Part shown: in pieces, positions 1-64,000 of the stretch
Layout: the number at the start of each line of letters is the position of its first letter
Numbering within the stretch: position 1 is the first letter of the stretch
Source of the DNA: an uncultured Bacillota bacterium
GTDB lineage: Bacteria; Bacillota_I; Bacilli_A; RFN20; CAG-826
Direction: 5' to 3'
Assembly (NCBI GenBank): GCA_949298195.1
Contig: CASFVT010000007.1
Span: 62,001 to 126,000 of the forward strand
Length of the DNA stretch: 64,000 bases
Program-made: the position numbers and the translations under genes
The notes under the pieces: generated by a model
The model's database searches: none
What the model saw: only the letters and a program-made list of their open reading frames with translations
Told to the model about the DNA's origin: nothing

Positions 1-1334
1 CCCAAGGAGGAGGCGTCACCGAACTCAGTGACCCGTTCCTGACGCTCGTAATACCAGTTGCCCGCCCGATCTTTCACAAAACGCACGGAGCGGACATTCG
101 ATCCGTTCGCATAACACTGGATGTGAGGAATTCCATATGTATCGACCGAATAGTCGTTTTGATGGGTATGGCCGAGGAGAACGGCATCGATGTTATGGCA
201 AAGACGGGTATTGAAATCACCATTGTGGACGGCAACGACGACGAGCTCACAGCCCTCCTCGATCCGAAGGCGATCGGCTTCCGAGGAGACAAGGTCGTAA
301 TAGTCCTCGAAGTGATAACCGCCGAGGCTGGAGGGGAGGATCGATCCCTCGAGGAGGCCAATGCCCCCGATGATGCCGATCCTGACCCCACCCCGGGCAA
401 TTACCGTGCTCGGGGCCAAGAAGGAAGGCAGGGCCCCTTCCTCATCGCGGACGTTGATCCCGAGGAAAGGGAAATTGGCGATTTCGGCATTTTCGGCAAT
501 GATCGAGGTTCCCCAATCGAATTCGTGATTCCCAATGCTCATCGAGTCAAAGCCGACTAGGTTCATCCATTCGACCATGATGCGGCCATAGCTGAGATTA
601 GAAATCGCGCTCCCCTGCCACATGTCCCCGACCGAGATGATGGCCGTCCCGTCGGGATTTTCGGCGTAAAGGTCTTTGTAAAGGGAAGAAAGCTTCGCAA
701 GACCGAGTTGGTAAGTCCCGTCCCCGTAGATGTAATCGACCGCCCCGTGGGTGTCGTTGATGGAATAGATGTCGATGGCCTCCAGTTCCTGGACTGGGTT
801 ATCGGGAACGTGGATAGAAGTGATCTCAATGCCCGAGACGACGAAGTCCCCGACGGCTGCATAGATGGAGAAGTAACGGTTTCCGTCGATGAATTCAACG
901 GTTTCACCAGAAGCGAGCCGCTCAGCCCCGATTGAGCCGTTGTCGATGGGGAAATAGGATGACTTGGCCATCAGGAAGGCGTTCTCGCCCGCGCTGGAGA
1001 ATTCGACGGTGAGGCCATCCCAAGAAGAATAGGCGGCCGCATTGGTCAAAGTCCCGCCTTGCTCGATGACGATGTCGTTCCCGTCTAGGTAACCGCCTTT
1101 GAGGACGAAGCCGGGGCCAAGATCGAAATAGACGCCTCCGTCCCTATCCGTGCCGACATTCGCCTCGATTTCAATCAAGGCCGGAATTTCATCCTCATGG
1201 ACGGTTTCGCTGGAACCGACATAGGACACGAAGGAACGTGAGGAGGAATCCCCGTGAGAACCACTGACCGGCTCGCAGGATGCGGTCAAAAAGGCGAATA
1301 GGAGGACCGAGGCTAGAATTGGGGCTTTGTTCAT
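1..1334 (-). CDS. 5'-nucleotidase/UshA-like metallophosphoesterase lipoprotein (3' end off the window)
   Basis: I translated this minus-strand frame by hand: it stays open from an ATG at 1334 to the left edge, so the C-terminus is missing (about 444 codons visible). The N-terminus is a lipoprotein signal with lipobox LTASC. After about 165 residues without a recognised fold, the calcineurin-like phosphoesterase core shows its metal-binding motifs in order: NDTHG (about residue 190), GDMWQGS (about 238), GNHEFDWG (about 268) and GHTH (about 387). This is the pattern of bacterial UshA/YfkN-type 5'-nucleotidases and 2',3'-cyclic phosphodiesterases. As a surface lipoprotein it would dephosphorylate extracellular nucleotides for uptake. 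The family's C-terminal substrate-binding domain would lie outside the window, so specificity is open. It ends just upstream of mntP's 3' end on the same strand. Confidence 0.85.
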   Translation of the reverse strand, partial: MNKAPILASVLLFAFLTASCEPVSGSHGDSSSRSFVSYVGSSETVHEDEIPALIEIEANVGTDRDGGVYFDLGPGFVLKGGYLDGNDIVIEQGGTLTNAAAYSSWDGLTVEFSSAGENAFLMAKSSYFPIDNGSIGAERLASGETVEFIDGNRYFSIYAAVGDFVVSGIEITSIHVPDNPVQELEAIDIYSINDTHGAVDYIYGDGTYQLGLAKLSSLYKDLYAENPDGTAIISVGDMWQGSAISNLSYGRIMVEWMNLVGFDSMSIGNHEFDWGTSIIAENAEIANFPFLGINVRDEEGALPSFLAPSTVIARGGVRIGIIGGIGLLEGSILPSSLGGYHFEDYYDLVSSEADRLRIEEGCELVVVAVHNGDFNTRLCHNIDAVLLGHTHQNDYSVDTYGIPHIQCYANGSNVRSVRFVKDRAGNWYYERQERVTEFGDASSL

Positions 1335-1343
1335 GGGGATATC

Positions 1344-1958
1344 TTAACCCATGATGCCAAGGCCTTCGAGAAGGATGAAAACTCCGAGGATGACGAGGAC
1401 CGAACCACCGATTATCTCGGTTATCTCGACTTTTCCCCTAAACAGTCTGTTGAAGAAGCGACCACCGTAGATGCCAAGGAGGGATACGCCGAAACTGATC
1501 ACGGCAATGATGAGGAAGCAGAGGTAGATTTGGTAATCGGAGGTGGCCTGGATATTCGTCTTAACAGTCACCCCAATGGCGAGGGCATCAATCGAATCGG
1601 CCACGCCCTGAATCAAAATCATTGGATATGTAAGCTTTTTGCCGGAGCTTTCCCCTTCGTTTTCCTTTTTCTTTTTCACTAGCTCAACTACGCTTTCGAT
1701 GATCATCTTCAGCCCGATGGCTAGTAACAGGGCAAAGCCGACCCAGTGGTCATAAAAATCGATCCATTCGCTGAAGGCAAGACCAAGGAGGAAGCCAGCC
1801 AAGGGGAACAGTCCTTGGAAAAGGCCGAAGGCCCCGGCCGTGAAAAAGGCCTTCTTCCTCCCCATGTCCGGATAGGCGAGCCCGTCCGAGACACTGAGCG
1901 CGAAGCAATCAAGGGAGAGGGCAAAGGCGAAGACGATGGAGAGCCAAAGCCATTCCAT
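1344..1958 (-). CDS. mntP: MntP-family manganese efflux pump
   Basis: 204 residues, close to the 185-200 usual for the MntP/DUF204 family, with six predicted membrane segments and the family's paired acidic motif in the first helix (FALSLDCFALSVSDGL) plus a second copy in helix four (GVADSIDALAIG). Members export Mn2+ across the cytoplasmic membrane and are often controlled by a yybP-ykoY riboswitch, but none is visible here. The start ATG overlaps the aguB stop as TAATG, so it is probably translated by coupling and co-transcribed with the putrescine genes. Agmatine deiminase and amidase are not Mn enzymes, so the functional link with its neighbours is unclear. A charged KKKKENEGE loop separates the two halves. 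Confidence 0.85.
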   Translation of the reverse strand: MEWLWLSIVFAFALSLDCFALSVSDGLAYPDMGRKKAFFTAGAFGLFQGLFPLAGFLLGLAFSEWIDFYDHWVGFALLLAIGLKMIIESVVELVKKKKENEGESSGKKLTYPMILIQGVADSIDALAIGVTVKTNIQATSDYQIYLCFLIIAVISFGVSLLGIYGGRFFNRLFRGKVEITEIIGGSVLVILGVFILLEGLGIMG

Positions 1959-2938
1959 TATTGGCCTTCCACACTATCATTGAGGCGATGAAAAAGCCCG
2001 GCTTCGATCCCCGCTACCTTTTCCCGATTCTCATCGGGCTGATGGCCATCGCCATTCTCGTGGCCCTTCTTCTCTGGGGCCACGTCGGTTAGGGTCTGCT
2101 TCAAAAGGCCGCCATAGAGGTCGACCCGGCGGTCCCGGAAGACCCCCCATGAATAACGTTCCTCGTTTATTTTCGGAAGGTCGAGCTCGATGATCCTGAT
2201 TCCTTCTTCCTCCCGATTCATCGCAACGAGGAGTTCGCCATGTTGGTCGCTCACGAACGAAAAGCCACCGAATGTCATTGAGGAATCCCCCACCTTCTCG
2301 ATCCCGATCCGGTTGGAAGCGGCAACCGGGACGAGGTTCGCGGCCGCTTGGCCGATCATCGCGTTCCTCCAATGGGGCATCGAGTCTTTCTCGAGGACCG
2401 GCTCGGAACCGATCGCAGTCGGGAAGAGGATGAGCTCGGCACCCATGAGGGCGAGGATCCGGCTCGTCTCCGGGAACCACTGGTCCCAGCAGATGCCGAT
2501 CCCGATTTTGCCGACCGAGGTGTTGAAGACCTTGAAGCCGGTGTTCCCGGGGGCGAAATAGAACTTCTCCTCGTAACAAGCCCCAGTTGGGATGTGACTC
2601 TTCCGGTAGAGTCCGAGGCACTCTCCGCCCGAGTCAATCATGGCCAGGGAATTAAAGTAGACATTCCCCGCCCGTTCGAAGAAAGAGACCGGGATGACAA
2701 TGTTTTCCTCCCGGGCCAAGTCCCGGAAATGGGCAATGGTCGTTGACGAAACGTATTCCTCGGCCAACTTGAAGTTCCCGTAATCCTCGACTTGGCAGAA
2801 ATAAGGCCCTTCGAAGAGTTCGGGGAGGAGGATGAGCTCGGCCCCCTGCTTCCCCGCTTCCCTCACGAAGGAAGTCGCCTTGGCGATGGCCTTGGCCTTT
2901 TCCTTCGGTACTCCGTATTGACAAATGGCAAGCTTCAT
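1958..2938 (-). CDS. aguB: N-carbamoylputrescine amidase
   Basis: Nitrilase-superfamily hydrolase that converts N-carbamoylputrescine to putrescine, CO2 and ammonia, the last step of the agmatine route. The Glu-Lys-Cys triad is visible: E40 in LLPELFEG, K113 in YRKSHIP and C150 in GICWDQWFPE; the last motif is typical of this amidase. 326 residues, about 35 longer than usual because of a hydrophilic C-terminal tail (residues 285-326). The start ATG overlaps the stop of the upstream decarboxylase/deiminase gene by 4 nt (ATGA), and its own stop overlaps mntP by one base, so the three form one tightly coupled operon. The preceding gene supplies both earlier steps of the same pathway, which makes the substrate assignment strong. 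Confidence 0.93.
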   Translation of the reverse strand: MKLAICQYGVPKEKAKAIAKATSFVREAGKQGAELILLPELFEGPYFCQVEDYGNFKLAEEYVSSTTIAHFRDLAREENIVIPVSFFERAGNVYFNSLAMIDSGGECLGLYRKSHIPTGACYEEKFYFAPGNTGFKVFNTSVGKIGIGICWDQWFPETSRILALMGAELILFPTAIGSEPVLEKDSMPHWRNAMIGQAAANLVPVAASNRIGIEKVGDSSMTFGGFSFVSDQHGELLVAMNREEEGIRIIELDLPKINEERYSWGVFRDRRVDLYGGLLKQTLTDVAPEKKGHENGDGHQPDENREKVAGIEAGLFHRLNDSVEGQ

Positions 2939-5589
2939 TGAGTCTCCTTGATTGCCCCGAGGGCCATCGTGAGGCAGTGGATGTTACCCCCACCTAGAAG
3001 AATCTCCCTGGTTGGGATCTGGATGACTTCCTTCTCGGGAAAGGCGCTTACGAATTCCCGATAGGCCAAATGGTCTTCCTTCACCCCAAAGGCCGGGATG
3101 ATCGCGTAATCCTTCCCGTGGATGAAGTTGACGTAAGAGGCCGCGAGGCGTCGACCGCCTTCTCGGACGTCGAGGGTCGAGGATTCCTTATGGAGGCCCC
3201 GGGCTTCCGCCTCGCTCATCCTGAGGGCCGGGCTCGGGACCCGGAGGAGATGGATTTTGAAAGGCCGTCCCTTTGCATCAGTCTCTTCCTTGAGGATGGC
3301 GAGGGCATCCCGCGAATACTCATATTGGGGGTCGTCGGGATCGTCGCTCCAAGCAAGAAAAACCTCACCCGGGCGAGCGAAGGCAAGCATGTTGTCGACG
3401 TGCTCGTCCGTCTCGTCGAGATAGATGCCATGGGGTAGCCAAATGACCTTCTCGACGTTGAAATAGGTCATCAGCCGGTCTTCGATTTCCTTCTTCCCGA
3501 GAGTCGGGTTCCTTCCCTTGGAGAGGAGGCAAGCCTCGGTGGTGATGAGGGTCCCTTTCCCATCGAGGGCCACGGAACCTCCCTCGAGGACGAAGTCGTC
3601 GACGTAATAGGAACGTAGCTTCATCCGCTTGGAAAGGACGGAGGCGATTCTATCGTCGTCGCGGTAGTTTCGGTAGAGGCCGTCATAATCCCCGCCCCAG
3701 GCATTGAAGCGGAAATCGAGCGTCCTTACGTTCTTGCCATTGCTGAGGAAGAAAGGGAGGGTATCCCGGGCCCAGGAATCGTTGTAGCGGATCGAAATCG
3801 TCTTGGTATTCGGATAGTCTTGGAACCTCGGGGCATAACGTTTGTAGTAAGAGGGGTGGATTCCCACGACGACGTTTTCAAAACGCGAGAGTTCCTCGAC
3901 AAGCCGTCGAATCTCGTTGATGGCCGGTTCGGCCCCTTCCCGCCAAGTATCCCGGCGGAAGGGGAGGAGGATGAAAGTCGTATCGTGGGCATCCCCTTCG
4001 AAGGGGAGGCGGTAACCATCCTCCCGTGGGGTCGAGATCTTGCTCTCGAGGTAATCGCGGAGCCGCCGTTCATAAAGGCGGAAGCGTTTCCAGTTCCGGA
4101 TGTCGACTACCTCGTAGCCGTCTTCGAAGCTCGACATCGTCTTCACGCCGGAGGCTTGGTAATTCTTAACTCTTTTGATAAGGTCCTTCGTCCACACCTC
4201 GCCCGGGCAGATGAAGGGAATGCCCGGCGGGTAAATCATGACCTGCTCCTTGCTGATCTCCCCGTCGAGATCGTCGAGTTTCATGACCCGCCCGGGAGCG
4301 TGGAAGGCCGTCCGCGGCCGGATGAGGGCAAACGGAAAGGAGGAATCGAACTGCCGGTGGACTGGCTTCATCTCCGAATGGAAATGTTCCTTCCCGATTT
4401 CCCGGAGGGCTTTCAAAAGATTGTCGATGTGTTCCTTCTTCGTCCCGATGGCGAGGATCCCGAGGACGGCATGGCTTTCGGCCAGTTCCATCTGGATGCG
4501 GTATCTTTCCCGGAGGATCCGGTATAGTTCGAACCCGGAAATATCCAGCCGGTCGAGGCCGATGACGAGTTTGGTAACGTCGTAGTCGTAGGCTCCGTGG
4601 CGGATGAAGTGCTCGCGGGACACGTCATAGAAACCATCGATCTTGGCGATTTCCGAACGGGCGTAGTCGCTCAAAAGATAGACTTTCTCCATGTCGGCGC
4701 GTCCATTTTCCGAGGCCACGTATGCCCGAGCGGCATCAAGGGATCCCATGAGAATCGACGAGGGAGAGGTCGTCGTTAGGACGTTGAGGGATTTCTGGAC
4801 ATCCTCCCGGGTAAACAGACCGTAATGCATGAGAAGGACGGAACTTTGGGTAAGACTCCCGGCCGTCTTGTGGAAGGAGACGCTGGAGATGTCCGCGCCA
4901 GCATCCATGGCCGAGGGAAGGGCCCTTGAAGCCTTGAAGTAATAATGGGCCCCGTGGGCCTCATCGACGAGGACGGCCATGCCGTGTGAGTGGGCAAGTT
5001 CAACAAGCTCTGTCAGTGGGCCGACCGCCCCAAAGTAGGTTGGGTTGATGACGAAGAGGGCTTTGGCCGAAGGGTGCTGCCGAATCGCTTTTTCCCAATC
5101 GCGAAGCGAGGGTTGGTTGGCTATGTTGAGTTCATCATCTATTTCCGGCATCACGTAAACGGGAATCGCACCACACAAAATCAATGAATTGATGACGGAT
5201 TTGTGAACGTTTCTGGGCAAAAGTACCTTGTCGTTCGCCTTGAGGGCAGTCAAGAACATGGCGATGATCCCGCTGGTCGTCCCATTGACCAGGAAAAAAG
5301 CATCGTCGGCCCCAGTGGCTTCGGCCAAAAGGCGTTCTGCCTTCAAAATAACTCCTCGCGGCTGGGCGAGATTGTCGAGCCCCAAAGGGGCATTGAGATC
5401 ACATTCGTAGACCCGGCGGCCGAATACCTCGATGGCCCGCGTATCGATGTTCCCAAGATGATGTCCGGGGACGTCGAAAGGCGATTGTATCTCTCGACTG
5501 GCCAGTTCCACGGCATCGAGGAACGGCGTTTCCATTTGGCGGTCGTCCTTTTCCATGCCGGCCCATTTTACACGCGCCCGGATGGGCAC
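2935..5589 (-). CDS. Fused arginine decarboxylase - agmatine deiminase
   Basis: One 884-residue polypeptide carries two consecutive enzymes of arginine-to-putrescine conversion. Residues about 20-520 are a PLP fold-type I Orn/Lys/Arg decarboxylase (VDEAHGAHYYF around 208-218; PLP lysine K241 in SVSFHKTAGS). Residues about 527-884 are agmatine deiminase: SWARDT (605-610), LEGGS (668-672), TDEHVDN (727-733) and the catalytic Cys872 in GGGNIHCLT. The family sizes (about 480 and 350) add up to the whole, so neither partner is truncated. The first start is a GTG at 5589; an in-frame ATG 11 codons in (5556) fits the usual decarboxylase N-terminus better, and neither has a strong ribosome-binding site. 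Arginine as substrate is inferred from the fused deiminase and the following aguB. The gene heads the operon. Confidence 0.92.
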   Translation of the reverse strand: MPIRARVKWAGMEKDDRQMETPFLDAVELASREIQSPFDVPGHHLGNIDTRAIEVFGRRVYECDLNAPLGLDNLAQPRGVILKAERLLAEATGADDAFFLVNGTTSGIIAMFLTALKANDKVLLPRNVHKSVINSLILCGAIPVYVMPEIDDELNIANQPSLRDWEKAIRQHPSAKALFVINPTYFGAVGPLTELVELAHSHGMAVLVDEAHGAHYYFKASRALPSAMDAGADISSVSFHKTAGSLTQSSVLLMHYGLFTREDVQKSLNVLTTTSPSSILMGSLDAARAYVASENGRADMEKVYLLSDYARSEIAKIDGFYDVSREHFIRHGAYDYDVTKLVIGLDRLDISGFELYRILRERYRIQMELAESHAVLGILAIGTKKEHIDNLLKALREIGKEHFHSEMKPVHRQFDSSFPFALIRPRTAFHAPGRVMKLDDLDGEISKEQVMIYPPGIPFICPGEVWTKDLIKRVKNYQASGVKTMSSFEDGYEVVDIRNWKRFRLYERRLRDYLESKISTPREDGYRLPFEGDAHDTTFILLPFRRDTWREGAEPAINEIRRLVEELSRFENVVVGIHPSYYKRYAPRFQDYPNTKTISIRYNDSWARDTLPFFLSNGKNVRTLDFRFNAWGGDYDGLYRNYRDDDRIASVLSKRMKLRSYYVDDFVLEGGSVALDGKGTLITTEACLLSKGRNPTLGKKEIEDRLMTYFNVEKVIWLPHGIYLDETDEHVDNMLAFARPGEVFLAWSDDPDDPQYEYSRDALAILKEETDAKGRPFKIHLLRVPSPALRMSEAEARGLHKESSTLDVREGGRRLAASYVNFIHGKDYAIIPAFGVKEDHLAYREFVSAFPEKEVIQIPTREILLGGGNIHCLTMALGAIKETQ

Positions 5590-5681
5590 GCATCAATGTT
5601 TTGCAAGTTGGGAGCGGCACCTGCCATCCTCATTACGGGGAAGCTACGGAAATGTGAATCCCATGACTGGCGTGATGTTTC

Positions 5682-5709
5682 TTGACATCGTGGTTCAGCA
5701 AAAGAAAAT
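5682..5709 (+). promoter_or_regulatory. Putative sigma-A promoter for lipoprotein/radical SAM genes
   Basis: A perfect -35 box TTGACA at 5682-5687 is followed after 16 nt by GAAAAT (5704-5709), four of six matches to the -10 consensus, in a locally AT-rich stretch. It lies between the divergent decarboxylase gene and the plus-strand lipoprotein gene. No convincing -10 box was found for the opposite direction. Confidence 0.4.
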
Positions 5710-5729
5710 TTTAAGACAGGAAACATCAC

Positions 5730-5774
5730 ATGGATCACTACGAACCATGCCGCGAATCCTTAGATTCGCTGTGA
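5730..5774 (+). CDS. Possible 14-residue peptide (MDHYEPCRESLDSL)
   Basis: A tiny frame begins with ATG at 5730, eight bases after AGGA, and ends with TGA at 5774, just before the lipoprotein start and downstream of the putative promoter. It encodes 14 residues with one Cys, one Tyr and one His. Its only interest is the position two genes upstream of a radical SAM/SPASM protein, a family that often modifies very short precursor peptides. A frame this short can arise by chance, so this is a weak call. Confidence 0.15.
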   Translation: MDHYEPCRESLDSL

Positions 5775-5780
5775 TAACGG

Positions 5781-6311
5781 ATGTTTTTAACGACAATGTC
5801 TTCTCGATGTGTTAAATCCGCGATGGTTGGAGCGGTGTCGCTCACACTTTCGGGGTGTTTTCTGTTCCCAAAATCAGCAACACCTGAAAATCTCCTTAAG
5901 AGTCTTGAGAGAGGTTGCATTATCTATGGACAGACATCATCCGGGGAATGGAAGCCAAACGACGAGAGTTCCGAACTCTCCGATATCCTTTCTGAAACTG
6001 AATTTGAAGAGCTGGCATATTTCTCCCGTACCGGACCCGGTCTGCAAGAATATGATGACCGCTGCATCCTTAATTTTGCGAGTATCGGACTCGAATATTC
6101 TTTATGGATCATTGATGACAACCAGACTGTGAAAATAGTAGATGACGCACCATTGAGCCGCGAGAGAGGCTATTATTCGATAGATTCGAGTGTTCACCGC
6201 GCCGTAATCGAATATGGATATCGTCTTCTTGGGCTCAATGAAGACGGCACTCCATTTGACGGAGACCCTGAGAAAAATTCATCTATTGTCACCATAAACA
6301 ACCGGAATTGA
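5781..6311 (+). CDS. Lipoprotein of unknown function upstream of radical SAM gene
   Basis: 176 residues with a signal peptide and lipobox LTLSGC, so it should be an anchored surface protein. The mature part has two further Cys (RGCIIYG and DDRCILN) and no fold I recognise. Two starts are possible (ATG 5781 or 5796), neither with a clear ribosome-binding site. Its codons are visibly richer in A/T than the decarboxylase or GH2 genes on either side, which hints at separate ancestry. It ends 3 nt before the GTG of the radical SAM gene, so the two are probably one transcription unit, and the lipoprotein could be a partner or substrate of that enzyme; this is inference only. Confidence 0.65.
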   Translation: MFLTTMSSRCVKSAMVGAVSLTLSGCFLFPKSATPENLLKSLERGCIIYGQTSSGEWKPNDESSELSDILSETEFEELAYFSRTGPGLQEYDDRCILNFASIGLEYSLWIIDDNQTVKIVDDAPLSRERGYYSIDSSVHRAVIEYGYRLLGLNEDGTPFDGDPEKNSSIVTINNRN

Positions 6312-6314
6312 CTC

Positions 6315-7624
6315 GTGATATCCGAATTCAACCTTCTTGGACGAAGACTCTACTGCGACGATTCTACGTCACTATTTTCGCTCAACCTTTCTTTTGGAGG
6401 CCGACCCGCTTTGCCTCCCGAGCAGCTCATCCTTGCCGCCACCGCCATTCGTCCCCGTGCCTATAACTTCTCCCTTTCGATATCCGATGCCTGCAACATG
6501 CGGTGTGACTATTGCTTCAATCAAGGGAAAACCGGCCGCTTAATGGATGTCGACACAGCCCTGTCCCCCCTGGAAAGGCTCTTCGGCCGCTTTCCCGATG
6601 GGGAGAAATACTTCATCGACCTCTCCGGAAAGGGCGAACCTCTCTTGAATCAGAAGGTCATCGATGCCGTGGCTTCCTTTGCTAAGAAGAAAAGCGATGA
6701 GCTCCGACTCGAGGTCCTTCCGACCTTGGTAAGCAATGGACTTCTTTTAAACAAGGAGAGAGCCCTGCACCTCCAAGAGGAAGGCGTCCTCTTCGGTGTG
6801 AGTCTTGATGGAACCAAGGAAATCCGCGATGCCCATCGTAGGAATGTCTCGAACATCGGGACTTATGAACGGATCATTGCCAACGTAAGATCTATCCCCA
6901 CCCGCGACTACGTCGGCTGCGCGCTTACTTTCGGCGTGGATCCCTACCCACTACTCGATATTCTTTTGGAACTTCGGTAGGATTTTCGAACGGTTTCCTT
7001 CCGCCCAGCCAGAGGGCCATAGATAATCTAAAGGGCTGGTTAAAGGAATATGAAGATTTGGCCGAGCGCCTCCTCGATGATGCCCTCGCCGACGACTTGT
7101 CGCTATCGTTTACCCTTCTCAATGGCGATGACTTCTTTGGGCGATTTTACGGCGACGCGATAATGAAACGTTACGCAATCAACCGCTGCGATGCCAGCAT
7201 TTCCCGCTTCAACGTGGACGTGGACGGCAAACTATATCCATGCCCTGCCCTTGCTTCCTACCAAGATGGCGAAATTGCCAGCCCTTCTCCAACCGAGGCA
7301 TTCGAAGGGCAAATAATGAATTGCATTGGTTGCCCCTACAAACAACATTGCGGCGGCGGGTGCCCTTCGGAAATTCAACGCACCGGGCAGACGGACGTCG
7401 CCCATTGTCTTTTCAAACAGCACCTCATCCTCCTTGCCCATTTATTGGCCCTTACAATCGAGAAAGAGAGCCCACTGGCTTACCGAAAACTCACGGAATT
7501 CATGGAAGAAAAAGGAAGGCGTTACCGAAAGGACGCGGAATTGGCCGCCTATCTTAAGAAACATCCCTATTTCTCCTTTACCGAAGGTAAGAAGGCCTTT
7601 GACAAGGAACACCGCCGTTACTAG
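6315..7624 (+). pseudogene. Radical SAM/SPASM protein split by a -1 frameshift
   Basis: The first part (6315-6980, GTG start) carries the radical SAM cluster motif CNMRCDYC (about residues 59-66) and GKGEPLLN/GVSLDGT strands, then hits TAG at 6978-6980. The frame one base back reads straight through with VGFSNGFLPPSQRAIDNLKG and continues to 7624. This second part holds a SPASM-type Cys cluster (RCDASISRF, GKLYPCPAL, NCIGCPYKQHCGGGCPSE) that binds auxiliary 4Fe-4S clusters. Together they make one protein of about 436 residues, so a base is missing near 6975-6980. No slippery heptamer is visible, so mutation or sequencing error is likelier than programmed frameshifting. Intact relatives modify ribosomal peptides or sulfatases; no sulfatase is nearby. 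Role here unknown. Confidence 0.8.
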
Positions 7625-7658
7625 GTCACTGCTCCCTCAGGCTTCCCCGCTTTGATAA

Positions 7659-8456
7659 CTACAGATCGGTCAATTGGGCAAAGCGTTGTTCAAGGGCATG
7701 TGCCACCCCGCTATCGCCAACCGGGAGGGTCACCTCGTCGGCCGCGGCCTTCACTTCTTCCGGGGCGTTTCCCATCGCGATGAAATGGGCGGCCGTCTTC
7801 ATTGGGATGTCTTGGAGACTGTCCCCAAAGGCGAGGGCTTCTTCTTTCTTGTAGCCGAGGGCATCCAAGATGGCCTTGATTCCGTCCCCCTTTTCCCGGT
7901 GACAAGGCATCACGTCAACTCCGAACGGGGCATACCGCCGGAAAACCAGATTCGGGAAGCGACGGGCAAAAAGGGCATCGTAATCCGACGAGACGAAGAG
8001 ATTGAATCCGGTCACTTTGCTGAGCGAGGGCTGCCCAAAGGGAAGAATGGGTTTCCTCGTTTCCTTGAAGGTCTTGTAGTAGGCCGCCGAATACGGGGTG
8101 TCGGTCCCAAAGAAATAGGTCTCGGTCGGATGGAGGATTTCCGCGGACAAATGGAGGTAATTGACAAAGCGGAAGAAGGCATCGACGTCTTTTGGCTCCA
8201 TTAGGAATTCCTTGATGATCTTCCCGTCAAGGACGGTCACCGCCCCGGCGGAATTGATATAGCCACGCCAAGGGATGTCGAGGTCGAAGACCCCGAGTTC
8301 CTCCATCGAGTCCGGCGTTCTGGCAGTCGAGAGAAAACAGTCGATCCCGCTGTTCGCGAGCTTTCTGATGGCCTTGATGCTATTGGAATCGAAGCCCTTG
8401 GCTTCATGGTCGTAAAGAGTCCAATCGATATCGAAGAAGAGGGCTTTGATGCTCAC
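7659..8456 (-). CDS. HAD-superfamily (Cof-type) phosphatase
   Basis: 265 residues, the usual length of Cof/YidA-like type IIB HAD hydrolases. Motif I is FFDIDWTLYD (residues 7-16), motif II is the Thr of STARTPDS, and the GDSLQDIPM motif near residue 217 supplies the final Mg2+ ligands. Such enzymes dephosphorylate sugar phosphates or cofactors in the cytoplasm. The start is a GTG (8454-8456) that overlaps the GH2 stop by 4 nt, so it is coupled to that gene, and a sugar-phosphate substrate derived from the GH2 product is a reasonable guess. Substrate cannot be read from sequence. Confidence 0.85.
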   Translation of the reverse strand: MSIKALFFDIDWTLYDHEAKGFDSNSIKAIRKLANSGIDCFLSTARTPDSMEELGVFDLDIPWRGYINSAGAVTVLDGKIIKEFLMEPKDVDAFFRFVNYLHLSAEILHPTETYFFGTDTPYSAAYYKTFKETRKPILPFGQPSLSKVTGFNLFVSSDYDALFARRFPNLVFRRYAPFGVDVMPCHREKGDGIKAILDALGYKKEEALAFGDSLQDIPMKTAAHFIAMGNAPEEVKAAADEVTLPVGDSGVAHALEQRFAQLTDL

Positions 8457-10219
8457 GGAAGTCGCTCCTTGCCAATCGCGTCAAGGAAGGCCTTTTGGAG
8501 AACATCGACCGTTTCCTTGATCGCGGCGGGGTTGATTTTACTCACTTTCCGGTCGTAAGTAAGAAGTCCGTTGATTTCTCCCTCGACGTCGCTTAACTGG
8601 GTGTAGACAAGAAGGGAGAGGCCCTCATCCCGGACGAGGGGAAGGATTTGTTCGAGATAAAGCTTCTTGAAGCCCTCCGTGAGCTTTTCAAGCTTACGAT
8701 ACGTCTTGTAACCGAAGGAAGGCCGATTGGAGGCGTGGCCCTTCACCTTGAACGAATAGCCCCCGAATTCGCTGAGGGCAAGGACCCGGCGGCCGTCGTT
8801 ATGAAGACGTGCCTTCCGGAAATAGACATGATGGCTGTCGAAATCGCCCGATCCGGTGTCGAACCAGCCGGAAGTCGCGTCGATGAGACGAGATGGATCG
8901 AGTTCGCGGAGCCTCTTGCATAACCGGCGGCTGTCGAATTGGCCCCAACCCTCATTGAAGAGGGTCCAGAGCACAACGGAGGAGACAGGGGAGAAATGTT
9001 TTACCAGATCGTCCATTTGTCTTTCGAAGAATTCCCGGCTTCGGGCGCTTTTCCTGCCAAGGTGGAGATGGGTTTCGTCATCGACCTCCAACTTGACGAA
9101 GGGACAGGCCATGATGAAGAAAGGCGAATAGGGACTACCACCGTTCACGAAATCCTGTCCGACGTAGATGCCCTTTTTCTCACAGAGGTAATAAAAGCGG
9201 AGGGGTTCGACCTTGATATGCTTCCGAATGTAATTGAATCCGGCTTCCTTGATGAAGTCGATGTCCTTTTCCATCGCTTCGTAGGAGGGATAGGTCAATC
9301 CGCTTTCCGGGCAATAGCCTTGGTCGAGGATCCCATTGAGGAAAAGCGGCTCATCATTCAAGTAAATGCGGGTGTGAGGGCCGGCCTTCCTCGTCTCGAT
9401 TTTGACAAACGAATAGACGCCCCGGACTTCGTCCTCGCCCATTTTGGCGACGTAACGGTATAAAGAGGGATGTTCGCTCGACCAGGGGAAGAAAGCCGAA
9501 CGGTGGGCGATTTCCGTGGTGAGATCGGGGCCGATTTCGGCTTTCCCAACCAAGTGGTCCAAATAGTAACATTCAAAGGTAATTGGCGAGAAATCGCCCG
9601 CAATATCCGCCTTGATTATGAGTTTCCGATTGTCGTAATCCCTAATGAGCTGGAGTCCCTTGATGTGTCCCGCCTTCGGTAGGGACTCGAAATAGACCGG
9701 GCCGTAGATGCCGCTCGTGGCGGTATACCATATGCCTCTCGGGCGAAGGGACTGTTTCCCCCGGGGATAGATATCGCTTTCCGTGTCGTCATGGACAAGG
9801 ACGGAGAGCTGCATCTTTGAACGGACTCTCTCGACATAGACCTCGAAGGGAAGATATCCCCCTTCGTGATGGGCGAGATGAACCCCGTCGAGGAAGACAT
9901 CCGCGACCTGATCGACGTTCGTGAACACGATCCGTCCGGCCTCCCCAACCATCTCCTCGGGAAAGGTGATTTCCCGTTCGTAATGCATGTAGTCGTCGGG
10001 ACATACCTTCTTCCCGATGAGAGAAGCCTTCGTCTCAACCGCGAAGGGTACCCGAATCTGCTCGGAGTAGGTGCTCGGGAACCTTGGGTCTTTACTCAGG
10101 GAGAAATCCCATTCGCCGTTCAAAGAAAGGCATGAAGGGCGTTCGAAATAAGGATTGGGGTGTTCGGAAAGGGGGATTTCCCCTTCTTGTGGGGCGAATG
10201 GCGTTTCTAGTTCATCCAT
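8453..10219 (-). CDS. Glycoside hydrolase family 2 enzyme
   Basis: 588 residues with the GH2 architecture: sugar-binding jelly roll (about 25-180, LNGEWDFS ... GIWYTATSGIYGPVYFE), Ig-like domain (180-275) and TIM barrel (280-588). The acid/base Glu is E423 in LFNEGWG, and the nucleophile is probably E484 in ALSEFGGYSF. No signal peptide, so it acts on imported oligosaccharides. It is shorter than classical LacZ and resembles the compact GH2 beta-galactosidase/beta-glucuronidase-like group; exact sugar unknown. It overlaps the downstream HAD gene by 4 nt. The start ATG at 10219 has no clear Shine-Dalgarno sequence. Confidence 0.9.
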   Translation of the reverse strand: MDELETPFAPQEGEIPLSEHPNPYFERPSCLSLNGEWDFSLSKDPRFPSTYSEQIRVPFAVETKASLIGKKVCPDDYMHYEREITFPEEMVGEAGRIVFTNVDQVADVFLDGVHLAHHEGGYLPFEVYVERVRSKMQLSVLVHDDTESDIYPRGKQSLRPRGIWYTATSGIYGPVYFESLPKAGHIKGLQLIRDYDNRKLIIKADIAGDFSPITFECYYLDHLVGKAEIGPDLTTEIAHRSAFFPWSSEHPSLYRYVAKMGEDEVRGVYSFVKIETRKAGPHTRIYLNDEPLFLNGILDQGYCPESGLTYPSYEAMEKDIDFIKEAGFNYIRKHIKVEPLRFYYLCEKKGIYVGQDFVNGGSPYSPFFIMACPFVKLEVDDETHLHLGRKSARSREFFERQMDDLVKHFSPVSSVVLWTLFNEGWGQFDSRRLCKRLRELDPSRLIDATSGWFDTGSGDFDSHHVYFRKARLHNDGRRVLALSEFGGYSFKVKGHASNRPSFGYKTYRKLEKLTEGFKKLYLEQILPLVRDEGLSLLVYTQLSDVEGEINGLLTYDRKVSKINPAAIKETVDVLQKAFLDAIGKERLP

Positions 10220-10259
10220 GGCGACTAATATTAACGGTTCTTTCGATTAAAATGGAGCC

Positions 10260-11444
10260 ATGCGCAAAATCGATGACTTCATCAGAGAGTTATCAAGGAG
10301 TGGGGCCGAGGCCTACCTGACCCTCGATTACGAGAACCGGAACCCGGTCGTCCATGAGTTGACTGCCGGGCTGCTGCTCACTAGGAAGATCGCCTTCCTC
10401 TTTTCCAAAGGCGGCTTGACCATCATCGCCCAGACCCTCGATATTCCGTTTTTGAAAAACACCCCATCATTGAAAGGGGCCCTCGTCCTCGAGTACCGGA
10501 CATGGAAGGAATTCCTCCTTCTCCTCGAGAAATCGCTGGTCGGCTTCGATAGCGTCATGATGGACGTCTCTGAGGCCGGACTCCTCCCGCGGGTGAGCCT
10601 CGCCGACTACGGTTCGGCAGCCTTCGTGAAGGGGTTAGGAAAGAAAATCGTCTCATCCGCGGACCTCATCAACCGCCTTACCGCGGTCATCGACGAAGAG
10701 GGCAAGCGCAGTCAGAAAGAGGCCGCGGACATCCTCCTCCGCCTCGTTGAAGAAGCCTTTGGGTTGATTCGGAAGCGCCTTCTTGCCGGTCTCGGCCTCA
10801 ACGAGTACGAAGTCCAATCCTACCTCGGGCGGAGGATGGACGAAGAGAGGCTCATCTTTGATGACCTCCCGATTGTCGCGGTCAACGCGAACGCCTCCAA
10901 TCCCCATTACCAGCCAACCCTTGAAGCCCACTCCCCAATCAGGCCCGGCGACCTCATCCTCATCGACATCTGGGCCAAGAAGAAAACCCCGCGCGCCGTC
11001 TACGCGGACATTACTTGGATGGCCTATGCCGGGGAAGAGGTGCCTGCGAGGATGGCAAAGCCCTTTGGCGTACTCAAGGAATCGATCGATCAGGCCCTTG
11101 CTTTCCTAACTAGGGAGTTGCCCAATCGGGCTGTCAAGGGATGTGAAGTAGACGATCTTGTGCGTTCCTTCATCGAGGGGGCCGGATACGGGGCCTATTT
11201 CACCCACCGGACGGGTCATTCGATCTACTCCGATGAGGGACCCCACGGCCCTGGTGTCAACATCGACGATTACGAATCGCACGACTTCCGCGAAATCGTC
11301 GATGGGAATTCCTTCTCCCTCGAGCCGGGCATCTACCTCCCCGAATTCGGGCTGAGAAGCGAGACCGACGTCCTCATCGAAGGTAGGCAACCGATAGTCG
11401 TGGCGGGCCGGCAGAAAGAAATCGTTCCCTTGTTGAAAAAATAA
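10260..11444 (+). CDS. M24-family metallopeptidase (Xaa-Pro aminopeptidase type)
   Basis: 394 residues with a creatinase-like N-domain (1-150) and a pita-bread catalytic domain. The five dinuclear metal ligands are visible: D236 (LILIDIW), D250 (VYADITWM), H320 (THRTGHSI), E355 (SLEPGIYL) and E368 (RSETDVLI). Such cytoplasmic enzymes remove N-terminal residues next to proline or split X-Pro dipeptides, consistent with the peptide-import operon elsewhere in the window. A TAAAAT box ends only 8 nt before the ATG, so the transcript may have almost no leader. It is divergent from the GH2 gene. Confidence 0.88.
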   Translation: MRKIDDFIRELSRSGAEAYLTLDYENRNPVVHELTAGLLLTRKIAFLFSKGGLTIIAQTLDIPFLKNTPSLKGALVLEYRTWKEFLLLLEKSLVGFDSVMMDVSEAGLLPRVSLADYGSAAFVKGLGKKIVSSADLINRLTAVIDEEGKRSQKEAADILLRLVEEAFGLIRKRLLAGLGLNEYEVQSYLGRRMDEERLIFDDLPIVAVNANASNPHYQPTLEAHSPIRPGDLILIDIWAKKKTPRAVYADITWMAYAGEEVPARMAKPFGVLKESIDQALAFLTRELPNRAVKGCEVDDLVRSFIEGAGYGAYFTHRTGHSIYSDEGPHGPGVNIDDYESHDFREIVDGNSFSLEPGIYLPEFGLRSETDVLIEGRQPIVVAGRQKEIVPLLKK

Positions 11445-11475
11445 AAGATATCCCTCTTTTGCAAGGGATATCTTT
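11444..11475 (-). terminator. Bidirectional intrinsic terminator
   Basis: A 12-bp perfect stem (AAAGATATCCCT / AGGGATATCTTT) with an 8-nt loop sits between the convergent M24 and flavodiiron genes. On the minus strand it is followed by a T-rich run (TATTTTTTC), so it mainly ends the flavodiiron transcript and probably also the M24 one. Confidence 0.8.
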
Positions 11476-11485
11476 CCGTTGATGG

Positions 11486-12679
11486 TTACTTCAAAGTCTG
11501 ATAATAGGCCTCTAGCCCTTCTTTGGCCGTCTCATCCATCTTGAAGTTGACCCGGTAACCGGGAATGACACTGAAATGGAGTTGTTTCAAACGGTCGCTC
11601 AAGTGGGGAACCGCTTCCCCGCTCCAGCCGTAATCCCCGAAGGCCGAGGCTTTCTTTCCTTGGGCCGTCGTCCAGAAGAAGCTCCCGAGGATGTCGTAGA
11701 AGAGGGAGATGGCATCCCCAACGAGGGTCGGGGATCCGAGTAGGAGAGTGCCGGTTCCGTAGATTGACTTGATGATCTCCGGCTTCAGGGAGGCGTAATT
11801 GAGGGCGTCGATCTCAAACAGATCGATTTCCTTCCCGTCTTCCTTGAAGCGACTGGCCAGGTAGAGGGCCATTTCCTTGGTGTAACCGTAGGCCGAGGCA
11901 TAGACGATGGTCACTTTGTTCCCGTCGGCATGGGGGACGAGGGGCCTGGCCAATTCCCGATAGAGTTCGATCTGCTCCTCGACGTGCTCGTCGATGATGC
12001 AACCGTGGCCGGGGAGGATCATTTCGATCTCGAGTTTTGAGACCCGGTCGCAAGCCTGAAGGACGTAACTGGCGAACGGGCCCATGATGTTGTCGAAATA
12101 GTACTTCAGGGCCTTTTTGTAACCGCCTTTGTCCTTCTCTTTGGAAAGAAGGATGTCATCCGACGCAAAATGGGCTCCAAAGGCATCGCAGGAAACGAGG
12201 CACTTGAGTTCCTTGATGTAGGTGAACATGACATCCGGCCAATGGAGGAGGAGTCCCGAGACAAAGTTGAAGGTATATCCCCCGAACGAGAGGTTCCCAC
12301 CAGGGAGCATTTGGAATTTCTTGAAGGGACGACGAAGGATCTTCTCGAGGTTGGCGAGGGCGGCATAGGAAGCAACCACAGTAATATCCGGGTTTTCGTC
12401 AAGAAGGGCCTCGATCGAGCCGGTGTGGTCGGGTTCGGTATGGGTTACGAAGATGTATTTGATTTCCGAAATGGGGGTCAATGAACGGATGTTGTTTAGG
12501 TACTCGTCCTTGAAGGCCCGCTTGCTGCCCTCGAAGACCACTGCCCCATCATTCGTCTTGAGGAGATAGGAATTGTAGGAAGTCCCGTAATCGGTCTTCA
12601 CGGCGACGTCGAACACCTTGAGGGAGTGGTCGACAACCCCGACGTAGTAAAGGTCTTTTTTCAATTCGATGGTATGCAT
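11486..12679 (-). CDS. fprA: Flavodiiron protein (FprA-type O2/NO reductase)
   Basis: 397 residues in the standard two-domain layout: an MBL-like diiron domain (1-245) with HxExDH ligands (H80, E82, D84, H85 in THTEPDHTG), further ligands in HWPDVMFTY and LPGHG, then a flavodoxin domain (about 250-395, starting VTIVYASAYGYTKEM). In anaerobes this soluble enzyme reduces O2 to water, or NO to N2O, using electrons from rubredoxin or reduced flavin, and protects oxygen-sensitive enzymes. No rubredoxin gene is adjacent. The ribosome-binding site AAAGGAG lies 8 nt before the ATG. Its presence is one of the best signs that the host is an anaerobe. Confidence 0.95.
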   Translation of the reverse strand: MHTIELKKDLYYVGVVDHSLKVFDVAVKTDYGTSYNSYLLKTNDGAVVFEGSKRAFKDEYLNNIRSLTPISEIKYIFVTHTEPDHTGSIEALLDENPDITVVASYAALANLEKILRRPFKKFQMLPGGNLSFGGYTFNFVSGLLLHWPDVMFTYIKELKCLVSCDAFGAHFASDDILLSKEKDKGGYKKALKYYFDNIMGPFASYVLQACDRVSKLEIEMILPGHGCIIDEHVEEQIELYRELARPLVPHADGNKVTIVYASAYGYTKEMALYLASRFKEDGKEIDLFEIDALNYASLKPEIIKSIYGTGTLLLGSPTLVGDAISLFYDILGSFFWTTAQGKKASAFGDYGWSGEAVPHLSDRLKQLHFSVIPGYRVNFKMDETAKEGLEAYYQTLK

Positions 12680-12726
12680 GTATAGTGCTCCTTTAACCGG
12701 TGGAAATTATAGCCCAGGCCGCCATC

Positions 12727-12767
12727 CTTGTCTTTCAAGACAAGAAAACCGGGCATCGCTGCCCGGT
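12727..12767 (-). terminator. Double hairpin after hsp20
   Basis: Two inverted repeats lie end to end. ACCGGGCA/TGCCCGGT with a TCGC loop (12748-12767), followed on the minus strand by TTTTCTTG, is an intrinsic terminator for hsp20. Next to it CTTGTCTT/AAGACAAG (12727-12744) forms a second stem with a 2-nt loop in front of the flavodiiron leader. Confidence 0.65.
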
Positions 12768-12783
12768 CTTGCGTTGCCTGGTC

Positions 12784-13215
12784 TTACTTGATTTCAATCC
12801 GGCGGCCGTTTGTGACCGGCTTCTCGATTTTCTTCGGGACGACGATGTGCAAGACCCCGTCCGTGAAACTGGCCTCGATCTTGTCTTCCTCGACACTCCC
12901 AAGGTAATAGCTACGGCTGCTCACGCCGGAGAAGCGTTCGCGATGGACATAATTCTTCTTGCCAGCGCCTTCCTTTTCGGAACGGTCGCATTTGGCCTTG
13001 ATGGTGAGATAACCGTCATCGAGGGTGACCGAGATGTCCTCTTTCTTGAGGCCCGGGAGGTCGACATCGAGTTCGTAGTCGACATCGCTTTCCTTGACGT
13101 CTGTCCGCATCTCCAGCCCACGGGCCACGTGGCTGTTCCGGATGATGTCCGGGGTGAAGAAGTCGAAGAGGGGGTCGAAGAAACCGCCTTCGAAGTTGGT
13201 GAGTTCGTTTTTCAT
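12784..13215 (-). CDS. Hsp20-family small heat-shock protein
   Basis: 143 residues: a short N-terminal arm (FEGGFFDPLFDFFT), an alpha-crystallin domain (about 40-130; VDLPGLKKEDISVTLDDGYL, then the YYLG and DGVLHIVVPK strands) and a brief tail without a clear IXI motif. It is an ATP-independent holdase that keeps unfolding proteins soluble for ClpB/DnaK. The ribosome-binding site AGGAGG overlaps the HrcA operator, so translation and transcription signals are intertwined. Single-gene unit between its promoter and a strong terminator. Confidence 0.93.
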   Translation of the reverse strand: MKNELTNFEGGFFDPLFDFFTPDIIRNSHVARGLEMRTDVKESDVDYELDVDLPGLKKEDISVTLDDGYLTIKAKCDRSEKEGAGKKNYVHRERFSGVSSRSYYLGSVEEDKIEASFTDGVLHIVVPKKIEKPVTNGRRIEIK

Positions 13216-13227
13216 GTTGGATACCTC

Positions 13228-13254
13228 CTAGCACTCTTCTATTTCAAGTGCTAA
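13228..13254 (-). promoter_or_regulatory. CIRCE (HrcA) operator of hsp20
   Basis: Two 9-nt arms, CTAGCACTC and AAGTGCTAA, separated by 9 nt; each differs from the canonical CIRCE arm (TTAGCACTC / GAGTGCTAA) at one position, symmetrically. It covers the expected transcription start and abuts the ribosome-binding site. HrcA would repress hsp20 until heat shock. Confidence 0.85.
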
Positions 13255-13258
13255 CCAT

Positions 13259-13286
13259 ATGGTAGTCGATTCCTTAGCACTTGCAA
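13259..13286 (-). promoter_or_regulatory. Promoter of hsp20
   Basis: On the minus strand a -35 box TTGCAA (13281-13286) and a -10 box TACCAT (13259-13264) are 16 nt apart. The predicted start, near 13252, lies inside the CIRCE element. An additional AAGTGCTAA half-site sits in the spacer. Confidence 0.55.
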
Positions 13287-13381
13287 GTCCCAATTGCCAA
13301 AATTGTTCAAAAACGCGCATAGCCGGATGGTGAGCCGTTCATTTAGCTATGAATACTCACTGTCAATTTGGGCTGGACAGG

Positions 13382-13870
13382 TCAAAAGACCGATTTTTCC
13401 TTCGAGTAATCCCCCGTTGTCGCATGTAGGTAGTCACGCAAGGAAATGGGCGATAGTTCCACCTGAAGACCACGTTGCCCGGCCGAGACGAAGATGCTTT
13501 CGTGAAAGAGCGAGGATTCGTCGAGGTAACAGGGCATTCGCTTCTTGAGCCCGATGGGGCTACAGCCGCCGTGGACATAGCCGGTCAGGGGGAGGAGTTC
13601 GCGTTGGGGGATCAGCTTCACCCACTTCGCCCCGAGAGCCCTGGCCGCTTTCTTGAGGTCGAGTTCCCGATCCACCCTGACCTCGAACATCGCGTGACGC
13701 CCTTTGTCGTCAACGGTGACCAAGGACTTGTAAACCCGGGCTTTGTCCTCGCCTAGACAAGCGGCCACCGCTTCGCCGTCGACGGTCGAGGGATCGTAGC
13801 AATGGACTTCGTGGGCAATCCCCACCGCCTTGAGGAGGCGAATGACGTTGGTAACCGTTTTGTCCTTCAT
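13382..13870 (-). CDS. ybaK: YbaK/EbsC-type Cys-tRNA(Pro) deacylase
   Basis: 162 residues from the ATG at 13870, the usual length of YbaK-type trans-editing enzymes, which hydrolyse cysteine wrongly attached to tRNA-Pro. The family hallmark GGCSPIGLKK and the substrate-pocket motif VYKSLVTVDD are visible. A longer upstream extension of the frame overlaps the neighbouring membrane gene and has no family similarity, so I reject it. The start lies directly behind the terminator of that gene, with only a weak ribosome-binding site (TTGAG). Confidence 0.9.
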   Translation of the reverse strand: MKDKTVTNVIRLLKAVGIAHEVHCYDPSTVDGEAVAACLGEDKARVYKSLVTVDDKGRHAMFEVRVDRELDLKKAARALGAKWVKLIPQRELLPLTGYVHGGCSPIGLKKRMPCYLDESSLFHESIFVSAGQRGLQVELSPISLRDYLHATTGDYSKEKSVF

Positions 13871-13876
13871 CTCAAT

Positions 13877-13899
13877 TAAAAAGAGGCGGTGACCGCCTC
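13877..13899 (-). terminator. Terminator after the 4-TM membrane gene
   Basis: Stem GAGGCGG/CCGCCTC with a 3-nt loop, followed on the minus strand by TTTTTAATT, immediately upstream of ybaK. Confidence 0.65.
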
Positions 13900-13916
13900 C
13901 AAGAATCGAATCTTCC

Positions 13917-14393
13917 TTACTTCTTCTTGCCAAGGAAGAGGGCGGTGACGCCGAGGCCGAGGGAAACAAGCGCCTGGGCCGCGAGGACGGCCCCGGAAGC
14001 GATGGCCCCGTAGGCAATCACGTAATCGACATTGGGAATCACCGCCGGGGCAACGCTCGGGGTGAGGAAGGCGGTGACCGCCGAGATGGCAGCCAGGATG
14101 CCGGCGAGGAGATGGAGGAAGCCGGCAAACTTCCGGCTCCTACCGAAGGAGAAGACGACGGCAATGAGTTCGAAGGCGCAGGCGATCACGAGGACGACGA
14201 AGGCAAGGACGAAGGTGCCGGTCGACTCGAGGGCAGCGAAGGAGGCATTCCCAAAGACGAAATCATAGAGGGAGGCTCCGTCGGAGAGGACGGAGGTCGT
14301 CACCGCCGGCGCGGCGAAGAGCCCGAAGGCCGCCCCGCCGAGGAGGATGGCGAGGATCCCGAGGAGGGCATAGGCATTATTGGCTTTTTTCAT
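13917..14393 (-). CDS. Four-helix membrane protein, unknown
   Basis: 158 residues with four hydrophobic segments (about 8-30, 55-80, 88-110, 125-152) and a KKK tail; rich in Ala, Val and Leu. It resembles in size and layout the small 4-TM proteins at 31010 and 31455, without obvious sequence identity. No function can be assigned. A GAGG motif precedes the ATG, and a good promoter lies just upstream, so it is expressed separately from the opp/protease operon. Confidence 0.7.
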   Translation of the reverse strand: MKKANNAYALLGILAILLGGAAFGLFAAPAVTTSVLSDGASLYDFVFGNASFAALESTGTFVLAFVVLVIACAFELIAVVFSFGRSRKFAGFLHLLAGILAAISAVTAFLTPSVAPAVIPNVDYVIAYGAIASGAVLAAQALVSLGLGVTALFLGKKK

Positions 14394-14421
14394 AATGGAA
14401 CCTCAAAACTGAACGGTCATG

Positions 14422-14450
14422 ATTTTACGTGCATGGGTGGACACATGCAA
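14422..14450 (-). promoter_or_regulatory. Promoter of the 4-TM membrane gene
   Basis: Minus-strand TTGCAT (14445-14450) and TAAAAT (14422-14427) with a 17-nt spacer. The spacer and the -35 box contain a TGCATG...CATGCA inverted repeat that may act as an operator or as the weak terminator of the preceding operon. Confidence 0.55.
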
Positions 14451-14463
14451 TACGCGCTCGCGC

Positions 14464-16041
14464 CTAAGCGTAGGTGAAGGCGATGGTGGCGCTACTCCCA
14501 TCCGAGGCGATGTCGCTCACGGTGAAGGTCAGGGCGAAGCCGGATTCATCGTTGCTATTCGGGGCGCGGTAATCGCTCCCGTCGTAGGGAAACTGTACGG
14601 CGCAGCCTTCAAGGGAGAAGGAATCCCCTTCATGGAAGAGCAACTCGTCGGTCGCGAGGTAATTGGTCTTGGCCATCGGGATGTTGACCTGCTCGGGAGT
14701 GATGAGGGTCAAGAGAGTGAAATCGTCGTTCCCGGCATAGGACTCCCCATAGGTGTTCGTATTGGCCATGAGGGTCCGTTCATAACCGTTGGAACTGATG
14801 TAAAGGTCATCCGAGAAACCGTCGAAATAGTTTCCTGCCATCGTCGAAGAGATGAGGCAAAGGCGGGCATCGACGTGGTAGACCCGGATGCCCGGCTCTC
14901 GAAAACCGTAGATGGCCGGTTGGCCGCTGTCGCTATACCCTTCGACGCTATCCTGCTCGTTGAGCCCGTGGGGATCGTAGAGCTCAATGAGGAGATATTC
15001 GTCGAAACTCGATCCGTTCCATCCGTCCTCGGTCGGGACGAGGATGGCGTCGCCGCTCTTCCATTGCGGGGAAATGGTGATCTCGCCGGGCCGGTCGACC
15101 AAATAGGGATTGATCCAGCCAAGGGAAAACTTCGTGTAGGCGTTGTGGTCGATGACGTTGGCATCCATCATGTCGAGATAGCCAAGCGGGGAGCGGTTGT
15201 AAGCCGTGTCGTAATAGTCCATGAGACCGAGCATGTGGCCGGTTTCGTGGACGAAGGTGTGGCAGTCGACTGCCGTTTCCCCATAGCCGGCATACATGAA
15301 GTCGTAGGAAGCCCAGCAATAGGTATAGCCAAGGGGGCGGCTCGGGGAGTGGATGAGTTCCGGGGCTTCGTAATCCCAGTAGGTGAAGGCCCAGAGGGTT
15401 CCGGAGACCCTGAGGTCGTGGGGAGCGCTATAAACCATCCAAACCCCATCGATGAAACCGTCTTGGTTGGAATCAAAGGACGAGAGGTCGTCCCCGCTCG
15501 ACTCACGGTAAGCCTCGATGGCCTCCCTCATGAGGTAAGAAACGCCCTCGGAAGTGAGCGAAGAGCTGTTTTGGCGGTCGATTTCCTCGATGGTCTTGTC
15601 CGAATCGTACCACGGGGCAATGGTCGCCTCGATTTGGAGTTGGCCATAGGAGGAAGCCTCATAAAAACTCCGGACCGATTCCCAACCGGTCTCGTCAGCC
15701 TCTCCATTGAAGAGGGCTTCGAGATCGGAAATGATCTTGGATTGCCGAGAAGGGCTCAACTCGTAATCCTCGATGATGATGGGAAGCACGAGGAGCTTCT
15801 GGCTGCCCTTGCTGGGATAGGCAAGGGTACCGGCCACTTCCCCATAGTCCTCGAGACTGATGTCGCCCCTCACCTGGCTGAATCCGTTCTGCGTATGGAG
15901 GCTGTCCTCAAAGCCGTGTGAGTCTTGAAGAGGCGACGAGGAAGGGCCGCCTCCGACGATGTCGAAGATCGAAAGGTCGCAGGAGACAAGGGAAAAAGAC
16001 AGGAAAAGGGCTCCCAGGAAAGCCAAAGAATGTCTTCTCAT
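14464..16041 (-). CDS. M6-type (immune inhibitor A-like) metalloprotease lipoprotein
   Basis: 525 residues: lipoprotein signal with lipobox SLVSC, a Ser-rich linker, then a catalytic domain with the zinc motif HETGHMLGLMDYYD near residue 265, the HExxHxxGxxD pattern of M6 proteases. A calcium-loop-like FDSNQDGFID lies about 55 residues before it. The protein should degrade extracellular proteins at the cell surface. Its gene is last in a run with opp transporter genes; the start overlaps the stop of the membrane gene by 4 nt (ATGA). The simple reading is that it makes peptides that the Opp system imports. A paralogue with similar motifs lies at 26432. Confidence 0.85.
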   Translation of the reverse strand: MRRHSLAFLGALFLSFSLVSCDLSIFDIVGGGPSSSPLQDSHGFEDSLHTQNGFSQVRGDISLEDYGEVAGTLAYPSKGSQKLLVLPIIIEDYELSPSRQSKIISDLEALFNGEADETGWESVRSFYEASSYGQLQIEATIAPWYDSDKTIEEIDRQNSSSLTSEGVSYLMREAIEAYRESSGDDLSSFDSNQDGFIDGVWMVYSAPHDLRVSGTLWAFTYWDYEAPELIHSPSRPLGYTYCWASYDFMYAGYGETAVDCHTFVHETGHMLGLMDYYDTAYNRSPLGYLDMMDANVIDHNAYTKFSLGWINPYLVDRPGEITISPQWKSGDAILVPTEDGWNGSSFDEYLLIELYDPHGLNEQDSVEGYSDSGQPAIYGFREPGIRVYHVDARLCLISSTMAGNYFDGFSDDLYISSNGYERTLMANTNTYGESYAGNDDFTLLTLITPEQVNIPMAKTNYLATDELLFHEGDSFSLEGCAVQFPYDGSDYRAPNSNDESGFALTFTVSDIASDGSSATIAFTYA

Positions 16042-16736
16042 GCTTTTTCTTCGATGACGTTGCCCAGTTCGTCAACCATGATCGGATGGGGGTCGTAGTC
16101 GGATGTCACGGACGTGAAGGAACAATAGACAAAAGCACAGAGCGTGAGGATGCCGACGATTACGCCGTCCCAGAAAAGGGAATCGTTGGCGTGGGCGAAG
16201 GCCTCAAGGATCATGTAGGAGAAAGCCCAGGAACAGACCAAGCCGGCAATCGAGAGGCCGATCGAGGTTTTCATGAGCCAGCTGGCATCCCCGTCAAAGG
16301 CCTTCTTGAGGAAGAAGAGGAGACTCCAGAACACGAGGACGGCAGTTACGACATAGACAACCCCGTTTCCAACGTCGTTGCCCTCACCCAGACGATAGAT
16401 GCCCTGAGCCAATTGATAGGCAAGGACGATGGTCCCGCCGAGGAAGACGATGAGGACGTGACTGGCCTCGCTCCGATAGAAGAGGTCGAGGGAGAGTAGT
16501 AGAAGCGAAGCGGCGATGAGCCAACTGAAGACGGCGATGATGAGGTGTTCCCCGTTGTCCGAGATACCCGGGATAAAGAAGTGGGTAGCCGTGCAGAAAA
16601 TGGCATAGGCAAGGGCGATGAGCCCGGTCGCGAGGGAGAGGATTCCCATCACGCTCGGACGGGGACGATAGACCTTCTTCTTCGTCTTGATGGAGAGGAT
16701 GTCCTGCGCTTTCTTCAGGAATTCACGCATGTTCAT
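16038..16736 (-). CDS. Six-helix membrane protein in the opp operon
   Basis: 232 residues: a basic N-terminus (KTKKKVYRPRP) followed by about six membrane spans and an acidic tail. I do not recognise a family. Its ATG overlaps the oppF stop (ATGA) and has AAAGGAGGG upstream, and its own stop overlaps the protease gene, so it is firmly part of the same transcript. It could help protease secretion or anchoring or be an accessory transporter subunit; this is inference from position only. Confidence 0.7.
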   Translation of the reverse strand: MNMREFLKKAQDILSIKTKKKVYRPRPSVMGILSLATGLIALAYAIFCTATHFFIPGISDNGEHLIIAVFSWLIAASLLLLSLDLFYRSEASHVLIVFLGGTIVLAYQLAQGIYRLGEGNDVGNGVVYVVTAVLVFWSLLFFLKKAFDGDASWLMKTSIGLSIAGLVCSWAFSYMILEAFAHANDSLFWDGVIVGILTLCAFVYCSFTSVTSDYDPHPIMVDELGNVIEEKA

Positions 16737-18388
16737 TTCCCTCCTTTCGCGGCCTTTTTGCGGCTGTTTTTCGCTTTTTGATCTTGCTTTTCTTCCTCAA
16801 GCGGGGTGCTTTGGTCGATGGCTTCGATCTCGGCTTTGTATTTGAGGACTTCGCTTGGCGAGGCATAGACGAAGTGGCCGGGGATGATTTCGACCATCGA
16901 GGGCTTTTCCTCGCTGTAATCGTGGGCGGTCGCCGGATCGTAGACGAGCCGCACCCGGTTCTTCTCGCTCAGGGGATCGGGCTTCGGGATGGCACTCAAA
17001 AGGGCCTTCGTATATGGGTGAAGGGGGTGCCGGAAGAGTTCTTCCGATGTCGTGAGCTCGACGATTGAGCCGAAATACATGACGGCAATCCGGTCGCAGA
17101 AGTATTTGACGACCGACAGGTCGTGGGCGATGAAGAGCATCGTGAGACCCATTTCTTCCTTGACGTCATTGAGGAGGTTGAGGATCTGGGCCCGAATCGA
17201 GACATCGAGGGCTGAGATCGGTTCATCGCAGATAAGGAACTTCGGGTTCATGATGAGGGCCCGGGCGATGCCGATGCGTTGCCGTTGGCCGCCGGAGAAT
17301 TCATGGGGGTAACGGGAGGCATACTCCGGGAGGAGGCCGACTTTCTCAAGCATCTCGACGCACTTGGCGTGGTTTTCTTCCTTGTTGGTGTGATGCTGGA
17401 TCTTGAGGCCTTCCTGGATGATGTCTTCGACGGTCATCCGGGGGTCGAGGGAATCGATCGGGTCTTGGAAGATCATTTGGATGTTGTTCATGAACTTCCG
17501 GTCGCGGTGTTCCTGGTCGTACTTGATCTTTTTGATGAGCCTTTTCTGGATCGCGCGATGGACGTCGAGGGCCTTCTTGAGCTCCTCGATCTGTTCGTCG
17601 TACTTGGCGCGGACGGCCTCGACGGTCTTTCCCATCCCGTCCTCGCCGCCGGAAATGACCGAAGGTCCGTCTTTCTGGAGTTCCTCGATTTCGCTCCGGC
17701 ACTCTTCTTTCAAACGCCTGATCTCCTCGGCAGTCCTGATCCGGCTCCACTTGATTTCCTTCCGGTTCCACCGGTCCCCGGCCGCAATCCGGTAACCGCG
17801 GTAGTAAATCGACCCGGAGGTGATGTCGTAAAGCCCGATGATTGAGCGTCCAGTGGTCGTCTTGCCGCATCCGGATTCCCCGACCAAGCCAAAGCACTCC
17901 CCTTCCTTGATGTCGAAGGAAATGTCATGGACGGCCTTGGTCTTGTAGTTTCCGCCCATGTTGAAAAATTGCTTGAGGTGAACGACCCGAAGGGCCACCC
18001 CTTCCTCGAGCATCTCGGGCCGATAGGAAAGGAAGAAATGCTCATAGCGGTTGAGTTTCTCTTCATATTCGTCCCGGGCTTCCTTGGCTTTGAGGTCAGC
18101 GCTCGTCAAAGAGGCGACGAATTCGCTCGCGGCCTCTTCCTTGGCCTTGAGGATGGCCTTTTGGAGCTCGGCTTTGTCCGTGCCTTGGTTACTGGCCTTA
18201 GCCACGGCAATGAATTCCTTTTCCCGTGCATGGAGGGCCTTATGGATGGCCTTCGACTCGTCTTCGGCCTTTTTCACCGCCTTCTTGAGGGCGGCTAGCT
18301 CCTCCTTGAGGGCGAGGTAGTCGGCGTTGGCCTTCTTCTCTTCCTCCTCGAGATGGCGGAGGTAAGCGAGATCACTTTGATAATCCAT
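16733..18388 (-). CDS. oppF: Oligopeptide ABC transporter ATP-binding protein (OppF-like)
   Basis: 551 residues, far longer than the usual 310-330. Residues 1-120 are a highly charged predicted coiled coil not found in classical OppF. The ATPase then shows Walker A GESGCGKT (170-177), Q-loop IFQDP (306-310), signature FSGGQRQR, Walker B LICDEP and the C-terminal HPYTKALLSAIP module of OppD/F proteins. A second charged insertion of about 95 residues (205-300) separates Walker A from the Q-loop. All catalytic motifs are intact, so it should power peptide import with OppD. AAGGAGG precedes the ATG, which lies inside the 3' end of oppD (17-nt overlap). Confidence 0.92.
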   Translation of the reverse strand: MDYQSDLAYLRHLEEEEKKANADYLALKEELAALKKAVKKAEDESKAIHKALHAREKEFIAVAKASNQGTDKAELQKAILKAKEEAASEFVASLTSADLKAKEARDEYEEKLNRYEHFFLSYRPEMLEEGVALRVVHLKQFFNMGGNYKTKAVHDISFDIKEGECFGLVGESGCGKTTTGRSIIGLYDITSGSIYYRGYRIAAGDRWNRKEIKWSRIRTAEEIRRLKEECRSEIEELQKDGPSVISGGEDGMGKTVEAVRAKYDEQIEELKKALDVHRAIQKRLIKKIKYDQEHRDRKFMNNIQMIFQDPIDSLDPRMTVEDIIQEGLKIQHHTNKEENHAKCVEMLEKVGLLPEYASRYPHEFSGGQRQRIGIARALIMNPKFLICDEPISALDVSIRAQILNLLNDVKEEMGLTMLFIAHDLSVVKYFCDRIAVMYFGSIVELTTSEELFRHPLHPYTKALLSAIPKPDPLSEKNRVRLVYDPATAHDYSEEKPSMVEIIPGHFVYASPSEVLKYKAEIEAIDQSTPLEEEKQDQKAKNSRKKAAKGGK

Positions 18389-19889
18389 GTTGGCGTTCCT
18401 CCTCCTTGGCTAAGGAAATCTCGATGCGGCGGGAAACGATCTTCGGCATCGTCGCCAGCGGCGCCCGCTCATCGAGAAGCCAGGTCGCTGCGTAGTGGGT
18501 GGGGGTTATCTCGAACATCGGTGGTTCCTCACGGAAGTCGATTCCGAGGGCATAACGGCTCCGAAGGGCAAAGGCATCGCCCTTCGGGGGGAAGAGCATG
18601 TTCGGGGGCGTCCCCGGGATGGCCTCGAGACGCTCCTTGCTATCGACATCGGGAATCGAGGAAAGAAGGGCCCAGGTATAGGGGTGGGCCGGATGGAAGA
18701 AGATGTCCTCCGCCGTCCCGTATTCGACGATCTTCCCGGCATACATGACCGCGACCCGGTCGGCCATGTTGGCGACAACCCCGAGGTCGTGGGTGATGAA
18801 CATGACCGACATGTTCCTCGCCTTCTTCAAACGGTTGATGAGTTCGAGGATCTGGGCCTGGATGGTCACGTCGAGGGCCGTCGTCGGTTCATCGCAGATG
18901 AGGACGTCCGGGTCGGCCGTGAGGGCGATGGCGATGACGATCCTCTGCCTCATGCCCCCGGAGAACTCGAAGGGATATTGGTTGAAACGCCGTTCCGGCT
19001 CCTTGATGCCGACTTCCTCCATGATCTTGAGGGCCCGACGCTTGGCTTCCTTCCGCGAGACGCGTACTTCGCTCACGTAACGTCGACGCTCGGCGATCAG
19101 CTCGCCATAGGCCTCGCTGAAACCGCCCGTGAAAAGGGAGGCGAGGGTTTTCCTCGCGAGGGGGAAGAGGTTCTTGAAATGGGCCTTGAGGCACTTCTTT
19201 TTATAGGAGGCGGCCTTTGCCCGGCCTTCCTTCTTCTTGGCAGAGAGGGCTTTCTTGTCTTCCTTGATGAGTTCCTTCATCTTCGAGGAATAGGCATTGA
19301 ACTCCTCCTTGGCCTTTTGTTTTTCCTCATCGGAGAGGGTTTTGCCATGGATTTTTTCTTTGTATTCGATTTTGGCAAGGCTGAGGAGCCGTTCGTCGTT
19401 CTTCCACTTGATGAGGGAGTCGTTGATGGTATCGCGATAGATCCGCTTGACCCTGTCCCCGTTGATGACCATGACCTCGGTGATTTGCTTGCCGACCTTC
19501 ATGATCGGGTTGAGGGAAGAGAGTGGGTCTTGGAAGACCATTCCGATCTTCGTGCCGCGGATCCGATGGAACTCCTCCTCGGCGATCTTGGTGAGATCCT
19601 CGCCTTCATAGGTGATGGATCCACTGTCGATGTGGGCAGACGGGGCGAGGATCCCCATGATGGTCTTGGAGGTGACTGATTTACCCGAGCCGGATTCGCC
19701 GACGATACAGAGGGTCTCGCCCTTGTAGAGGTCGAAACTGACCCCGCGGACCGCCCTCACCATCCCCTCGTCGGTCTTGAAACTGATGGCCAGGTTGCGG
19801 ACGGAAAGGACGGCTTCCTTGCCAGCCGGGGTCTCACCGACGGTAAAGGGGTAATCGATGGTCTTAAGCGCCTTGACGTCTTTTTCCAT
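18372..19889 (-). CDS. oppD: Oligopeptide ABC transporter ATP-binding protein (OppD-like)
   Basis: 505 residues from the ATG at 19889; further upstream the frame is only a shadow of oppC. Walker A GESGSGKS (64-71), Q-loop MVFQDP (117-122), signature FSGGMRQR (309-316), Walker B LICDEPTTALD, and the HPYTWALLSSIP C-terminal module. A lysine-rich insertion of roughly 130 residues (about 145-278) follows the Q-loop in the helical subdomain, so this ATPase is enlarged in a different place from OppF. The start overlaps the oppC stop as TAATG. It should pair with OppF to drive peptide uptake. Confidence 0.93.
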   Translation of the reverse strand: MEKDVKALKTIDYPFTVGETPAGKEAVLSVRNLAISFKTDEGMVRAVRGVSFDLYKGETLCIVGESGSGKSVTSKTIMGILAPSAHIDSGSITYEGEDLTKIAEEEFHRIRGTKIGMVFQDPLSSLNPIMKVGKQITEVMVINGDRVKRIYRDTINDSLIKWKNDERLLSLAKIEYKEKIHGKTLSDEEKQKAKEEFNAYSSKMKELIKEDKKALSAKKKEGRAKAASYKKKCLKAHFKNLFPLARKTLASLFTGGFSEAYGELIAERRRYVSEVRVSRKEAKRRALKIMEEVGIKEPERRFNQYPFEFSGGMRQRIVIAIALTADPDVLICDEPTTALDVTIQAQILELINRLKKARNMSVMFITHDLGVVANMADRVAVMYAGKIVEYGTAEDIFFHPAHPYTWALLSSIPDVDSKERLEAIPGTPPNMLFPPKGDAFALRSRYALGIDFREEPPMFEITPTHYAATWLLDERAPLATMPKIVSRRIEISLAKEEERQHGLSK

Positions 19890-21940
19890 TATTCGTTTCC
19901 TCCTTTGAGCGACGGATTGAAGGCATCCCGGAGGCCGTTGCCGAAGAGGTTGAAGCAAATCATGATGATGGCCATCACGATCGAACCGGAGATGATCAGG
20001 TAGGGGGCCGTGTAGATATAGCTCTGGGCCCGTGAGAGGGTGACGCCGAAGCTCGTCCCTTGGAAGGAGAGGACATTCGGGAGCAAGTAAGAGATCGTCG
20101 CCTCTTGGAAGATGACCGAGGGAATCATGAGGATGGAACCGGTGATGATGGTTCCGATGCCGTTGGGGAGGATGTGCCGGAAGATGAGGCGGGAATCGCT
20201 GGCCCCGAGGGTCCGGGCAGCCAAGACGTATTCGCGGCCCTTGAAACGGTAGAACTGGGCCCGGGTCGTCGCGCTCGTCCCAATCCAGCCGGTAAGGCAA
20301 AGGGCAAGTAGGAACGTCCAGAAGTTGCTCCCGAGGAGGAGGACGATGAGGGTCATGAGGACGATCCACGGCATCCCGCCGAGAATCTCGGTGAAGCGTT
20401 CCATGAGCAGGTCGACCGTCCCGCCGAAGTAGCCGGAAATGGAGCCCCAGACGACCCCGATGACGATGTTGATGACCGAGGCCAGCAACCCGAGTTCGAG
20501 TGAGGTGAGAAGGCCGGAGAAGAGGAGCTTGAAGAAATCGACACCTTCGTTGTTGGTCCCGAGGATGAAATTGACCGGCTTGCATTCGGCGATGAAGCCC
20601 TTGAAGTAGAAGTCCCGGTACCGGGAACGGGTCCCGACCACCGATTGCGACCAATGACCGCCGCTCATCGAGTAAAAATACTGCGATTTCTCGGTCGTTA
20701 CTTCCCGGAGGGGGCAATATTGCTCACCGAGTTCGGTGAGTTTGAAACCCACCGCCGCATCGTCGACCGCCCACTCGCCGTTGACCATGTTGGTATTGGT
20801 CCAAGTGAAGGTCGGCTCGATCCAGCCGTTCGCGATGAAGGTGTCGATTTCCTGCTTGTTGTATTCGTAGATATCCTCGCCATAGACGCCCTTGTAGTAG
20901 TCGTAACGGAAGGAACCGGTCGTGACGACGATTTCCTTGATGGCCCAAGTGCCACCGGCCGAGGTCCAGGTGCTATCGTCGGGAATGACGTTGCTTTCGT
21001 CGACGAGGTTGTTGTAGATGAAATCCTTCGGTTCGAGGATGCCAGCCGGGACCTCCACCATCTCCTGGCGGCCGGTCTCCTGATTGATGGTCATCTCCGT
21101 CGTCGAAAGCATCGCTTCCTCGCCGTCGACTTTGATGCTCAGGGAGGACATCCAGACTTCGTTTCCCGACAGTTCGAAATTAAGGTAGAACGAGGTATTC
21201 GAAGTCGTGTTGTCCCAAGAAGTCGAATAGGTATTCCCCTCTTTGGTGAAAGAGAGATCGAAGTTTTCCTCTTCCTCGCCCATGCCGGTTGAGATGTAGC
21301 CGGTGAAGGAAAGGTCGGGCCGCTCCTCGCCGTCGGTCACGTAACTGATGTCGATGACGCTATTCGACCGCATCTCGATGGCCGGGGAGGAGAAAGTCGC
21401 CTCCTGGGAGCCGCCGAGGTAAGTCCAAGCCACGTAGCCGCCCTTCCCGAAATCGAGGACATTCGGGGTGAGGGTGTCGCTCATCGTCGTCTCTTCCCGG
21501 GTGATTTCGCCTTGGATGGCATCGGGGAAGTAGATGGTGACGCCGTTGTTGTCGGCCGGTAGATCGGTCGACGGATCGAGGACCACGTCCTCGACATAGC
21601 CGGTCCCATCGAGGAAACCGTTCGTGTTCTCGAACCATTTCGGGGGTAGGAGGGTCGTCTCGATATTCGCCGATTCGATGTTGTTCCCGTCGATGATCGG
21701 AACGAAGATGGCCATGAGGATGAGGATGCCGAGGATGCCAGCCGCGGTGACCGAGCTCTTGGATTTGCAAAAGCGCTTGAAAGCGTCCTTGAAATAGGTC
21801 GTCGGCTTCGTCTCGAACTTCGTGTCGTGGATCGACTTGTCGAGTTGGACGAATTCAAAGTCCTTTTCCTTGTCGAAAGAAATGCCCTGCTCTTGCTTGG
21901 TTTCTGGGGAGGTGGTCGTTGTCGGTTGTTTCTTTTTCAT
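19889..21940 (-). CDS. oppC: Oligopeptide ABC transporter permease (OppC-like) with large ectodomain
   Basis: 683 residues, against about 300 for ordinary OppC. A basic cytoplasmic N-terminus and TM1 (about 62-82) are followed by some 380 residues of mostly beta-type, Thr/Ser/Glu-rich sequence without membrane segments, then the normal permease core from about 466 with five helices and the EAA loop AARTLGASDSRLIFRHILPN near 575, which docks on the ATPases. The inserted domain must lie outside the membrane between TM1 and TM2, beside the substrate-binding protein. It has no similarity I recognise. The gene is coupled to oppD and follows oppB closely. Confidence 0.92.
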   Translation of the reverse strand: MKKKQPTTTTSPETKQEQGISFDKEKDFEFVQLDKSIHDTKFETKPTTYFKDAFKRFCKSKSSVTAAGILGILILMAIFVPIIDGNNIESANIETTLLPPKWFENTNGFLDGTGYVEDVVLDPSTDLPADNNGVTIYFPDAIQGEITREETTMSDTLTPNVLDFGKGGYVAWTYLGGSQEATFSSPAIEMRSNSVIDISYVTDGEERPDLSFTGYISTGMGEEEENFDLSFTKEGNTYSTSWDNTTSNTSFYLNFELSGNEVWMSSLSIKVDGEEAMLSTTEMTINQETGRQEMVEVPAGILEPKDFIYNNLVDESNVIPDDSTWTSAGGTWAIKEIVVTTGSFRYDYYKGVYGEDIYEYNKQEIDTFIANGWIEPTFTWTNTNMVNGEWAVDDAAVGFKLTELGEQYCPLREVTTEKSQYFYSMSGGHWSQSVVGTRSRYRDFYFKGFIAECKPVNFILGTNNEGVDFFKLLFSGLLTSLELGLLASVINIVIGVVWGSISGYFGGTVDLLMERFTEILGGMPWIVLMTLIVLLLGSNFWTFLLALCLTGWIGTSATTRAQFYRFKGREYVLAARTLGASDSRLIFRHILPNGIGTIITGSILMIPSVIFQEATISYLLPNVLSFQGTSFGVTLSRAQSYIYTAPYLIISGSIVMAIIMICFNLFGNGLRDAFNPSLKGGNE

Positions 21941-21944
21941 GCTG

Positions 21945-22991
21945 TTACCTCGCTCCCATCCGGATCCGCGGGTCGACTACCCCGTAGGAGAGGTCGACGA
22001 GTAAGGTGGCAAATAGGCCAATCAAGGTATAGATGGCGCTATCGACCATGACGACGGAATAATCCTGGGCCTCAAGGGCCTCGACGAATAGACGCCCGGT
22101 GCCCGGGATGCCATAGAGCTGCTCGAGAACCATCGAGCCGCTCAAGATGGAGATGAATTGCCCGATGATCATCGGGACGATCGGAACCATCGAGTTCCTC
22201 AAAGCGTGGAAGAGGATCGATTGCCGCTTGGTGAGGCCCTTGGTCCGGGCCAAGAGGAGGAACTCCGAGTTCATGACCTCGCAAAGCTCGGCCCGGGTGT
22301 AACGGGCAAAGCCGGCAATCGAGCCAAAAGAGAGGGCCGCGACCGGGATGACGAAAGCCTTGATGGCCAGGGCCGGGTCGGCGGCCATCGCCGAGGAGGA
22401 CGGCCATTGGGAAGGCAGCCACTGGTTGTAGAAAGTAAGCCAGAGGAGCATGAACGAAATGAGGACGAAGCCCGGCACCGAGATGAAGACCATGATGAGG
22501 GTCGAGATGATGGTGTCGGTCGGTTTGTCCTTCTTAAGGGCGGCCCAGATGCCGAGCCCGATGCCGAGGGGGATCGATATGACAATGGAAATGACGTTCA
22601 GCTCGATGGTGACCGGGAGGCGCTCCATCAGGATTTCCATGGCCGAGCGGCCAATGGAAATCTGGGTCGAGGTCCCCCAATCCCACTCCGTGAAGATGTT
22701 ACGGAGCCAATTGAAATAGCGGGTCAGGGTCGGGATGGCCTGATAGTCGTAGGTGGTACCGTTGCTATCGGCGAAATGGACGTCGGCGACCATGCCCTGC
22801 GCCACTTGTAACGGCGTGAGCTTTATGTAATAGCCAAGACGGACCTGCTCATCCCAATACGAGATCCGGGCCTGGATGTTGCCCCGTGGATCGGTGATCG
22901 GGAGCAACTGCAGGAGGATGTAGGTCAGGGAGAGGATGATGAAGGCCGTCAAGATGATGAGAGCGATTCTCTTAAGTACGTATTTCCACAT
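21945..22991 (-). CDS. oppB: Oligopeptide ABC transporter permease (OppB-like)
   Basis: 348 residues, near normal length, with six membrane helices and the EAA loop around TKGLTKRQSILFHALRNSMV that contacts the ATPases. It has the long TM1-TM2 periplasmic-side loop typical of OppB/DppB. It pairs with the enlarged OppC to form the channel. It is separated from oppA by 126 nt containing a GC-rich hairpin, so the permease genes are probably transcribed at a lower level than oppA. Confidence 0.95.
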   Translation of the reverse strand: MWKYVLKRIALIILTAFIILSLTYILLQLLPITDPRGNIQARISYWDEQVRLGYYIKLTPLQVAQGMVADVHFADSNGTTYDYQAIPTLTRYFNWLRNIFTEWDWGTSTQISIGRSAMEILMERLPVTIELNVISIVISIPLGIGLGIWAALKKDKPTDTIISTLIMVFISVPGFVLISFMLLWLTFYNQWLPSQWPSSSAMAADPALAIKAFVIPVAALSFGSIAGFARYTRAELCEVMNSEFLLLARTKGLTKRQSILFHALRNSMVPIVPMIIGQFISILSGSMVLEQLYGIPGTGRLFVEALEAQDYSVVMVDSAIYTLIGLFATLLVDLSYGVVDPRIRMGAR

Positions 22992-23076
22992 CGATCTTTC
23001 CTCAAGCCAGCGGGCTTACCCGTCATTTTCGCACGGATAGAGGGCCCTGGGCATCATCAAGTTTCAACGAAGGAAA

Positions 23077-23099
23077 GGGCGGGGATGTCCTCCCCGCCC
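23077..23099 (-). terminator. Hairpin between oppA and oppB
   Basis: Stem GGGCGGGGA/TCCCCGCCC with a 5-nt loop, followed on the minus strand only by TTTCCTT. It looks like a leaky terminator or mRNA-stabilising hairpin that would give more binding protein than permease, as is common in ABC importer operons. Confidence 0.6.
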
Positions 23100-23117
23100 C
23101 AAGAAAGGATATTGGGC

Positions 23118-25778
23118 TTAGGCGTGAACCCCGCAGGTTTCGATCGGCACGTAGTTGGTGACGACCGTGGTCCGGGTGATGCCGTAGCTCGGGAACTCAG
23201 CGGTTACCTGGAGGGTAATCGAGATCTGATTGAAGCTCGCGTCTCCTCCGCTGGCTTCCAGGAGTCCCTCATAGAGAGACTGGAGCGTCGCGGTCGGGAT
23301 GCTGAACTCAATGCAAGACTGGTTCTGGTTGTAGGTGACGTTTTGGATGTAGGTGGAGGAGAGGTCGTTGTACCAGCCGCTGGTAGTCGTCCCACGGGCA
23401 ATCATGAACCAGAGGAAGCCGTAGGAGTACTCAATCAGGGAGTGGCCGGTATCCGGATCGACGATGGTGGACGGCGTGTCGAAGACGAAGACCGTGTTCC
23501 CGCCGTCTACGAAGGCCCGGTTGTTCGGGTCGCTCGGCTGGGCTGCCGGGGCCAAATTGACGCCGTTCTCGACGATGGCCGCACCGTTACAAGCGGTGTA
23601 GAAGGCATCGAAGGAGAAGGCTTCCTCGACTCCGTCACCATCGGCATCCCAAGTGATCGGCTGGACGGACGAGACAGCCGCCGTGTCCTCGCCCCAGTTG
23701 CAGGTGAAGCCCTGGGAGAGGGAGTTGGTGCAGATGACCGACATGAACTCAAGCGGGTTGAGGACGTTGCCGGTGATGGCCCCTTCGGCGAGGTCGAACT
23801 CACCGCGGTCCATCAAGGTGTAGGCGTCGGTGTAGCTGGCGCCGGCAACCCGGTTGTTGATGGTGAGGGTGACGCCCCACTCCTTGGCCGCGGCATTGAA
23901 GACCGACTCGATCATCGTCTTGATGAGGCCGCCGATCTTGTTCATCGAGGTGTCATAACGCCAGATGAAGGTCAGGCTGACCGGGGTGTTCCTTGCCATG
24001 GCACCGGTACCGATCCCACGCTGGACCGCACTCTGGAAGAGAGTGGTCGCCATGGCGGTGCTGTAGCCGTTCGGGTCGATCGAGGTGTAGGGGCTGAGGG
24101 CCCGGCGACCGGCCTCGGTATCGCGGTAGGCGAGGTTGTGTTCCGGATCGATCTTGTAGGCATCGGAGAGATAGCCGACCGAGGGGTTACGGCCCATCTC
24201 GTTGGCGAGCTGCGCCCGGTTGATCGAGAAGAAGAGGCCATCGAGGAAGTCATCGTCGGACATCAGGTACTTGATGTCCCAGGCTTGGTTGGCGGCGTGT
24301 TGGTACATCGTCCCGTTCGGGCCGAAATAGTGGTTCCACTCGGCCGCGGTGCAGGAGTTGAGGTTGATCTTGAGGATGGTCGAGCCCTCGGCGCTATGGG
24401 CATAGGACTGGCCGTTGTGGGTGTTGATGTAGTCGGAAGGGCAGGTGACGTTGTCGAGCTTGCCGTTGAGGAAGTCGCGGTAGGCGGCCTCTTCGTTGTC
24501 GTAGATGGTCTCGGCATAGCCGGCGAAATGGATGTTCGCCGTGTCGTAGTAGAGGTCGTTCTTCTGGTAGATGGTCTGCTTCTTGGTCTGCCAGTAGGTC
24601 ACGATGTAGGGGCCGGTGGAGAGGAGGTTGTCGACGGTGGCTTCGTAGTTGGTACCGCTACCGACGAGGCCGAAGTTCCGGCAGCCGGCTGCCCAAGAGG
24701 TCGCATCGTCTTCTTCGTCATCGGGGTTATCGCCACCGAGCTCCATGAGATACTCCCGCGGAAGCGGGGTGTAGAGGCTGCTCGAGAGGTTGTACATCGC
24801 GTAGAACTGGGTCTTCGGGGTGACGAAGGTGAAATCCATCGCCCCTTCTTCCTCGTTGAGCTGGATACCGACATTGGACCAGTCCTTGAGGTCCTCGTCG
24901 GTCGTGTAGAGGTAGTCGTTGGCCCCGAGGAAGCCCGAGGAATCGGTCACGAGACCGGAAGCCCGGACGAGGGCGTTGTCGAGGATGGCCTGATACGGGG
25001 TCAGGTAGTCCTCGAGTTGAATCGGCCGGTTGTGGTATTTCTCGTAATACTTCGATTTCGGCGAGATGTTGTAACGGAACTTGCGGCCAGCGGCCTGCTC
25101 GGTTCCTTCGTCTTCGGCCGTGAAGAGATGGACCCGCCAGCTGGTGTAGGTCTCGCCTTCGTGGTACTCGACTTCCTCACCGTCGACGAGGGGAATCGGA
25201 CGGAGATCCTTCGAGAGGCCGTTGATCCACTCATAGCCGGATTTGTCCTCCTTCATCACGATGGTGAAGTAGGTCGAGGCAATCATTCCGTGCTTGCCCG
25301 AGACATCCTGGCCTTGGGAGTTCCAGTAGTTGAAAGTGCCGGAATCCTCGGTCGCGTAGGACTGGAAATAGCCCTTCTCGTTGGCTCCGGTCGGGGCGAA
25401 CTGCTGCCCGTTGTGCATGTTTCCATTCTCGTCGAGGCTCGACTCGTTGATGCCGAAGCCGTAATCCGGGACATATGTCTCCGAAACAAGTTTGACCCGC
25501 GGCGAGAAAAGCTCGAGGCTCGAGTCGTCATAAAGGGGGATGCCGGCGAGGTGGTGACGCATCGCATAGGACTCCATCTCATAGAGGAGTTCCGATTGCT
25601 GATTGACCCAATCGGTTTGGGACATGCCTTCAGGCTTTGTCGTCCAGTTGTAGACACCGCTCGCCACGGGGCCCGTGTAGGGATTGGGCAACGTGTAAGA
25701 GACTTCGGGTTCCGTCGGACCGCACGAAGCGAGGGTCAGAATCGCCAGGGCACCGAACAAAATACCTTTTTTGTTCAT
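23118..25778 (-). CDS. oppA: Oligopeptide-binding lipoprotein (OppA-like), unusually large
   Basis: Lipoprotein signal with lipobox LTLASC and an 886-residue length; classical OppA is 540-600. SBP family 5 features include the early YDTANIHFAGYAETIYDNEEAA stretch and the C-terminal closing region, but extra insertions occur throughout. It should capture peptides outside the membrane and deliver them to OppBC. AAAGGAG lies 10 nt before the ATG. It is first in the operon, with its own promoter. The enlargement matches that of OppC, OppD and OppF, so the whole transporter has grown together. Confidence 0.88.
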   Translation of the reverse strand: MNKKGILFGALAILTLASCGPTEPEVSYTLPNPYTGPVASGVYNWTTKPEGMSQTDWVNQQSELLYEMESYAMRHHLAGIPLYDDSSLELFSPRVKLVSETYVPDYGFGINESSLDENGNMHNGQQFAPTGANEKGYFQSYATEDSGTFNYWNSQGQDVSGKHGMIASTYFTIVMKEDKSGYEWINGLSKDLRPIPLVDGEEVEYHEGETYTSWRVHLFTAEDEGTEQAAGRKFRYNISPKSKYYEKYHNRPIQLEDYLTPYQAILDNALVRASGLVTDSSGFLGANDYLYTTDEDLKDWSNVGIQLNEEEGAMDFTFVTPKTQFYAMYNLSSSLYTPLPREYLMELGGDNPDDEEDDATSWAAGCRNFGLVGSGTNYEATVDNLLSTGPYIVTYWQTKKQTIYQKNDLYYDTANIHFAGYAETIYDNEEAAYRDFLNGKLDNVTCPSDYINTHNGQSYAHSAEGSTILKINLNSCTAAEWNHYFGPNGTMYQHAANQAWDIKYLMSDDDFLDGLFFSINRAQLANEMGRNPSVGYLSDAYKIDPEHNLAYRDTEAGRRALSPYTSIDPNGYSTAMATTLFQSAVQRGIGTGAMARNTPVSLTFIWRYDTSMNKIGGLIKTMIESVFNAAAKEWGVTLTINNRVAGASYTDAYTLMDRGEFDLAEGAITGNVLNPLEFMSVICTNSLSQGFTCNWGEDTAAVSSVQPITWDADGDGVEEAFSFDAFYTACNGAAIVENGVNLAPAAQPSDPNNRAFVDGGNTVFVFDTPSTIVDPDTGHSLIEYSYGFLWFMIARGTTTSGWYNDLSSTYIQNVTYNQNQSCIEFSIPTATLQSLYEGLLEASGGDASFNQISITLQVTAEFPSYGITRTTVVTNYVPIETCGVHA

Positions 25779-25808
25779 GGTAAGTGGTCTCCTTTCTTAG
25801 AAAATCGA

Positions 25809-25863
25809 CGGGCATTCTGCCTGCCCGCGTATGGAAGTATCCACCGCTCCTAGGATATGTCAA
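25809..25863 (-). promoter_or_regulatory. Promoter and leader hairpin of the opp operon
   Basis: Minus-strand -35 TTGACA (25858-25863, perfect) and -10 GATACT (25836-25841) with a 16-nt spacer. The short leader contains a CGGGCA/TGCCCG hairpin (25809-25827) just after the predicted start, which could terminate upstream transcription or modulate oppA. Confidence 0.6.
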
Positions 25864-25887
25864 TAATTATTTTCAGAAGCCCAAATG

Positions 25888-26304
25888 CTAGAGCATTGCC
25901 GCATAAACGATGGCCAGGACGGCCGCGGTCAATAGATAAAGACCGCCGATGAGAAGCCAGGGCCAGTAGACCGCCGGGCGCTCCTTCCGGCGGGCTTGCA
26001 TCCCCTCTTTGTAATCGCCGGCCGTCTGGTATTTGCGGGTTGAAGGACGGGGTTTGAAGGAATTGGCGAGAGCGTAGCCGGCGTAACCGAGGATGTCGAA
26101 AGCCCCGCCGCGGGTGGCAAAGCGCAGTCCGGTGAAGCCAAGGAGGACGGCCGCCGAAGCGAAGGCGGCATCCGAATAGGGGGTTATGTAGAGGGGCGTT
26201 TCGCCACGGTAGGTCAAGAAGAAGACAAGAAGGAAAACGCCCGCCCCGAGGGAGAAGGCGATGGATGCCTCGACAAGGGTTTTCCTGGCTTTCTCGGAAA
26301 TCAT
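25888..26304 (-). CDS. Small membrane protein, DUF3899-like
   Basis: 138 residues from the ATG at 26304 (a TTG at 26349 would add 15 residues). Two membrane segments in the N-terminal half, a basic loop (SFKPRPSTRKYQTAGDYKEG) and a C-terminal membrane segment. The basic loop between segments and the final WLLIGGLYLL resemble DUF3899 proteins of Firmicutes, which have no known function. It lies upstream of oppA on the same strand, behind its promoter region. Confidence 0.6.
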   Translation of the reverse strand: MISEKARKTLVEASIAFSLGAGVFLLVFFLTYRGETPLYITPYSDAAFASAAVLLGFTGLRFATRGGAFDILGYAGYALANSFKPRPSTRKYQTAGDYKEGMQARRKERPAVYWPWLLIGGLYLLTAAVLAIVYAAML

Positions 26305-26356
26305 CGGTTGATTGTTGGGCCCTTCTCCCCAAAAGGCAAGCAAAAACAAATAGTCA

Positions 26357-26384
26357 TTGAAATATCATTCATTGCTTGTATTTT
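26357..26384 (+). promoter_or_regulatory. Promoter of the second M6 lipoprotein gene
   Basis: TTGAAA (26357-26362) and TATTTT (26379-26384) with a 16-nt spacer in an AT-rich stretch, about 40 nt before the AAAGGAGG ribosome-binding site. Confidence 0.55.
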
Positions 26385-26431
26385 ATATCCGCGCCTCCAC
26401 GCGTCATTTCTTTTATAAAGGAGGATACGAC

Positions 26432-28540
26432 ATGAAAAGGAAGCCCCTATTGGCCGCCAGCCTGCTTGCCACCGCCATGGCGCTCGCTGCCTGCGGCCCC
26501 ACGGTTCCGGGTCTCATCAAGACCGGTCACGTCGACATGACCTTGACCCACGACACCATCCCCGCCGGGACGACCTTCTACGACGGCTGCTTGCCCAAGG
26601 TCGTCGACGAAGACACGAACGCGGACATCTCCAACTACTTCAACCAGTTGGTCTTCACGATCAACCCCATCGTCGACGGAGCGGTCGACACCTCGGTCTC
26701 GTACGGAGCCGACGATGCCCTCCCGGAGGGCACTTACCGGGCCAATCTCCAAGCCCGCTCCAGCGTCGTCGAGGTCGATTTCACCGTCTCGCCCGACACT
26801 TCCGTCGAAGCCAGCGAAGGCAAAGGCTACACGACCGTCTACGGCGGCGAGGGCACGGAATTCGACCGTCTCGCCCTATCGAAGGCCGATAGCAGCCTCG
26901 GCACCCTCGGGGTCGGCAACTTCCCCTCGAAAGGCAGCCCGAAGATGATCGTCATCCCGATCTACTTCGCCGACATGAAAGGTTCGGCCGGTTCCACGAA
27001 CGGCACCTTCTCCGCCGAAGAACTCGACATCATCGAACGGGCCTACTTCGGCACCAACTGGAAGGACACCGACCAGACCAAGCGGACTTCGTGGGAGTCC
27101 CTCCACAGTTACTACCTGACTTCCAGCTACGGGAAACTGGACATCGAAGGCCTCGTCACCGACCCCTTCCAATCCTCCTATACCCAAAGCGAAATCGAAA
27201 CCGGTAGCGCTGCCACCCTCGTCACCGAGGCTTGGAACTGGTTCAAGGCCAATCACCAAGACGAAGACCTCCGCGACTATGACTACAACGGCGACGGCTA
27301 CGTCGACTCGATCAACTTGATCTACAAGACGACCCGTGCCCTATCCGGGAGCGGCACCGAAAGCGGCGGCAACGACTTCTGGTGGAACTACACCTCGAAC
27401 GTGAGCGGCAACCCGAACGTGAACAGCCCGGTTCCCCACCGCTTCTTCTTCGCCTCCCTCTCGATGATCCGGAGCAACTACTACCCCGATTTCCCGGTCA
27501 TCGACAGCCACGTCCTCGTCCACGAACACGGCCACGCGATGGGCCTCGCCGACTACTACAGCTATCTCTATGACGAGAAGCAATCCAAAGTCGACGGCGC
27601 CCCGGCCGGCTGCGCGGACATGATGGACATGAACGTCGGCGACCACAATGCCTATTCGAAGATGCGCTTCGACTGGCTCAAGGAGAATCCCGACGACACC
27701 GGCCTTGACCTCAAATACATCGACGGCAGCGCCGACAACTTCACCATCACCATCGACTCCTACGCCGACGAAGGCGATGTCATCGTCGTCAGGAACACCT
27801 CGACCGATCCTTGGAACAAGACCCCCTACGACGAGTACCTCATCATCACTTACTACACCCCGACCGGGGTCAATGACCTCGACTCCGAGGGCTATGGCGA
27901 ATGGCTCATTGCCAACGAGTCGACCGGTTCGGCCAATAACGGCAACGGCGGCCCCTACAAATACCCCGGCATCCAGATCTTCCACGTCGATGCCCGGGTC
28001 GGGGCCAGCGTCGGGACTTGGGAAGAAGATCCCATGACCGGCAAGGTCGTGGAGACCAAGACCGGCGACATCTACACCGACAAGATCTACCAAGGCGGCA
28101 CCCACTACGAGGGCGAGGGTAGCGGCACCTACGAAAGCGCGGCCTACTTCCTCACCTCGAACACCTCGGCGACCACCCTCGAGAACCGGCCGGGCTCCGA
28201 GAAAATCGTCGACGGGAAGCGGACCGAAGGCGGCGATGCCGAGATCAGGGCCATCCTCTCCTCGGGCGTCGATAGCTTCTCCTCGACTTCCTACTACAAC
28301 AACTTCGGCGTCCAGTCGAATCTCTTCGGGACGAAGGAATACGGGGAAGAGAAGGGATTCCTCTCCACCGAGCGTTACGGTGGGAATACCTACTCCAACT
28401 ACCAAGCCCGGGCCTTCTTCCAAAACCAGGAGGAACTCCTCTGGAACGACGGCTCCTTCTTCAATTGGACGATCTCGGTCGAATCGCAGACCGATGAAAG
28501 CGCCACCCTCCACTTCGTGAACAACGAAAGCATAGACTGA
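26432..28540 (+). CDS. M6-type metalloprotease lipoprotein (larger paralogue)
   Basis: 702 residues from ATG 26432, chosen because AAAGGAGG lies just upstream and a proper signal with lipobox MALAAC follows. The zinc site is HEHGHAMGLADYY near residue 365, and DYNGDGYVD about 75 residues earlier resembles a calcium loop. MDMNVGDHNAYSKMRFDWL matches the equivalent MDANVIDHNAYTKFSLGWI of the protease at 14464, so the two are paralogues. It should be a surface protease with a larger C-terminal part. Divergent from the opp operon, it is well placed to share regulation with it. A Ser/Thr-rich, glycine-rich sequence around residues 300-350 precedes the active site. Confidence 0.85.
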   Translation: MKRKPLLAASLLATAMALAACGPTVPGLIKTGHVDMTLTHDTIPAGTTFYDGCLPKVVDEDTNADISNYFNQLVFTINPIVDGAVDTSVSYGADDALPEGTYRANLQARSSVVEVDFTVSPDTSVEASEGKGYTTVYGGEGTEFDRLALSKADSSLGTLGVGNFPSKGSPKMIVIPIYFADMKGSAGSTNGTFSAEELDIIERAYFGTNWKDTDQTKRTSWESLHSYYLTSSYGKLDIEGLVTDPFQSSYTQSEIETGSAATLVTEAWNWFKANHQDEDLRDYDYNGDGYVDSINLIYKTTRALSGSGTESGGNDFWWNYTSNVSGNPNVNSPVPHRFFFASLSMIRSNYYPDFPVIDSHVLVHEHGHAMGLADYYSYLYDEKQSKVDGAPAGCADMMDMNVGDHNAYSKMRFDWLKENPDDTGLDLKYIDGSADNFTITIDSYADEGDVIVVRNTSTDPWNKTPYDEYLIITYYTPTGVNDLDSEGYGEWLIANESTGSANNGNGGPYKYPGIQIFHVDARVGASVGTWEEDPMTGKVVETKTGDIYTDKIYQGGTHYEGEGSGTYESAAYFLTSNTSATTLENRPGSEKIVDGKRTEGGDAEIRAILSSGVDSFSSTSYYNNFGVQSNLFGTKEYGEEKGFLSTERYGGNTYSNYQARAFFQNQEELLWNDGSFFNWTISVESQTDESATLHFVNNESID

Positions 28541-28552
28541 GGAAAATAAAGA

Positions 28553-28580
28553 TTTACAAGTGAATAAACGCCTGTATATT
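28553..28580 (+). promoter_or_regulatory. Promoter of the 689-residue lipoprotein gene
   Basis: TTTACA (28553-28558) and TATATT (28575-28580), 16-nt spacer, starting 12 nt after the protease stop. The next gene is therefore expressed independently. Confidence 0.6.
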
Positions 28581-28608
28581 GGGCGGGTATCAAGAAAGGA
28601 ACACATCC

Positions 28609-30678
28609 ATGAACAAGAAATTGAACATCGGAATGGCGATTGTCGGCTCCCTCGGGATCGGGCTTGCCCTCGGGGCTTGCAACCCCCCGGAGAACACCTC
28701 GAGCTCGACCTCCTCGAGCTCGGTGGTGACCGAATCCCCGGCCATCACCTTCGATCGGAACGCCCCGACGATGATCAAGCTCGGCGAGACGTTCAATCTC
28801 GACGACATCATCACCGTGGCCCCGGCCGGAGCCACCTACACCATTTCCTCCAACAACGACGTGGTGAGCATCAACGGCCATAGCATCACCGTCAATAAGC
28901 TCGGGACCATCGACATCAAGGTCACCCACGGCACGGCCACCAACATCATCCGGAGTTGGCAAGCCCAGGCCGTCTCGGAGGATTTCTACGCCATCCACGA
29001 AACCCTGAGCACCGTGAAGGACAACTACACGATGACCGCGACCTACATCTCCGGTACCGGCAGCACCTCCCTCACCGAAATCATCCACAACGAGGACTAT
29101 TACATGATCTGCCTCGGGCGGGGTCTGGCTCTGGGAAACGGCGGTTATGCCGATCTCTTCCAGGGCATGATCGAGTATCCGAACGGCCACACCTACAATG
29201 CCTACATGGAGCACGACTTCATCGTCGGCCCAAACGGCACCCCGATTTACACGACCGACGATCCCGTCCTCGAGATCCAGAACGGCATGACCAGGCCGAA
29301 GGAATCCTATGTCCTCGGCATCGACCTCGAATTCCCGAGCGGGGCCATCATCGAAACCCCGGACGAAGATGACCCGACGAAGGGCACCATCTCGATGAGC
29401 GTCGGCCTCGACGAAAACGGCAATGTGGATTCTGACCTCGTCAACTACGCGGAGCAATGGCTCCTTTACGGGACCAGCCTTGCCTATGACGTGGTCGACC
29501 TCAGTGCCTCCCTCCAAGCCCAGGGAATCAACTTCGGCAAATACGCCTACAACGAGATGAGCATCCTCGATGGGGATATCACCGCTTCCTTCTACGATAT
29601 CAATGGGAATGAAGTGCGCCTCGACATGACCGAGATTGGCACGACGAAGATCGATGTCATCGAGGAAAAGCTCGAAAGCGGCGTCGAACCGACCCCGCTC
29701 AAGTTCGAGGCCCTCAACGACTTCATGACCTCGATCAACGGAGCCGGGGAGAGCCCGGTCCACTCCTCCTTCACCTTGAAGGGCGAGATCTACGCCGGTG
29801 GCGTCGCCAACATCTCCATCCCGCAACTCGGTGTCGATGGTGGTTTCTTCCATGCCGCGAGTGAGGAAGCCGCGACTCGGCTTGCCGCTTGGAGCAACGG
29901 CTACCTCGGCCAGATGGTCGAATACGGGGCCTGGACGGCGACCGTCGAAGGCGAGACCTACTACTCGGTCAACGACGAGACCGGGAAAGTCGATGCCTAC
30001 CTCAAGGGAGATGACGGCTATCTCTACAACGTTTACAGTGGATCCGAGGACGCCCTGACCGCCCGTTCCTTCTCCGATTCGACCGATTCCACCATCTGGG
30101 ATGGGATGCTGAGCGTCGTCTATAGCGACGCCGACGGAGGCAACGCGACCCCGTCCTACCTCTCCCTCACCCCGGGTGTCTTCACCGAGGAACGCCTAGG
30201 CGAAATTGACTATTCGATCGTTCAAGACCAAGGCGAGGGAAGCTGGGTTGCCCTGGCCACCCCCTATGGTGACGCCCAACGCCTCCTCACTTGGTTCATC
30301 ACCGCGATTCCGCAGGCCGGGAGCCTCGCCTATCTCTTCCTTAGCGGACTCTCCAGCGTCGGCGGGGAGATGGCCTGGTACGACTTCTTCGACAGTGTCC
30401 AAATCAACCTCTATCCCGACGGGAACGGCGGGAACATCCTCCAGATGATCATGGTGACGACCGGCTTCGGGGTCTATGACACCGTCGACACGGCCGTGGC
30501 CGCGAACGAAGCCCTTGACCTCACCGGCACCGAATACGAACTGGCCCCCGGTTCACTTGGCACCCAGCAGATGGATACCGGCCTCGTCTTCCGCCTCGAG
30601 ATCGGCGGAGTCGGTACCTCCGCGATCGACGACGATGCCGCGGCTGCCCTCGATGCGGCGATGGCCGCGATTGCCTAA
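28609..30678 (+). CDS. Large lipoprotein with N-terminal Ig-like domain
   Basis: 689 residues from ATG 28609 (GAAAGGA upstream), lipobox ALGAC, then a short Ser/Thr linker. Residues about 45-110 read as a bacterial Ig-like (Big) domain (GETFNLDDI ... YTISSNNDVVSINGHSITV). The rest is Gly/Asp/Tyr-rich with alternating beta-type strands and a C-terminal Ala-rich helix (DDDAAAALDAAMAAIA). No enzyme motif is visible. It may bind polysaccharide or protein at the surface. A strong terminator follows. Codon use is GC-rich like its neighbours. Confidence 0.75.
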   Translation: MNKKLNIGMAIVGSLGIGLALGACNPPENTSSSTSSSSVVTESPAITFDRNAPTMIKLGETFNLDDIITVAPAGATYTISSNNDVVSINGHSITVNKLGTIDIKVTHGTATNIIRSWQAQAVSEDFYAIHETLSTVKDNYTMTATYISGTGSTSLTEIIHNEDYYMICLGRGLALGNGGYADLFQGMIEYPNGHTYNAYMEHDFIVGPNGTPIYTTDDPVLEIQNGMTRPKESYVLGIDLEFPSGAIIETPDEDDPTKGTISMSVGLDENGNVDSDLVNYAEQWLLYGTSLAYDVVDLSASLQAQGINFGKYAYNEMSILDGDITASFYDINGNEVRLDMTEIGTTKIDVIEEKLESGVEPTPLKFEALNDFMTSINGAGESPVHSSFTLKGEIYAGGVANISIPQLGVDGGFFHAASEEAATRLAAWSNGYLGQMVEYGAWTATVEGETYYSVNDETGKVDAYLKGDDGYLYNVYSGSEDALTARSFSDSTDSTIWDGMLSVVYSDADGGNATPSYLSLTPGVFTEERLGEIDYSIVQDQGEGSWVALATPYGDAQRLLTWFITAIPQAGSLAYLFLSGLSSVGGEMAWYDFFDSVQINLYPDGNGGNILQMIMVTTGFGVYDTVDTAVAANEALDLTGTEYELAPGSLGTQQMDTGLVFRLEIGGVGTSAIDDDAAAALDAAMAAIA

Positions 30679-30698
30679 TCGATCGCTTCGCTTACCGC

Positions 30699-30724
30699 AA
30701 GGCTCCCTCCCGGGGGCCTTTTTT
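30699..30724 (+). terminator. Terminator after the 689-residue lipoprotein
   Basis: Stem AAGGCTCCC/GGGGGCCTT (one G-T pair) followed by a run of T. Confidence 0.8.
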
Positions 30725-30743
30725 CGTGCATTCCGAAAAAAAG

Positions 30744-30767
30744 AAAAAGCCTGTGGTCATACAGGCC
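30744..30767 (-). terminator. Minus-strand terminator of the repeat region
   Basis: GCCTGT/ACAGGC stem with a 6-nt loop, followed on the minus strand by TTTTTCTTTTTTT. It ends transcription coming from the membrane genes or from the candidate RNA. Confidence 0.6.
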
Positions 30768-30777
30768 TGACGGCAGG

Positions 30778-30826
30778 CCGGGACGTGGGAACGGCCGTCC
30801 TTGATCCTGCCGTCACCATAGTAACG
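30778..30826. repeat. Imperfect direct repeat, copy 1
   Basis: 49-nt element sharing CGTGGGAAC, GCC and CCGTCACCA..TAACG blocks, in the same order and nearly the same spacing, with the element at 30910. Here it is enclosed by the TGACGGCAGG/CCTGCCGTCA stem. Confidence 0.6.
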
Positions 30827-30909
30827 GGCACTGCCGTCTCTTTATTGGAAAAACACCGTGTTTTTCCATCCGAACGGGTTTTGCGGGCGAAAAAAAGACG
30901 ATGTCACCA

Positions 30910-30960
30910 CCGGGCGTGGGAACAGCCACCCGGAAGGTTCCACCGTCACCAGTATTAACG
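30910..30960. repeat. Imperfect direct repeat, copy 2
   Basis: 51-nt partner of the element at 30778, 132 nt away. The inner hairpin is kept by different bases (CCGGG...CCCGG instead of GGACG...CGTCC), which suggests that structure is conserved and not only sequence. Confidence 0.6.
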
Positions 30961-31009
30961 CGGGGGAAGATGTTTTGTTGGCAATATATCCGAAATCGAG
31001 AATCTCCCG

Positions 31010-31471
31010 TCACTCAGCCTTGGCTTCTTTCTTGGTGAAAGAAGAAATCAAGAGGGCGAGTCCCGCGCCGAAGAAGAGGAGGAAAGCCGCCATGAGAAGG
31101 AAGGGGCCGGGGCCAACCATGTAGGTAGATTCGGCCGGGAGCGTCTCGGGGTGGGCATACGGCTCGAAGAGGGGGATGGTCGCGTAGACGGCATAGAGGA
31201 GGCTTGCAAGGGGGAGGAGGGTTCCAAGCGAGGCAAGGCCCCGACCCCGGAAGAAGGACAAGCCGGTCCCGACGAGGGGGAGGAAGAGGAACAAATAGAC
31301 AACGGCCGGGCTTTCGGACGGAAGGAAGGACTGGAAGTCGCTCGTCGTCGCGTCTCCCTTGAAATCCGTCAAGACGGTGAAAGGCACGAAGAAGGACACG
31401 AGCACGAGGACGACACCAACGAGGGTGAGGCAAAGTGCCACTATCTCGACGGCTTTATTCTTTTTCGCCAT
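31010..31471 (-). CDS. Four-helix membrane protein, unknown
   Basis: 153 residues with four hydrophobic segments and short basic ends (MAKKNKAVE..., TKKEAKAE). Its start overlaps the end of the upstream 202-residue membrane gene by 17 nt, so the two are co-expressed and may act together. The same topology occurs in the gene at 13917. No family recognised. Confidence 0.65.
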   Translation of the reverse strand: MAKKNKAVEIVALCLTLVGVVLVLVSFFVPFTVLTDFKGDATTSDFQSFLPSESPAVVYLFLFLPLVGTGLSFFRGRGLASLGTLLPLASLLYAVYATIPLFEPYAHPETLPAESTYMVGPGPFLLMAAFLLFFGAGLALLISSFTKKEAKAE

Positions 31472-32063
31472 GGAGGGCTGCCTTCCGTGCCTCGGAATAT
31501 TCTTCTTCGCTGATGGTACCGTTGGCCTTCAAGTCATCGAGTTCCTTGAGACGCGAGGCAATGGTGTGGGTTCCACGTCCGGCGACGAACTTCGCGATCG
31601 GCTCGAGAAGATAGGAAGAGACGATGCCGATGAGCAAGGCCACGATGAGGAAGACGGCATAGACGACGAGGAGCCACGAGGAATCGGTAATGTCAGGGCC
31701 CCCACCGAGCACATCGACCGCGCCGCTTACCCCCCTACTGAGGTAAATGGCAAAGCTGAAACCGATCATGAGGCCGACGTATTCGACCGCGTCAAGGGAA
31801 CGGTTCTTCTTGACCAAGCTGAAAGCGGGGGCGGCGAACAAGACGCAAGCAGCGAAAAGGGCCGGGAAGAAGTCGAGGACGAGCCCGGTGACATCGCCGG
31901 TTGACCCGCCCAAGCCGAGGAGATCATACAGGTAGATTTCCACCGTCGAGGCGGAAGAGCCGCCATCGACCCTCATGAGGGGCACGAGGAAAGCGATGAG
32001 GAGTAGGAGAGTGGCCGCAAGGGCAAAACCGCGCTTGACGATGCCGAGGATTTTCTGGGTCAT
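31455..32063 (-). CDS. Four-helix membrane protein with C-terminal SHOCT-like domain
   Basis: 202 residues from the ATG at 32063, selected because AAGGAGG ends 5 nt before it (a TTG seven codons upstream has no such site). Four membrane segments are followed by a cytoplasmic helix-hairpin RLKELDDLKANGTISEEEYS, the signature of the short C-terminal (SHOCT) oligomerisation domain. Such domains are found at the ends of many bacterial membrane proteins. It heads a two-gene minus-strand unit inserted between plus-strand surface protein genes. Function unknown. Confidence 0.7.
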   Translation of the reverse strand: MTQKILGIVKRGFALAATLLLLIAFLVPLMRVDGGSSASTVEIYLYDLLGLGGSTGDVTGLVLDFFPALFAACVLFAAPAFSLVKKNRSLDAVEYVGLMIGFSFAIYLSRGVSGAVDVLGGGPDITDSSWLLVVYAVFLIVALLIGIVSSYLLEPIAKFVAGRGTHTIASRLKELDDLKANGTISEEEYSEARKAALHGEKE

Positions 32064-32318
32064 AAGGACCTCCTTATTGGCCAAATGTTATTCCAAGAAC
32101 CGGGAGCCCTCAAGACGCGGAGGGTTCCACCAAAGTCCCAAATTTGGCATTTTGCCTGAAAAATCCCGATGGGAACTGATCCCATTAGGAAATTTCCAAC
32201 CAAAGAAAGCAACAAATGATTGATTTTTTGCTCAGTAGTCGTATGGTCATCGCATTCAGTGGGCTTCGCGACCGAGCCCGAGACGCGGTCCCGCTGGAAA
32301 CGGAGGATCTTCCCTAGC

Positions 32319-34094
32319 ATGAAGAAAACTAACGCAGGGGCGCTTCTAATTGCCCTCTCTGCCCTCATCCTTGCCGGTTGCGACAATCCGGTCACGTCGA
32401 GTTCCACGCAATCGACTGAGGGGGGGTCTTCGATCACTTCCCTGCCCGATGGATCTGGCTCGTCCAGTAGCAGCTCCATCTCGACCAGCAGCTCGTCGTC
32501 TTCGAGCAGCAGTTCATCAGAGCCGGATCCGGAACCGGTCATTGACCCGGCCGAGCTCCTCGCCGATGCCCTCACGAAAGACTATTCCAACTGGTTCGGC
32601 AATCTCTATGAAGCGGTCGACGGCACGGACACGGCCGCCTACGACATCTACCGATACGACGGTTACACGATTGTCTACGACCCCTACCTGGCCGAAATGT
32701 ACGGCGACACCATCACCTATCAAGATTGCTTTGACTTCTTCCACGATTACGAAGGGGAGAGCTACCGCTACCTCGAGGACAACGGGAACGGGCCTGGCTG
32801 GCTCGCTACCGGTTATCACAACATCCCCCTCGGCTTCGACAACATCTATTTCGAGATCGAGGAAGCCATTGAGGCCCTCAAGACCCTGACGGCCGAGGAA
32901 TACACCTACGCCTACGGGATTTACTACGTCACCGACGCGGAGGCCGTCGAAAGGATCCTCCCGCAGGTTTTCAATTACTCGACCCTCGGGGCGCTCGATC
33001 TCAACACCTTCAGCTTCCAAATCGACCAGAACGGCTACTTCTGCGATTTCTTCTCGGCCTATGACGACGGAACCGACGACGTCGGCACCTATGTCGAGGC
33101 CTGTTATGAGGATTTCGGCTCCACCGCTGCTCCCCAGTACGTCGAGGTTCCGGCGGCCCCGACCGAGGATACGATCCGCGATTACTACGAAGACTACACC
33201 GATGAGCCGCAGTGGTACGACATCCGGGTCGAGAGCATCGACATCTCGGTCGAAGAGAAGACCGAAATCGAACTTCGTCTCGACGAGACGGCTGTCATCT
33301 CGATGTCCTATCTCCCCGCGAACGCGACCGTCTTCCTCTTCTCGGCCGCTTCGAGCGACGAAGGCGTCGCGACGGTCGATTACAACAATGACGGCGACTT
33401 CCTAATCACGGCCGTGAACGCCGGCGAAGCGACCATCACCGTCACCGACCTGATGGAGGAAATCTCCTCCAACACCATCACCGTCACCGTCATCGACGAC
33501 CGCTTCCCGACCAGAACCGATATCGTCAACGACCTCTACTTCGACACCATCAACGGCACGACCGGCTCCTTCGAACTCTACGATGCCTTAAGCGATGATG
33601 GTACCGCCAATCTTTCGATGACCCCGATCGACCTCGAGAACACGAGCCTCACCTACCCGCTCTCGAGCCACGACAACACCTTCGATTCGGAAAGCGAACA
33701 GATCGCCATCTTCGAGATGGGGGAGATCAACCACTCGCGGGCCGGTTTCGTCATCGAATACGAAGAAGGCTCCTCCGCCGACGGCATTGCCTTCCGTTAT
33801 GGCCTCCCCTTCGAGGACCACGAATCGAACCTCGGCTGGATGACCCCGGTCAACCCGGAACCCGATAGTGAATACGGGGTCCACACCTACGTGAGCAACG
33901 ACGGGGTGGATTACGTCGAAGCCGATGACTGGACCGAGGAATTCGTCGCTAACGCCAACGGCCATAACCTCAGCCTCTACGAATGCGACTTCGATGCCGC
34001 CTACCGTTACATCAAAGTCGAGTTCTACAGTTACTACCTTGGCAAACCGATCTGGGTCGGCATCCAGAACGTCAAGCTCTACCACGCCGCTTGA
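32319..34094 (+). CDS. Surface lipoprotein with Ser-rich linker and Ig-like domain
   Basis: 591 residues from ATG 32319: signal with lipobox LILAGC, a long low-complexity linker (residues about 27-68, dominated by Ser) that spaces the protein from the cell surface, an Asp/Tyr-rich globular part (75-300), a Big_2-like Ig domain (about 305-395; VESIDISVEEKTEIELRLDE ... GEATITV) and a C-terminal beta-rich domain that looks discoidin-like (IAIFEMGEIN ... YRYIKVEFYS...VGIQNVKLY). The C-terminal pattern suggests carbohydrate binding. No catalytic motif seen. It is 17 nt upstream of the next gene, so they form an operon. The 255 nt before it carry an ATGGGA/TCCCAT inverted repeat and no clear promoter. 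Confidence 0.72.
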   Translation: MKKTNAGALLIALSALILAGCDNPVTSSSTQSTEGGSSITSLPDGSGSSSSSSISTSSSSSSSSSSSEPDPEPVIDPAELLADALTKDYSNWFGNLYEAVDGTDTAAYDIYRYDGYTIVYDPYLAEMYGDTITYQDCFDFFHDYEGESYRYLEDNGNGPGWLATGYHNIPLGFDNIYFEIEEAIEALKTLTAEEYTYAYGIYYVTDAEAVERILPQVFNYSTLGALDLNTFSFQIDQNGYFCDFFSAYDDGTDDVGTYVEACYEDFGSTAAPQYVEVPAAPTEDTIRDYYEDYTDEPQWYDIRVESIDISVEEKTEIELRLDETAVISMSYLPANATVFLFSAASSDEGVATVDYNNDGDFLITAVNAGEATITVTDLMEEISSNTITVTVIDDRFPTRTDIVNDLYFDTINGTTGSFELYDALSDDGTANLSMTPIDLENTSLTYPLSSHDNTFDSESEQIAIFEMGEINHSRAGFVIEYEEGSSADGIAFRYGLPFEDHESNLGWMTPVNPEPDSEYGVHTYVSNDGVDYVEADDWTEEFVANANGHNLSLYECDFDAAYRYIKVEFYSYYLGKPIWVGIQNVKLYHAA

Positions 34095-34111
34095 GAAAGG
34101 AGGACACGGCA

Positions 34112-35653
34112 ATGAAGTGGAACGCCAAGAAAGGAGCCCCAATCCTCGTCGGGGGACTCATCACCCTCGCCCTCGCCGGCGGTATCGTTGGGATAACAGC
34201 CCTCAACAATGCCCCGACGGCCCCGACCAACGCAATCGGGGACACGACCTTCGCGATTGCCTACGGCAACACGGAGATCGATGCCGAGACGAAGACGCTA
34301 CGTTTCACCTCCAACGGTGAAGCGGCCGGGTCGATCATCGAATTCGCCATCGATGGTGAATACGAGGATACGGGAGCCCGGAACGAGATGATCGTCTTGA
34401 AAGACGGCGCCTCCATCACCACCAAGGCCCTAGGGGGCGAGGAACCGATCCGTCTCCTCACGAGCCTGACTGCCACTTGGGGCGGCGAGGGCACGTTGAC
34501 CCTTGAAACCTCCCGTGACGGCATTGGCTACGTGGCTTCCGGCGAACTCACCTCGGGCGAGGCCGTGAACTTCGCCTACCCGCCCCACTATTTCCGCCTG
34601 ACGGCAACCGGGGAAGTCACTCTCCGGACCATCGTCATCACCGACGATTGCAGCGACAACTCGCTGAGCATCTCGACCTATGTCGGCGACTGGAAAGGAA
34701 CCGTCACCGTCTATGACTACTACGGAAGCGGGGAACTGACCACCGAGGCCACCGCCAAGGTAACCGCCGATGGCACCGTCAGCGGCCTCAAAGTCTATGA
34801 CTTCGTGAACTACGAGTGGGTAGACTTCTCATTGCATCTCATCGATGAAGGGAACCCGGAGGTCTATCTCGCCGCGGACAAGAACGACCCGAATCCGGTT
34901 GACGTTTATACCCTCAATTGGAACGGGGTCGGGGATAGTATCTCCATCACCGCCAGTGAAATCGTCAGTGAAGACGGTATGGCCTATTACGACTACGACT
35001 TCGTAGGCGACATCTTCAACCCGAGCGAGAAAATCGAAATCCGCGATGCCCAATATGGCGGTAACGTCATAACCTCTCTCGATCTCAAGGTCGGCGAGTC
35101 GGCCACCGTCTATGCTTTCCTTGACTACAACGCCACCGATGAAATCGTCTGGACCGTCGACGACGAAGCTGTCGCAACCCTCGGGGCGGACGGCGACAAG
35201 ACCATCACCACCTATCCGGATGGCACTTCGTATCAGATGGTGAAAATCAATGGCGTCGGGGCCGGGGATGCGGTCATCACCGCGGATACCGGTTATGTCG
35301 AAGCGACGCTGAACGTCCATGTCGAGGCTTCAGCCGGTGAGCTCGTTGTTGAGGTGCCTGATTACCTTAATAACGATGTCTATGAATGGACGAGCGGAAC
35401 GGTCGATCTCTACTTCTATTCTGACCATGTAACTGTCAGCGACGACACCTATGAGTGGTATGAAAATGAGATGTATCTCACCTCTGATTCCAGCAAAGAC
35501 GGTGATATTTACACCTTGCACTTCTACGATGAATACGTTTCCGAACAAACTCTCATATTGGAGTACAACGATGTCGACAAGACATTGAAAACAACTGCCG
35601 ATTCCGAGCTCTGGTCCGATATGGAGTTCACTCCAGGCAATACAATCTGGTAA
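34112..35653 (+). CDS. Secreted or anchored protein with Ig-like domain
   Basis: 513 residues from ATG 34112 (AAAGGAGG upstream). A hydrophobic N-terminal segment (LVGGLITLALAGGIVGITAL) without lipobox suggests a signal anchor or cleavable signal. Residues about 300-400 contain a Big_2-like domain (ITSLDLKVGESATVYAFLDY ... GAGDAVITADTGYVEATLNV). The last 100 residues are Asp/Tyr-rich and encoded with clearly more A/T-ending codons than the rest, as though the 3' end had a separate origin. Probably works with the lipoprotein just upstream at the cell surface; no enzymatic motif is visible. Confidence 0.7.
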   Translation: MKWNAKKGAPILVGGLITLALAGGIVGITALNNAPTAPTNAIGDTTFAIAYGNTEIDAETKTLRFTSNGEAAGSIIEFAIDGEYEDTGARNEMIVLKDGASITTKALGGEEPIRLLTSLTATWGGEGTLTLETSRDGIGYVASGELTSGEAVNFAYPPHYFRLTATGEVTLRTIVITDDCSDNSLSISTYVGDWKGTVTVYDYYGSGELTTEATAKVTADGTVSGLKVYDFVNYEWVDFSLHLIDEGNPEVYLAADKNDPNPVDVYTLNWNGVGDSISITASEIVSEDGMAYYDYDFVGDIFNPSEKIEIRDAQYGGNVITSLDLKVGESATVYAFLDYNATDEIVWTVDDEAVATLGADGDKTITTYPDGTSYQMVKINGVGAGDAVITADTGYVEATLNVHVEASAGELVVEVPDYLNNDVYEWTSGTVDLYFYSDHVTVSDDTYEWYENEMYLTSDSSKDGDIYTLHFYDEYVSEQTLILEYNDVDKTLKTTADSELWSDMEFTPGNTIW

Positions 35654-35672
35654 TTTGCGTTGCGTCAAAGCA

Positions 35673-35705
35673 AAAACCGCCGGCCCTATCCGCCCGGCGG
35701 TTTTC
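35673..35705. terminator. Bidirectional terminator
   Basis: Stem AAAACCGCCGG/CCGGCGGTTTT lies between two convergent genes and has T runs on both strands, so it serves both. Confidence 0.85.
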
Positions 35706-35720
35706 TTATCGTCTAGAGGA

Positions 35721-37394
35721 CTATTCGGCTTTGGCTGACCTTACGTCCTTGATGGCTTTTTGAAGTCCGCGGATCGTATAGGTCAAATCCTTCAACTCGG
35801 ATTGCTTGAGGGTGCGTACCCGGGCTTCTTGCTCCTCGATGTCCTTGATCTTGGCCTCCCGGGGGTAAGCCGGGTTGTTGATCTTGCTCTTGAGGTCGCG
35901 GTCGGCCTTTACGGCGGCATCGTAATTCTCGCTATGGACGAGCTTGCGGCCCCGTTGGGCATGGCTTTCCCTGCCCTTGGCCTCTTTCCGTTCCCCCTTG
36001 TTGTCGGAGGGCTTGGCCTCCTTTTTGGGGCTTGCGGGTTTGGCTTTGGGCACGGAAGCGGTCTTTTTGACTTCTTGGGCCGGTTTTTGCGCCGGATTTT
36101 CGTCATTGACCGTCTCGACTTTGTTCTCCTCGAGGCTCACCCGGTAATCGCCGGGGTTCTTCTCGATGTGGAGGTTGACGTTCTTGACGGTCGCCTCGCG
36201 GGTAGAGCTGACCGGAAGCAATGCCACTTCGTGAACCAGCTTCGTGAAGTCGCTCGTGACGAGGTCGTAAGGGCCGTGGACGGCCTTTACGTAGGGGATG
36301 TCCGGATCCCTGATCATCGCCCCGTTCCGGCTCATGAGGTCCTTGAGGGCTGCGATGAAGGTATCGCCCTTCCCATAGGGAAGCCGCTTCTTGGCGGGTT
36401 CCGGGGTCTTGCCGGGTTCCCTTGATTTGGCCATTTCGGCCTTGCTTGAGGATTTGTCTTCCTCTTTTGCCTTCGGGGTTTCGGGCTCCTCCAGCAACTT
36501 GCCTTGCTTATCGATGAGCTCGCCCTTGGCTTCAAGAAGGTCGTCGATCCCGTATAGAAGCTTCCAGGAGGAGATGAGGGAAGATTCGTAGGGTTTCAGG
36601 TTCTTGAGCTGGCGGTCGATGTCATCGAGCTTGCGGGCAAGGGGGTAGGTCTGGTTCCGGACATTGCTGGAGATGGCCCTATCAAGGGCGAGGATCTCGC
36701 TAGGGATGGCCGGAAGGGCCTTGGCTTTGTCTTTCCTTGCGTTGTCCTTTGCCTGTTCTACTGCTTTGGGGGTTGGCTTTTCGCTCGGGGTCTCTTTCCT
36801 GACCGGGGCCGCGAGGGGCTTGCCAGAGGCCAGATGGCCACTTGCCCGCGGGGCTGGGGTCTTGGAATAGACATTGCCTTTGTTCTCCACGAGGTTCGAC
36901 TCTGGGTCGACCTTGTAGACGCTCAGGTAACGCCCGTGCTGGCTATCGAGGGAGTTGAGTTTCTTGATGTCGTCGGTCAAGGTCTTGTCTTGGGTGATGA
37001 GGAGGATCTTGTTGTTGATCCTGAGGCCCGTCATGAGCGATTGGATGGCCGCATCGGCGAAGTCCTCGACTCCCCGGACCCTCTCGACCTTGATTAAGCG
37101 CTTCCCCCGCTTGTCCATCTTCAGGAAACGAAGGGCCCTTTTGGCGTCGATCCTCAATTCGAGGGTCTCGCCGGTCTTCGCGTGTTTCTCAAGCTCGTTC
37201 ACCACTTGGGTGACGACGATGAACTCGGGGAATTTTCCCTCGCTATACTCAGTAGCGGTGTAAAGGGCATCGAGGAAGGGGCCGAAGCTCTCTTCCATGA
37301 GAGAGCAGGTGTCGATGAAGCAATAGTCGAAGTCGGATAGGAACTTGGCTATCTTCGAGGCCTTTGTTTCCTCGGTGAATTGATGTCTTTCGAT
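35721..37394 (-). CDS. PIN-domain protein with long charged tail; non-canonical start
   Basis: The first canonical start (ATG 37298) gives 525 residues but cuts into the PIN fold: the same frame continues upstream with FLSDFDYCFIDTCSLMEESF, where FIDT supplies the first catalytic Asp (codon at 37311-37313). No ATG, GTG or TTG occurs in frame before a TGA near 37510; an ATC at 37394 with AAGGA upstream is the best non-canonical candidate and adds 32 residues. Other PIN acids: Glu in VVNELEKH, Asp residues in EDFADAA and ITQDKTLTDD. After about residue 180 the protein is Lys/Glu/Pro-rich with predicted coiled coils. A Mg2+-dependent RNase role is likely. Start unresolved; a lost ATG is possible. 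Confidence 0.7.
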   Translation of the reverse strand: MERHQFTEETKASKIAKFLSDFDYCFIDTCSLMEESFGPFLDALYTATEYSEGKFPEFIVVTQVVNELEKHAKTGETLELRIDAKRALRFLKMDKRGKRLIKVERVRGVEDFADAAIQSLMTGLRINNKILLITQDKTLTDDIKKLNSLDSQHGRYLSVYKVDPESNLVENKGNVYSKTPAPRASGHLASGKPLAAPVRKETPSEKPTPKAVEQAKDNARKDKAKALPAIPSEILALDRAISSNVRNQTYPLARKLDDIDRQLKNLKPYESSLISSWKLLYGIDDLLEAKGELIDKQGKLLEEPETPKAKEEDKSSSKAEMAKSREPGKTPEPAKKRLPYGKGDTFIAALKDLMSRNGAMIRDPDIPYVKAVHGPYDLVTSDFTKLVHEVALLPVSSTREATVKNVNLHIEKNPGDYRVSLEENKVETVNDENPAQKPAQEVKKTASVPKAKPASPKKEAKPSDNKGERKEAKGRESHAQRGRKLVHSENYDAAVKADRDLKSKINNPAYPREAKIKDIEEQEARVRTLKQSELKDLTYTIRGLQKAIKDVRSAKAE

Positions 37395-37491
37395 GTTTCT
37401 TTTTTCCTTTCTTGCTCCTCCTGAGGTGAATGATACAACAAAGTCGCCTTCTCTGCTTTCCTTTGGAAAAAGGAGAGAGGCGCAACTAGTT

Positions 37492-37505
37492 TGAAAACGG
37501 TTTCA
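37492..37505. promoter_or_regulatory. LacI/CcpA-type operator 1
   Basis: TGAAAACGGTTTCA matches the cre/LacI-family consensus TGAAANCGNTTTCA fully and sits in a longer palindrome (TTTGAAA...TTCAAA). It lies about 100 nt upstream of the PIN gene start on the minus strand and 216 nt before the 47-residue gene. Confidence 0.6.
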
Positions 37506-37578
37506 AAATCATGCAAATTCCCTAAAGACACGATGCTTACTTAAAGTATTTGAATTCATTAAATACCCGATAATTACT

Positions 37579-37609
37579 TGTAAGCGCTTAATGTAAGCAC
37601 TTACTGTAA
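37579..37609. promoter_or_regulatory. LacI-type operator pair
   Basis: TGTAAGCGCTTAAT and, 15 nt on, TGTAAGCACTTACT are two near-palindromes on the LacI-family pattern. The 313-nt gap that holds them (37395-37707) is AT-rich and otherwise has no gene. Confidence 0.5.
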
Positions 37610-37629
37610 GAGGTTTCATAACAAATCGC

Positions 37630-37657
37630 TTGAAACCCGTTTTCCCGACCATATATT
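37630..37657 (+). promoter_or_regulatory. Promoter of the 47-residue gene
   Basis: TTGAAA (37630-37635) and TATATT (37652-37657), 16-nt spacer. An imperfect operator-like sequence, TGAAACCCGTTTTC, overlaps the -35 box and spacer, so binding there would block transcription. Confidence 0.6.
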
Positions 37658-37707
37658 GGTGGCGTTCCCGGACAAGGGAACCAAAGGAAAAGGAGGTAGA
37701 ATCACCC

Positions 37708-37851
37708 ATGGTTATGTTCAACCGTCACTTCGATTCCGCCCTCGAGACCGAACAAGGTGCGGCCTATAGCGACCTGCTATCGCGCCTAGCCGATGAAGGT
37801 CCGATCTTCGGAACCGACGATCAAAACGAGACCGTCATCATCGAATTCTAA
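37708..37851 (+). CDS. 47-residue small protein, unknown
   Basis: ATG 37708 follows AAAAGGAGG at good distance, and a strong terminator follows the TAA, so this is a real, probably well expressed gene. The product (MVMFNRHFDSALETEQGA...ETVIIEF) is acidic, has no membrane segment and no Cys, and resembles nothing I know. The first residues of the longer frame upstream lie before the ribosome-binding site and are not translated. Its promoter region carries several LacI-type operators, suggesting catabolite or sugar control. It is divergent from the PIN-domain gene. Confidence 0.7.
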   Translation: MVMFNRHFDSALETEQGAAYSDLLSRLADEGPIFGTDDQNETVIIEF

Positions 37852-37874
37852 ATCAACGGCCACCTCGTGAATCG

Positions 37875-37900
37875 CGCCCCCGCATGGGGGCGTTTTCTTT
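37875..37900 (+). terminator. Terminator after the 47-residue gene
   Basis: Stem CGCCCCC/GGGGGCG with a GCAT loop followed by TTTTCTTT. Confidence 0.85.
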
Positions 37901-37949
37901 GCCATCGATGTTTGAAATGTGGGTGGGGGCTGACTATCATCAACTCGCA

Positions 37950-38627
37950 ATGATCGATCTCACCCCGACCGTCGGGCGTAACCTCGCCCTCCTAAGGAAA
38001 AACCGCGGTCTTACCCAAGGCCAATTGGCCGAGCACTTCGCCTATAGTGACAAGGCCATCTCCAAATGGGAGAGAGGCGAAGCCCTGCCCGATTTGAACA
38101 TGCTTTACGAACTGGCTGATTTCTACGGGGTCACCCTCGATTTCCTCACCCACCCCCAAAGTGAGGCGACCCTTCGCGAAATCGGTAGGAACGACCCTAG
38201 GAAAGTCGCTTCCAATCGCCTCATCATCACCCTCATGGCGGTTCTCACCGTCTGGACCTTCGCGACCATCCTTTTCGTGACCGACATCCTCATGAAGACC
38301 GCTTGGGAGGGATGGATGGCCTTCGTCTGGGCGGTTCCCTTCTCTTTCTGCGTCATCATTCCCTTCAACCACTTCTGGGGTCACAAGGAATGGATGTTCC
38401 CGTTCCTCACCACCTTCATAATCACCTTCCTCTTGGCCGCCTACATCGAACTGGGGCTCGACTTACCCGAAAACGAAGGTTGGGAGCTCGGTTACATCTT
38501 CTTCCTTGGCATCCCATTGACCCTCATCGGCTATGGAATCCACCGTTACCGGGCCCTCCGGGACGACATGAGGAAATCATCCTCCGAGGAAGAAAGCGGA
38601 AAAGAAGAACCCGACGAAGGGGAATGA
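37950..38627 (+). CDS. XRE-family regulator with membrane domain
   Basis: 225 residues from ATG 37950. Residues 5-65 form a Cro/CI helix-turn-helix (GRNLALLRKNRGLTQGQLAE ... ISKWERGEALPDLNMLYELA), followed by a linker, about four membrane segments (95-205) and an acidic tail. This HTH-plus-membrane layout is common in Firmicutes and is thought to link envelope state to transcription, but targets are unknown. Longer starts upstream overlap the terminator and give no HTH extension. It lies tail-to-tail with the esterase gene. Confidence 0.8.
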   Translation: MIDLTPTVGRNLALLRKNRGLTQGQLAEHFAYSDKAISKWERGEALPDLNMLYELADFYGVTLDFLTHPQSEATLREIGRNDPRKVASNRLIITLMAVLTVWTFATILFVTDILMKTAWEGWMAFVWAVPFSFCVIIPFNHFWGHKEWMFPFLTTFIITFLLAAYIELGLDLPENEGWELGYIFFLGIPLTLIGYGIHRYRALRDDMRKSSSEEESGKEEPDEGE

Positions 38628-38635
38628 ATTCCCTT

Positions 38636-39508
38636 CTAGGAAGAGAAACCGGCGAGGAAGCCTTCCGAAGCGGCCCTGACCGCTTTCCCTTCCTCCGTCT
38701 CGACGTCCAGATGGAAAACGTGGTCGAGTTTTCCTTCTTTCCCGACGTAATCCTCGTAGAGATGGGGGATTCCTTTCTCCTCGAGGGCCTTCAAGAGGGG
38801 AGGGTTTTCGCCGCGGATGAAATCGCCGTCCGATGTCATGAGGTAAGTGGGTGGGAAAGCCTCCGTCAAATTGGCAATTAGCGCGTAACGGGGATCGTTT
38901 CTTTGACCCCTGGGAAGGTAGCAATGCCACATCACGGAAAAACCGTGTCCCTTCTCGGTCCCGAGGTCGCCATAAAGCCCGCAATTGAGGGAGAGGCCAC
39001 TCACCTTGGCCGGGAGTTGGAATCCCGGGAAGAGCTTCCGATATTCCGCGTTCGACTGGAGGAGCCCGTATTGGAAGGAAAGGTTGGCCCCGGCCGAATC
39101 GCCATAGAGATAGACGCGGCTCCAATCGATGTCCCAGTGGTCGTTGGCCTTCAGGTAGGCAAGGACTTTGTCGATGCAAGAAAGCTGGAAGGGGAATCTC
39201 CGCCGCGGGGCCAGGGAGTAGTTATGGCAAGAGACGACATAGCCGTCCGCGGCGAGCCACATCGCGTACCGCCGGTAGATTTCCTTGTCCCCATAGAGGA
39301 AACCGCCGCCGTGGACGACGAGGATGAGGGGAAGCTTGCCCGCCTTGTCCTTCGGACGGTAGACATCCATGAGCCCCCACTTGCCCTCGCTCGGTAGATA
39401 AGCAATGTCCCTGTCCTCGATTAGGCCGTTCGGGAGGGGCTTGCCCTCGTCGCGTTTCCGGTCATTGGGGTAAATCCATCGGTGATAAAGGTAATTGATG
39501 AAGGCCAT
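38636..39508 (-). CDS. Alpha/beta-hydrolase esterase (HSL/Aes type)
   Basis: 290 residues with the oxyanion-hole motif VVHGGGFLYGD (about 64-74), the nucleophile Ser in YLYGDSAGAN, Asp in MTSDGDF and His in LDHVFHLD. This is the arrangement of the hormone-sensitive-lipase/acetyl-esterase family; it probably removes short acyl groups, perhaps from imported oligosaccharides. No signal peptide, so cytoplasmic. GAGGAAG precedes the ATG. Single-gene unit between clpB's terminator and a convergent regulator. Confidence 0.88.
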   Translation of the reverse strand: MAFINYLYHRWIYPNDRKRDEGKPLPNGLIEDRDIAYLPSEGKWGLMDVYRPKDKAGKLPLILVVHGGGFLYGDKEIYRRYAMWLAADGYVVSCHNYSLAPRRRFPFQLSCIDKVLAYLKANDHWDIDWSRVYLYGDSAGANLSFQYGLLQSNAEYRKLFPGFQLPAKVSGLSLNCGLYGDLGTEKGHGFSVMWHCYLPRGQRNDPRYALIANLTEAFPPTYLMTSDGDFIRGENPPLLKALEEKGIPHLYEDYVGKEGKLDHVFHLDVETEEGKAVRAASEGFLAGFSS

Positions 39509-39537
39509 CCTGCTTCCTCTTTTCGAATTACGTTACC

Positions 39538-39564
39538 ACAAAAAAGGGAGCCATTGAGGCTCCC
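39538..39564 (-). terminator. Terminator after clpB
   Basis: Stem GGGAGCC/GGCTCCC, loop ATTGA, then TTTTTT on the minus strand. Confidence 0.85.
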
Positions 39565-39572
39565 CCACCACC

Positions 39573-41678
39573 TTATTTGAGATTCAAACTACCATCGTAA
39601 GAGAGAGTATACTTCCGCTCGGTCGAGAGTTCGCCAGCGACGATTTTCGTCGCGAGGAAAGTCTCGATTTTGTCAGAGATGAAGCGCTTGAGGGGTCGTG
39701 CACCGTATTTAGGCGTATAGGCCGCCTCGAGGATGTAATCGACCAGGGATGATGCGAACTCGACGCTGAAGTAACGCTCGCGGAGGCGTTTGGAGAGTTC
39801 CTCGAGCATCTTCTTCACGATTTCGCGTTGCATCTCCCTGCTCAGGGGGTTGAAGTAGACGATCTCGTCGATCCGGTTGAGGAATTCCGGTTTGAACGTC
39901 TGATGGAGCAAGGTTTCAACCAACTCTTTATGCCCCTCGAGGATGTATTCGCTCCCGAGATTGCTGGTCATGATGACGATGGTGTTCTTGAAATCGACAA
40001 GGCGGCCTTGGCTATCGGTGAGGCGGCCCTCGTCGAGGATTTGGAGAAGGAGGTTGTAAACCTCGGGATTGGCCTTCTCGATCTCGTCGAAGAGAACAAT
40101 CGAATAGGGGTTCCGACGAACCTTCTCGGTGAGTTGGCCCCCTTCCTCGTAACCGACATAGCCAGGCGGGGCCCCGATGAGGCGGCTGACCGAATACTTT
40201 TCCATGTATTCGGACATGTCGATCCGAATGATGTTGTTCTCGTTGTCGAACAAAGCCTCGGCCAAAGCCTTGCTCACCTCAGTTTTGCCAACCCCGGTCG
40301 GGCCGAGGAAAAGGAAACTTCCTATCGGCCGATTCGGGTTCTGGATGCCAGCCCGTTGCCGGATGATGGCATTGGAAACGAGGGTTATGGCCTCGTCCTG
40401 ACCGATGACCCGGGTCTCGAGGGTCTTCTTGAGGTCAAGGACCTTCTCGCGGTCACCGCGGCTGATCCGGGCGACAGGGATATTGGTCATCCGCGAAACG
40501 ATCTTGGCGATGAGGTCTTCGTCGACGACTTCGTTGACGAGGCGTTCCTCGTCCTTTCCTTTCTTGGAAATCGCCTCTAGCCGCTTTTCCATCTCAGGTA
40601 TCTCCTGGTACTGGATTCTCGAGGCTTTCTCGTAATCTCCGTTGGCGAAAAAAGTCTGCAAATCAAACTTGGCCTTCTCGATTTTGCCCTTGAGCGATTT
40701 GGCCTCGGCGATTTCTCCCTTCTCGACTTCCCACTTCTTGGAAAGCTCGTCCGAGGTGGCCTTGAGGGCAGCGAGTTCCTTCTCAAGATCGAGAAGGCGC
40801 CGGCGGCTTGACTCGTCGTTTTCCTTTTTGAGATTGACCCGTTCGACCTCAAGCTGACGGATTTTCCGATTGGTCTCGTCTAGTTCGGTCGGCATCGATT
40901 CGATCTCGACCTTGATGGTCGCGCAGGCCTCGTCGACGAGGTCGATGGCTTTGTCGGGAAGGAACCGGTTGGTGATGTAACGGTTGGAAAGGGTTGCCGC
41001 GGCCACGAGGGCACCGTCGGTGATTTCCACCCCATGATAGCTCTCGAAGCGTTCCTTGAGTCCCCGGAGGATGGAGACGGTGTCCTCGACGCTCGGTTCC
41101 CCGACCATCACCGGCTGGAACCGCCGTTCAAGGGCGCGGTCCTTTTCGATGTAGTTCCGGTATTCGCTCAACGTAGTCGCCCCAATGCAATCGATCTCGC
41201 CGCGAGCCAAAAGGGGCTTGAGCATGTTCGATGCGTCCATGGCCCCATCGGTCCGCCCAGCCCCGACGATCAGGTGGATCTCGTCGATGAAAAGGATGAT
41301 TTTCCCATCGCTTTCCTTGATCTTGTTAAGGACTGCCTTGAGGCGTTCCTCGAATTCGCCGCGGTACTTGGCCCCAGCCAAAAGAGCTCCCATGTCAAGC
41401 TCATAGACGATCTTGTCCTTAAGGGAGGAGGGCACGTCGTTTTTGACGATGCGTTCGGCAAGGCCCTCCACGATGGCCGTCTTGCCGACCCCCGGTTCAC
41501 CCAAAAGAACGACGTTGTTCTTCGTCTTCCGGGCCAGGATCTGAACCACCTTCCGGATTTCCTCATCCCGGCCGATGACCGGATCAACTTTCCCGGCTTT
41601 TACGGCTTCGTTGATGTTTCGACCGAATTTTTCAAGGATGTTTTCGTCGTTTTGATAATCCATCATTCCGTTTTCCAT
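39573..41678 (-). CDS. clpB: ClpB-type disaggregase without N-terminal domain
   Basis: 701 residues from ATG 41678; the ATG at 41702 is in the promoter, ahead of the expected transcript start, while AAAGGAGG precedes 41678. Two AAA+ modules: Walker A GEPGVGKT (about 61-68) and GPTGVGKT in the second half, separated by a coiled-coil middle domain (about 270-410), the feature that marks ClpB instead of ClpA/C. The usual 140-150-residue Clp N-domain is absent; the protein begins within [16 protein letters not shown]. With DnaK it extracts polypeptides from aggregates. No ClpP-binding loop is obvious. Controlled by HrcA through a perfect CIRCE. Confidence 0.93.
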
Positions 41679-41704
41679 GGCTGAAGTGCCTCCTTTCGCC
41701 ATGG

Positions 41705-41733
41705 ATGATAGACCAAAGGATTAGCACTCGCAA
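41705..41733 (-). promoter_or_regulatory. Promoter of clpB
   Basis: Minus-strand TTGCGA (41728-41733) and TATCAT (41705-41710), 17-nt spacer. The -35 box lies inside the CIRCE element. Confidence 0.75.
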
Positions 41734-41747
41734 GTGGAGAGTGCTAA
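41721..41747 (-). promoter_or_regulatory. CIRCE (HrcA) operator of clpB
   Basis: Perfect arms TTAGCACTC and GAGTGCTAA with a 9-nt spacer. HrcA bound here would cover the -35 box. clpB is more often under CtsR in Bacillota, and no CtsR site is visible. Confidence 0.95.
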
Positions 41748-41759
41748 AAAGATCAGACC

Positions 41760-42104
41760 CTATCCTGCTACGATCTCGGTTATCTCGATTCCCTGGCCAT
41801 CCAAGGCGATGAAACGGTCGTAACTGCCGCAGGATGGGCATTTCCGGTCATGCTTAGCTATGTCGAAGACAAATCCGCAGGAAGCGCATCTCCCATGGGC
41901 TGGCACCGTCTTGATTTCCAATTCGCAACCGGCAAAAGGGGAATTGGCCCGGGCGATTTCCCAGCAAGAGGCCATGTAACGAGGGACGAGCATCGAGGCA
42001 GCCCCGGCTTCGAGGACAATCTTCTTGATGGCATCGATTCCCTCTTTTTCCATCACGTCCTTGAGCGTTTCCATCATCTCAAGGCATATGCCCATCTCGT
42101 GCAT
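41760..42104 (-). CDS. hypA: HypA nickel chaperone
   Basis: 114 residues. The N-terminal nickel ligands MHE (His2, Glu3) and the zinc-binding cysteines C73/C76 and C89/C92 (CASC, CPSC) are all present. HypA passes Ni2+ with HypB into [NiFe]-hydrogenase precursors, and in some bacteria to urease. It is last in a tightly packed operon hypB-flavoprotein-hypA, 2 nt after the flavoprotein. No nickel enzyme is in the window. Its 3' end lies only 12 nt from the CIRCE element of clpB. Confidence 0.93.
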   Translation of the reverse strand: MHEMGICLEMMETLKDVMEKEGIDAIKKIVLEAGAASMLVPRYMASCWEIARANSPFAGCELEIKTVPAHGRCASCGFVFDIAKHDRKCPSCGSYDRFIALDGQGIEITEIVAG

Positions 42105-42106
42105 CG

Positions 42107-44953
42107 TCAGCGGATCGTTTCCTTATCGGTCCGTTGCCCCCCGAGTTCGTCTTTGGCCACCCGTTTCTTCTTCCCCTTGCCCGTGAAGACGATCTTGAGG
42201 TTCCGCGAAAGAAGATGCGGGGCGGCATTGATAGTCGATTTTTCGTAAGGCACCCCTTGGGCATCGAAGCGGCGAACCAATTTGATGGCATCGAAAAGGC
42301 AACGGGTCGTGCAGAGGCCGCACCCGACGCACATCGTCTCGTCGACATAAGTCCGGCCGCATTTGAGACAACGCGAGGCTTCTTTCCGGCACTCCTCCTC
42401 GTTATAAGGGAGGCGGCCGTCCCTCATCGGGTCGGACGGCTTCTCTTCCCGCGGCTCGACACGCCCAGCCGAATCGAAACCCTCGACGCTCACGTTGTCG
42501 GCATCGAGGGCGTAAGAGGCCAGATACGGGTTCTGGGCCCGCCCGATGGTGAGCGATTGGCCCGGGTGGGCGTGTCGATGCATGCTCTCCGCGGCCTCCC
42601 GCCCATTGGCAATCGCGTCGATGACGAACCGGGGCCCGAGATAGCAGTCCCCGCCGGCAAACACGTCGGGGTCGGCGGTTTGGTAAGTGAGGGGATCGGC
42701 TTTCACGCGGCCGGCCTTGCTGAGCTCAATGTCGGTCCCGTCGAGGAGATGACCCCACTCCTCCTTCTGCCCAATGGCCAAGAGGAAGTGACTACACTCG
42801 ACTTCCTCGAGGACGCTTTCGTCGTAGGAGGGATTGAAGCGGTAATGCTCGTCGTAGACGGCCGTGCAACGCTTGAAGACAGCCTTCCGGAGAACGCCTT
42901 TCTCCCCTTGGAATTCCTTGACCCCCCACCCGCTATGAATGTTGATTCCCTCTTTTAGGGCCAGCTCAATCTCCTCGGGTGCCGCGCTCATGAGAGGCCT
43001 TTCTTCCAAACAGTAGAGTTCGACGGTCTGAGCCCCACATCTACGGGCGGTTCTCGCCACGTCGATGGCGACGTTGCCCCCGCCAAGGACGACGACGTTG
43101 CCTTTCAGACGAGGCTTCCGCCCCAGATTGACCGCTTTGAGGAAATTCACGCCCGCGGCAATGCCCTGGTTCTCTTCGCCCGGGACGTTGAGTTTCCTGT
43201 TTCCTTGGGCGCCAATGGCCAAGTAGATGGCTTTGTAGCCTTCCCTTTTGAGCTCCTCTATGGTGACGTTCTTCCCGACCTCGACTCCCGTCTTGAAGTC
43301 GACCCCAAGGGCCGAGAGAACCTCGATCTCGGCTTCCACCACGTTCTTCTCAAGGCGGAACGATGGTATGGCGAGGGTGAGCATCCCTCCAAGGCGGTTC
43401 TCCTTTTCAAAGACGGTGACCTTGTAGCCTTTGGCAGCCAGGTAATAGGCGCAGGTAAGCCCCGAAGGCCCGGCCCCGACCACGGCCATTTTGATTGAAG
43501 AGAATTCCGGGTGCTCGATTCGCGGCAAAACCCGGGTCTTTTCATCCAAATCGAGTTCAGCGATGGCCTTCTTGACCTCGTCGATGGAGACCGGCTGGTC
43601 GATCTTTCCCCGGGTACAAGCCTCTTCGCATTTCTTGTTGCAGACACGCCCGCAGATGGCCGGGAAGGGGTTTTTCTTCTTGATGAGGGCAAGGGCATCC
43701 TGATACCGCCCTTCCCTCGCAAGTTCGAGATACCCTTCGATGGCGATATGGGCGGGACAAGCCACCTTGCAGGGAGCCGTGCCGGTTTCCTCCATCACGT
43801 AGGAACGGTTGTAACGGTAATCTGGATTCCATTTCTCCGGCCCCCACTTGTGATCGAAGGCGTTAAGAGGGGTCTCGACCATGATCGGCTTCTTGTTCTT
43901 CAAGCGTTCACCCAGCTTAAGGGCATTCATCGGGCAGGCTTCGACACATTCCCCGCAGGCAACGCATTTGTCGGGATCGATCCGGGAAATGTAGTTGGAG
44001 CGGATCATCGAGGCGGTGTGGAAGTACTCGCCCGTCCGAAGCGAGAAGCATGAACAGCCACAGCAATTGCACATCGCGTGAGTCGAACCGACCCCATCAG
44101 TATTTGGCATCTCGTGCATGAGGCCGTTCGCCTCGGCTTTCTTGAGGATTTCATAACACTCCTCGCGGCTGATCCGGCGACCCCGTCCGGCGTGAATGAA
44201 AGCCCGGGCGGCTTCGTTGAACTGGATGCACATGTCTTCTTCGAGGTGCCCGCAACCCTCGCCCTGGATTCTTCTGGCCACCCGGCATGAACAAGGGGAA
44301 ACGCAGATGTCGGTCGCCGTCTCGACATAATGGCTTATCTCCTCGTCGACGGTGTGCTTCGGGTCGTCTTTGATCGCGCTTTCGATCGGGATGACCCGCA
44401 TGACCCCGCCCCCGACCGGGAGATTGCCAGCCAGTGGCATGATCCGCTTGAGGGTATAGTCGCTGAAGGCCTTGGGGATTTCCGGGTGGGTCTCGGCCAA
44501 TTTCACGTTGTCAACCAGGCACTCCATGATTCCCGGAACAAAGATGGGAACCCAATAGCCACCCTGCTTGCGGTTGTCTTTGTCGGGCCCGACCTCCGGA
44601 TCCTCGGGATCGTACATGAGCACTCCGGTCATCGCTAGGTTCTGGAGCAATGGTTCAATCACTTCCTTGGCGAAGCCGGTCTTCTTCTCCAGCTCGGCTT
44701 GCGAGTAGTGCTTCCGAAGCTTCATCTTGCAGACGATCTTCGCCTCTTCGTCGCTCACGCAGCACGCCAAGGCGTTGTATTCGGGGTCACCTGGATAGAC
44801 CCGGGCCGTTGGGAGGTTCTGGATGTGATTGGTCAGCCGTGTGATCCATTTCCGTTCCCTCACCCCGGCCGGGAGAGTTTCCCGAACCGGACCGGCTTGG
44901 TAGGTGCGTTCGCTATGGGACTGTTCGCCCACCCGGTATTTCTTGTCTTCCAT
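42107..44953 (-). CDS. Multi-FeS FAD/NAD(P)-linked oxidoreductase (GltD-like) with ferredoxin domains
   Basis: 948 residues in several modules: an N-terminal part with Cys-rich clusters (PCSCR near 220; CNCCGCSC near 295-302), a 2x4Fe-4S ferredoxin (CVACGECVEACP, 330-341), a GltD-like N-terminal FeS helix domain (CKVACP, CGRVCNKKCEEAC, 395-446), FAD-binding GxGxxG (VVGAGPSGL, 491-499), an NAD(P)-binding VVLGGGNVAIDVA and a C-terminal ferredoxin (CVGCGLCTTRC). The layout suggests electron transfer between NAD(P)H and ferredoxin or another FeS partner. It sits between hypB and hypA with gaps of 2 nt, so it is tied to nickel-enzyme maturation or to the redox chain of that enzyme. Substrate unknown. 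Confidence 0.88.
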   Translation of the reverse strand: MEDKKYRVGEQSHSERTYQAGPVRETLPAGVRERKWITRLTNHIQNLPTARVYPGDPEYNALACCVSDEEAKIVCKMKLRKHYSQAELEKKTGFAKEVIEPLLQNLAMTGVLMYDPEDPEVGPDKDNRKQGGYWVPIFVPGIMECLVDNVKLAETHPEIPKAFSDYTLKRIMPLAGNLPVGGGVMRVIPIESAIKDDPKHTVDEEISHYVETATDICVSPCSCRVARRIQGEGCGHLEEDMCIQFNEAARAFIHAGRGRRISREECYEILKKAEANGLMHEMPNTDGVGSTHAMCNCCGCSCFSLRTGEYFHTASMIRSNYISRIDPDKCVACGECVEACPMNALKLGERLKNKKPIMVETPLNAFDHKWGPEKWNPDYRYNRSYVMEETGTAPCKVACPAHIAIEGYLELAREGRYQDALALIKKKNPFPAICGRVCNKKCEEACTRGKIDQPVSIDEVKKAIAELDLDEKTRVLPRIEHPEFSSIKMAVVGAGPSGLTCAYYLAAKGYKVTVFEKENRLGGMLTLAIPSFRLEKNVVEAEIEVLSALGVDFKTGVEVGKNVTIEELKREGYKAIYLAIGAQGNRKLNVPGEENQGIAAGVNFLKAVNLGRKPRLKGNVVVLGGGNVAIDVARTARRCGAQTVELYCLEERPLMSAAPEEIELALKEGINIHSGWGVKEFQGEKGVLRKAVFKRCTAVYDEHYRFNPSYDESVLEEVECSHFLLAIGQKEEWGHLLDGTDIELSKAGRVKADPLTYQTADPDVFAGGDCYLGPRFVIDAIANGREAAESMHRHAHPGQSLTIGRAQNPYLASYALDADNVSVEGFDSAGRVEPREEKPSDPMRDGRLPYNEEECRKEASRCLKCGRTYVDETMCVGCGLCTTRCLFDAIKLVRRFDAQGVPYEKSTINAAPHLLSRNLKIVFTGKGKKKRVAKDELGGQRTDKETIR

Positions 44954-44955
44954 GT

Positions 44956-45639
44956 TCAGTTCTCCTTGTCGGCTTGGTAAGCCCGTACTTTCTTCAATAG
45001 ATGAAGGGCCAATTCGTCGACTCCCTCCATTGTCTTGGTTGAAGTGGGGAAAAACTCCGCGGTCGCGTTGAGGCGAAGGATGTTATCCATGGCCCGCTCA
45101 AGGGAAAAATCAAAATACGGCAACACATCAACCTTAGAAAAGACGAAGGTCGAACAGACCTTGAACATCAACGGGTACTTGAGAGGTTTGTCGTCGCCTT
45201 CGGGAATCGAGAGGATGTTGAGGCTTTCAACCGCCCCGGTATCGAATTCGGCTGGGCAGACGAGATTGCCGACGTTCTCGAGAAAGACTAGGTCGAGACC
45301 GTCGGTTCCAAGGTTTTTAAGGCCCTCCAGGCACATCTCGGCATCGAGGTGACAAGCCCCGCCGGTATGGAGCTGAATGACCTTGACCCCGGTTTTTTCG
45401 GCGATGCCGAGGGCATCGACCGTCGAATCGATGTCGGCTTCCATCGCCCCGATCCTTAGTTCTTTTTTGAGGCGGTTGATGAGTGCGACAAGTAAGCTCG
45501 TCTTCCCACTTCCGGGCGATGACATGACGTTCAGCAAATACACGCGTTTTCTTTTCAAAAAGGCCCTTACCTCATCTGCCTGGCGGTCGTTATGGGCAAA
45601 AACGGATGCCTTCACCTCGATGACTTTCAGTTTATCCAT
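44956..45639 (-). CDS. hypB: HypB GTPase, nickel insertion
   Basis: 227 residues, normal for the core HypB without the His-rich extension. P-loop SSPGSGKTS (40-48), the nickel/zinc site with H91, C96 and H97 in HTGGACHLDA, and the GTP-binding FSKVD motif are intact. The enzyme uses GTP hydrolysis to release nickel during hydrogenase maturation. It leads the hypB-flavoprotein-hypA operon. Its 5' end is divergent from the thiamine riboswitch. Confidence 0.95.
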   Translation of the reverse strand: MDKLKVIEVKASVFAHNDRQADEVRAFLKRKRVYLLNVMSSPGSGKTSLLVALINRLKKELRIGAMEADIDSTVDALGIAEKTGVKVIQLHTGGACHLDAEMCLEGLKNLGTDGLDLVFLENVGNLVCPAEFDTGAVESLNILSIPEGDDKPLKYPLMFKVCSTFVFSKVDVLPYFDFSLERAMDNILRLNATAEFFPTSTKTMEGVDELALHLLKKVRAYQADKEN

Positions 45640-45742
45640 GGATGTGTTCCGGATTCGATTTTACAGGGTTGGGGCGTTCGAAGACAGCCCCCGGGGATTG
45701 TGAGACGGAACATAAAGGCTATCATTATGCCGTCCGGAGCTT

Positions 45743-45818
45743 TCCCTAGAAGGCTGAGAGGGGTTGATAAGGGCAACCCGACGGTACCTGATCCAGGTAA
45801 TGCTGGCGGAGGTAGGGA
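45743..45818 (+). promoter_or_regulatory. TPP riboswitch (THI element)
   Basis: P1 is TCCCTA/TAGGGA. Inside it are the conserved CTGAGAG segment and ACCTGATCCAGGTAATGCTGG followed by CGGAGG, the thiamine-pyrophosphate aptamer. It precedes a ThiT-type gene, as expected. Confidence 0.96.
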
Positions 45819-45829
45819 TTTTTGCCTTG

Positions 45830-45848
45830 AGCCTCCGGAAAGGAGGCT
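45830..45848 (+). promoter_or_regulatory. Hairpin hiding the ribosome-binding site (TPP expression platform)
   Basis: AGCCTCC pairs with GGAGGCT, and the 3' arm is the Shine-Dalgarno sequence 8 nt before the ATG. This points to translational control by the riboswitch. The short TTT after it makes termination less likely. Confidence 0.7.
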
Positions 45849-45854
45849 TTTGAA

Positions 45855-46973
45855 ATGGAACAGGAAAAAGAAAGCGGGAAAAGGCGGTTTGACCTCGAAT
45901 CGTTCCTCGAGAAGTGGCTCGGGCCGATAGCCATTGCCATCGCCGCCTTGGTCTTCGTCGCCTTGGCCTTTCCCCAATTCACCGGTCAACGCGTAGCCGT
46001 CACCGGGTTGCCGGTCGTCGATGAGGAAGACGTGCTCGTCACCGATTACGTCTTTGTCAGTGGAGAAGATGCCCTTTTCTACCTCGATGCCCTTTTCGAC
46101 AACGGTGGCAACTGGTTAGCCCTCTGGCTTTATCTTTTACCCATTCTTGCATTGGTTTGCATTGTTTCGGCGGTGTTTTGCGGCAAATATCGTTCCTCGC
46201 TCGCCATCTCTAGCGCAATGCTTTCTTTGGTGGGGGCCGTCTTGTTCCTCGTTTCCCCGACTCTTTTTGCCTATGGGGAGTGTTGGGGGGCCATTGGGGC
46301 CGACATCGGCTCGGCCGGCGAAAACTACGTTGCAGCCCTTGGGGCTGGCTTCGGCGGCGGTGTCATCGCATTGGTCGCTCTCTTGTTCGTTTCTTCCTTG
46401 GTAAGCTTCTCCTACTCGGCTGGCCAAACGAGCCTCTCTCTTGCGGATATCACCGAAATCGCCATCTTTTCAGCCGTCGGAATCGGCCTTCAATTCATCA
46501 ACATCAAAATCGGGGCGACCGGGGGCTCAATCAATCTAGGCCTCATCCCCCTTTGCCTCATCGCCCTCCGACACGGTCCGGTGAAGGGATTCATTGCCAG
46601 CGGGTTCGTCTACGGTCTCATCACCTGCCTCACCGACGGTTATGGCTTCCAAACATATCCTTTCGATTATTTGATTGGGTTTGGCTCGGTGGCGGTCCTC
46701 GGGTTCTTCTCGAAACGCGTCTTTTCCGGAGAGAAAGGATATAACCGAATCGGCTTCTTATACATCTTCATCGGTGTTTTCCTGGCTACCTGCATTCGCC
46801 TGATCGGCTCGACCATTTCCTCGATGGTCATCTATGGTTACAACCTTCTCGGGGCCCTTACCTACAACGCCGTCTACATCCCGGTCACCGGTCTCGTCAC
46901 CCTCATTGCGCTCTACATCTTCTACGTCCCGATGGCGAAGCTAAACAAAATCTTCCCGATCAAGTCGCGTTGA
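45855..46973 (+). CDS. thiT: ThiT-type thiamine transporter S-component with extra N-terminal membrane domain
   Basis: 372 residues, about twice normal ThiT. The C-terminal half (about 195-372) reads as ThiT, the thiamine-specific S-component of ECF transporters (IAIFSAVGIGLQFINIKIGA ... GGSINLGLIPL ... HGPVKGFIASG). The first 195 residues have about four further membrane segments with an extracellular loop around 50-85 and no recognised family. The TPP riboswitch upstream confirms thiamine. ECF energy-coupling genes (EcfT, EcfA) are not in the window and would be encoded elsewhere. Terminator directly after the stop. Confidence 0.9.
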   Translation: MEQEKESGKRRFDLESFLEKWLGPIAIAIAALVFVALAFPQFTGQRVAVTGLPVVDEEDVLVTDYVFVSGEDALFYLDALFDNGGNWLALWLYLLPILALVCIVSAVFCGKYRSSLAISSAMLSLVGAVLFLVSPTLFAYGECWGAIGADIGSAGENYVAALGAGFGGGVIALVALLFVSSLVSFSYSAGQTSLSLADITEIAIFSAVGIGLQFINIKIGATGGSINLGLIPLCLIALRHGPVKGFIASGFVYGLITCLTDGYGFQTYPFDYLIGFGSVAVLGFFSKRVFSGEKGYNRIGFLYIFIGVFLATCIRLIGSTISSMVIYGYNLLGALTYNAVYIPVTGLVTLIALYIFYVPMAKLNKIFPIKSR

Positions 46974-46978
46974 ACAAG

Positions 46979-47008
46979 AAAAGGCCGTCGGTAATGTGAC
47001 GGCCTTTT
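46979..47008 (+). terminator. Terminator after thiT
   Basis: AAAAGGCCGTC/GACGGCCTTTT stem-loop. Confidence 0.88.
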
Positions 47009-47029
47009 ACGTGCCCAATCGTGTAATGA

Positions 47030-47046
47030 AACACGCTAAGCGTGTT
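47030..47046 (-). terminator. Hairpin after the LacI-type gene
   Basis: AACACGC/GCGTGTT stem with 3-nt loop, flanked by TGTAA/TTACA that can extend it. Few T residues follow, so it is a moderate terminator. Confidence 0.5.
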
Positions 47047-47058
47047 ACAAATCTGGGA

Positions 47059-47832
47059 CTAATCAACAGTTATGTGCTCGCTGTTTTTCTCGGCCTTGAT
47101 GGCCGCGATGACGGTGTCGACGCTCGTCTTCACTTTCTTTTCCCTTATTGAGGAAATGTCGCGGTAAGGAAGGCCCTTTTCCTGGAAGACGGCAACAAGG
47201 GCCGGATCCCGAAGGAAGGGGTTGGAAATCGACGCGGCGGCTTCGAGGGCCTCGTCAAGGTTTTTTACGTAATGCACGGTGAAATGGGATTCGAGATGGG
47301 ACCTGTAAGTGAGACTCTCGACCGGAAGGCTTACGAGCGGTTGATTCGAAACAGGATAATCGTCGGTCACTTGGTTGAAGAGGAAATGATTGAGGAATGA
47401 ATCAATGGCAATCATCGGGACATAGACGTTGTCTCCAACCTCAAGGAAACGGGCTTCGTCCAATCCGATGGTGAATATGGCATCCACTCCCCTTCCATCA
47501 GGGAGAACATCCCGGTTTTCAAGGCAAAGCCTTAATCCTTCTTTCGAAAATTCCTTGGAATAAGCTTCGAAGACCATCATCTGGTTTGCTGCTTCAAGTG
47601 TTCCAGAGGGAGAAGGCAATAAGAGCGAGACGACGTTGTGCCGCCCCGAGACGAGATAAGCTGCGGAGGGGTTTTTGACGTAGTGGTAAAGATTGGCGAG
47701 CTGGAGGATTTTCTTCCGTTTGGCTTCAGAAATCTTTTGGTCCTTTCGATCGGAAATGACGTAAGAGACGGTGGCGATGGATACCCCGGCTTCTTGGGCA
47801 ATGTCCTTTAGGGTGACGTGTTTCCTGACCAT
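47059..47832 (-). CDS. LacI-family transcriptional regulator, short form
   Basis: 257 residues from ATG 47832 (longer starts lack HTH context). The DNA-binding domain is clear (VTLKDIAQEAGVSIATVSYV, 6-25, then a hinge to about 60). The effector domain is about 60-70 residues shorter than in normal LacI proteins (330-340), and the sugar-binding core is hard to follow, so ligand binding may be altered. It is divergent from the GH13 gene, which it presumably controls; operators of its class occur at 37492 and 37579 but none is obvious in the shared 104-nt promoter region. Confidence 0.85.
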   Translation of the reverse strand: MVRKHVTLKDIAQEAGVSIATVSYVISDRKDQKISEAKRKKILQLANLYHYVKNPSAAYLVSGRHNVVSLLLPSPSGTLEAANQMMVFEAYSKEFSKEGLRLCLENRDVLPDGRGVDAIFTIGLDEARFLEVGDNVYVPMIAIDSFLNHFLFNQVTDDYPVSNQPLVSLPVESLTYRSHLESHFTVHYVKNLDEALEAAASISNPFLRDPALVAVFQEKGLPYRDISSIREKKVKTSVDTVIAAIKAEKNSEHITVD

Positions 47833-47936
47833 GGACTGAATTATAGACGGAAATCTGTCTTTAGAACCGAAACCTGGGAACAAATCATCGCCGTTCGTCT
47901 ATCATAGTCTCACCTATATCCGAGGAGACCTATCAC

Positions 47937-49628
47937 ATGAACGAAGCCGCAGCCTTCCATTCAAATGATTACCCATATATCGACCCCGTTGATTCCCGCC
48001 ACCTCCTCTTCCGCTTCCGCCTCGCTCGGGAAGACGACTCGGCCCGCGTCTACGTCCATTACGGAAACAAATACCTTTTCCAAAACAAGCGCCACCGATT
48101 CGAACTCGGAAAGAAATACCTAACAGGCCGCTTTGCCTATTACGAAGGGGTGGTCGAATTGGACGATCAACGGGTCGGTTATGTCTTTGAAATCGCCGAG
48201 GAGAACGGGAAGAAGCACTATTTCAGCCAAAACGGATTAGTCGATGAATATTCATTCTTCGATTCTTACAAAGATTACCTTCAGTTTCCCTATGTACACG
48301 ACAGCGACTGCATCAACGCCCCGTCGTGGGTCGAACAAGCTGTCTTCTACCAAATCTTTCCCGACCGCTTCCGGAGGATGGATTTTGCCAAAGACGATGA
48401 CTATATCGACATGAAATGGGGGTCCCGCCCGACGCGGATGAACCATGCCGGCGGGGACATCAAAGGAATCATTGCCTCTCTTGATTACCTATCTGGCCTC
48501 GGTATAAATGCCATTTACCTCACCCCGATTTTCACTTCTCCGAGCAATCACAAGTACGATACGGTCGATTACCTGAGGATCGATCCACAATTCGGGACCG
48601 AGGACGATCTCAAGGAGCTCATTGGGCAAATGCACGCACGGGGAATGCGTCTCGTCCTCGATGCCGTTTACAACCACATGTCTTTCTTCGCCCCTCCCTT
48701 CCAAGACGTGGTTACAAAGGGAAGGCAATCCCCTTATGAGGGTTGGTTCATGCTTCGCGAAGGGAAGCCCGATTTCCGGAAGCGCAACTACGAGACCTTC
48801 TCTACGGCCGCCTACATGCCGAAAATCGACGTCGACAACCAGGAAGCCGAGGCCTATCTACGGAAAGTGACCATCCATTACCTCAAACTCGGAATCGACG
48901 GTTGGCGCCTCGACGTCGGTGACGAGATTTCCCACCGCTTCTGGAGACGACTTCACGACGAAGTAAAGGCAAAGTTCCCAAACACCATCCTCCTAGGGGA
49001 AAATTGGCATTTCGGCCCTTCCTTCCTTAGGGGAGACGAGTTCGACGGAATGATGAATTATCCTTTCTACTATCTTGCCGTCGACTATCTGGCCGAAAGA
49101 AGGATTTCGGCAGCCGAGGCCTCTTCCCGCCTGAACGAGATTTATCTCTTCTACCGGAAGAAGGCGACCAAGATGATGCTCAATCTCCTCGATAGCCATG
49201 ATACAGCCCGGTTCCTAACCGTCGCCAAGGACAATGTCGATGCCCTGGAATGCGGTTTGGCCCTCATGTTTTTCCATCCAGGCATGAGTTGCATCTATTA
49301 CGGGACGGAAATCCCGATGGAGGGTGGCCTTGATCCCGATTGCCGCCGCTGCTTCCCGTATGAAAAAGCCCTCGCGGGTTCGTCTCACCAAGAACTGTTG
49401 AAGAAGCTCATTGCCCTTCGCAAGACCATACCGCTCTCCGAGGGCGATTATTCGGCCCACGAGGAAAACGGACTACTCGTTATCCATAGACGCGCCGGCA
49501 AAAAAGCCCTTACCCTTCGAATCAACGCCACAGATGAGGTCGTTCCTTTTGCGGGTGGGGCCATTGTCTCCTATCGAGCCCAAGGCGGGTCTATATCGCC
49601 ATTCGGCTTTGTCATAAGCGAAAGCTAA
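47937..49628 (+). CDS. GH13 alpha-glucan hydrolase (neopullulanase/cyclomaltodextrinase type)
   Basis: 563 residues: an N-terminal beta-sandwich resembling CBM34 (about 15-115), a TIM barrel beginning WVEQAVFYQIFPDRF, and a C-terminal beta domain. The catalytic nucleophile D326 (DGWRLDVGDE), acid/base E355 (LLGENWH) and the third Asp D422 (LLDSHDTAR) are intact. No signal peptide, so it would act on imported maltodextrins. GAGGAG lies 9 nt before the ATG. Divergent from the LacI-type regulator, the classic arrangement for sugar-inducible amylases. Confidence 0.92.
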   Translation: MNEAAAFHSNDYPYIDPVDSRHLLFRFRLAREDDSARVYVHYGNKYLFQNKRHRFELGKKYLTGRFAYYEGVVELDDQRVGYVFEIAEENGKKHYFSQNGLVDEYSFFDSYKDYLQFPYVHDSDCINAPSWVEQAVFYQIFPDRFRRMDFAKDDDYIDMKWGSRPTRMNHAGGDIKGIIASLDYLSGLGINAIYLTPIFTSPSNHKYDTVDYLRIDPQFGTEDDLKELIGQMHARGMRLVLDAVYNHMSFFAPPFQDVVTKGRQSPYEGWFMLREGKPDFRKRNYETFSTAAYMPKIDVDNQEAEAYLRKVTIHYLKLGIDGWRLDVGDEISHRFWRRLHDEVKAKFPNTILLGENWHFGPSFLRGDEFDGMMNYPFYYLAVDYLAERRISAAEASSRLNEIYLFYRKKATKMMLNLLDSHDTARFLTVAKDNVDALECGLALMFFHPGMSCIYYGTEIPMEGGLDPDCRRCFPYEKALAGSSHQELLKKLIALRKTIPLSEGDYSAHEENGLLVIHRRAGKKALTLRINATDEVVPFAGGAIVSYRAQGGSISPFGFVISES

Positions 49629-51013
49629 TCGGCTTTCTCGTCATAGATGCCGCCGGTCAATTCCAGATTGGCCGGCTTTTCATATAAACCGAGTTTCTTG
49701 ACGAGAACGTAGAAGACAATGGCTGAAACAAAGGCCGCGGCCAGGCTGGTAATCGGGAAATTCAGCCAAATACCGAGGAGGCCGAGGGAATATAGACAGC
49801 CGATGAGCACTAGTGGGAAAACCAGGTTGTAAGAGACAGAAATGATAAGAGACGCCCCGGGGCGTTCAAGGGCAGACGAATAAGTGCTCCCGGCATACGA
49901 AATCCACCGGAAAAGATAGGCAAAGGAGAAAATCAGGAGAGCATGGCCAGCCATTTCGATGCCTTCGGCGGTAGAGGAATTGAGGAAAAGCCCGGCGATT
50001 TGGGTTGGCAGGGAAACGCTGAGGGCGAATCCGACTAAACAAACGGCAAAGGAGGAAAGGAAGCACAACAGTCCAAACTTCTTGACCCGATCCATCTTTC
50101 CCGCTCCGTAGTTGTAACCGATTGCGGGTTGAAGGGAATCGCACATCCCATAGAGGATGGAGAGGATGAAACCGTCGACATACATCAGTACACCGTAGGC
50201 ATTGACCGCGGCCTCGCCTCCCATGGTCAAAAGAAGGGAGTTGAAGGCAATGGCCGTGATTCGACCGGCAATGTTAGTGAGGAATACTGGGAAGCCATTT
50301 CTCCCCATTGCCCATATCTCCCTCCAATCGAACCTGGGGCGGCAGAAGCGGAGCCTCAGTTTTTTCAAAAGGAACGGCATTAAAGAGGCGACGGTCCCAA
50401 CGACAAAAGAGAGACAGGAAGCCAAGGCAGCCGACCACAAAGGCAGTTTGAAAACGAAGAGAAATAGGGATTCCAAGAGAACGATGAGGAGCGAAGAACC
50501 GACGTTGATGAACATGCTGGTCTTGATCTTCCCTGATATTCGAAGATAGTTGTCCAAGGCGAAAAACAAGGATGAAAATGGGAGAAAGACCGCATAGATA
50601 CGTAAATACGACGAGGCCATCGCAAGCAATTCGCCGGTGGCACCCATCATCGAAATGAGCCAATTGGCGGCCGAGCCGAAAAACAACCCGAGTGTGGTGG
50701 TGACGGCAATGATCAAGAGAATGGCCGTCGTAAAAAGACGATTGGCGTCTTCGTCGCGTTTTTTGCCAAGTTGAATTGAAATGAGCACGGAAGAGCCAAC
50801 AGCCAGCATGTCAGAAACCGAATAGGCGGCTATGACCAGCGGAAAAGCCAGGTTAACCGCGGCGAAGGCGGTCGGGCCAAGGGCCATGGAAACGAAGATA
50901 CCGTCTACAAACTGATAAATAACCGAGGCCAACATCCCAATGGCACCTGGGATGGCTGCCAAGAAGAAAAGCCGGCTGATTTTTGTCCGTTCAAAAAAAG
51001 AATGATCTTTCAT
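49625..51013 (-). CDS. MATE-family multidrug efflux transporter
   Basis: 462 residues from ATG 51013 (GAGAGG upstream; the TTG five codons earlier lies over the ribosome-binding site and is rejected). Twelve membrane segments in two homologous halves, each with the family's conserved GxxxxxxxN/Q region (AIPGAIGMLASVIYQFVDGI and the equivalent NGFPVFLTNIAGRITAIAF). These transporters export cationic drugs or flavins in exchange for Na+ or H+. The 3' end overlaps the GH13 gene by 4 nt in convergent orientation. The 175-nt gap to the XRE gene holds only AT-rich regulatory DNA on the far side. Confidence 0.9.
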   Translation of the reverse strand: MKDHSFFERTKISRLFFLAAIPGAIGMLASVIYQFVDGIFVSMALGPTAFAAVNLAFPLVIAAYSVSDMLAVGSSVLISIQLGKKRDEDANRLFTTAILLIIAVTTTLGLFFGSAANWLISMMGATGELLAMASSYLRIYAVFLPFSSLFFALDNYLRISGKIKTSMFINVGSSLLIVLLESLFLFVFKLPLWSAALASCLSFVVGTVASLMPFLLKKLRLRFCRPRFDWREIWAMGRNGFPVFLTNIAGRITAIAFNSLLLTMGGEAAVNAYGVLMYVDGFILSILYGMCDSLQPAIGYNYGAGKMDRVKKFGLLCFLSSFAVCLVGFALSVSLPTQIAGLFLNSSTAEGIEMAGHALLIFSFAYLFRWISYAGSTYSSALERPGASLIISVSYNLVFPLVLIGCLYSLGLLGIWLNFPITSLAAAFVSAIVFYVLVKKLGLYEKPANLELTGGIYDEKAD

Positions 51014-51152
51014 GGTTACACCTCTCAATCGTCAGGGGCTTTCCCTGAAAAAAGGCGAGCCAGAGCTCAACCTAAGCCTAGGGTAACTGGCGAAAATCGA
51101 CTAGTCAAGTCGCCCAAGGGCCAGGCAAGAAGCTCAGAAAAGATATCTTAAT

Positions 51153-51168
51153 ATTTGCGGTCACAAAG
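51153..51168 (+). promoter_or_regulatory. Operator copy 1 for the XRE regulator
   Basis: ATTTGC-GGTC-ACAAAG, imperfect inverted repeat matching the copy at 51184 in arm sequence and spacing; it overlaps the TTGCGG -35 box. Confidence 0.5.
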
Positions 51169-51177
51169 TTTTATCTA

Positions 51178-51199
51178 TATTTTATTTGTAATCACAAAT
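51178..51199 (+). promoter_or_regulatory. -10 box and operator copy 2 for the XRE regulator
   Basis: ATTTGT-AATC-ACAAAT (51184-51199) is a perfect 6-bp inverted repeat exactly 31 bp after copy 1, ending 4 nt before the start codon. TATTTT (51178-51183) is the probable -10 box, 17 nt from TTGCGG. The leader would be about 14 nt with no ribosome-binding site. Confidence 0.55.
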
Positions 51200-51203
51200 T
51201 TTT

Positions 51204-52010
51204 ATGAATTACCAACCGTTGTTGAATCACCTGTCCGAAAACGGGATAAGCAAAGGTCAGTTGGCCAAAGGGGCATCGCTTTCAACAGCTACTTTGGCGA
51301 AACTGGCAAAAGGCCAGGAAATCTCGCTGCTTGTCTTGGAACGAATAGCCGGATACCTAAATGTAGATGTTTCAAAGATTGTGGAATTTGATACTTCAAA
51401 GCAACTTTCCCCGGTCTTTGAAGCCATGTCAGGTTTTGGAAAGACCGCGTTTAAAAACGAATTCCTCTCGGTTTCTGAAAATACCCTTCTTGGTTTAATG
51501 CACTCATATACTGTGAATAAAAATGCAGGCTCATTCTGGGCCAGTGAAATCTTGTCTTGCCTCTTAGAAGCGGCATTCGATCCGATATCAATCAAATTGT
51601 TAAAAAGACTAATTCGACCGTTGTCGCAAATCGTCAAGGACGGTAACCCTTCAGTTCTCCCTCGGGATGATTTGACAAATTCACTTAAAAAACGTGATTT
51701 TCAAGGATTCGCCCGCGCCTGGGCAGGCCAAGGATCCTTCAATGAAGCAGAACAAGCATCATTTTTTCACCAAGCGTGCCTATCTTTGAACGGCTTGCCC
51801 TTAAAGGAGGTCCTCGCTTGGATGCTTCTTTTCAAGGAAAAGATACGTTCTGGTGGACTCCCGCCCGTTTTTGGGAAGGAGCTTCTTCCGTATGTCACAA
51901 TTGGGCTTGCCGATTACGAAAACAATCCGACCTATCTAATCTCGGCTTTTGAAGCGGGGTTGGCGGTCTCCAACAATTTGGCTGCCAAATACGGCATCCC
52001 TTTATCCTGA
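51204..52010 (+). CDS. XRE-family regulator with C-terminal helical domain
   Basis: 268 residues; the first 65 form a compact Cro/CI helix-turn-helix (NGISKGQLAKGASLSTATLA ... LERIAGYLNVDVSKI). The remaining 200 are alpha-helical with no recognised family and may sense a ligand or a neighbouring protein. The gene is more A/T-rich than most of the window. Two matching inverted repeats over its promoter suggest autorepression. It is convergent with the Imm-5-like gene (4 nt between stops), so the two may be a small accessory module. Confidence 0.78.
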   Translation: MNYQPLLNHLSENGISKGQLAKGASLSTATLAKLAKGQEISLLVLERIAGYLNVDVSKIVEFDTSKQLSPVFEAMSGFGKTAFKNEFLSVSENTLLGLMHSYTVNKNAGSFWASEILSCLLEAAFDPISIKLLKRLIRPLSQIVKDGNPSVLPRDDLTNSLKKRDFQGFARAWAGQGSFNEAEQASFFHQACLSLNGLPLKEVLAWMLLFKEKIRSGGLPPVFGKELLPYVTIGLADYENNPTYLISAFEAGLAVSNNLAAKYGIPLS

Positions 52011-52014
52011 AAGC

Positions 52015-52542
52015 TCAGTCCAGTAGGAATCCGGCCAAGAAAGCCGTCCTGCTTCTCCAAACCACAATTGGCCTTAAATATTCTTCCATTCTCTTGAGGA
52101 TTGGCTTTATCGCCTTTTCTTTTCCATAACGGTACAAAATTGAGGACAAGTCATAGATGGGGCAACCGATTGCGAGCCCTTTCGCGTGCACCGAGCCACA
52201 AGCCTGTCCGAAGGCATGGCAAATCGCGATGCCGGCCGGGGAATCAATTTCCTTGGCCAGGGCATGGCGGGCAAGAATCTTTTTTGCCAAAGGCATTTTG
52301 ATTTGTCCTGCCGCCCAATCGCGTGCCGCAAGCAACGCCATTCTTGGACGGTCGTCGTTTGGGCATTCCCTTTCAAGTAGCGCAACGCTTTCTTCTGCCA
52401 AGCCAAGTGACCCCATGATGACGGTCCCACGATCCGATTTCTCTAAAAGCTGTCGCAAATCCGCTAAATAATTAGACGTTTTGTTAAAAAGAATGGTGTT
52501 TTCCCTTTTTAACCTATTCTCGATTTCCTCGTAAAATTCCAC
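52015..52542 (-). CDS. Imm-5-like putative immunity protein
   Basis: 175 residues from a GTG (AAGG upstream). Pattern ECPNDDRPRMALLAARDWAA, then HALAKE, AGIAICHAFGQACGSVHAKG and GCPIYDLSS, matches the all-helical Imm-5-like proteins annotated as putative immunity proteins in toxin loci. I am confident of the family resemblance but not of an immunity role, because no polymorphic toxin lies nearby. The 3' end is convergent with the XRE regulator. Could also be an orphan immunity gene. Confidence 0.6.
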   Translation of the reverse strand: MEFYEEIENRLKRENTILFNKTSNYLADLRQLLEKSDRGTVIMGSLGLAEESVALLERECPNDDRPRMALLAARDWAAGQIKMPLAKKILARHALAKEIDSPAGIAICHAFGQACGSVHAKGLAIGCPIYDLSSILYRYGKEKAIKPILKRMEEYLRPIVVWRSRTAFLAGFLLD

Positions 52543-52570
52543 ATCACACCTTCTTGCGAAGCCCGCATGA

Positions 52571-53027
52571 TCATCTTTTGACCATCACGAAGTTTTTGAG
52601 TGAGACCCAATTTCTTTTAACTACCTGGTCTCGGATAAGGACATAACCCCCTCGCCTCGAAGAAAGGTTTCGCGGTGATAGAAAAATGCGTTGTTATGTC
52701 TCGGCTTATCAAGATTTCTAGTTCATCGCAAAGGCGGGTTCCTATTCCACTCCCCAATTTGTCGAGCCGAAAATATAGACGGTTTAGATAACCGTCTGTG
52801 GTCATGTCCCCAAAACCGACGATTTCCCCTTCTTCGACCGCGACCAAAGTTCGATTCGCCAAAAAGGAACGATCCCAGGCTTCGATGTCGATTTCCTTTG
52901 GCGCTCAGGCATCCAATTGCCTTGGCGTGCAGTCTTTTCGAATGGCCAAGTGAACGGCCGAATGGAACAATGCGGCTATGTCATTAACGTCAGTCGAGAA
53001 GTGGGGGCCGGTTTCGATCATCGTCAT
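52571..53027 (-). pseudogene. GNAT N-acetyltransferase, inactivated
   Basis: Reading from ATG 53027 (overlapping the rRNA methyltransferase stop as ATGA, with GGAGAGG upstream) gives a typical GNAT: MTMIETGPHFSTDVND, CTPRQLDA, then an in-frame TGA (52905-52907) where relatives have Trp, then APKEIDIEAWDRSFLANR, GEIVGFGDM, the acetyl-CoA loop RLDKLGSGIGTRLC and ITTHFSITAKPFFEARG. There a run of five G (52647-52651 on the plus strand as C) shifts the frame; with four G the ending YVLIRDQVVKRNW ... FVMVKR is restored. Two lesions in one gene favour a true pseudogene over sequencing error. Confidence 0.82.
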
Positions 53028-54379
53028 TTCCTCTCCAAAATGACAAGCGTCTCAACGTGCGGCGTGTGGGGGAACATGTCAAACGGGGTTACCGACATAA
53101 CGGAGTAGTGGTCGATGATTGCGTCGAGGTCATCGATAAGGGAGAACGGGGAACATGAAACGTAGGCTATCTTTTTGGGAGCAAGGGTCAGTATGCGCTG
53201 CATCGTCGCTTCCCCGCACCCTTTGCGTGCCGGATCAAGGACAACGACGTCGATTTTCCTTCCGTCTTGGATCAACGAGGAGAGACATTCACCGACATCG
53301 GCGTTGACTGCCGTGAAATTGCCGACACCATTCAATTCCGCGTTCCTCTTGGCGTCGATCGTCGCTTCCTTTAGCCATTCAACCGATATGACTTCTTTGA
53401 CGCGAGGCGAGAGATAAAGCCCGATTGTCCCGATTCCCCCATAGGCATCAAGAAGCACCTCGCTACCATTCAAAGAAAGCCTTTCGGCAATTGCCGCATA
53501 GAGACTTTCGGTGACATATGGATTCGTTTGGAAAAACGATTTGGAGGAAATCAGAAACTCAGCTTCTCCGATTCTGTCCCGTAGACGAGAAGTGCCGGCA
53601 ATCACCTCCTCTTCCTTTCCAAGAACGACATTCGTCCGCTCCGGGTTCACGTTGTGAATGAGGTGGTCGTCTTTCCCAAGGCGCTCGACTATCGATGAAA
53701 AGAAGGATCTGGAGCCGACGAAATCACGGTGTTTGGTCACCACCGTTATCATCGATTCACCATAGTGGCGGCTGGTTCGGATCGCGACGTGCCGTAGTTC
53801 TCCGTGACCGCTAGTTTCCTCATAAGGCGGAATCCCATTTCCAACCGCGGCCTCCTTCACTATGTTCAGGAGAGGAACGATCCTTCTGTCAACCGCTGGG
53901 CAATCGACAAACGTAACGATGTCATGGCTAAGGGGGCGGTAAAATCCGTAAACGAGGCGTCCCTTGGAATCTTTGCCGAACGGTACCTGGGCTTTGTTCC
54001 GGGCACCGTCATGTGGCATTGAGGGAACACATTCCTCAACCATCCCGTGGAAAGTACGGAGCCTGGAGAATTGACTGGCCACCAATTCCTTCTTGAATAG
54101 AAGCTGCCGTTTGTAGGAAACGTTCTGGAATAGACAGCCTCCACAGGCGGAATGAATCTTGCACCCACTATCGACACGGTCAGGAGAGAGAGTGGATAAT
54201 TTTTTGATTTTTCCGTAGTAATTCCCGGCTCTTTTATAAGAAATGTCCACTACGCCCTCGTCACCGGGAACCATGCCGGAAACGAGAATCCGCTCAGGAA
54301 AAGTCGGGCTCAGGAAAACGCCAAGCCCCAGATGGGTGTAGTGGCTGCAGTATCCTTGATAGAGTTTCGTTTCTTCCAT
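53024..54379 (-). CDS. rlmD: 23S rRNA (uracil-5-)-methyltransferase, RlmD/RlmCD type
   Basis: 451 residues: an N-terminal TRAM-like domain, a 4Fe-4S Cys cluster (CKIHSACGGCLFQNV, about 73-87) and a SAM-dependent methyltransferase domain (FFQTNPYV, DAYGGIGTIGLYL, DPARKGCG, YVSCSP with the catalytic Cys). It makes m5U in 23S rRNA; whether it acts at one site (RlmD) or two (RlmCD) cannot be seen. Its start directly follows the metG stop, and its stop overlaps the GNAT pseudogene, so the order metG-rlmD-GNAT is one operon. Confidence 0.9.
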   Translation of the reverse strand: MEETKLYQGYCSHYTHLGLGVFLSPTFPERILVSGMVPGDEGVVDISYKRAGNYYGKIKKLSTLSPDRVDSGCKIHSACGGCLFQNVSYKRQLLFKKELVASQFSRLRTFHGMVEECVPSMPHDGARNKAQVPFGKDSKGRLVYGFYRPLSHDIVTFVDCPAVDRRIVPLLNIVKEAAVGNGIPPYEETSGHGELRHVAIRTSRHYGESMITVVTKHRDFVGSRSFFSSIVERLGKDDHLIHNVNPERTNVVLGKEEEVIAGTSRLRDRIGEAEFLISSKSFFQTNPYVTESLYAAIAERLSLNGSEVLLDAYGGIGTIGLYLSPRVKEVISVEWLKEATIDAKRNAELNGVGNFTAVNADVGECLSSLIQDGRKIDVVVLDPARKGCGEATMQRILTLAPKKIAYVSCSPFSLIDDLDAIIDHYSVMSVTPFDMFPHTPHVETLVILERK

Positions 54380-55987
54380 CTACGCCGCGGCCTTTTCCTT
54401 TGGGGCGGACATCAACTCCTTGATGAACTCTGTTTCCTTGGCCGCATCAAGCCGTGGGAAAAGGGGGTTTCCCTTTTCTACCACGTGACCCCCGAGGTCA
54501 ATGAGGCCGACGGCCTTTTCGTAGTCACGTTCGTCGTCCTTGAGGCCGAGTTGATCGAAGAGGGCCTCGCTCTTCTCGATGAGGATCGGGCTAAGGAGCC
54601 GCCCGGCGAGGAAGAGGATACCGGAAAGGTGGGCCATGACCGAAGCCAATTCATCCGTCTTTTCCGGATCTTTGGCAAGAGCCCACGGTGCTGATTCCTC
54701 GATGTATTTGTTGGCCTTCGAGACCAGCTCCATGACTGCTGCATAGGCTTCGGTCACCTTAAGGGAATCGACTAGGGATTCGTAGGACGCGACCGTCGCC
54801 CGGGCTGCTTCGTAAAGAGCCTTGTCGCGTTCATTCAGGTCGCCTTTGAGATGGGGGATGATCCCGTCGAAATATTTGTTGATCATCGATACGGTGCGAT
54901 TGAGAAGGTTGCCAAGGTTATTGGCAAGATCGACATTTAGCCGCTCCACGAATTGCTCGGGGGTGAATTCCCCATCCTGCCCGAAGATGATTTCCCGGAC
55001 CAGATAGTAACGAACGGCATCGACCCCGAAATGTTCCACAAGAGGAGGAACGGGAATGACGTTTCCCTTCGATTTGGACATCTTCCCGTCCTTCATCATC
55101 ATGAGGCCGTGAACGAAGACCCTGCTCGGCTTTCGAAGCCCGAGAGCAGTCAGGAACATCGGCCAGTAGATGGTGTGGAAACGGTTGATGTCGGCCCCGA
55201 TGATATGAACGATTTCGGTTTCCGGGTCAGCCCAGAAACGTCTGAAGAGGCTGTCGTCGTCTTGGAGGTAGCCAAGGGCCGAGATGTAGTTGGTAAGAGC
55301 ATCGAGCCAGACATAGATGACGTGGCCCGGGGCCTCTTTCACCGGGATGCCCCAGTCGAATGTCGTCCTCGTGACACAGAGATCGGCCAAACCGGGTTTG
55401 ATGAAGTTGTTGATCATCTCCGTTTTTCTTCCCTCGGGGATGACGAACAATGGATTATCATTATAAAAATTCAACAAATCCTTGATGTATTTGCTGCATT
55501 TGAAGAAATAGGCGGGTTCTTCCTTTTTCTCGACCGGGCGGCGGCATTCCGGACAGAGATGTTCGGGCCCGACTTGGGTTTCGGTCCAATAGCTCTCCTC
55601 GTGGACACAATACCAGCCCTCGTAACTTGAGAGATAGGCATCCCCATCCTCGACGAAGAAGGAGAAAATCTTCTTGACCGTCTCCATGTGCCTAGGATCG
55701 GTCGTCCTGATGAACTGGTCGTAGGAAATCCCCATGGTCTTCCAGAGGCTGATGAACTTCTCTGCTACCCCGTCGACGAACTCCTGGGGGCTTAACCCCT
55801 TGGCTTCGGCATTCTCCTGAATCTTCTCCCCATGCTCGTCGAGGCCGGTGAGGAAATACGTATCGAACCCCCGCATTCTCTTCCCCCTGGCAATGACATC
55901 GGCCAGGGTCGTGCAATAAGCATGTCCGAGGTGGGGGGAGGCACTCGGATAATAAATCGGGGTCGTCACATAGAATTTTTTCTTCAT
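54380..55987 (-). CDS. metG: Methionyl-tRNA synthetase (short form)
   Basis: 535 residues, class I synthetase. HLGH (19-22) and KMSKS (about 306-310) are the ATP-binding signatures; a zinc-binding knob contains CVHEESYW and LCPECRRP. It lacks the C-terminal EMAP/Trbp111-like domain found in longer MetG proteins, and instead ends in the anticodon-binding helical domain plus a short Ala-rich tail. It charges both initiator and elongator tRNA-Met. Promoter region holds an AAGGGGC/GCCCCTT hairpin (56038-56054) 50 nt upstream. Confidence 0.95.
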   Translation of the reverse strand: MKKKFYVTTPIYYPSASPHLGHAYCTTLADVIARGKRMRGFDTYFLTGLDEHGEKIQENAEAKGLSPQEFVDGVAEKFISLWKTMGISYDQFIRTTDPRHMETVKKIFSFFVEDGDAYLSSYEGWYCVHEESYWTETQVGPEHLCPECRRPVEKKEEPAYFFKCSKYIKDLLNFYNDNPLFVIPEGRKTEMINNFIKPGLADLCVTRTTFDWGIPVKEAPGHVIYVWLDALTNYISALGYLQDDDSLFRRFWADPETEIVHIIGADINRFHTIYWPMFLTALGLRKPSRVFVHGLMMMKDGKMSKSKGNVIPVPPLVEHFGVDAVRYYLVREIIFGQDGEFTPEQFVERLNVDLANNLGNLLNRTVSMINKYFDGIIPHLKGDLNERDKALYEAARATVASYESLVDSLKVTEAYAAVMELVSKANKYIEESAPWALAKDPEKTDELASVMAHLSGILFLAGRLLSPILIEKSEALFDQLGLKDDERDYEKAVGLIDLGGHVVEKGNPLFPRLDAAKETEFIKELMSAPKEKAAA

Positions 55988-56060
55988 GGGGTTCTCCTAC
56001 GATTAATCGTAATGGCCTTTTGAAACAAAGGGAAGCGAAGGGGCTATGCCCCTTGGGAAG

Positions 56061-56087
56061 AAAAAGGCCGCCCGTGGGTGGGCAGCC
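56061..56087 (-). terminator. Terminator after rpmE
   Basis: Stem GGCCGCCC/GGGCAGCC followed on the minus strand by TTTTTCTT. Confidence 0.75.
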
Positions 56088-56104
56088 TCAGCTCTGACTT
56101 ATCG

Positions 56105-56323
56105 TTACTTCCCGGCGTTCTGGGCCTTGGCAAGCTTCTTGTTGAACTTGTCGATCCGGCCGTCGGCTTGAACGTTGCGTTGCTTGCCCGTGTAGAAGGG
56201 GTGGCAATTGCTGCAAGTCTCGACCTTGATGTCCTTGAGGACGGAACCCGTCTTGAAGGTCGACCCGCAGCTGACGCAAGTCACCGTGCACTCGTGGTAC
56301 TCGGGATGGATGCCTTTCTTCAT
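56105..56323 (-). CDS. rpmE: 50S ribosomal protein L31
   Basis: 72 residues from ATG 56323 (AAGGAG upstream; a longer frame adds a false N-terminus). [21 protein letters not shown] and [12 protein letters not shown] match L31 with zinc-binding cysteines (C+ form). It binds the 50S subunit near the central protuberance. Single gene with its own terminator. Confidence 0.96.
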
Positions 56324-56414
56324 TTCTTTCACTCCTTTCAGCCTTGTGGTCCTTGCCACAAAGAGAGTTGCGGTCAAGATGATACAAGCAACGGGTAGCC
56401 ATTGCAAACGATTA

Positions 56415-56441
56415 TGAAAAAGAGCCCCCTTTCAGGGGCTC
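56415..56441 (-). terminator. Terminator after the zinc-ribbon membrane gene
   Basis: Stem GAGCCCC/GGGGCTC followed on the minus strand by TTTTTCAT. Confidence 0.82.
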
Positions 56442-56453
56442 GTCGGCATTTGC

Positions 56454-57368
56454 TTAGCGGGCGAGGACGCTCCTAGCGATCTGCTTCTTGACCCTCGCAA
56501 GGGAGCAGGCGGAGATAATGCTGAGGAGGACTCCAAGGAGAACGAGTGCGATGGCGATGACGGCGACCAGACCATAACGCGTGTTGCCGGCTTGGTCGAT
56601 CCCGAACTTGTAGTCGATCATCGGGTAACCGTGTTCGTCGCCCTGACGAAGGAGGATGAGAATCATCGAGATGAGGTTGTAACTGGCAGTTCCGATAGCG
56701 ACGAGAACCGAAGCCGGAAGGACGTTGGCGGTGACCTTCTTCCCCTTGAGGTTGTGATTGGCTTCCCGGATGGCAATCTTGCCAAGGGGGTTGCCCGGAC
56801 GGGCGGCGTAGGCAATGAGGACAAAGAAACTGACAAGGGCAAAGATGCCACCGATTGCGGCGATGGCAATCGGGACGATTTCGGTTACCAAGTGGACGAT
56901 TGCATCTTCGCCGGTGCCAAGATCATTGAAGCGCTCGATGAGGTGGGTGATGGCCAATTTGGCATCCGCGGTGTGCGAGAAGGGGCGGTTGTTGATGAAC
57001 CCACGGTCGATGACCGGGACAAGAACCGCGGACACGATGAGGCCTGCCAAGGTGACGAGGTTGGCAACGATTCCCCAGATGACGGAAGCGACATAGCTCC
57101 GGCGGATCTTGTCGCCAAGGGTCGGTGTTTCCTTCTCGACCGGTTCTAGGCCGGTTTCGCTCGGGGTCGCCGGCTTTTCCTCGACCGGCTCCTCTACTTC
57201 CGGAGCCTCCTCGGCCTTGTCGGACGTTTCCTCGTGGACGTGGTGGACGTAAACGTGAAGGGCCTTGTTCCCTTCATCTTCCGCCGGGTAGACGAACGGT
57301 TGCCCGCAATTAGGGCAAAAACGGGCTTCGCCTTCGAACACCTGGCCGCATTTCGGGCACTTGTACAT
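56454..57368 (-). CDS. Zinc-ribbon membrane protein, unknown
   Basis: 304 residues. The first 25 hold a two-CxxC zinc ribbon (YKCPKCGQ, FCPNCGQ) at the cytoplasmic face, followed by a Glu/Pro-rich linker (30-85) and four membrane segments. Such zinc-ribbon-plus-TM proteins are common in Bacillota with no known role. AGGAGG lies 6 nt before the ATG. It forms its own unit, separated from the next gene upstream by 10 nt, so it may be co-transcribed with it. Confidence 0.75.
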   Translation of the reverse strand: MYKCPKCGQVFEGEARFCPNCGQPFVYPAEDEGNKALHVYVHHVHEETSDKAEEAPEVEEPVEEKPATPSETGLEPVEKETPTLGDKIRRSYVASVIWGIVANLVTLAGLIVSAVLVPVIDRGFINNRPFSHTADAKLAITHLIERFNDLGTGEDAIVHLVTEIVPIAIAAIGGIFALVSFFVLIAYAARPGNPLGKIAIREANHNLKGKKVTANVLPASVLVAIGTASYNLISMILILLRQGDEHGYPMIDYKFGIDQAGNTRYGLVAVIAIALVLLGVLLSIISACSLARVKKQIARSVLAR

Positions 57369-57378
57369 GTGCTACCTC

Positions 57379-57960
57379 CTATTTGACTTCATCGGAACGG
57401 CAAAGGCCGTCCGCGTCCTTTCTTTTGTCATTGTAATCAACCTTTGGCCCCATTGCATTGTTTTCCGCGGTTTTGCCGTCGATTTGTGTGTCTTTGCCTC
57501 TCGTGCCTTCTTTGTGAGCGCTGATCAAGCCGGCTGTGGCGTAAGAAATCTCCCCGGCGGAAAGTAGTAACGGCGGAATCAAGGGAACCAGGAGAAACTG
57601 GAAATCCGGATGGCCTTCCTTGAGGGAAGTTCCACCGACAATGAGGACAACGAGCAACACGGCGAGGTGGAAGAGGCACACCGCCACGTTGGCCCAGGAG
57701 AAAATCTTCTTCTCGGTAGGCGACGATGGACGGGTTAAGAGGGTGAACTCAACGACGAGGGCCACCCCGAGACCGACATAGGCGTAAAGCGAGGGGAGGA
57801 TCAATCCGCCGAAAACACCATCCTCGCTCAACGGGAGGCTTCCGTCCTGGAAGAAATAAAGACCAGTCGAGACCGCGAAATAAAAGAATATGACCAAGGC
57901 GACAAAATAGGCCAAATAGGAGGCCAGCCGCTTCAATATCGAGAAGGCTTCGACTTTCAT
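57379..57960 (-). CDS. Four-helix membrane protein, unknown
   Basis: 193 residues with about four membrane spans (12-33, 50-72, 90-115, 122-145) and a hydrophilic C-terminal tail (KEGTRGKDTQIDG ... DEVK). Overlaps the MBL hydrolase stop by 4 nt (ATGA). No family recognised. Likely expressed with the hydrolase. Confidence 0.68.
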   Translation of the reverse strand: MKVEAFSILKRLASYLAYFVALVIFFYFAVSTGLYFFQDGSLPLSEDGVFGGLILPSLYAYVGLGVALVVEFTLLTRPSSPTEKKIFSWANVAVCLFHLAVLLVVLIVGGTSLKEGHPDFQFLLVPLIPPLLLSAGEISYATAGLISAHKEGTRGKDTQIDGKTAENNAMGPKVDYNDKRKDADGLCRSDEVK

Positions 57961-58559
57961 CTACTTACCTCCAGGGTGATTTCGTCGTTGGGGCGCATGA
58001 GCATCGCAAGGGGCGAGCGGACTTTCATGGCCTGCTCCATCACGAAGTCGCGTCCCGGTTTCATGTGCATCGGGATGAAGTGCCGGGGGGCGATGATCCG
58101 CGCTGCCTCATCGGCCTCTTCCGGGCTCATCGTGTAGAAGCCGTCGATCGGGAGAAAGGCATAATCGATGTGCTCCTTGGAAAGATCGGCCATCTCGGGG
58201 ATGCGGTCGGTATCGCCGGCATGGTAGATTTTCACCCCGTCGACCTCGATCAGATAGCCAACCCCGGATCCTTTCGGGTGGTGGGAATTGTAGGCCGGCA
58301 CGGCCTTGACCTTGTAACCTTTTTCCTCGAACTCGCGGTAGATTCCGCCATAGAGGGCATCTTGGCTCCGAATGGTGACGCACCCCGGCTTCATCTTGAT
58401 CTTGTCGATTGCGTTGTGGTCGTAATGCTCATGGCTGATCAAGACGAGGTCGGCCTCCGTCCCATACCCGACCCCGGCGTAGGGGTCGATGAAGCAAACG
58501 CATCCCGCATCGCTGGTAATGCGCCAACTGCTGTGGCCTTGGTAGAAAAGCTTAGCCAT
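57957..58559 (-). CDS. Metallo-beta-lactamase-fold hydrolase (UPF0173/UlaG-like)
   Basis: 200 residues from ATG 58559 (AAGGAG upstream; the longer frame only reads back into the neighbouring gene). Zinc ligands HEHYDH (about 43-48), the HAGDTD motif (about 114-119) and H in FIPMHMKPG are visible. These cytoplasmic enzymes act on phosphoester or lactone substrates; family members are mostly uncharacterised, so no reaction is assigned. Overlaps the gene upstream by 8 nt. Confidence 0.82.
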   Translation of the reverse strand: MAKLFYQGHSSWRITSDAGCVCFIDPYAGVGYGTEADLVLISHEHYDHNAIDKIKMKPGCVTIRSQDALYGGIYREFEEKGYKVKAVPAYNSHHPKGSGVGYLIEVDGVKIYHAGDTDRIPEMADLSKEHIDYAFLPIDGFYTMSPEEADEAARIIAPRHFIPMHMKPGRDFVMEQAMKVRSPLAMLMRPNDEITLEVSR

Positions 58560-59184
58560 GGTCTTCTCCTTTTTCCTTCCAGAAGGGATTGTGCCCCTCT
58601 TTATAAGCCTTGAGCTGCTCCTCTGGCCAGAAGCGCGCTGGCAAAAGGAGGATTTCGCGACTGATGGACCGGTTGACGAGGAACGGCCAAAGGCCAAGGC
58701 GGAAGTCGCTACTTGGGCTATAAGGCCGTTCGATAATCGAGAGGTAAATCAACTTCCCGTCGGTGATTTCAGGAGGAACCTCAAGATAAGCGGCATCCGA
58801 CAACGGCTTGCTCATGGCGTCGTGGAAACGTAGTTCCTTTCTGTTCTTTGGGGCTTTTTCCTGGGCATTGAGAAGGGCATCAGCCGTTTTGACCAGTATG
58901 GAAGGGTCGAGGCTCACCTCGGTCGATGGGGAGAAGAGAACCCAATCCCGAAAGCAGTTGCCGGTTTCCATCGGGTTGCCGCGCCACTCGCGGAAGACAA
59001 GTCCGAGGACGACATCGCCTTGCTCAACCAGCCTGTCCCTCCGGTAATAGGCAATCGTCAAAAACCCGCGCAACCGATTCCGAAAGGTGTCCTTCCCGGC
59101 GATGAGACGTTTCTCTTCCCTATCGAGAGCGGGCTGGCGTTTCTTCCAGTGCTCCGCCAAGAGGCAATACGGATTATCGGTCAT
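58552..59184 (-). CDS. Unknown cytoplasmic protein
   Basis: 210 residues, mixed alpha/beta, no membrane segment, no signal. Several Trp (FREWRGNP, CFRDWVLF, LGLWPFL) and an RDRL/RNRL-rich first half. No motif recognised. It starts a four-gene minus-strand run (unknown - MBL - membrane - zinc ribbon) with coupled starts, and is divergent from tldD. Confidence 0.65.
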   Translation of the reverse strand: MTDNPYCLLAEHWKKRQPALDREEKRLIAGKDTFRNRLRGFLTIAYYRRDRLVEQGDVVLGLVFREWRGNPMETGNCFRDWVLFSPSTEVSLDPSILVKTADALLNAQEKAPKNRKELRFHDAMSKPLSDAAYLEVPPEITDGKLIYLSIIERPYSPSSDFRLGLWPFLVNRSISREILLLPARFWPEEQLKAYKEGHNPFWKEKGEDHG

Positions 59185-59274
59185 TTGTTACATTTTATTC
59201 CAAGCAGGGTGTCTCGTAATACTTTCCTTTTAGGAAAAAGTTGCTAGCATCGGTAGCGGAGGAATTTGACGAAG

Positions 59275-60681
59275 ATGATAAGCAAGTCCATTTGCCTCGC
59301 CGTCCTCAACGCGGCCTTGGCCACCGGCGGAGATTATGCCGAGATCTTCTACGAGGATAGCGATAACGAAACCCTCGTCGTCGATGGCGGGGCGGTCGAA
59401 CCGCCTTCTTTTTCCAAGACGAGCGGCATAGGAATCAGGATTCTCAAGGATCTCGAAAGCGTTTACGGCTATACCTCAACCTTGACGAGGCAGTCGCTTC
59501 TTGGCCTCGCAAACGACCTGGCTGGGGCCTTCGATGGGAGGCGCCTCCTCGAAGTAAAAGGCATCAATAAAGTCCGCCACGACAATCACAATCAACCAAC
59601 TGACGCGGCCATCGATGCCCCCATCGAAGAGAAGCTCGATTATCTACTCAAAGGGCACGACGCCATCAAGAATCATGACCAAAGGATTGTCCGCGCCGTG
59701 GCCGCCCTTTCCTCGAGCAAGAGCCGAAGGGAGGTTGTTTTCGCAAGAGGCGAGACGGCCGAGTTCCACAAGACCGTCGAATGTCGGGTCAGGCTTTCGT
59801 TGTCCGCCATCGCAAGCGATGGGAAATCGACCGAAACCGGACGGGTCGGACCTGGGTCGTCAACCGGCTGGACGAAATTCAAAAGCACCCACGATGTGGA
59901 GGAACTAGCCAAGAAGGCCGCCTCGAAGGCCATCATGATGCTATCGGCAAGGGAGTGCCCTTCCGGCCGCTATCCGGTCATCATCGCGAACGGCTGGGGT
60001 GGGGTCCTCTTCCACGAATCGTGCGGGCACCCCCTCGAGGCAAGCGCCACATCCAGGGGGCTATCGGTCTTCTCAAACTCCATCGGCAGGCAAATCGCCT
60101 CCCCGATCGTCTCGGCCTATGACGATGGGACGATTCCCGGGGCATTTGGAACCTCGAACATCGATGACGAAGGAAAGGAAACCCACAAAAACCAACTCAT
60201 CAAAGACGGGATTTGCGTGGGATATCTTGTTGACAGTTTCAATGGCAGGCGGCTTGGCCAAGAGGGTAATGGGGCTTCCAGGCGCGAGTCCTACCGCTAC
60301 ATGCCGACCAGCCGGATGTCGAACACCTACATCGACAACGGCAAAGACAACCCCGAGGACATCATCAAAGATACCAAGCTCGGAATTTACGTCGCCGATT
60401 TCGGCGGGGGTTCGGTTGACCCGAGTACCGGGGAGTTCAATTTCTCGGCTTGCGAGGCTTATATCGTTAGAGACGGAACAATCGCCGAGCCGGTCAAGGG
60501 CTGCACCTTGATTGGTCGCGGTGACGAGGTTCTCATGAACATTGACCGGGTCGGCAATGACCTCGCATTGGGCGAGGGCTACTGCGGGGCCGCGTCTGGT
60601 TCAATCCCGGTATGCGTCGGGCAGCCGACTCTGCGCTTGAAGGAAATCACCGTCGGAGGACGGGGAGGCAAACTCGAATGA
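59275..60681 (+). CDS. tldD: TldD metalloprotease subunit
   Basis: 468 residues from ATG 59275 (GGAGG 12 nt upstream; a TTG at 59266 is the alternative). The catalytic zinc motif HESCGH (about residue 248) is present with the later conserved Gly-rich strands typical of TldD. Forms a cytoplasmic heterodimer with TldE that degrades unfolded small peptides and, in other bacteria, trims microcin B17 and CcdA. tldE follows with a 4-nt ATGA overlap. No peptide precursor gene is adjacent; the peptide maturase at 6315 is 53 kb away, so a link is only speculation. Confidence 0.94.
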   Translation: MISKSICLAVLNAALATGGDYAEIFYEDSDNETLVVDGGAVEPPSFSKTSGIGIRILKDLESVYGYTSTLTRQSLLGLANDLAGAFDGRRLLEVKGINKVRHDNHNQPTDAAIDAPIEEKLDYLLKGHDAIKNHDQRIVRAVAALSSSKSRREVVFARGETAEFHKTVECRVRLSLSAIASDGKSTETGRVGPGSSTGWTKFKSTHDVEELAKKAASKAIMMLSARECPSGRYPVIIANGWGGVLFHESCGHPLEASATSRGLSVFSNSIGRQIASPIVSAYDDGTIPGAFGTSNIDDEGKETHKNQLIKDGICVGYLVDSFNGRRLGQEGNGASRRESYRYMPTSRMSNTYIDNGKDNPEDIIKDTKLGIYVADFGGGSVDPSTGEFNFSACEAYIVRDGTIAEPVKGCTLIGRGDEVLMNIDRVGNDLALGEGYCGAASGSIPVCVGQPTLRLKEITVGGRGGKLE

Positions 60682-61997
60682 ACATCAAGGAATATTTCGC
60701 CTTGGCCAAAAACGCCGGGATCGAAGAAGCCCAATTGACCATCGTCAGGACCAAGGACACGAGCATCGAGACCTACAACGGGAAACTCGAACAATACGCA
60801 GTCTCGGATAACCAGACGGCCGTTGCTTCCGGTATCTATGAAGGAAAATACGGAAGCGTCCGGACCGACCGTCTCGACAAAGACGTCATACCATGGCTGG
60901 TCGAAGAGGTCATCAAGGCAGCCAAGGCCGCTTCCAAGCCGTCCGAAGTCGACTTCTTCGAAGGATCGAAAGCCTACGTGAAAAAGAGGGTCTATTCGAA
61001 AGCCGTCTCAGAGCTCAGTCCAAAAACCCAGCTTAAAGTCCTTTACGGTATGGAAAACGAAGCCAGGGCAAAGGACGCCCGGATTACCAACGTCTTCACT
61101 TCATTTGAAAAAGTGGAGACACGGAAGGAAATCCACAATTCCAAAGGCCTCGATCTCGTCAACAAGAAGAATTTCTTCTCGGCTGCCATTGCCCTGTACG
61201 GCAAGGATGGCGAGGAAGTCAGAAACTCCGATGCCTACATCATCGACCTCGATCCTGCCAAATTCGACTCATCCAAGTTGGTGGACGAGGCGGTCGATGA
61301 GCTCCAATGCCAGTTCGGGGCCAAAAGCTGCCGCAGCGGCCTTTATCCCACCGTCATCAAGAACTCCGTCTTCGGAAAGCTCGTCGATTACGTGGTCGCG
61401 GCCGCAAGTGGCGAGCAGATCCAAAAGAAATCCTCCTTCCTCCTCGATAAACTCGGGGAGAAGGTGTCATCCAGGAAAATCACCATCAGCGAGAAGCCCC
61501 TCTCCAAGAATGCCTTCTTCGACTATTTCGATGCCGAGGGGGTGGCGCGACAAGACAAGGACATCGTCTCCAAGGGCATTCTGAAGACCTATCTATACAA
61601 CCGGGAAACGGCCAAGAAGGACGGCGTCGAATCAACCGGGAATGCCGAGTTCGGACGCGGTAAGATCGGAATCGGCTATACCCAGATCTATGTCAGGCCA
61701 GGCCGACTCTCCTTCGAGGAGATGATTGCCCCGATTGGGGAAGGCGTCTACATCACTTCCATCCAAGGACTCGGGACCGGGATGAACGAAATCAACGGCG
61801 ACTTCTCTTGCCAAGCCTCGGGCTTCAAGATCAGAAACGGCAAGCTTGCCGAGCCGCTTTCCCTCATCACCTTGAGCGGCAACCTCCTGAAAATGCTCCT
61901 CGATGTGAGGGCGGTCGATAACCGCGTCCGGATGGAAGGAAGCGGCATCTCCTCCCCGGACGTCTACGTCTGCAAGATGGCCATCGGAGGCGAGTAA
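60678..61997 (+). CDS. pmbA: TldE/PmbA subunit of the TldD/E protease
   Basis: 439 residues from ATG 60678. The zinc motif is absent, as in all TldE proteins, while the shared U62-family strands (NGKLEQYAVSDNQTAVASGIYEG, GLGTGMNEINGDFSCQASGF) are clear. It shapes the active cavity of the heterodimer with TldD. Coupled to tldD; a terminator follows. Confidence 0.93.
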   Translation: MNIKEYFALAKNAGIEEAQLTIVRTKDTSIETYNGKLEQYAVSDNQTAVASGIYEGKYGSVRTDRLDKDVIPWLVEEVIKAAKAASKPSEVDFFEGSKAYVKKRVYSKAVSELSPKTQLKVLYGMENEARAKDARITNVFTSFEKVETRKEIHNSKGLDLVNKKNFFSAAIALYGKDGEEVRNSDAYIIDLDPAKFDSSKLVDEAVDELQCQFGAKSCRSGLYPTVIKNSVFGKLVDYVVAAASGEQIQKKSSFLLDKLGEKVSSRKITISEKPLSKNAFFDYFDAEGVARQDKDIVSKGILKTYLYNRETAKKDGVESTGNAEFGRGKIGIGYTQIYVRPGRLSFEEMIAPIGEGVYITSIQGLGTGMNEINGDFSCQASGFKIRNGKLAEPLSLITLSGNLLKMLLDVRAVDNRVRMEGSGISSPDVYVCKMAIGGE

Positions 61998-62017
61998 ACT
62001 CGCTTTTTGGGCAAGCA

Positions 62018-62045
62018 AAAAGGGCCACGCGGCCCTTTTCTTTTG
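62018..62045 (+). terminator. Terminator after pmbA
   Basis: AAAAGGGCC/GGCCCTTTT stem, 4-nt loop, then a T-rich run. It also suits the convergent minus-strand gene. Confidence 0.85.
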
Positions 62046-62055
62046 TCTTCCGGGG

Positions 62056-63297
62056 TCATTCCCCTTTCTCTTCTTCGCTCTCCTTTTCCGGGGTCTTTGC
62101 TTCTTCCTTCTTCTCTGTGTCCGGGGCTTCCTCCTTCTTGTCTCCGAGGTTCAGGTTATAGGAAGAGAAGTCCCAGTCCTTTTGCTTTTCAAGAACCATC
62201 TTGATGGCCGTCTTGATGAGTTTGCTTTCGCTTTCGCGGGTCTTTTCCTCACCCTTCTTGATGACGGCATCGACCCGCCCGAGCGCGTTCTCGAGTTCGG
62301 ATTTGGATTCGTCGATAAGACCACTGACGAGGATGTAGGCGCGGACGGCGGCCGGGGTGCCCATCGAGGCGATGTGTTTTTTCACCTCGAGGGAGGAGGC
62401 GATGTATTCCTTTTTCCCTTCCTCGAAGTTCCCGCTCAGGATCAGGAGGCTAACCCGTTGGGCCACCGCGTCTTCGTAGATATAACTCGAAACGTCGTTT
62501 TTCGAGGCAATCGTCTTGTCGACGATCGAGATGGCCTCTTCATAACGCCCTTCGTCGATGGCCTTGGCCGTCGCGATGGCATTGATCCTCGAGGTGAAGT
62601 TGGTGACTTTGTCATACACCTTTGCCTCTTCGATTTTCTGGCCGGTCGCCAGTTTGTATTCGGCGAGGAGGAGGTCGTTATAGGCCTCGATGTTCGTCTT
62701 GTTGGTCAGAACGGTTAGGAGGTAGCCATCGTTTTTGCTATCCAGGGCCGCCGGGAAGATGTCGTAGATATAGACGATGCCCCCGCAAGTGAGGACGATG
62801 ATCCCGAGGAGCTTCCACCATAGCCAAGTCGGATGAGCCGGGGGTTCTCCGGGGCCTGCATTAGAATCGCTGATGACAATCAAGACGACTCCGGCAACGA
62901 CTTCCAGAAGGAAGAGGGCGAGCGGCATGTAAATATAGGCCTTCGGGTTGCTCTTCTCGCTCTTCGGGGTGATTTTCGTTTCCCCAAGGAAGCCATCGTA
63001 ATTCTGGACGGCGAAACGGCGTTTCCCGTCCTTCTCGCGGAAACCGAGCCAAAGACAAGTCCACGAATAAACCTTGTAATGGCCGATTTTGGCCCCGATT
63101 AGATGCCCGATTTCGATGAGAAGGGCATTGAGGACGATCCCGAGGACAATCGCGATGACAAGGAACGCGATGTAGTTGATCGGGGCATGATCGGCAAATT
63201 CACCCATGATCGGCCGGACGACGAGCAATCCGACCACGATGGCAACCGCGAAAAGTATGGCGTAGACAAGATAGCCCATCAGTTCGCTTTTCTTCAT
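62056..63297 (-). CDS. M50-like membrane protein with degenerate zinc motif and TPR-like domain
   Basis: 413 residues from ATG 63297 (TAGGAGG upstream). The first 180 residues are an M50-type (site-2 protease-like) membrane domain, but where M50 proteins have HExGH, this one reads IEIGHLIGAKIGHY, so the first zinc His is missing. Four membrane spans; then residues about 200-345 are helical repeats like TPRs (NDLLLAEYKLATGQK, AKAIDEGRYEEAISIVD), and the C-terminus is a Glu/Lys-rich low-complexity tail. Probably a non-catalytic relative that binds peptides or partners. A structured leader precedes it. Confidence 0.72.
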   Translation of the reverse strand: MKKSELMGYLVYAILFAVAIVVGLLVVRPIMGEFADHAPINYIAFLVIAIVLGIVLNALLIEIGHLIGAKIGHYKVYSWTCLWLGFREKDGKRRFAVQNYDGFLGETKITPKSEKSNPKAYIYMPLALFLLEVVAGVVLIVISDSNAGPGEPPAHPTWLWWKLLGIIVLTCGGIVYIYDIFPAALDSKNDGYLLTVLTNKTNIEAYNDLLLAEYKLATGQKIEEAKVYDKVTNFTSRINAIATAKAIDEGRYEEAISIVDKTIASKNDVSSYIYEDAVAQRVSLLILSGNFEEGKKEYIASSLEVKKHIASMGTPAAVRAYILVSGLIDESKSELENALGRVDAVIKKGEEKTRESESKLIKTAIKMVLEKQKDWDFSSYNLNLGDKKEEAPDTEKKEEAKTPEKESEEEKGE

Positions 63298-63441
63298 AAA
63301 ACAACCTCCTAGGGAAGGAGCATCGAATGGCTCTCCCGTGACTTCGGTGACTGGCTTGGCCAATCACACGTGTTCCGTTTCCAGTCTCCGAAGACGGGGT
63401 GACGTTTCAATATGTGACCCTCTTTTGGGCACCACATTATA
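63298..63441 (-). promoter_or_regulatory. Promoter and structured leader of the M50-like gene
   Basis: Minus-strand TATAAT (63436-63441) is a perfect -10 box without a good -35. The roughly 135-nt leader contains a GTCT-TCGG-AGAC hairpin and, just before the ribosome-binding site, a GGGAGAGC/GCTCCTTCCC stem. It matches no riboswitch I know. Confidence 0.4.
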
Positions 63442-63449
63442 GAACATTG

Positions 63450-63474
63450 GCCGTTGGCTTCTATATCCAACGGC
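63450..63474. terminator. Hairpin between the TetR and M50-like genes
   Basis: GCCGTTGG/CCAACGGC stem at the end of the TetR-type gene; few T residues on the minus strand, so termination there would be partial. Confidence 0.45.
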
Positions 63475-64000
63475 TATTTCTTCCTTTCCTCGATGGTCAT
63501 CTTGACGACGGCAGGGAAGAGCATCGACGAGGCAACCGCGAGGAAACGGGTCATCTGGCGGTCGAAACGGAGGGGGGTGACATCTTGGTTATGGAAAAGA
63601 TGGCTATATTCGTCGGCGACCATCCGGGCGAAGCGTCGGCAAGCGACCCTCGTCCCCTCCTTGGAAAGCCCGAGCCCAAGCTTCTTCCCGTAGTAGGAGA
63701 AATAGGAAGTCATGACTTTGGAAAAGAAGAAATCGTCGGGTAGCTCGCTGGCCGCGGAAGTGTAGGCGGCCCTCAGGAAGGCGAAATTATCCTTCGCGTA
63801 TCTCTCGATGGCCTTCAGGTTGGCTTCGGGTTCCCCTCCCTCACTGAATCCGGGCACTTTTTCGCTTAGGAAGATCGAATTCAAGAGGTCGTAGATATCT
63901 TGGTAGTGGTAATAGAAAGTCTGGCGATGTGAGCCGCAAAAAGAGCAAAGCGTCCGGACGGTGATGTCCTTGAGGGGGGACGACAGCATCATCTCCTTGA
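63474..64000 (-). CDS. TetR-family regulator (N-terminus off the window)
   Basis: The frame runs past the right edge. From the visible part, the HTH reads ITVRTLCSFCGSHRQTFYYH with YQDIYDLLNSIF after it, the TetR pattern KITVxxIxxxAGxxRxTFYYHFxxKxDLL; roughly the first 10-15 residues are missing. The C-terminal domain resembles the DhaS-like group. The ATG at 63992 is internal, preceded by in-frame KE. It is directly upstream of the M50-like gene on the same strand and could control it. Confidence 0.85.
   Translation of the reverse strand, partial: KEMMLSSPLKDITVRTLCSFCGSHRQTFYYHYQDIYDLLNSIFLSEKVPGFSEGGEPEANLKAIERYAKDNFAFLRAAYTSAASELPDDFFFSKVMTSYFSYYGKKLGLGLSKEGTRVACRRFARMVADEYSHLFHNQDVTPLRFDRQMTRFLAVASSMLFPAVVKMTIEERKK

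Follow-up and report, generated by a model that had tools for sequence, protein, structure and literature searches.

The LhrC1-5 RNAs of Listeria monocytogenes are multicopy short sRNAs whose UCCC motifs pair with Shine-Dalgarno regions; they are induced by cell-envelope stress, and surface proteins are among their targets (PMC6794450). GsrN of Caulobacter is an sRNA under the control of an ECF-type stress sigma factor, with a C-rich loop directed at G-rich mRNA sites (PMC5869019). The sigma-E sRNAs MicA, RybB and MicL of E. coli and FoxI/FoxJ of Fusobacterium constitute a non-coding arm of the ECF envelope response (PMC11005410, PMC12249550), and in Fusobacterium and Proteobacteria, envelope proteins are modulated by sRNAs of this kind (PMC11005410).

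The locus described here lies in the window, i.e., the whole 64-kb stretch of DNA that was analysed. It probably contains a tandem pair of genes for trans-acting, ECF-sigma-dependent sRNAs of about 62 and 75 nt, which would use a C-rich loop as a seed in the manner of the sigma-E, LhrC, and GsrN sRNAs. Like LhrC, these RNAs are multicopy and short and have a C-rich UCCC-type motif, whose pairing is a proposal in the present case; however, the LhrC RNAs are 111–114 nt long and contain three UCCC motifs, whereas the window RNAs have one loop each and an ECF-type promoter. With GsrN they share the 5' hairpin, the exposed C-rich loop as the most conserved part, the intrinsic terminator, and the narrow phylogenetic range (PMC5869019). 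The lineage and the sequence are different, and GsrN belongs to the PhyR/NepR general stress response, while here a membrane protein gene comes after the ECF gene. No relation in sequence or structure to MicA, RybB, MicL, FoxI, or FoxJ was found, and FoxJ is about 156 nt long versus 62–75 nt for the window RNAs. An Rfam search, both at the gathering score and with E values up to 10, returned only chance matches, with no riboswitch and no known family, LhrC included; the original prediction had likewise recognised none. As far as Rfam and the literature searched show, the RNA gene pair is real and previously undescribed. No described RNA family matches it, and by function it is best filed with the ECF-sigma-dependent sRNAs.

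Anatomy, homologues and fold of the two units

The gap at 30679-31009 is bordered by a plus-strand lipoprotein gene (ends at 30678) on one side and a minus-strand gene (ends at 31010) on the other; the genome itself (G000) comprises 1.2 Mb in 38 contigs. Within 30735-31009, two minus-strand units are located in the same orientation, 133 nt apart: copy A (30848-30743) and copy B (30981-30890). Each unit consists of a promoter-like block (CCAAYAAA-N18-..GGTGA), a hairpin with stems P1 and P2 and a 10-nt loop (GCYGUUCCCA), and a U-tract terminator. The hairpins span 30817-30769 in copy A and 30950-30897 in copy B. The features are as follows:

30974..30981, minus strand: copy B, -35-like box CCAACAAA; exact motif, invariant in the homologues and in ECF gene promoters
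30951..30957, minus strand: copy B, -10-like region TAATACT, followed by GGTGA (30950-30946)
30890..30950, minus strand: copy B, predicted RNA of about 62 nt (fold z, blind model match, terminator-like site)
30947-30941 / 30903-30897, minus strand: copy B, stem P1, GACGGTG / CATCGTC; inner pairs ACC/GGT lie between P1 and P2
30933-30910, minus strand: copy B, stem P2, CCGGGTG/CGCCCGG
30926-30917, minus strand: copy B, loop GCUGUUCCCA
30841..30848, minus strand: copy A, -35-like box CCAATAAA (motif match)
30818..30824, minus strand: copy A, -10-like region TTACTAT, followed by GGTGA (30817-30813)
30769..30817, minus strand: copy A, RNA hairpin (fold z, covariation with homologues)
30814-30806 / 30777-30769, minus strand: copy A, stem P1, GACGGCAGG / CCTGCCGTC
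30800-30781, minus strand: copy A, stem P2, GGACG/CGTCC
30795-30786, minus strand: copy A, loop GCCGUUCCCA
30743..30767, minus strand: copy A, intrinsic terminator GGCCTGTATGACCACAGGCTTTTTC, a second hairpin with a T-tract (terminator scan and fold)
30699..30720, plus strand: terminator of the convergent lipoprotein gene, a neighbour outside the sRNA (terminator scan)

In copy B, the terminator is P1 itself plus a U-tract (CATCGTC-TTTTTTT); in copy A, the hairpin and the separate terminator give a predicted RNA of about 75 nt. Since each copy has its own promoter-like block and its own terminator, the expected products are two RNAs (about 62 and 75 nt) instead of the single transcript of about 240 nt proposed in the original prediction. 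Its other observations, namely two elements with common blocks in the same order, the minus-strand orientation with the terminator at 30767-30743, and inner stems kept by different pairs (GGACG/CGTCC in copy A, CCGGG/CCCGG in copy B), were reproduced. A near-perfect palindrome, TGGAAAAACACGGTGTTTTTCCA, can also be noted at window positions 30846-30868; it overlaps the -35-like box of copy A and is absent from copy B and from the elements of relatives.

The original prediction had made its case dependent on homologues in related genomes and suggested a covariance-model search. An exact pattern search found one copy each in G002, G030, and G035 of the same genus and, in the own genome, only the two copies at 30735-31009. 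A covariance model, R1, was built from copy A and the G002, G030, and G035 elements, with copy B left out. It recovered copy B blind, with E values of 4.6e-5 across the genome and 2.5e-6 across the window, and added a fifth species, G012 (E 6.7e-9). Single-copy homologues are thus present at the same locus in 4 of the 36 same-genus genomes. An R1 search of 279 genomes of the order revealed no further carriers, though stricter filters at that size can lose weak matches. The 120 matches of a pattern scan over a collection of genome contigs were scattered across unrelated phyla and were taken as chance.

Both copies fold better than their dinucleotide shuffles, with z values of -4.03 (copy A) and -3.68 (copy B). 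In the alignment A5, which contains six sequences (copies A and B and the four relatives) with hand-placed gaps, 93.5% of the P1 and P2 pair cells are standard, compared with 81.8% in shuffles, and both sides have changed in 5 of the 13 stem pairs, e.g., C-G to U-A in P1 of G012 and, at the P2 base, G-C to C-G. Covariation scores 0.405 versus 0.194 in shuffles (0/500), and pairing falls to 29–63% when the partner is slid. An A.G mismatch occurs within P2 in four of the six sequences. The covariation in A5 supports the conclusion that the structure of the element is under selection, as had been suspected. The units end in an intrinsic terminator and contain no ORF, as in the class of ECF-sigma-dependent sRNAs. 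A coding role was rejected: GTG is the sole conserved codon that resembles a start, and the loop's distance from it is 22, 23, 24, or 26 nt, which corresponds to three frames.

The promoter motif and the ECF sigma factor gene

No sigma-70 promoter was found in 30600-32320. The original prediction had named a weak promoter; the promoter-like block that is present has a different consensus. The block GGTGACGG, which had been listed as part of a conserved RNA, is indeed conserved, but its 5' half belongs to the promoter motif with GGTGA. The weak R1 matches elsewhere in the genus cover only this upstream block and are located before an ECF sigma factor gene. In relatives this gene (start MAIDEQKLEKAM) was initially read as recA, wrongly: it is the ECF sigma factor. 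The ECF protein contains the Pfam domains Sigma70_r2 and r4_2 and exceeds the cut-off of TIGR02937 (sigma70-ECF). In the own genome, the gene is at G000:C7:24999-25478, 37 kb left of the window start, and is 89% identical to the G002 orthologue. The next gene encodes a 490-aa protein with one apparent membrane segment (by eye) and no match to a Pfam or NCBIfam family; we infer that this second operon protein is a candidate anti-sigma factor.

CCAAYAAA is located 84–156 nt upstream of the ECF gene in 18 of 18 orthologues, own genome included, while by our own estimate it would occur by chance within 300 bases per gene in about 1% of cases. It is followed by an AT-rich -10-like TTWAT and then mostly by GGTGA or a degenerate form of it. 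The strict pattern CCAAYAAN17-19TWNTANNNTGA gives 36 matches in 37 genomes versus 2 for the reversed control. In G002, G012, G030, and G035, there are exactly two matches each, one at the ECF gene and one at the sRNA element; in the own genome only copy A conforms, with copy B and the ECF gene fitting more loosely. The ECF promoter there is a weaker match, with ..TATTAAATGA in place of GGTGA. Despite this degenerate motif, both copies appear to have the promoter type of the own-genome ECF sigma factor. These comparisons identify the GGTGA-containing upstream block as a promoter motif common to the units and the ECF sigma factor gene.

Such sharing is equally expected if the sRNAs are real and the common block is the site of another regulator (a transcription factor or another sigma factor) governing the ECF gene as well as the sRNA. 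This alternative is unlikely. In its favour, the block is read from the sequence alone, further hairpins separate it from the ECF gene, which starts 114–156 nt downstream in most orthologues and 84 nt downstream in the own genome, and in G002 a sigma-70-like TATAAT is nearer to the gene. Against it, other, unrelated ECF genes (G004, G007, G017, G028, G029) bear the block directly before the start codon, as ECF autoregulation predicts, and its half-sites have -35/-10 spacing.

The ECF leaders have structures of their own. A hairpin forms at their 5' end, and most orthologues have a second one whose loop bears CCCC, often as GAGCCCC. In G005, this second hairpin is followed by a terminator-like TTTTTT, so the promoter of the sigma gene may also yield a short RNA. 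In the same genome, at G005:C30:5029, an ECF-type promoter motif precedes a membrane-protein gene and then a second gene, which we take to be VTC-domain-like.

The loop, its possible targets and the locus

The GUUCCCA of the loop and the closing CG are invariant in A5 (full loop G[C/A][C/U/A]GUUCCCA), and the stems drift while the loop stays near-invariant. This pattern would also suit an RNA whose loop binds a protein instead of mRNA, as a sponge or scaffold, with the tandem copies raising the dose. The target searches are compatible with such a role. Across five genomes, the seed complement TGGGAAC was found 2–22 nt from ATG at 120 sites, compared with 102 for the reversed control, without clear excess and without a conserved target being singled out, and duplex energies in the start regions of the 64-kb window were equal to those of random windows; hence no target is claimed. 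Nevertheless, base-pairing sRNAs just as typically have C-rich loops that do not vary (PMC6794450, PMC5869019), and protein binding seems an improbable explanation.

Presence of the element coincides with similarity in a 525-aa neighbour protein: the five species that carry it have the versions closest to that of the window (58–61% identity in the four relatives; next best 38%). In all five, the element is downstream of the gene of this protein on the same strand: directly after it in G002, G030, and G035, and a few kb from it in G000 and G012, with corresponding flanking lipoprotein genes. This conserved position indicates vertical inheritance. The locus is clade-specific and has been duplicated in the own genome. 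The 525-aa protein (window 35721-37298, minus strand) has no Pfam or NCBIfam match and is present in 36 of the 37 genomes of the genus; its N-terminus is presumably PIN-like, judged by eye. A 153-aa neighbour gene, for which few homologues exist, shows no link to the element. Further off, at window 26357-28540 on the plus strand, a lipoprotein-like protein with HEHGHAMG, a metalloprotease-like signature, is encoded; it has no Pfam match.

Beyond the element's terminator, G002, G030, and G035 have a lipoprotein gene in the same orientation, which would suit a cis-acting leader, riboswitch, or attenuator of that gene. Such a role is very unlikely, since the gene that follows is convergent in G000 and G012, leaving nothing for the element to control in cis; its own terminator closes every unit, and Rfam riboswitches gave no match even at E 10. 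A functionless REP-like or mobile intergenic repeat, suggested by the adjacency of copies A and B and named in the original prediction as another possible source of the covariation, is extremely unlikely given that the own genome has just these two copies and none dispersed, that the relatives hold a single copy at the syntenic locus, and that the stems show compensatory changes.

Proposed pathway and related units in the sister clade

The tandem sRNA reading thus retains the structure, the orientation, and the lack of an Rfam family from the original interpretation and adds what it had missed: separate units, an ECF promoter motif, and a trans-sRNA character. We infer transcription, sigma dependence, and base-pairing action from sequence comparison. 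The two units would be diverged tandem copies of a single small RNA gene on the minus strand, each transcribed by RNA polymerase with the ECF sigma factor from CCAAYAAA-N16/17-TWNTA-GGTGA, which the sigma factor would use for its own gene too. Each RNA would begin near GGTGA, fold at once into the long hairpin with the C-rich 10-nt loop, and stop at the intrinsic terminator. The RNAs may accumulate when the membrane-spanning partner protein releases the sigma factor. The UUCCC(A) loop could then pair with G-rich sites, for instance those for ribosome binding, probably in envelope or lipoprotein mRNAs, and alter translation. Since the gene pair has the same unusual promoter as the gene of a membrane-stress sigma factor, it is probably the RNA arm of a response to envelope stress.

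In AT-rich sister species, the second strict motif site belongs to a different sRNA-like unit of the same architecture. In G001, G009, G019, G020, and G023, the second strict match (in G008, one of three) precedes a short hairpin unit with the loop CCACCA, the stems of which diverge widely between species yet keep pairing; its terminator loop reads ACUCCUUCAC, and the unit folds with z of -3.4 and -4.6. At the fully read loci, the unit is flanked by an undecaprenyl-phosphate translocase-like gene (PF04018) on one side and a convergent lipoprotein gene on the other, whereas the GUUCCCA loop of the own clade is found beside lipoprotein genes. Further motif sites precede lipoprotein-like genes in G004, G013, and G028. 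The position of these sites at lipoprotein and translocase-like loci suggests an envelope regulon. In each of nine species, the strict motif occurs only twice, at the sigma gene itself and at the sRNA, and the identity and place of the sRNA may have switched between the clades while the architecture was kept. Possibly, the ECF sigma factor acts largely via RNA in this small-genome lineage, an idea we put forward tentatively.

A previously undescribed RNA family thereby gains a probable regulator, an anatomy, and a regulon in a lineage known here from draft genomes only. If the proposed reading is true, a further lineage would join the Proteobacteria and Fusobacteria, for which ECF sigma responses with non-coding arms have been described, and with two unrelated sRNAs switched under one promoter, the replacement of regulatory RNAs would become directly testable.
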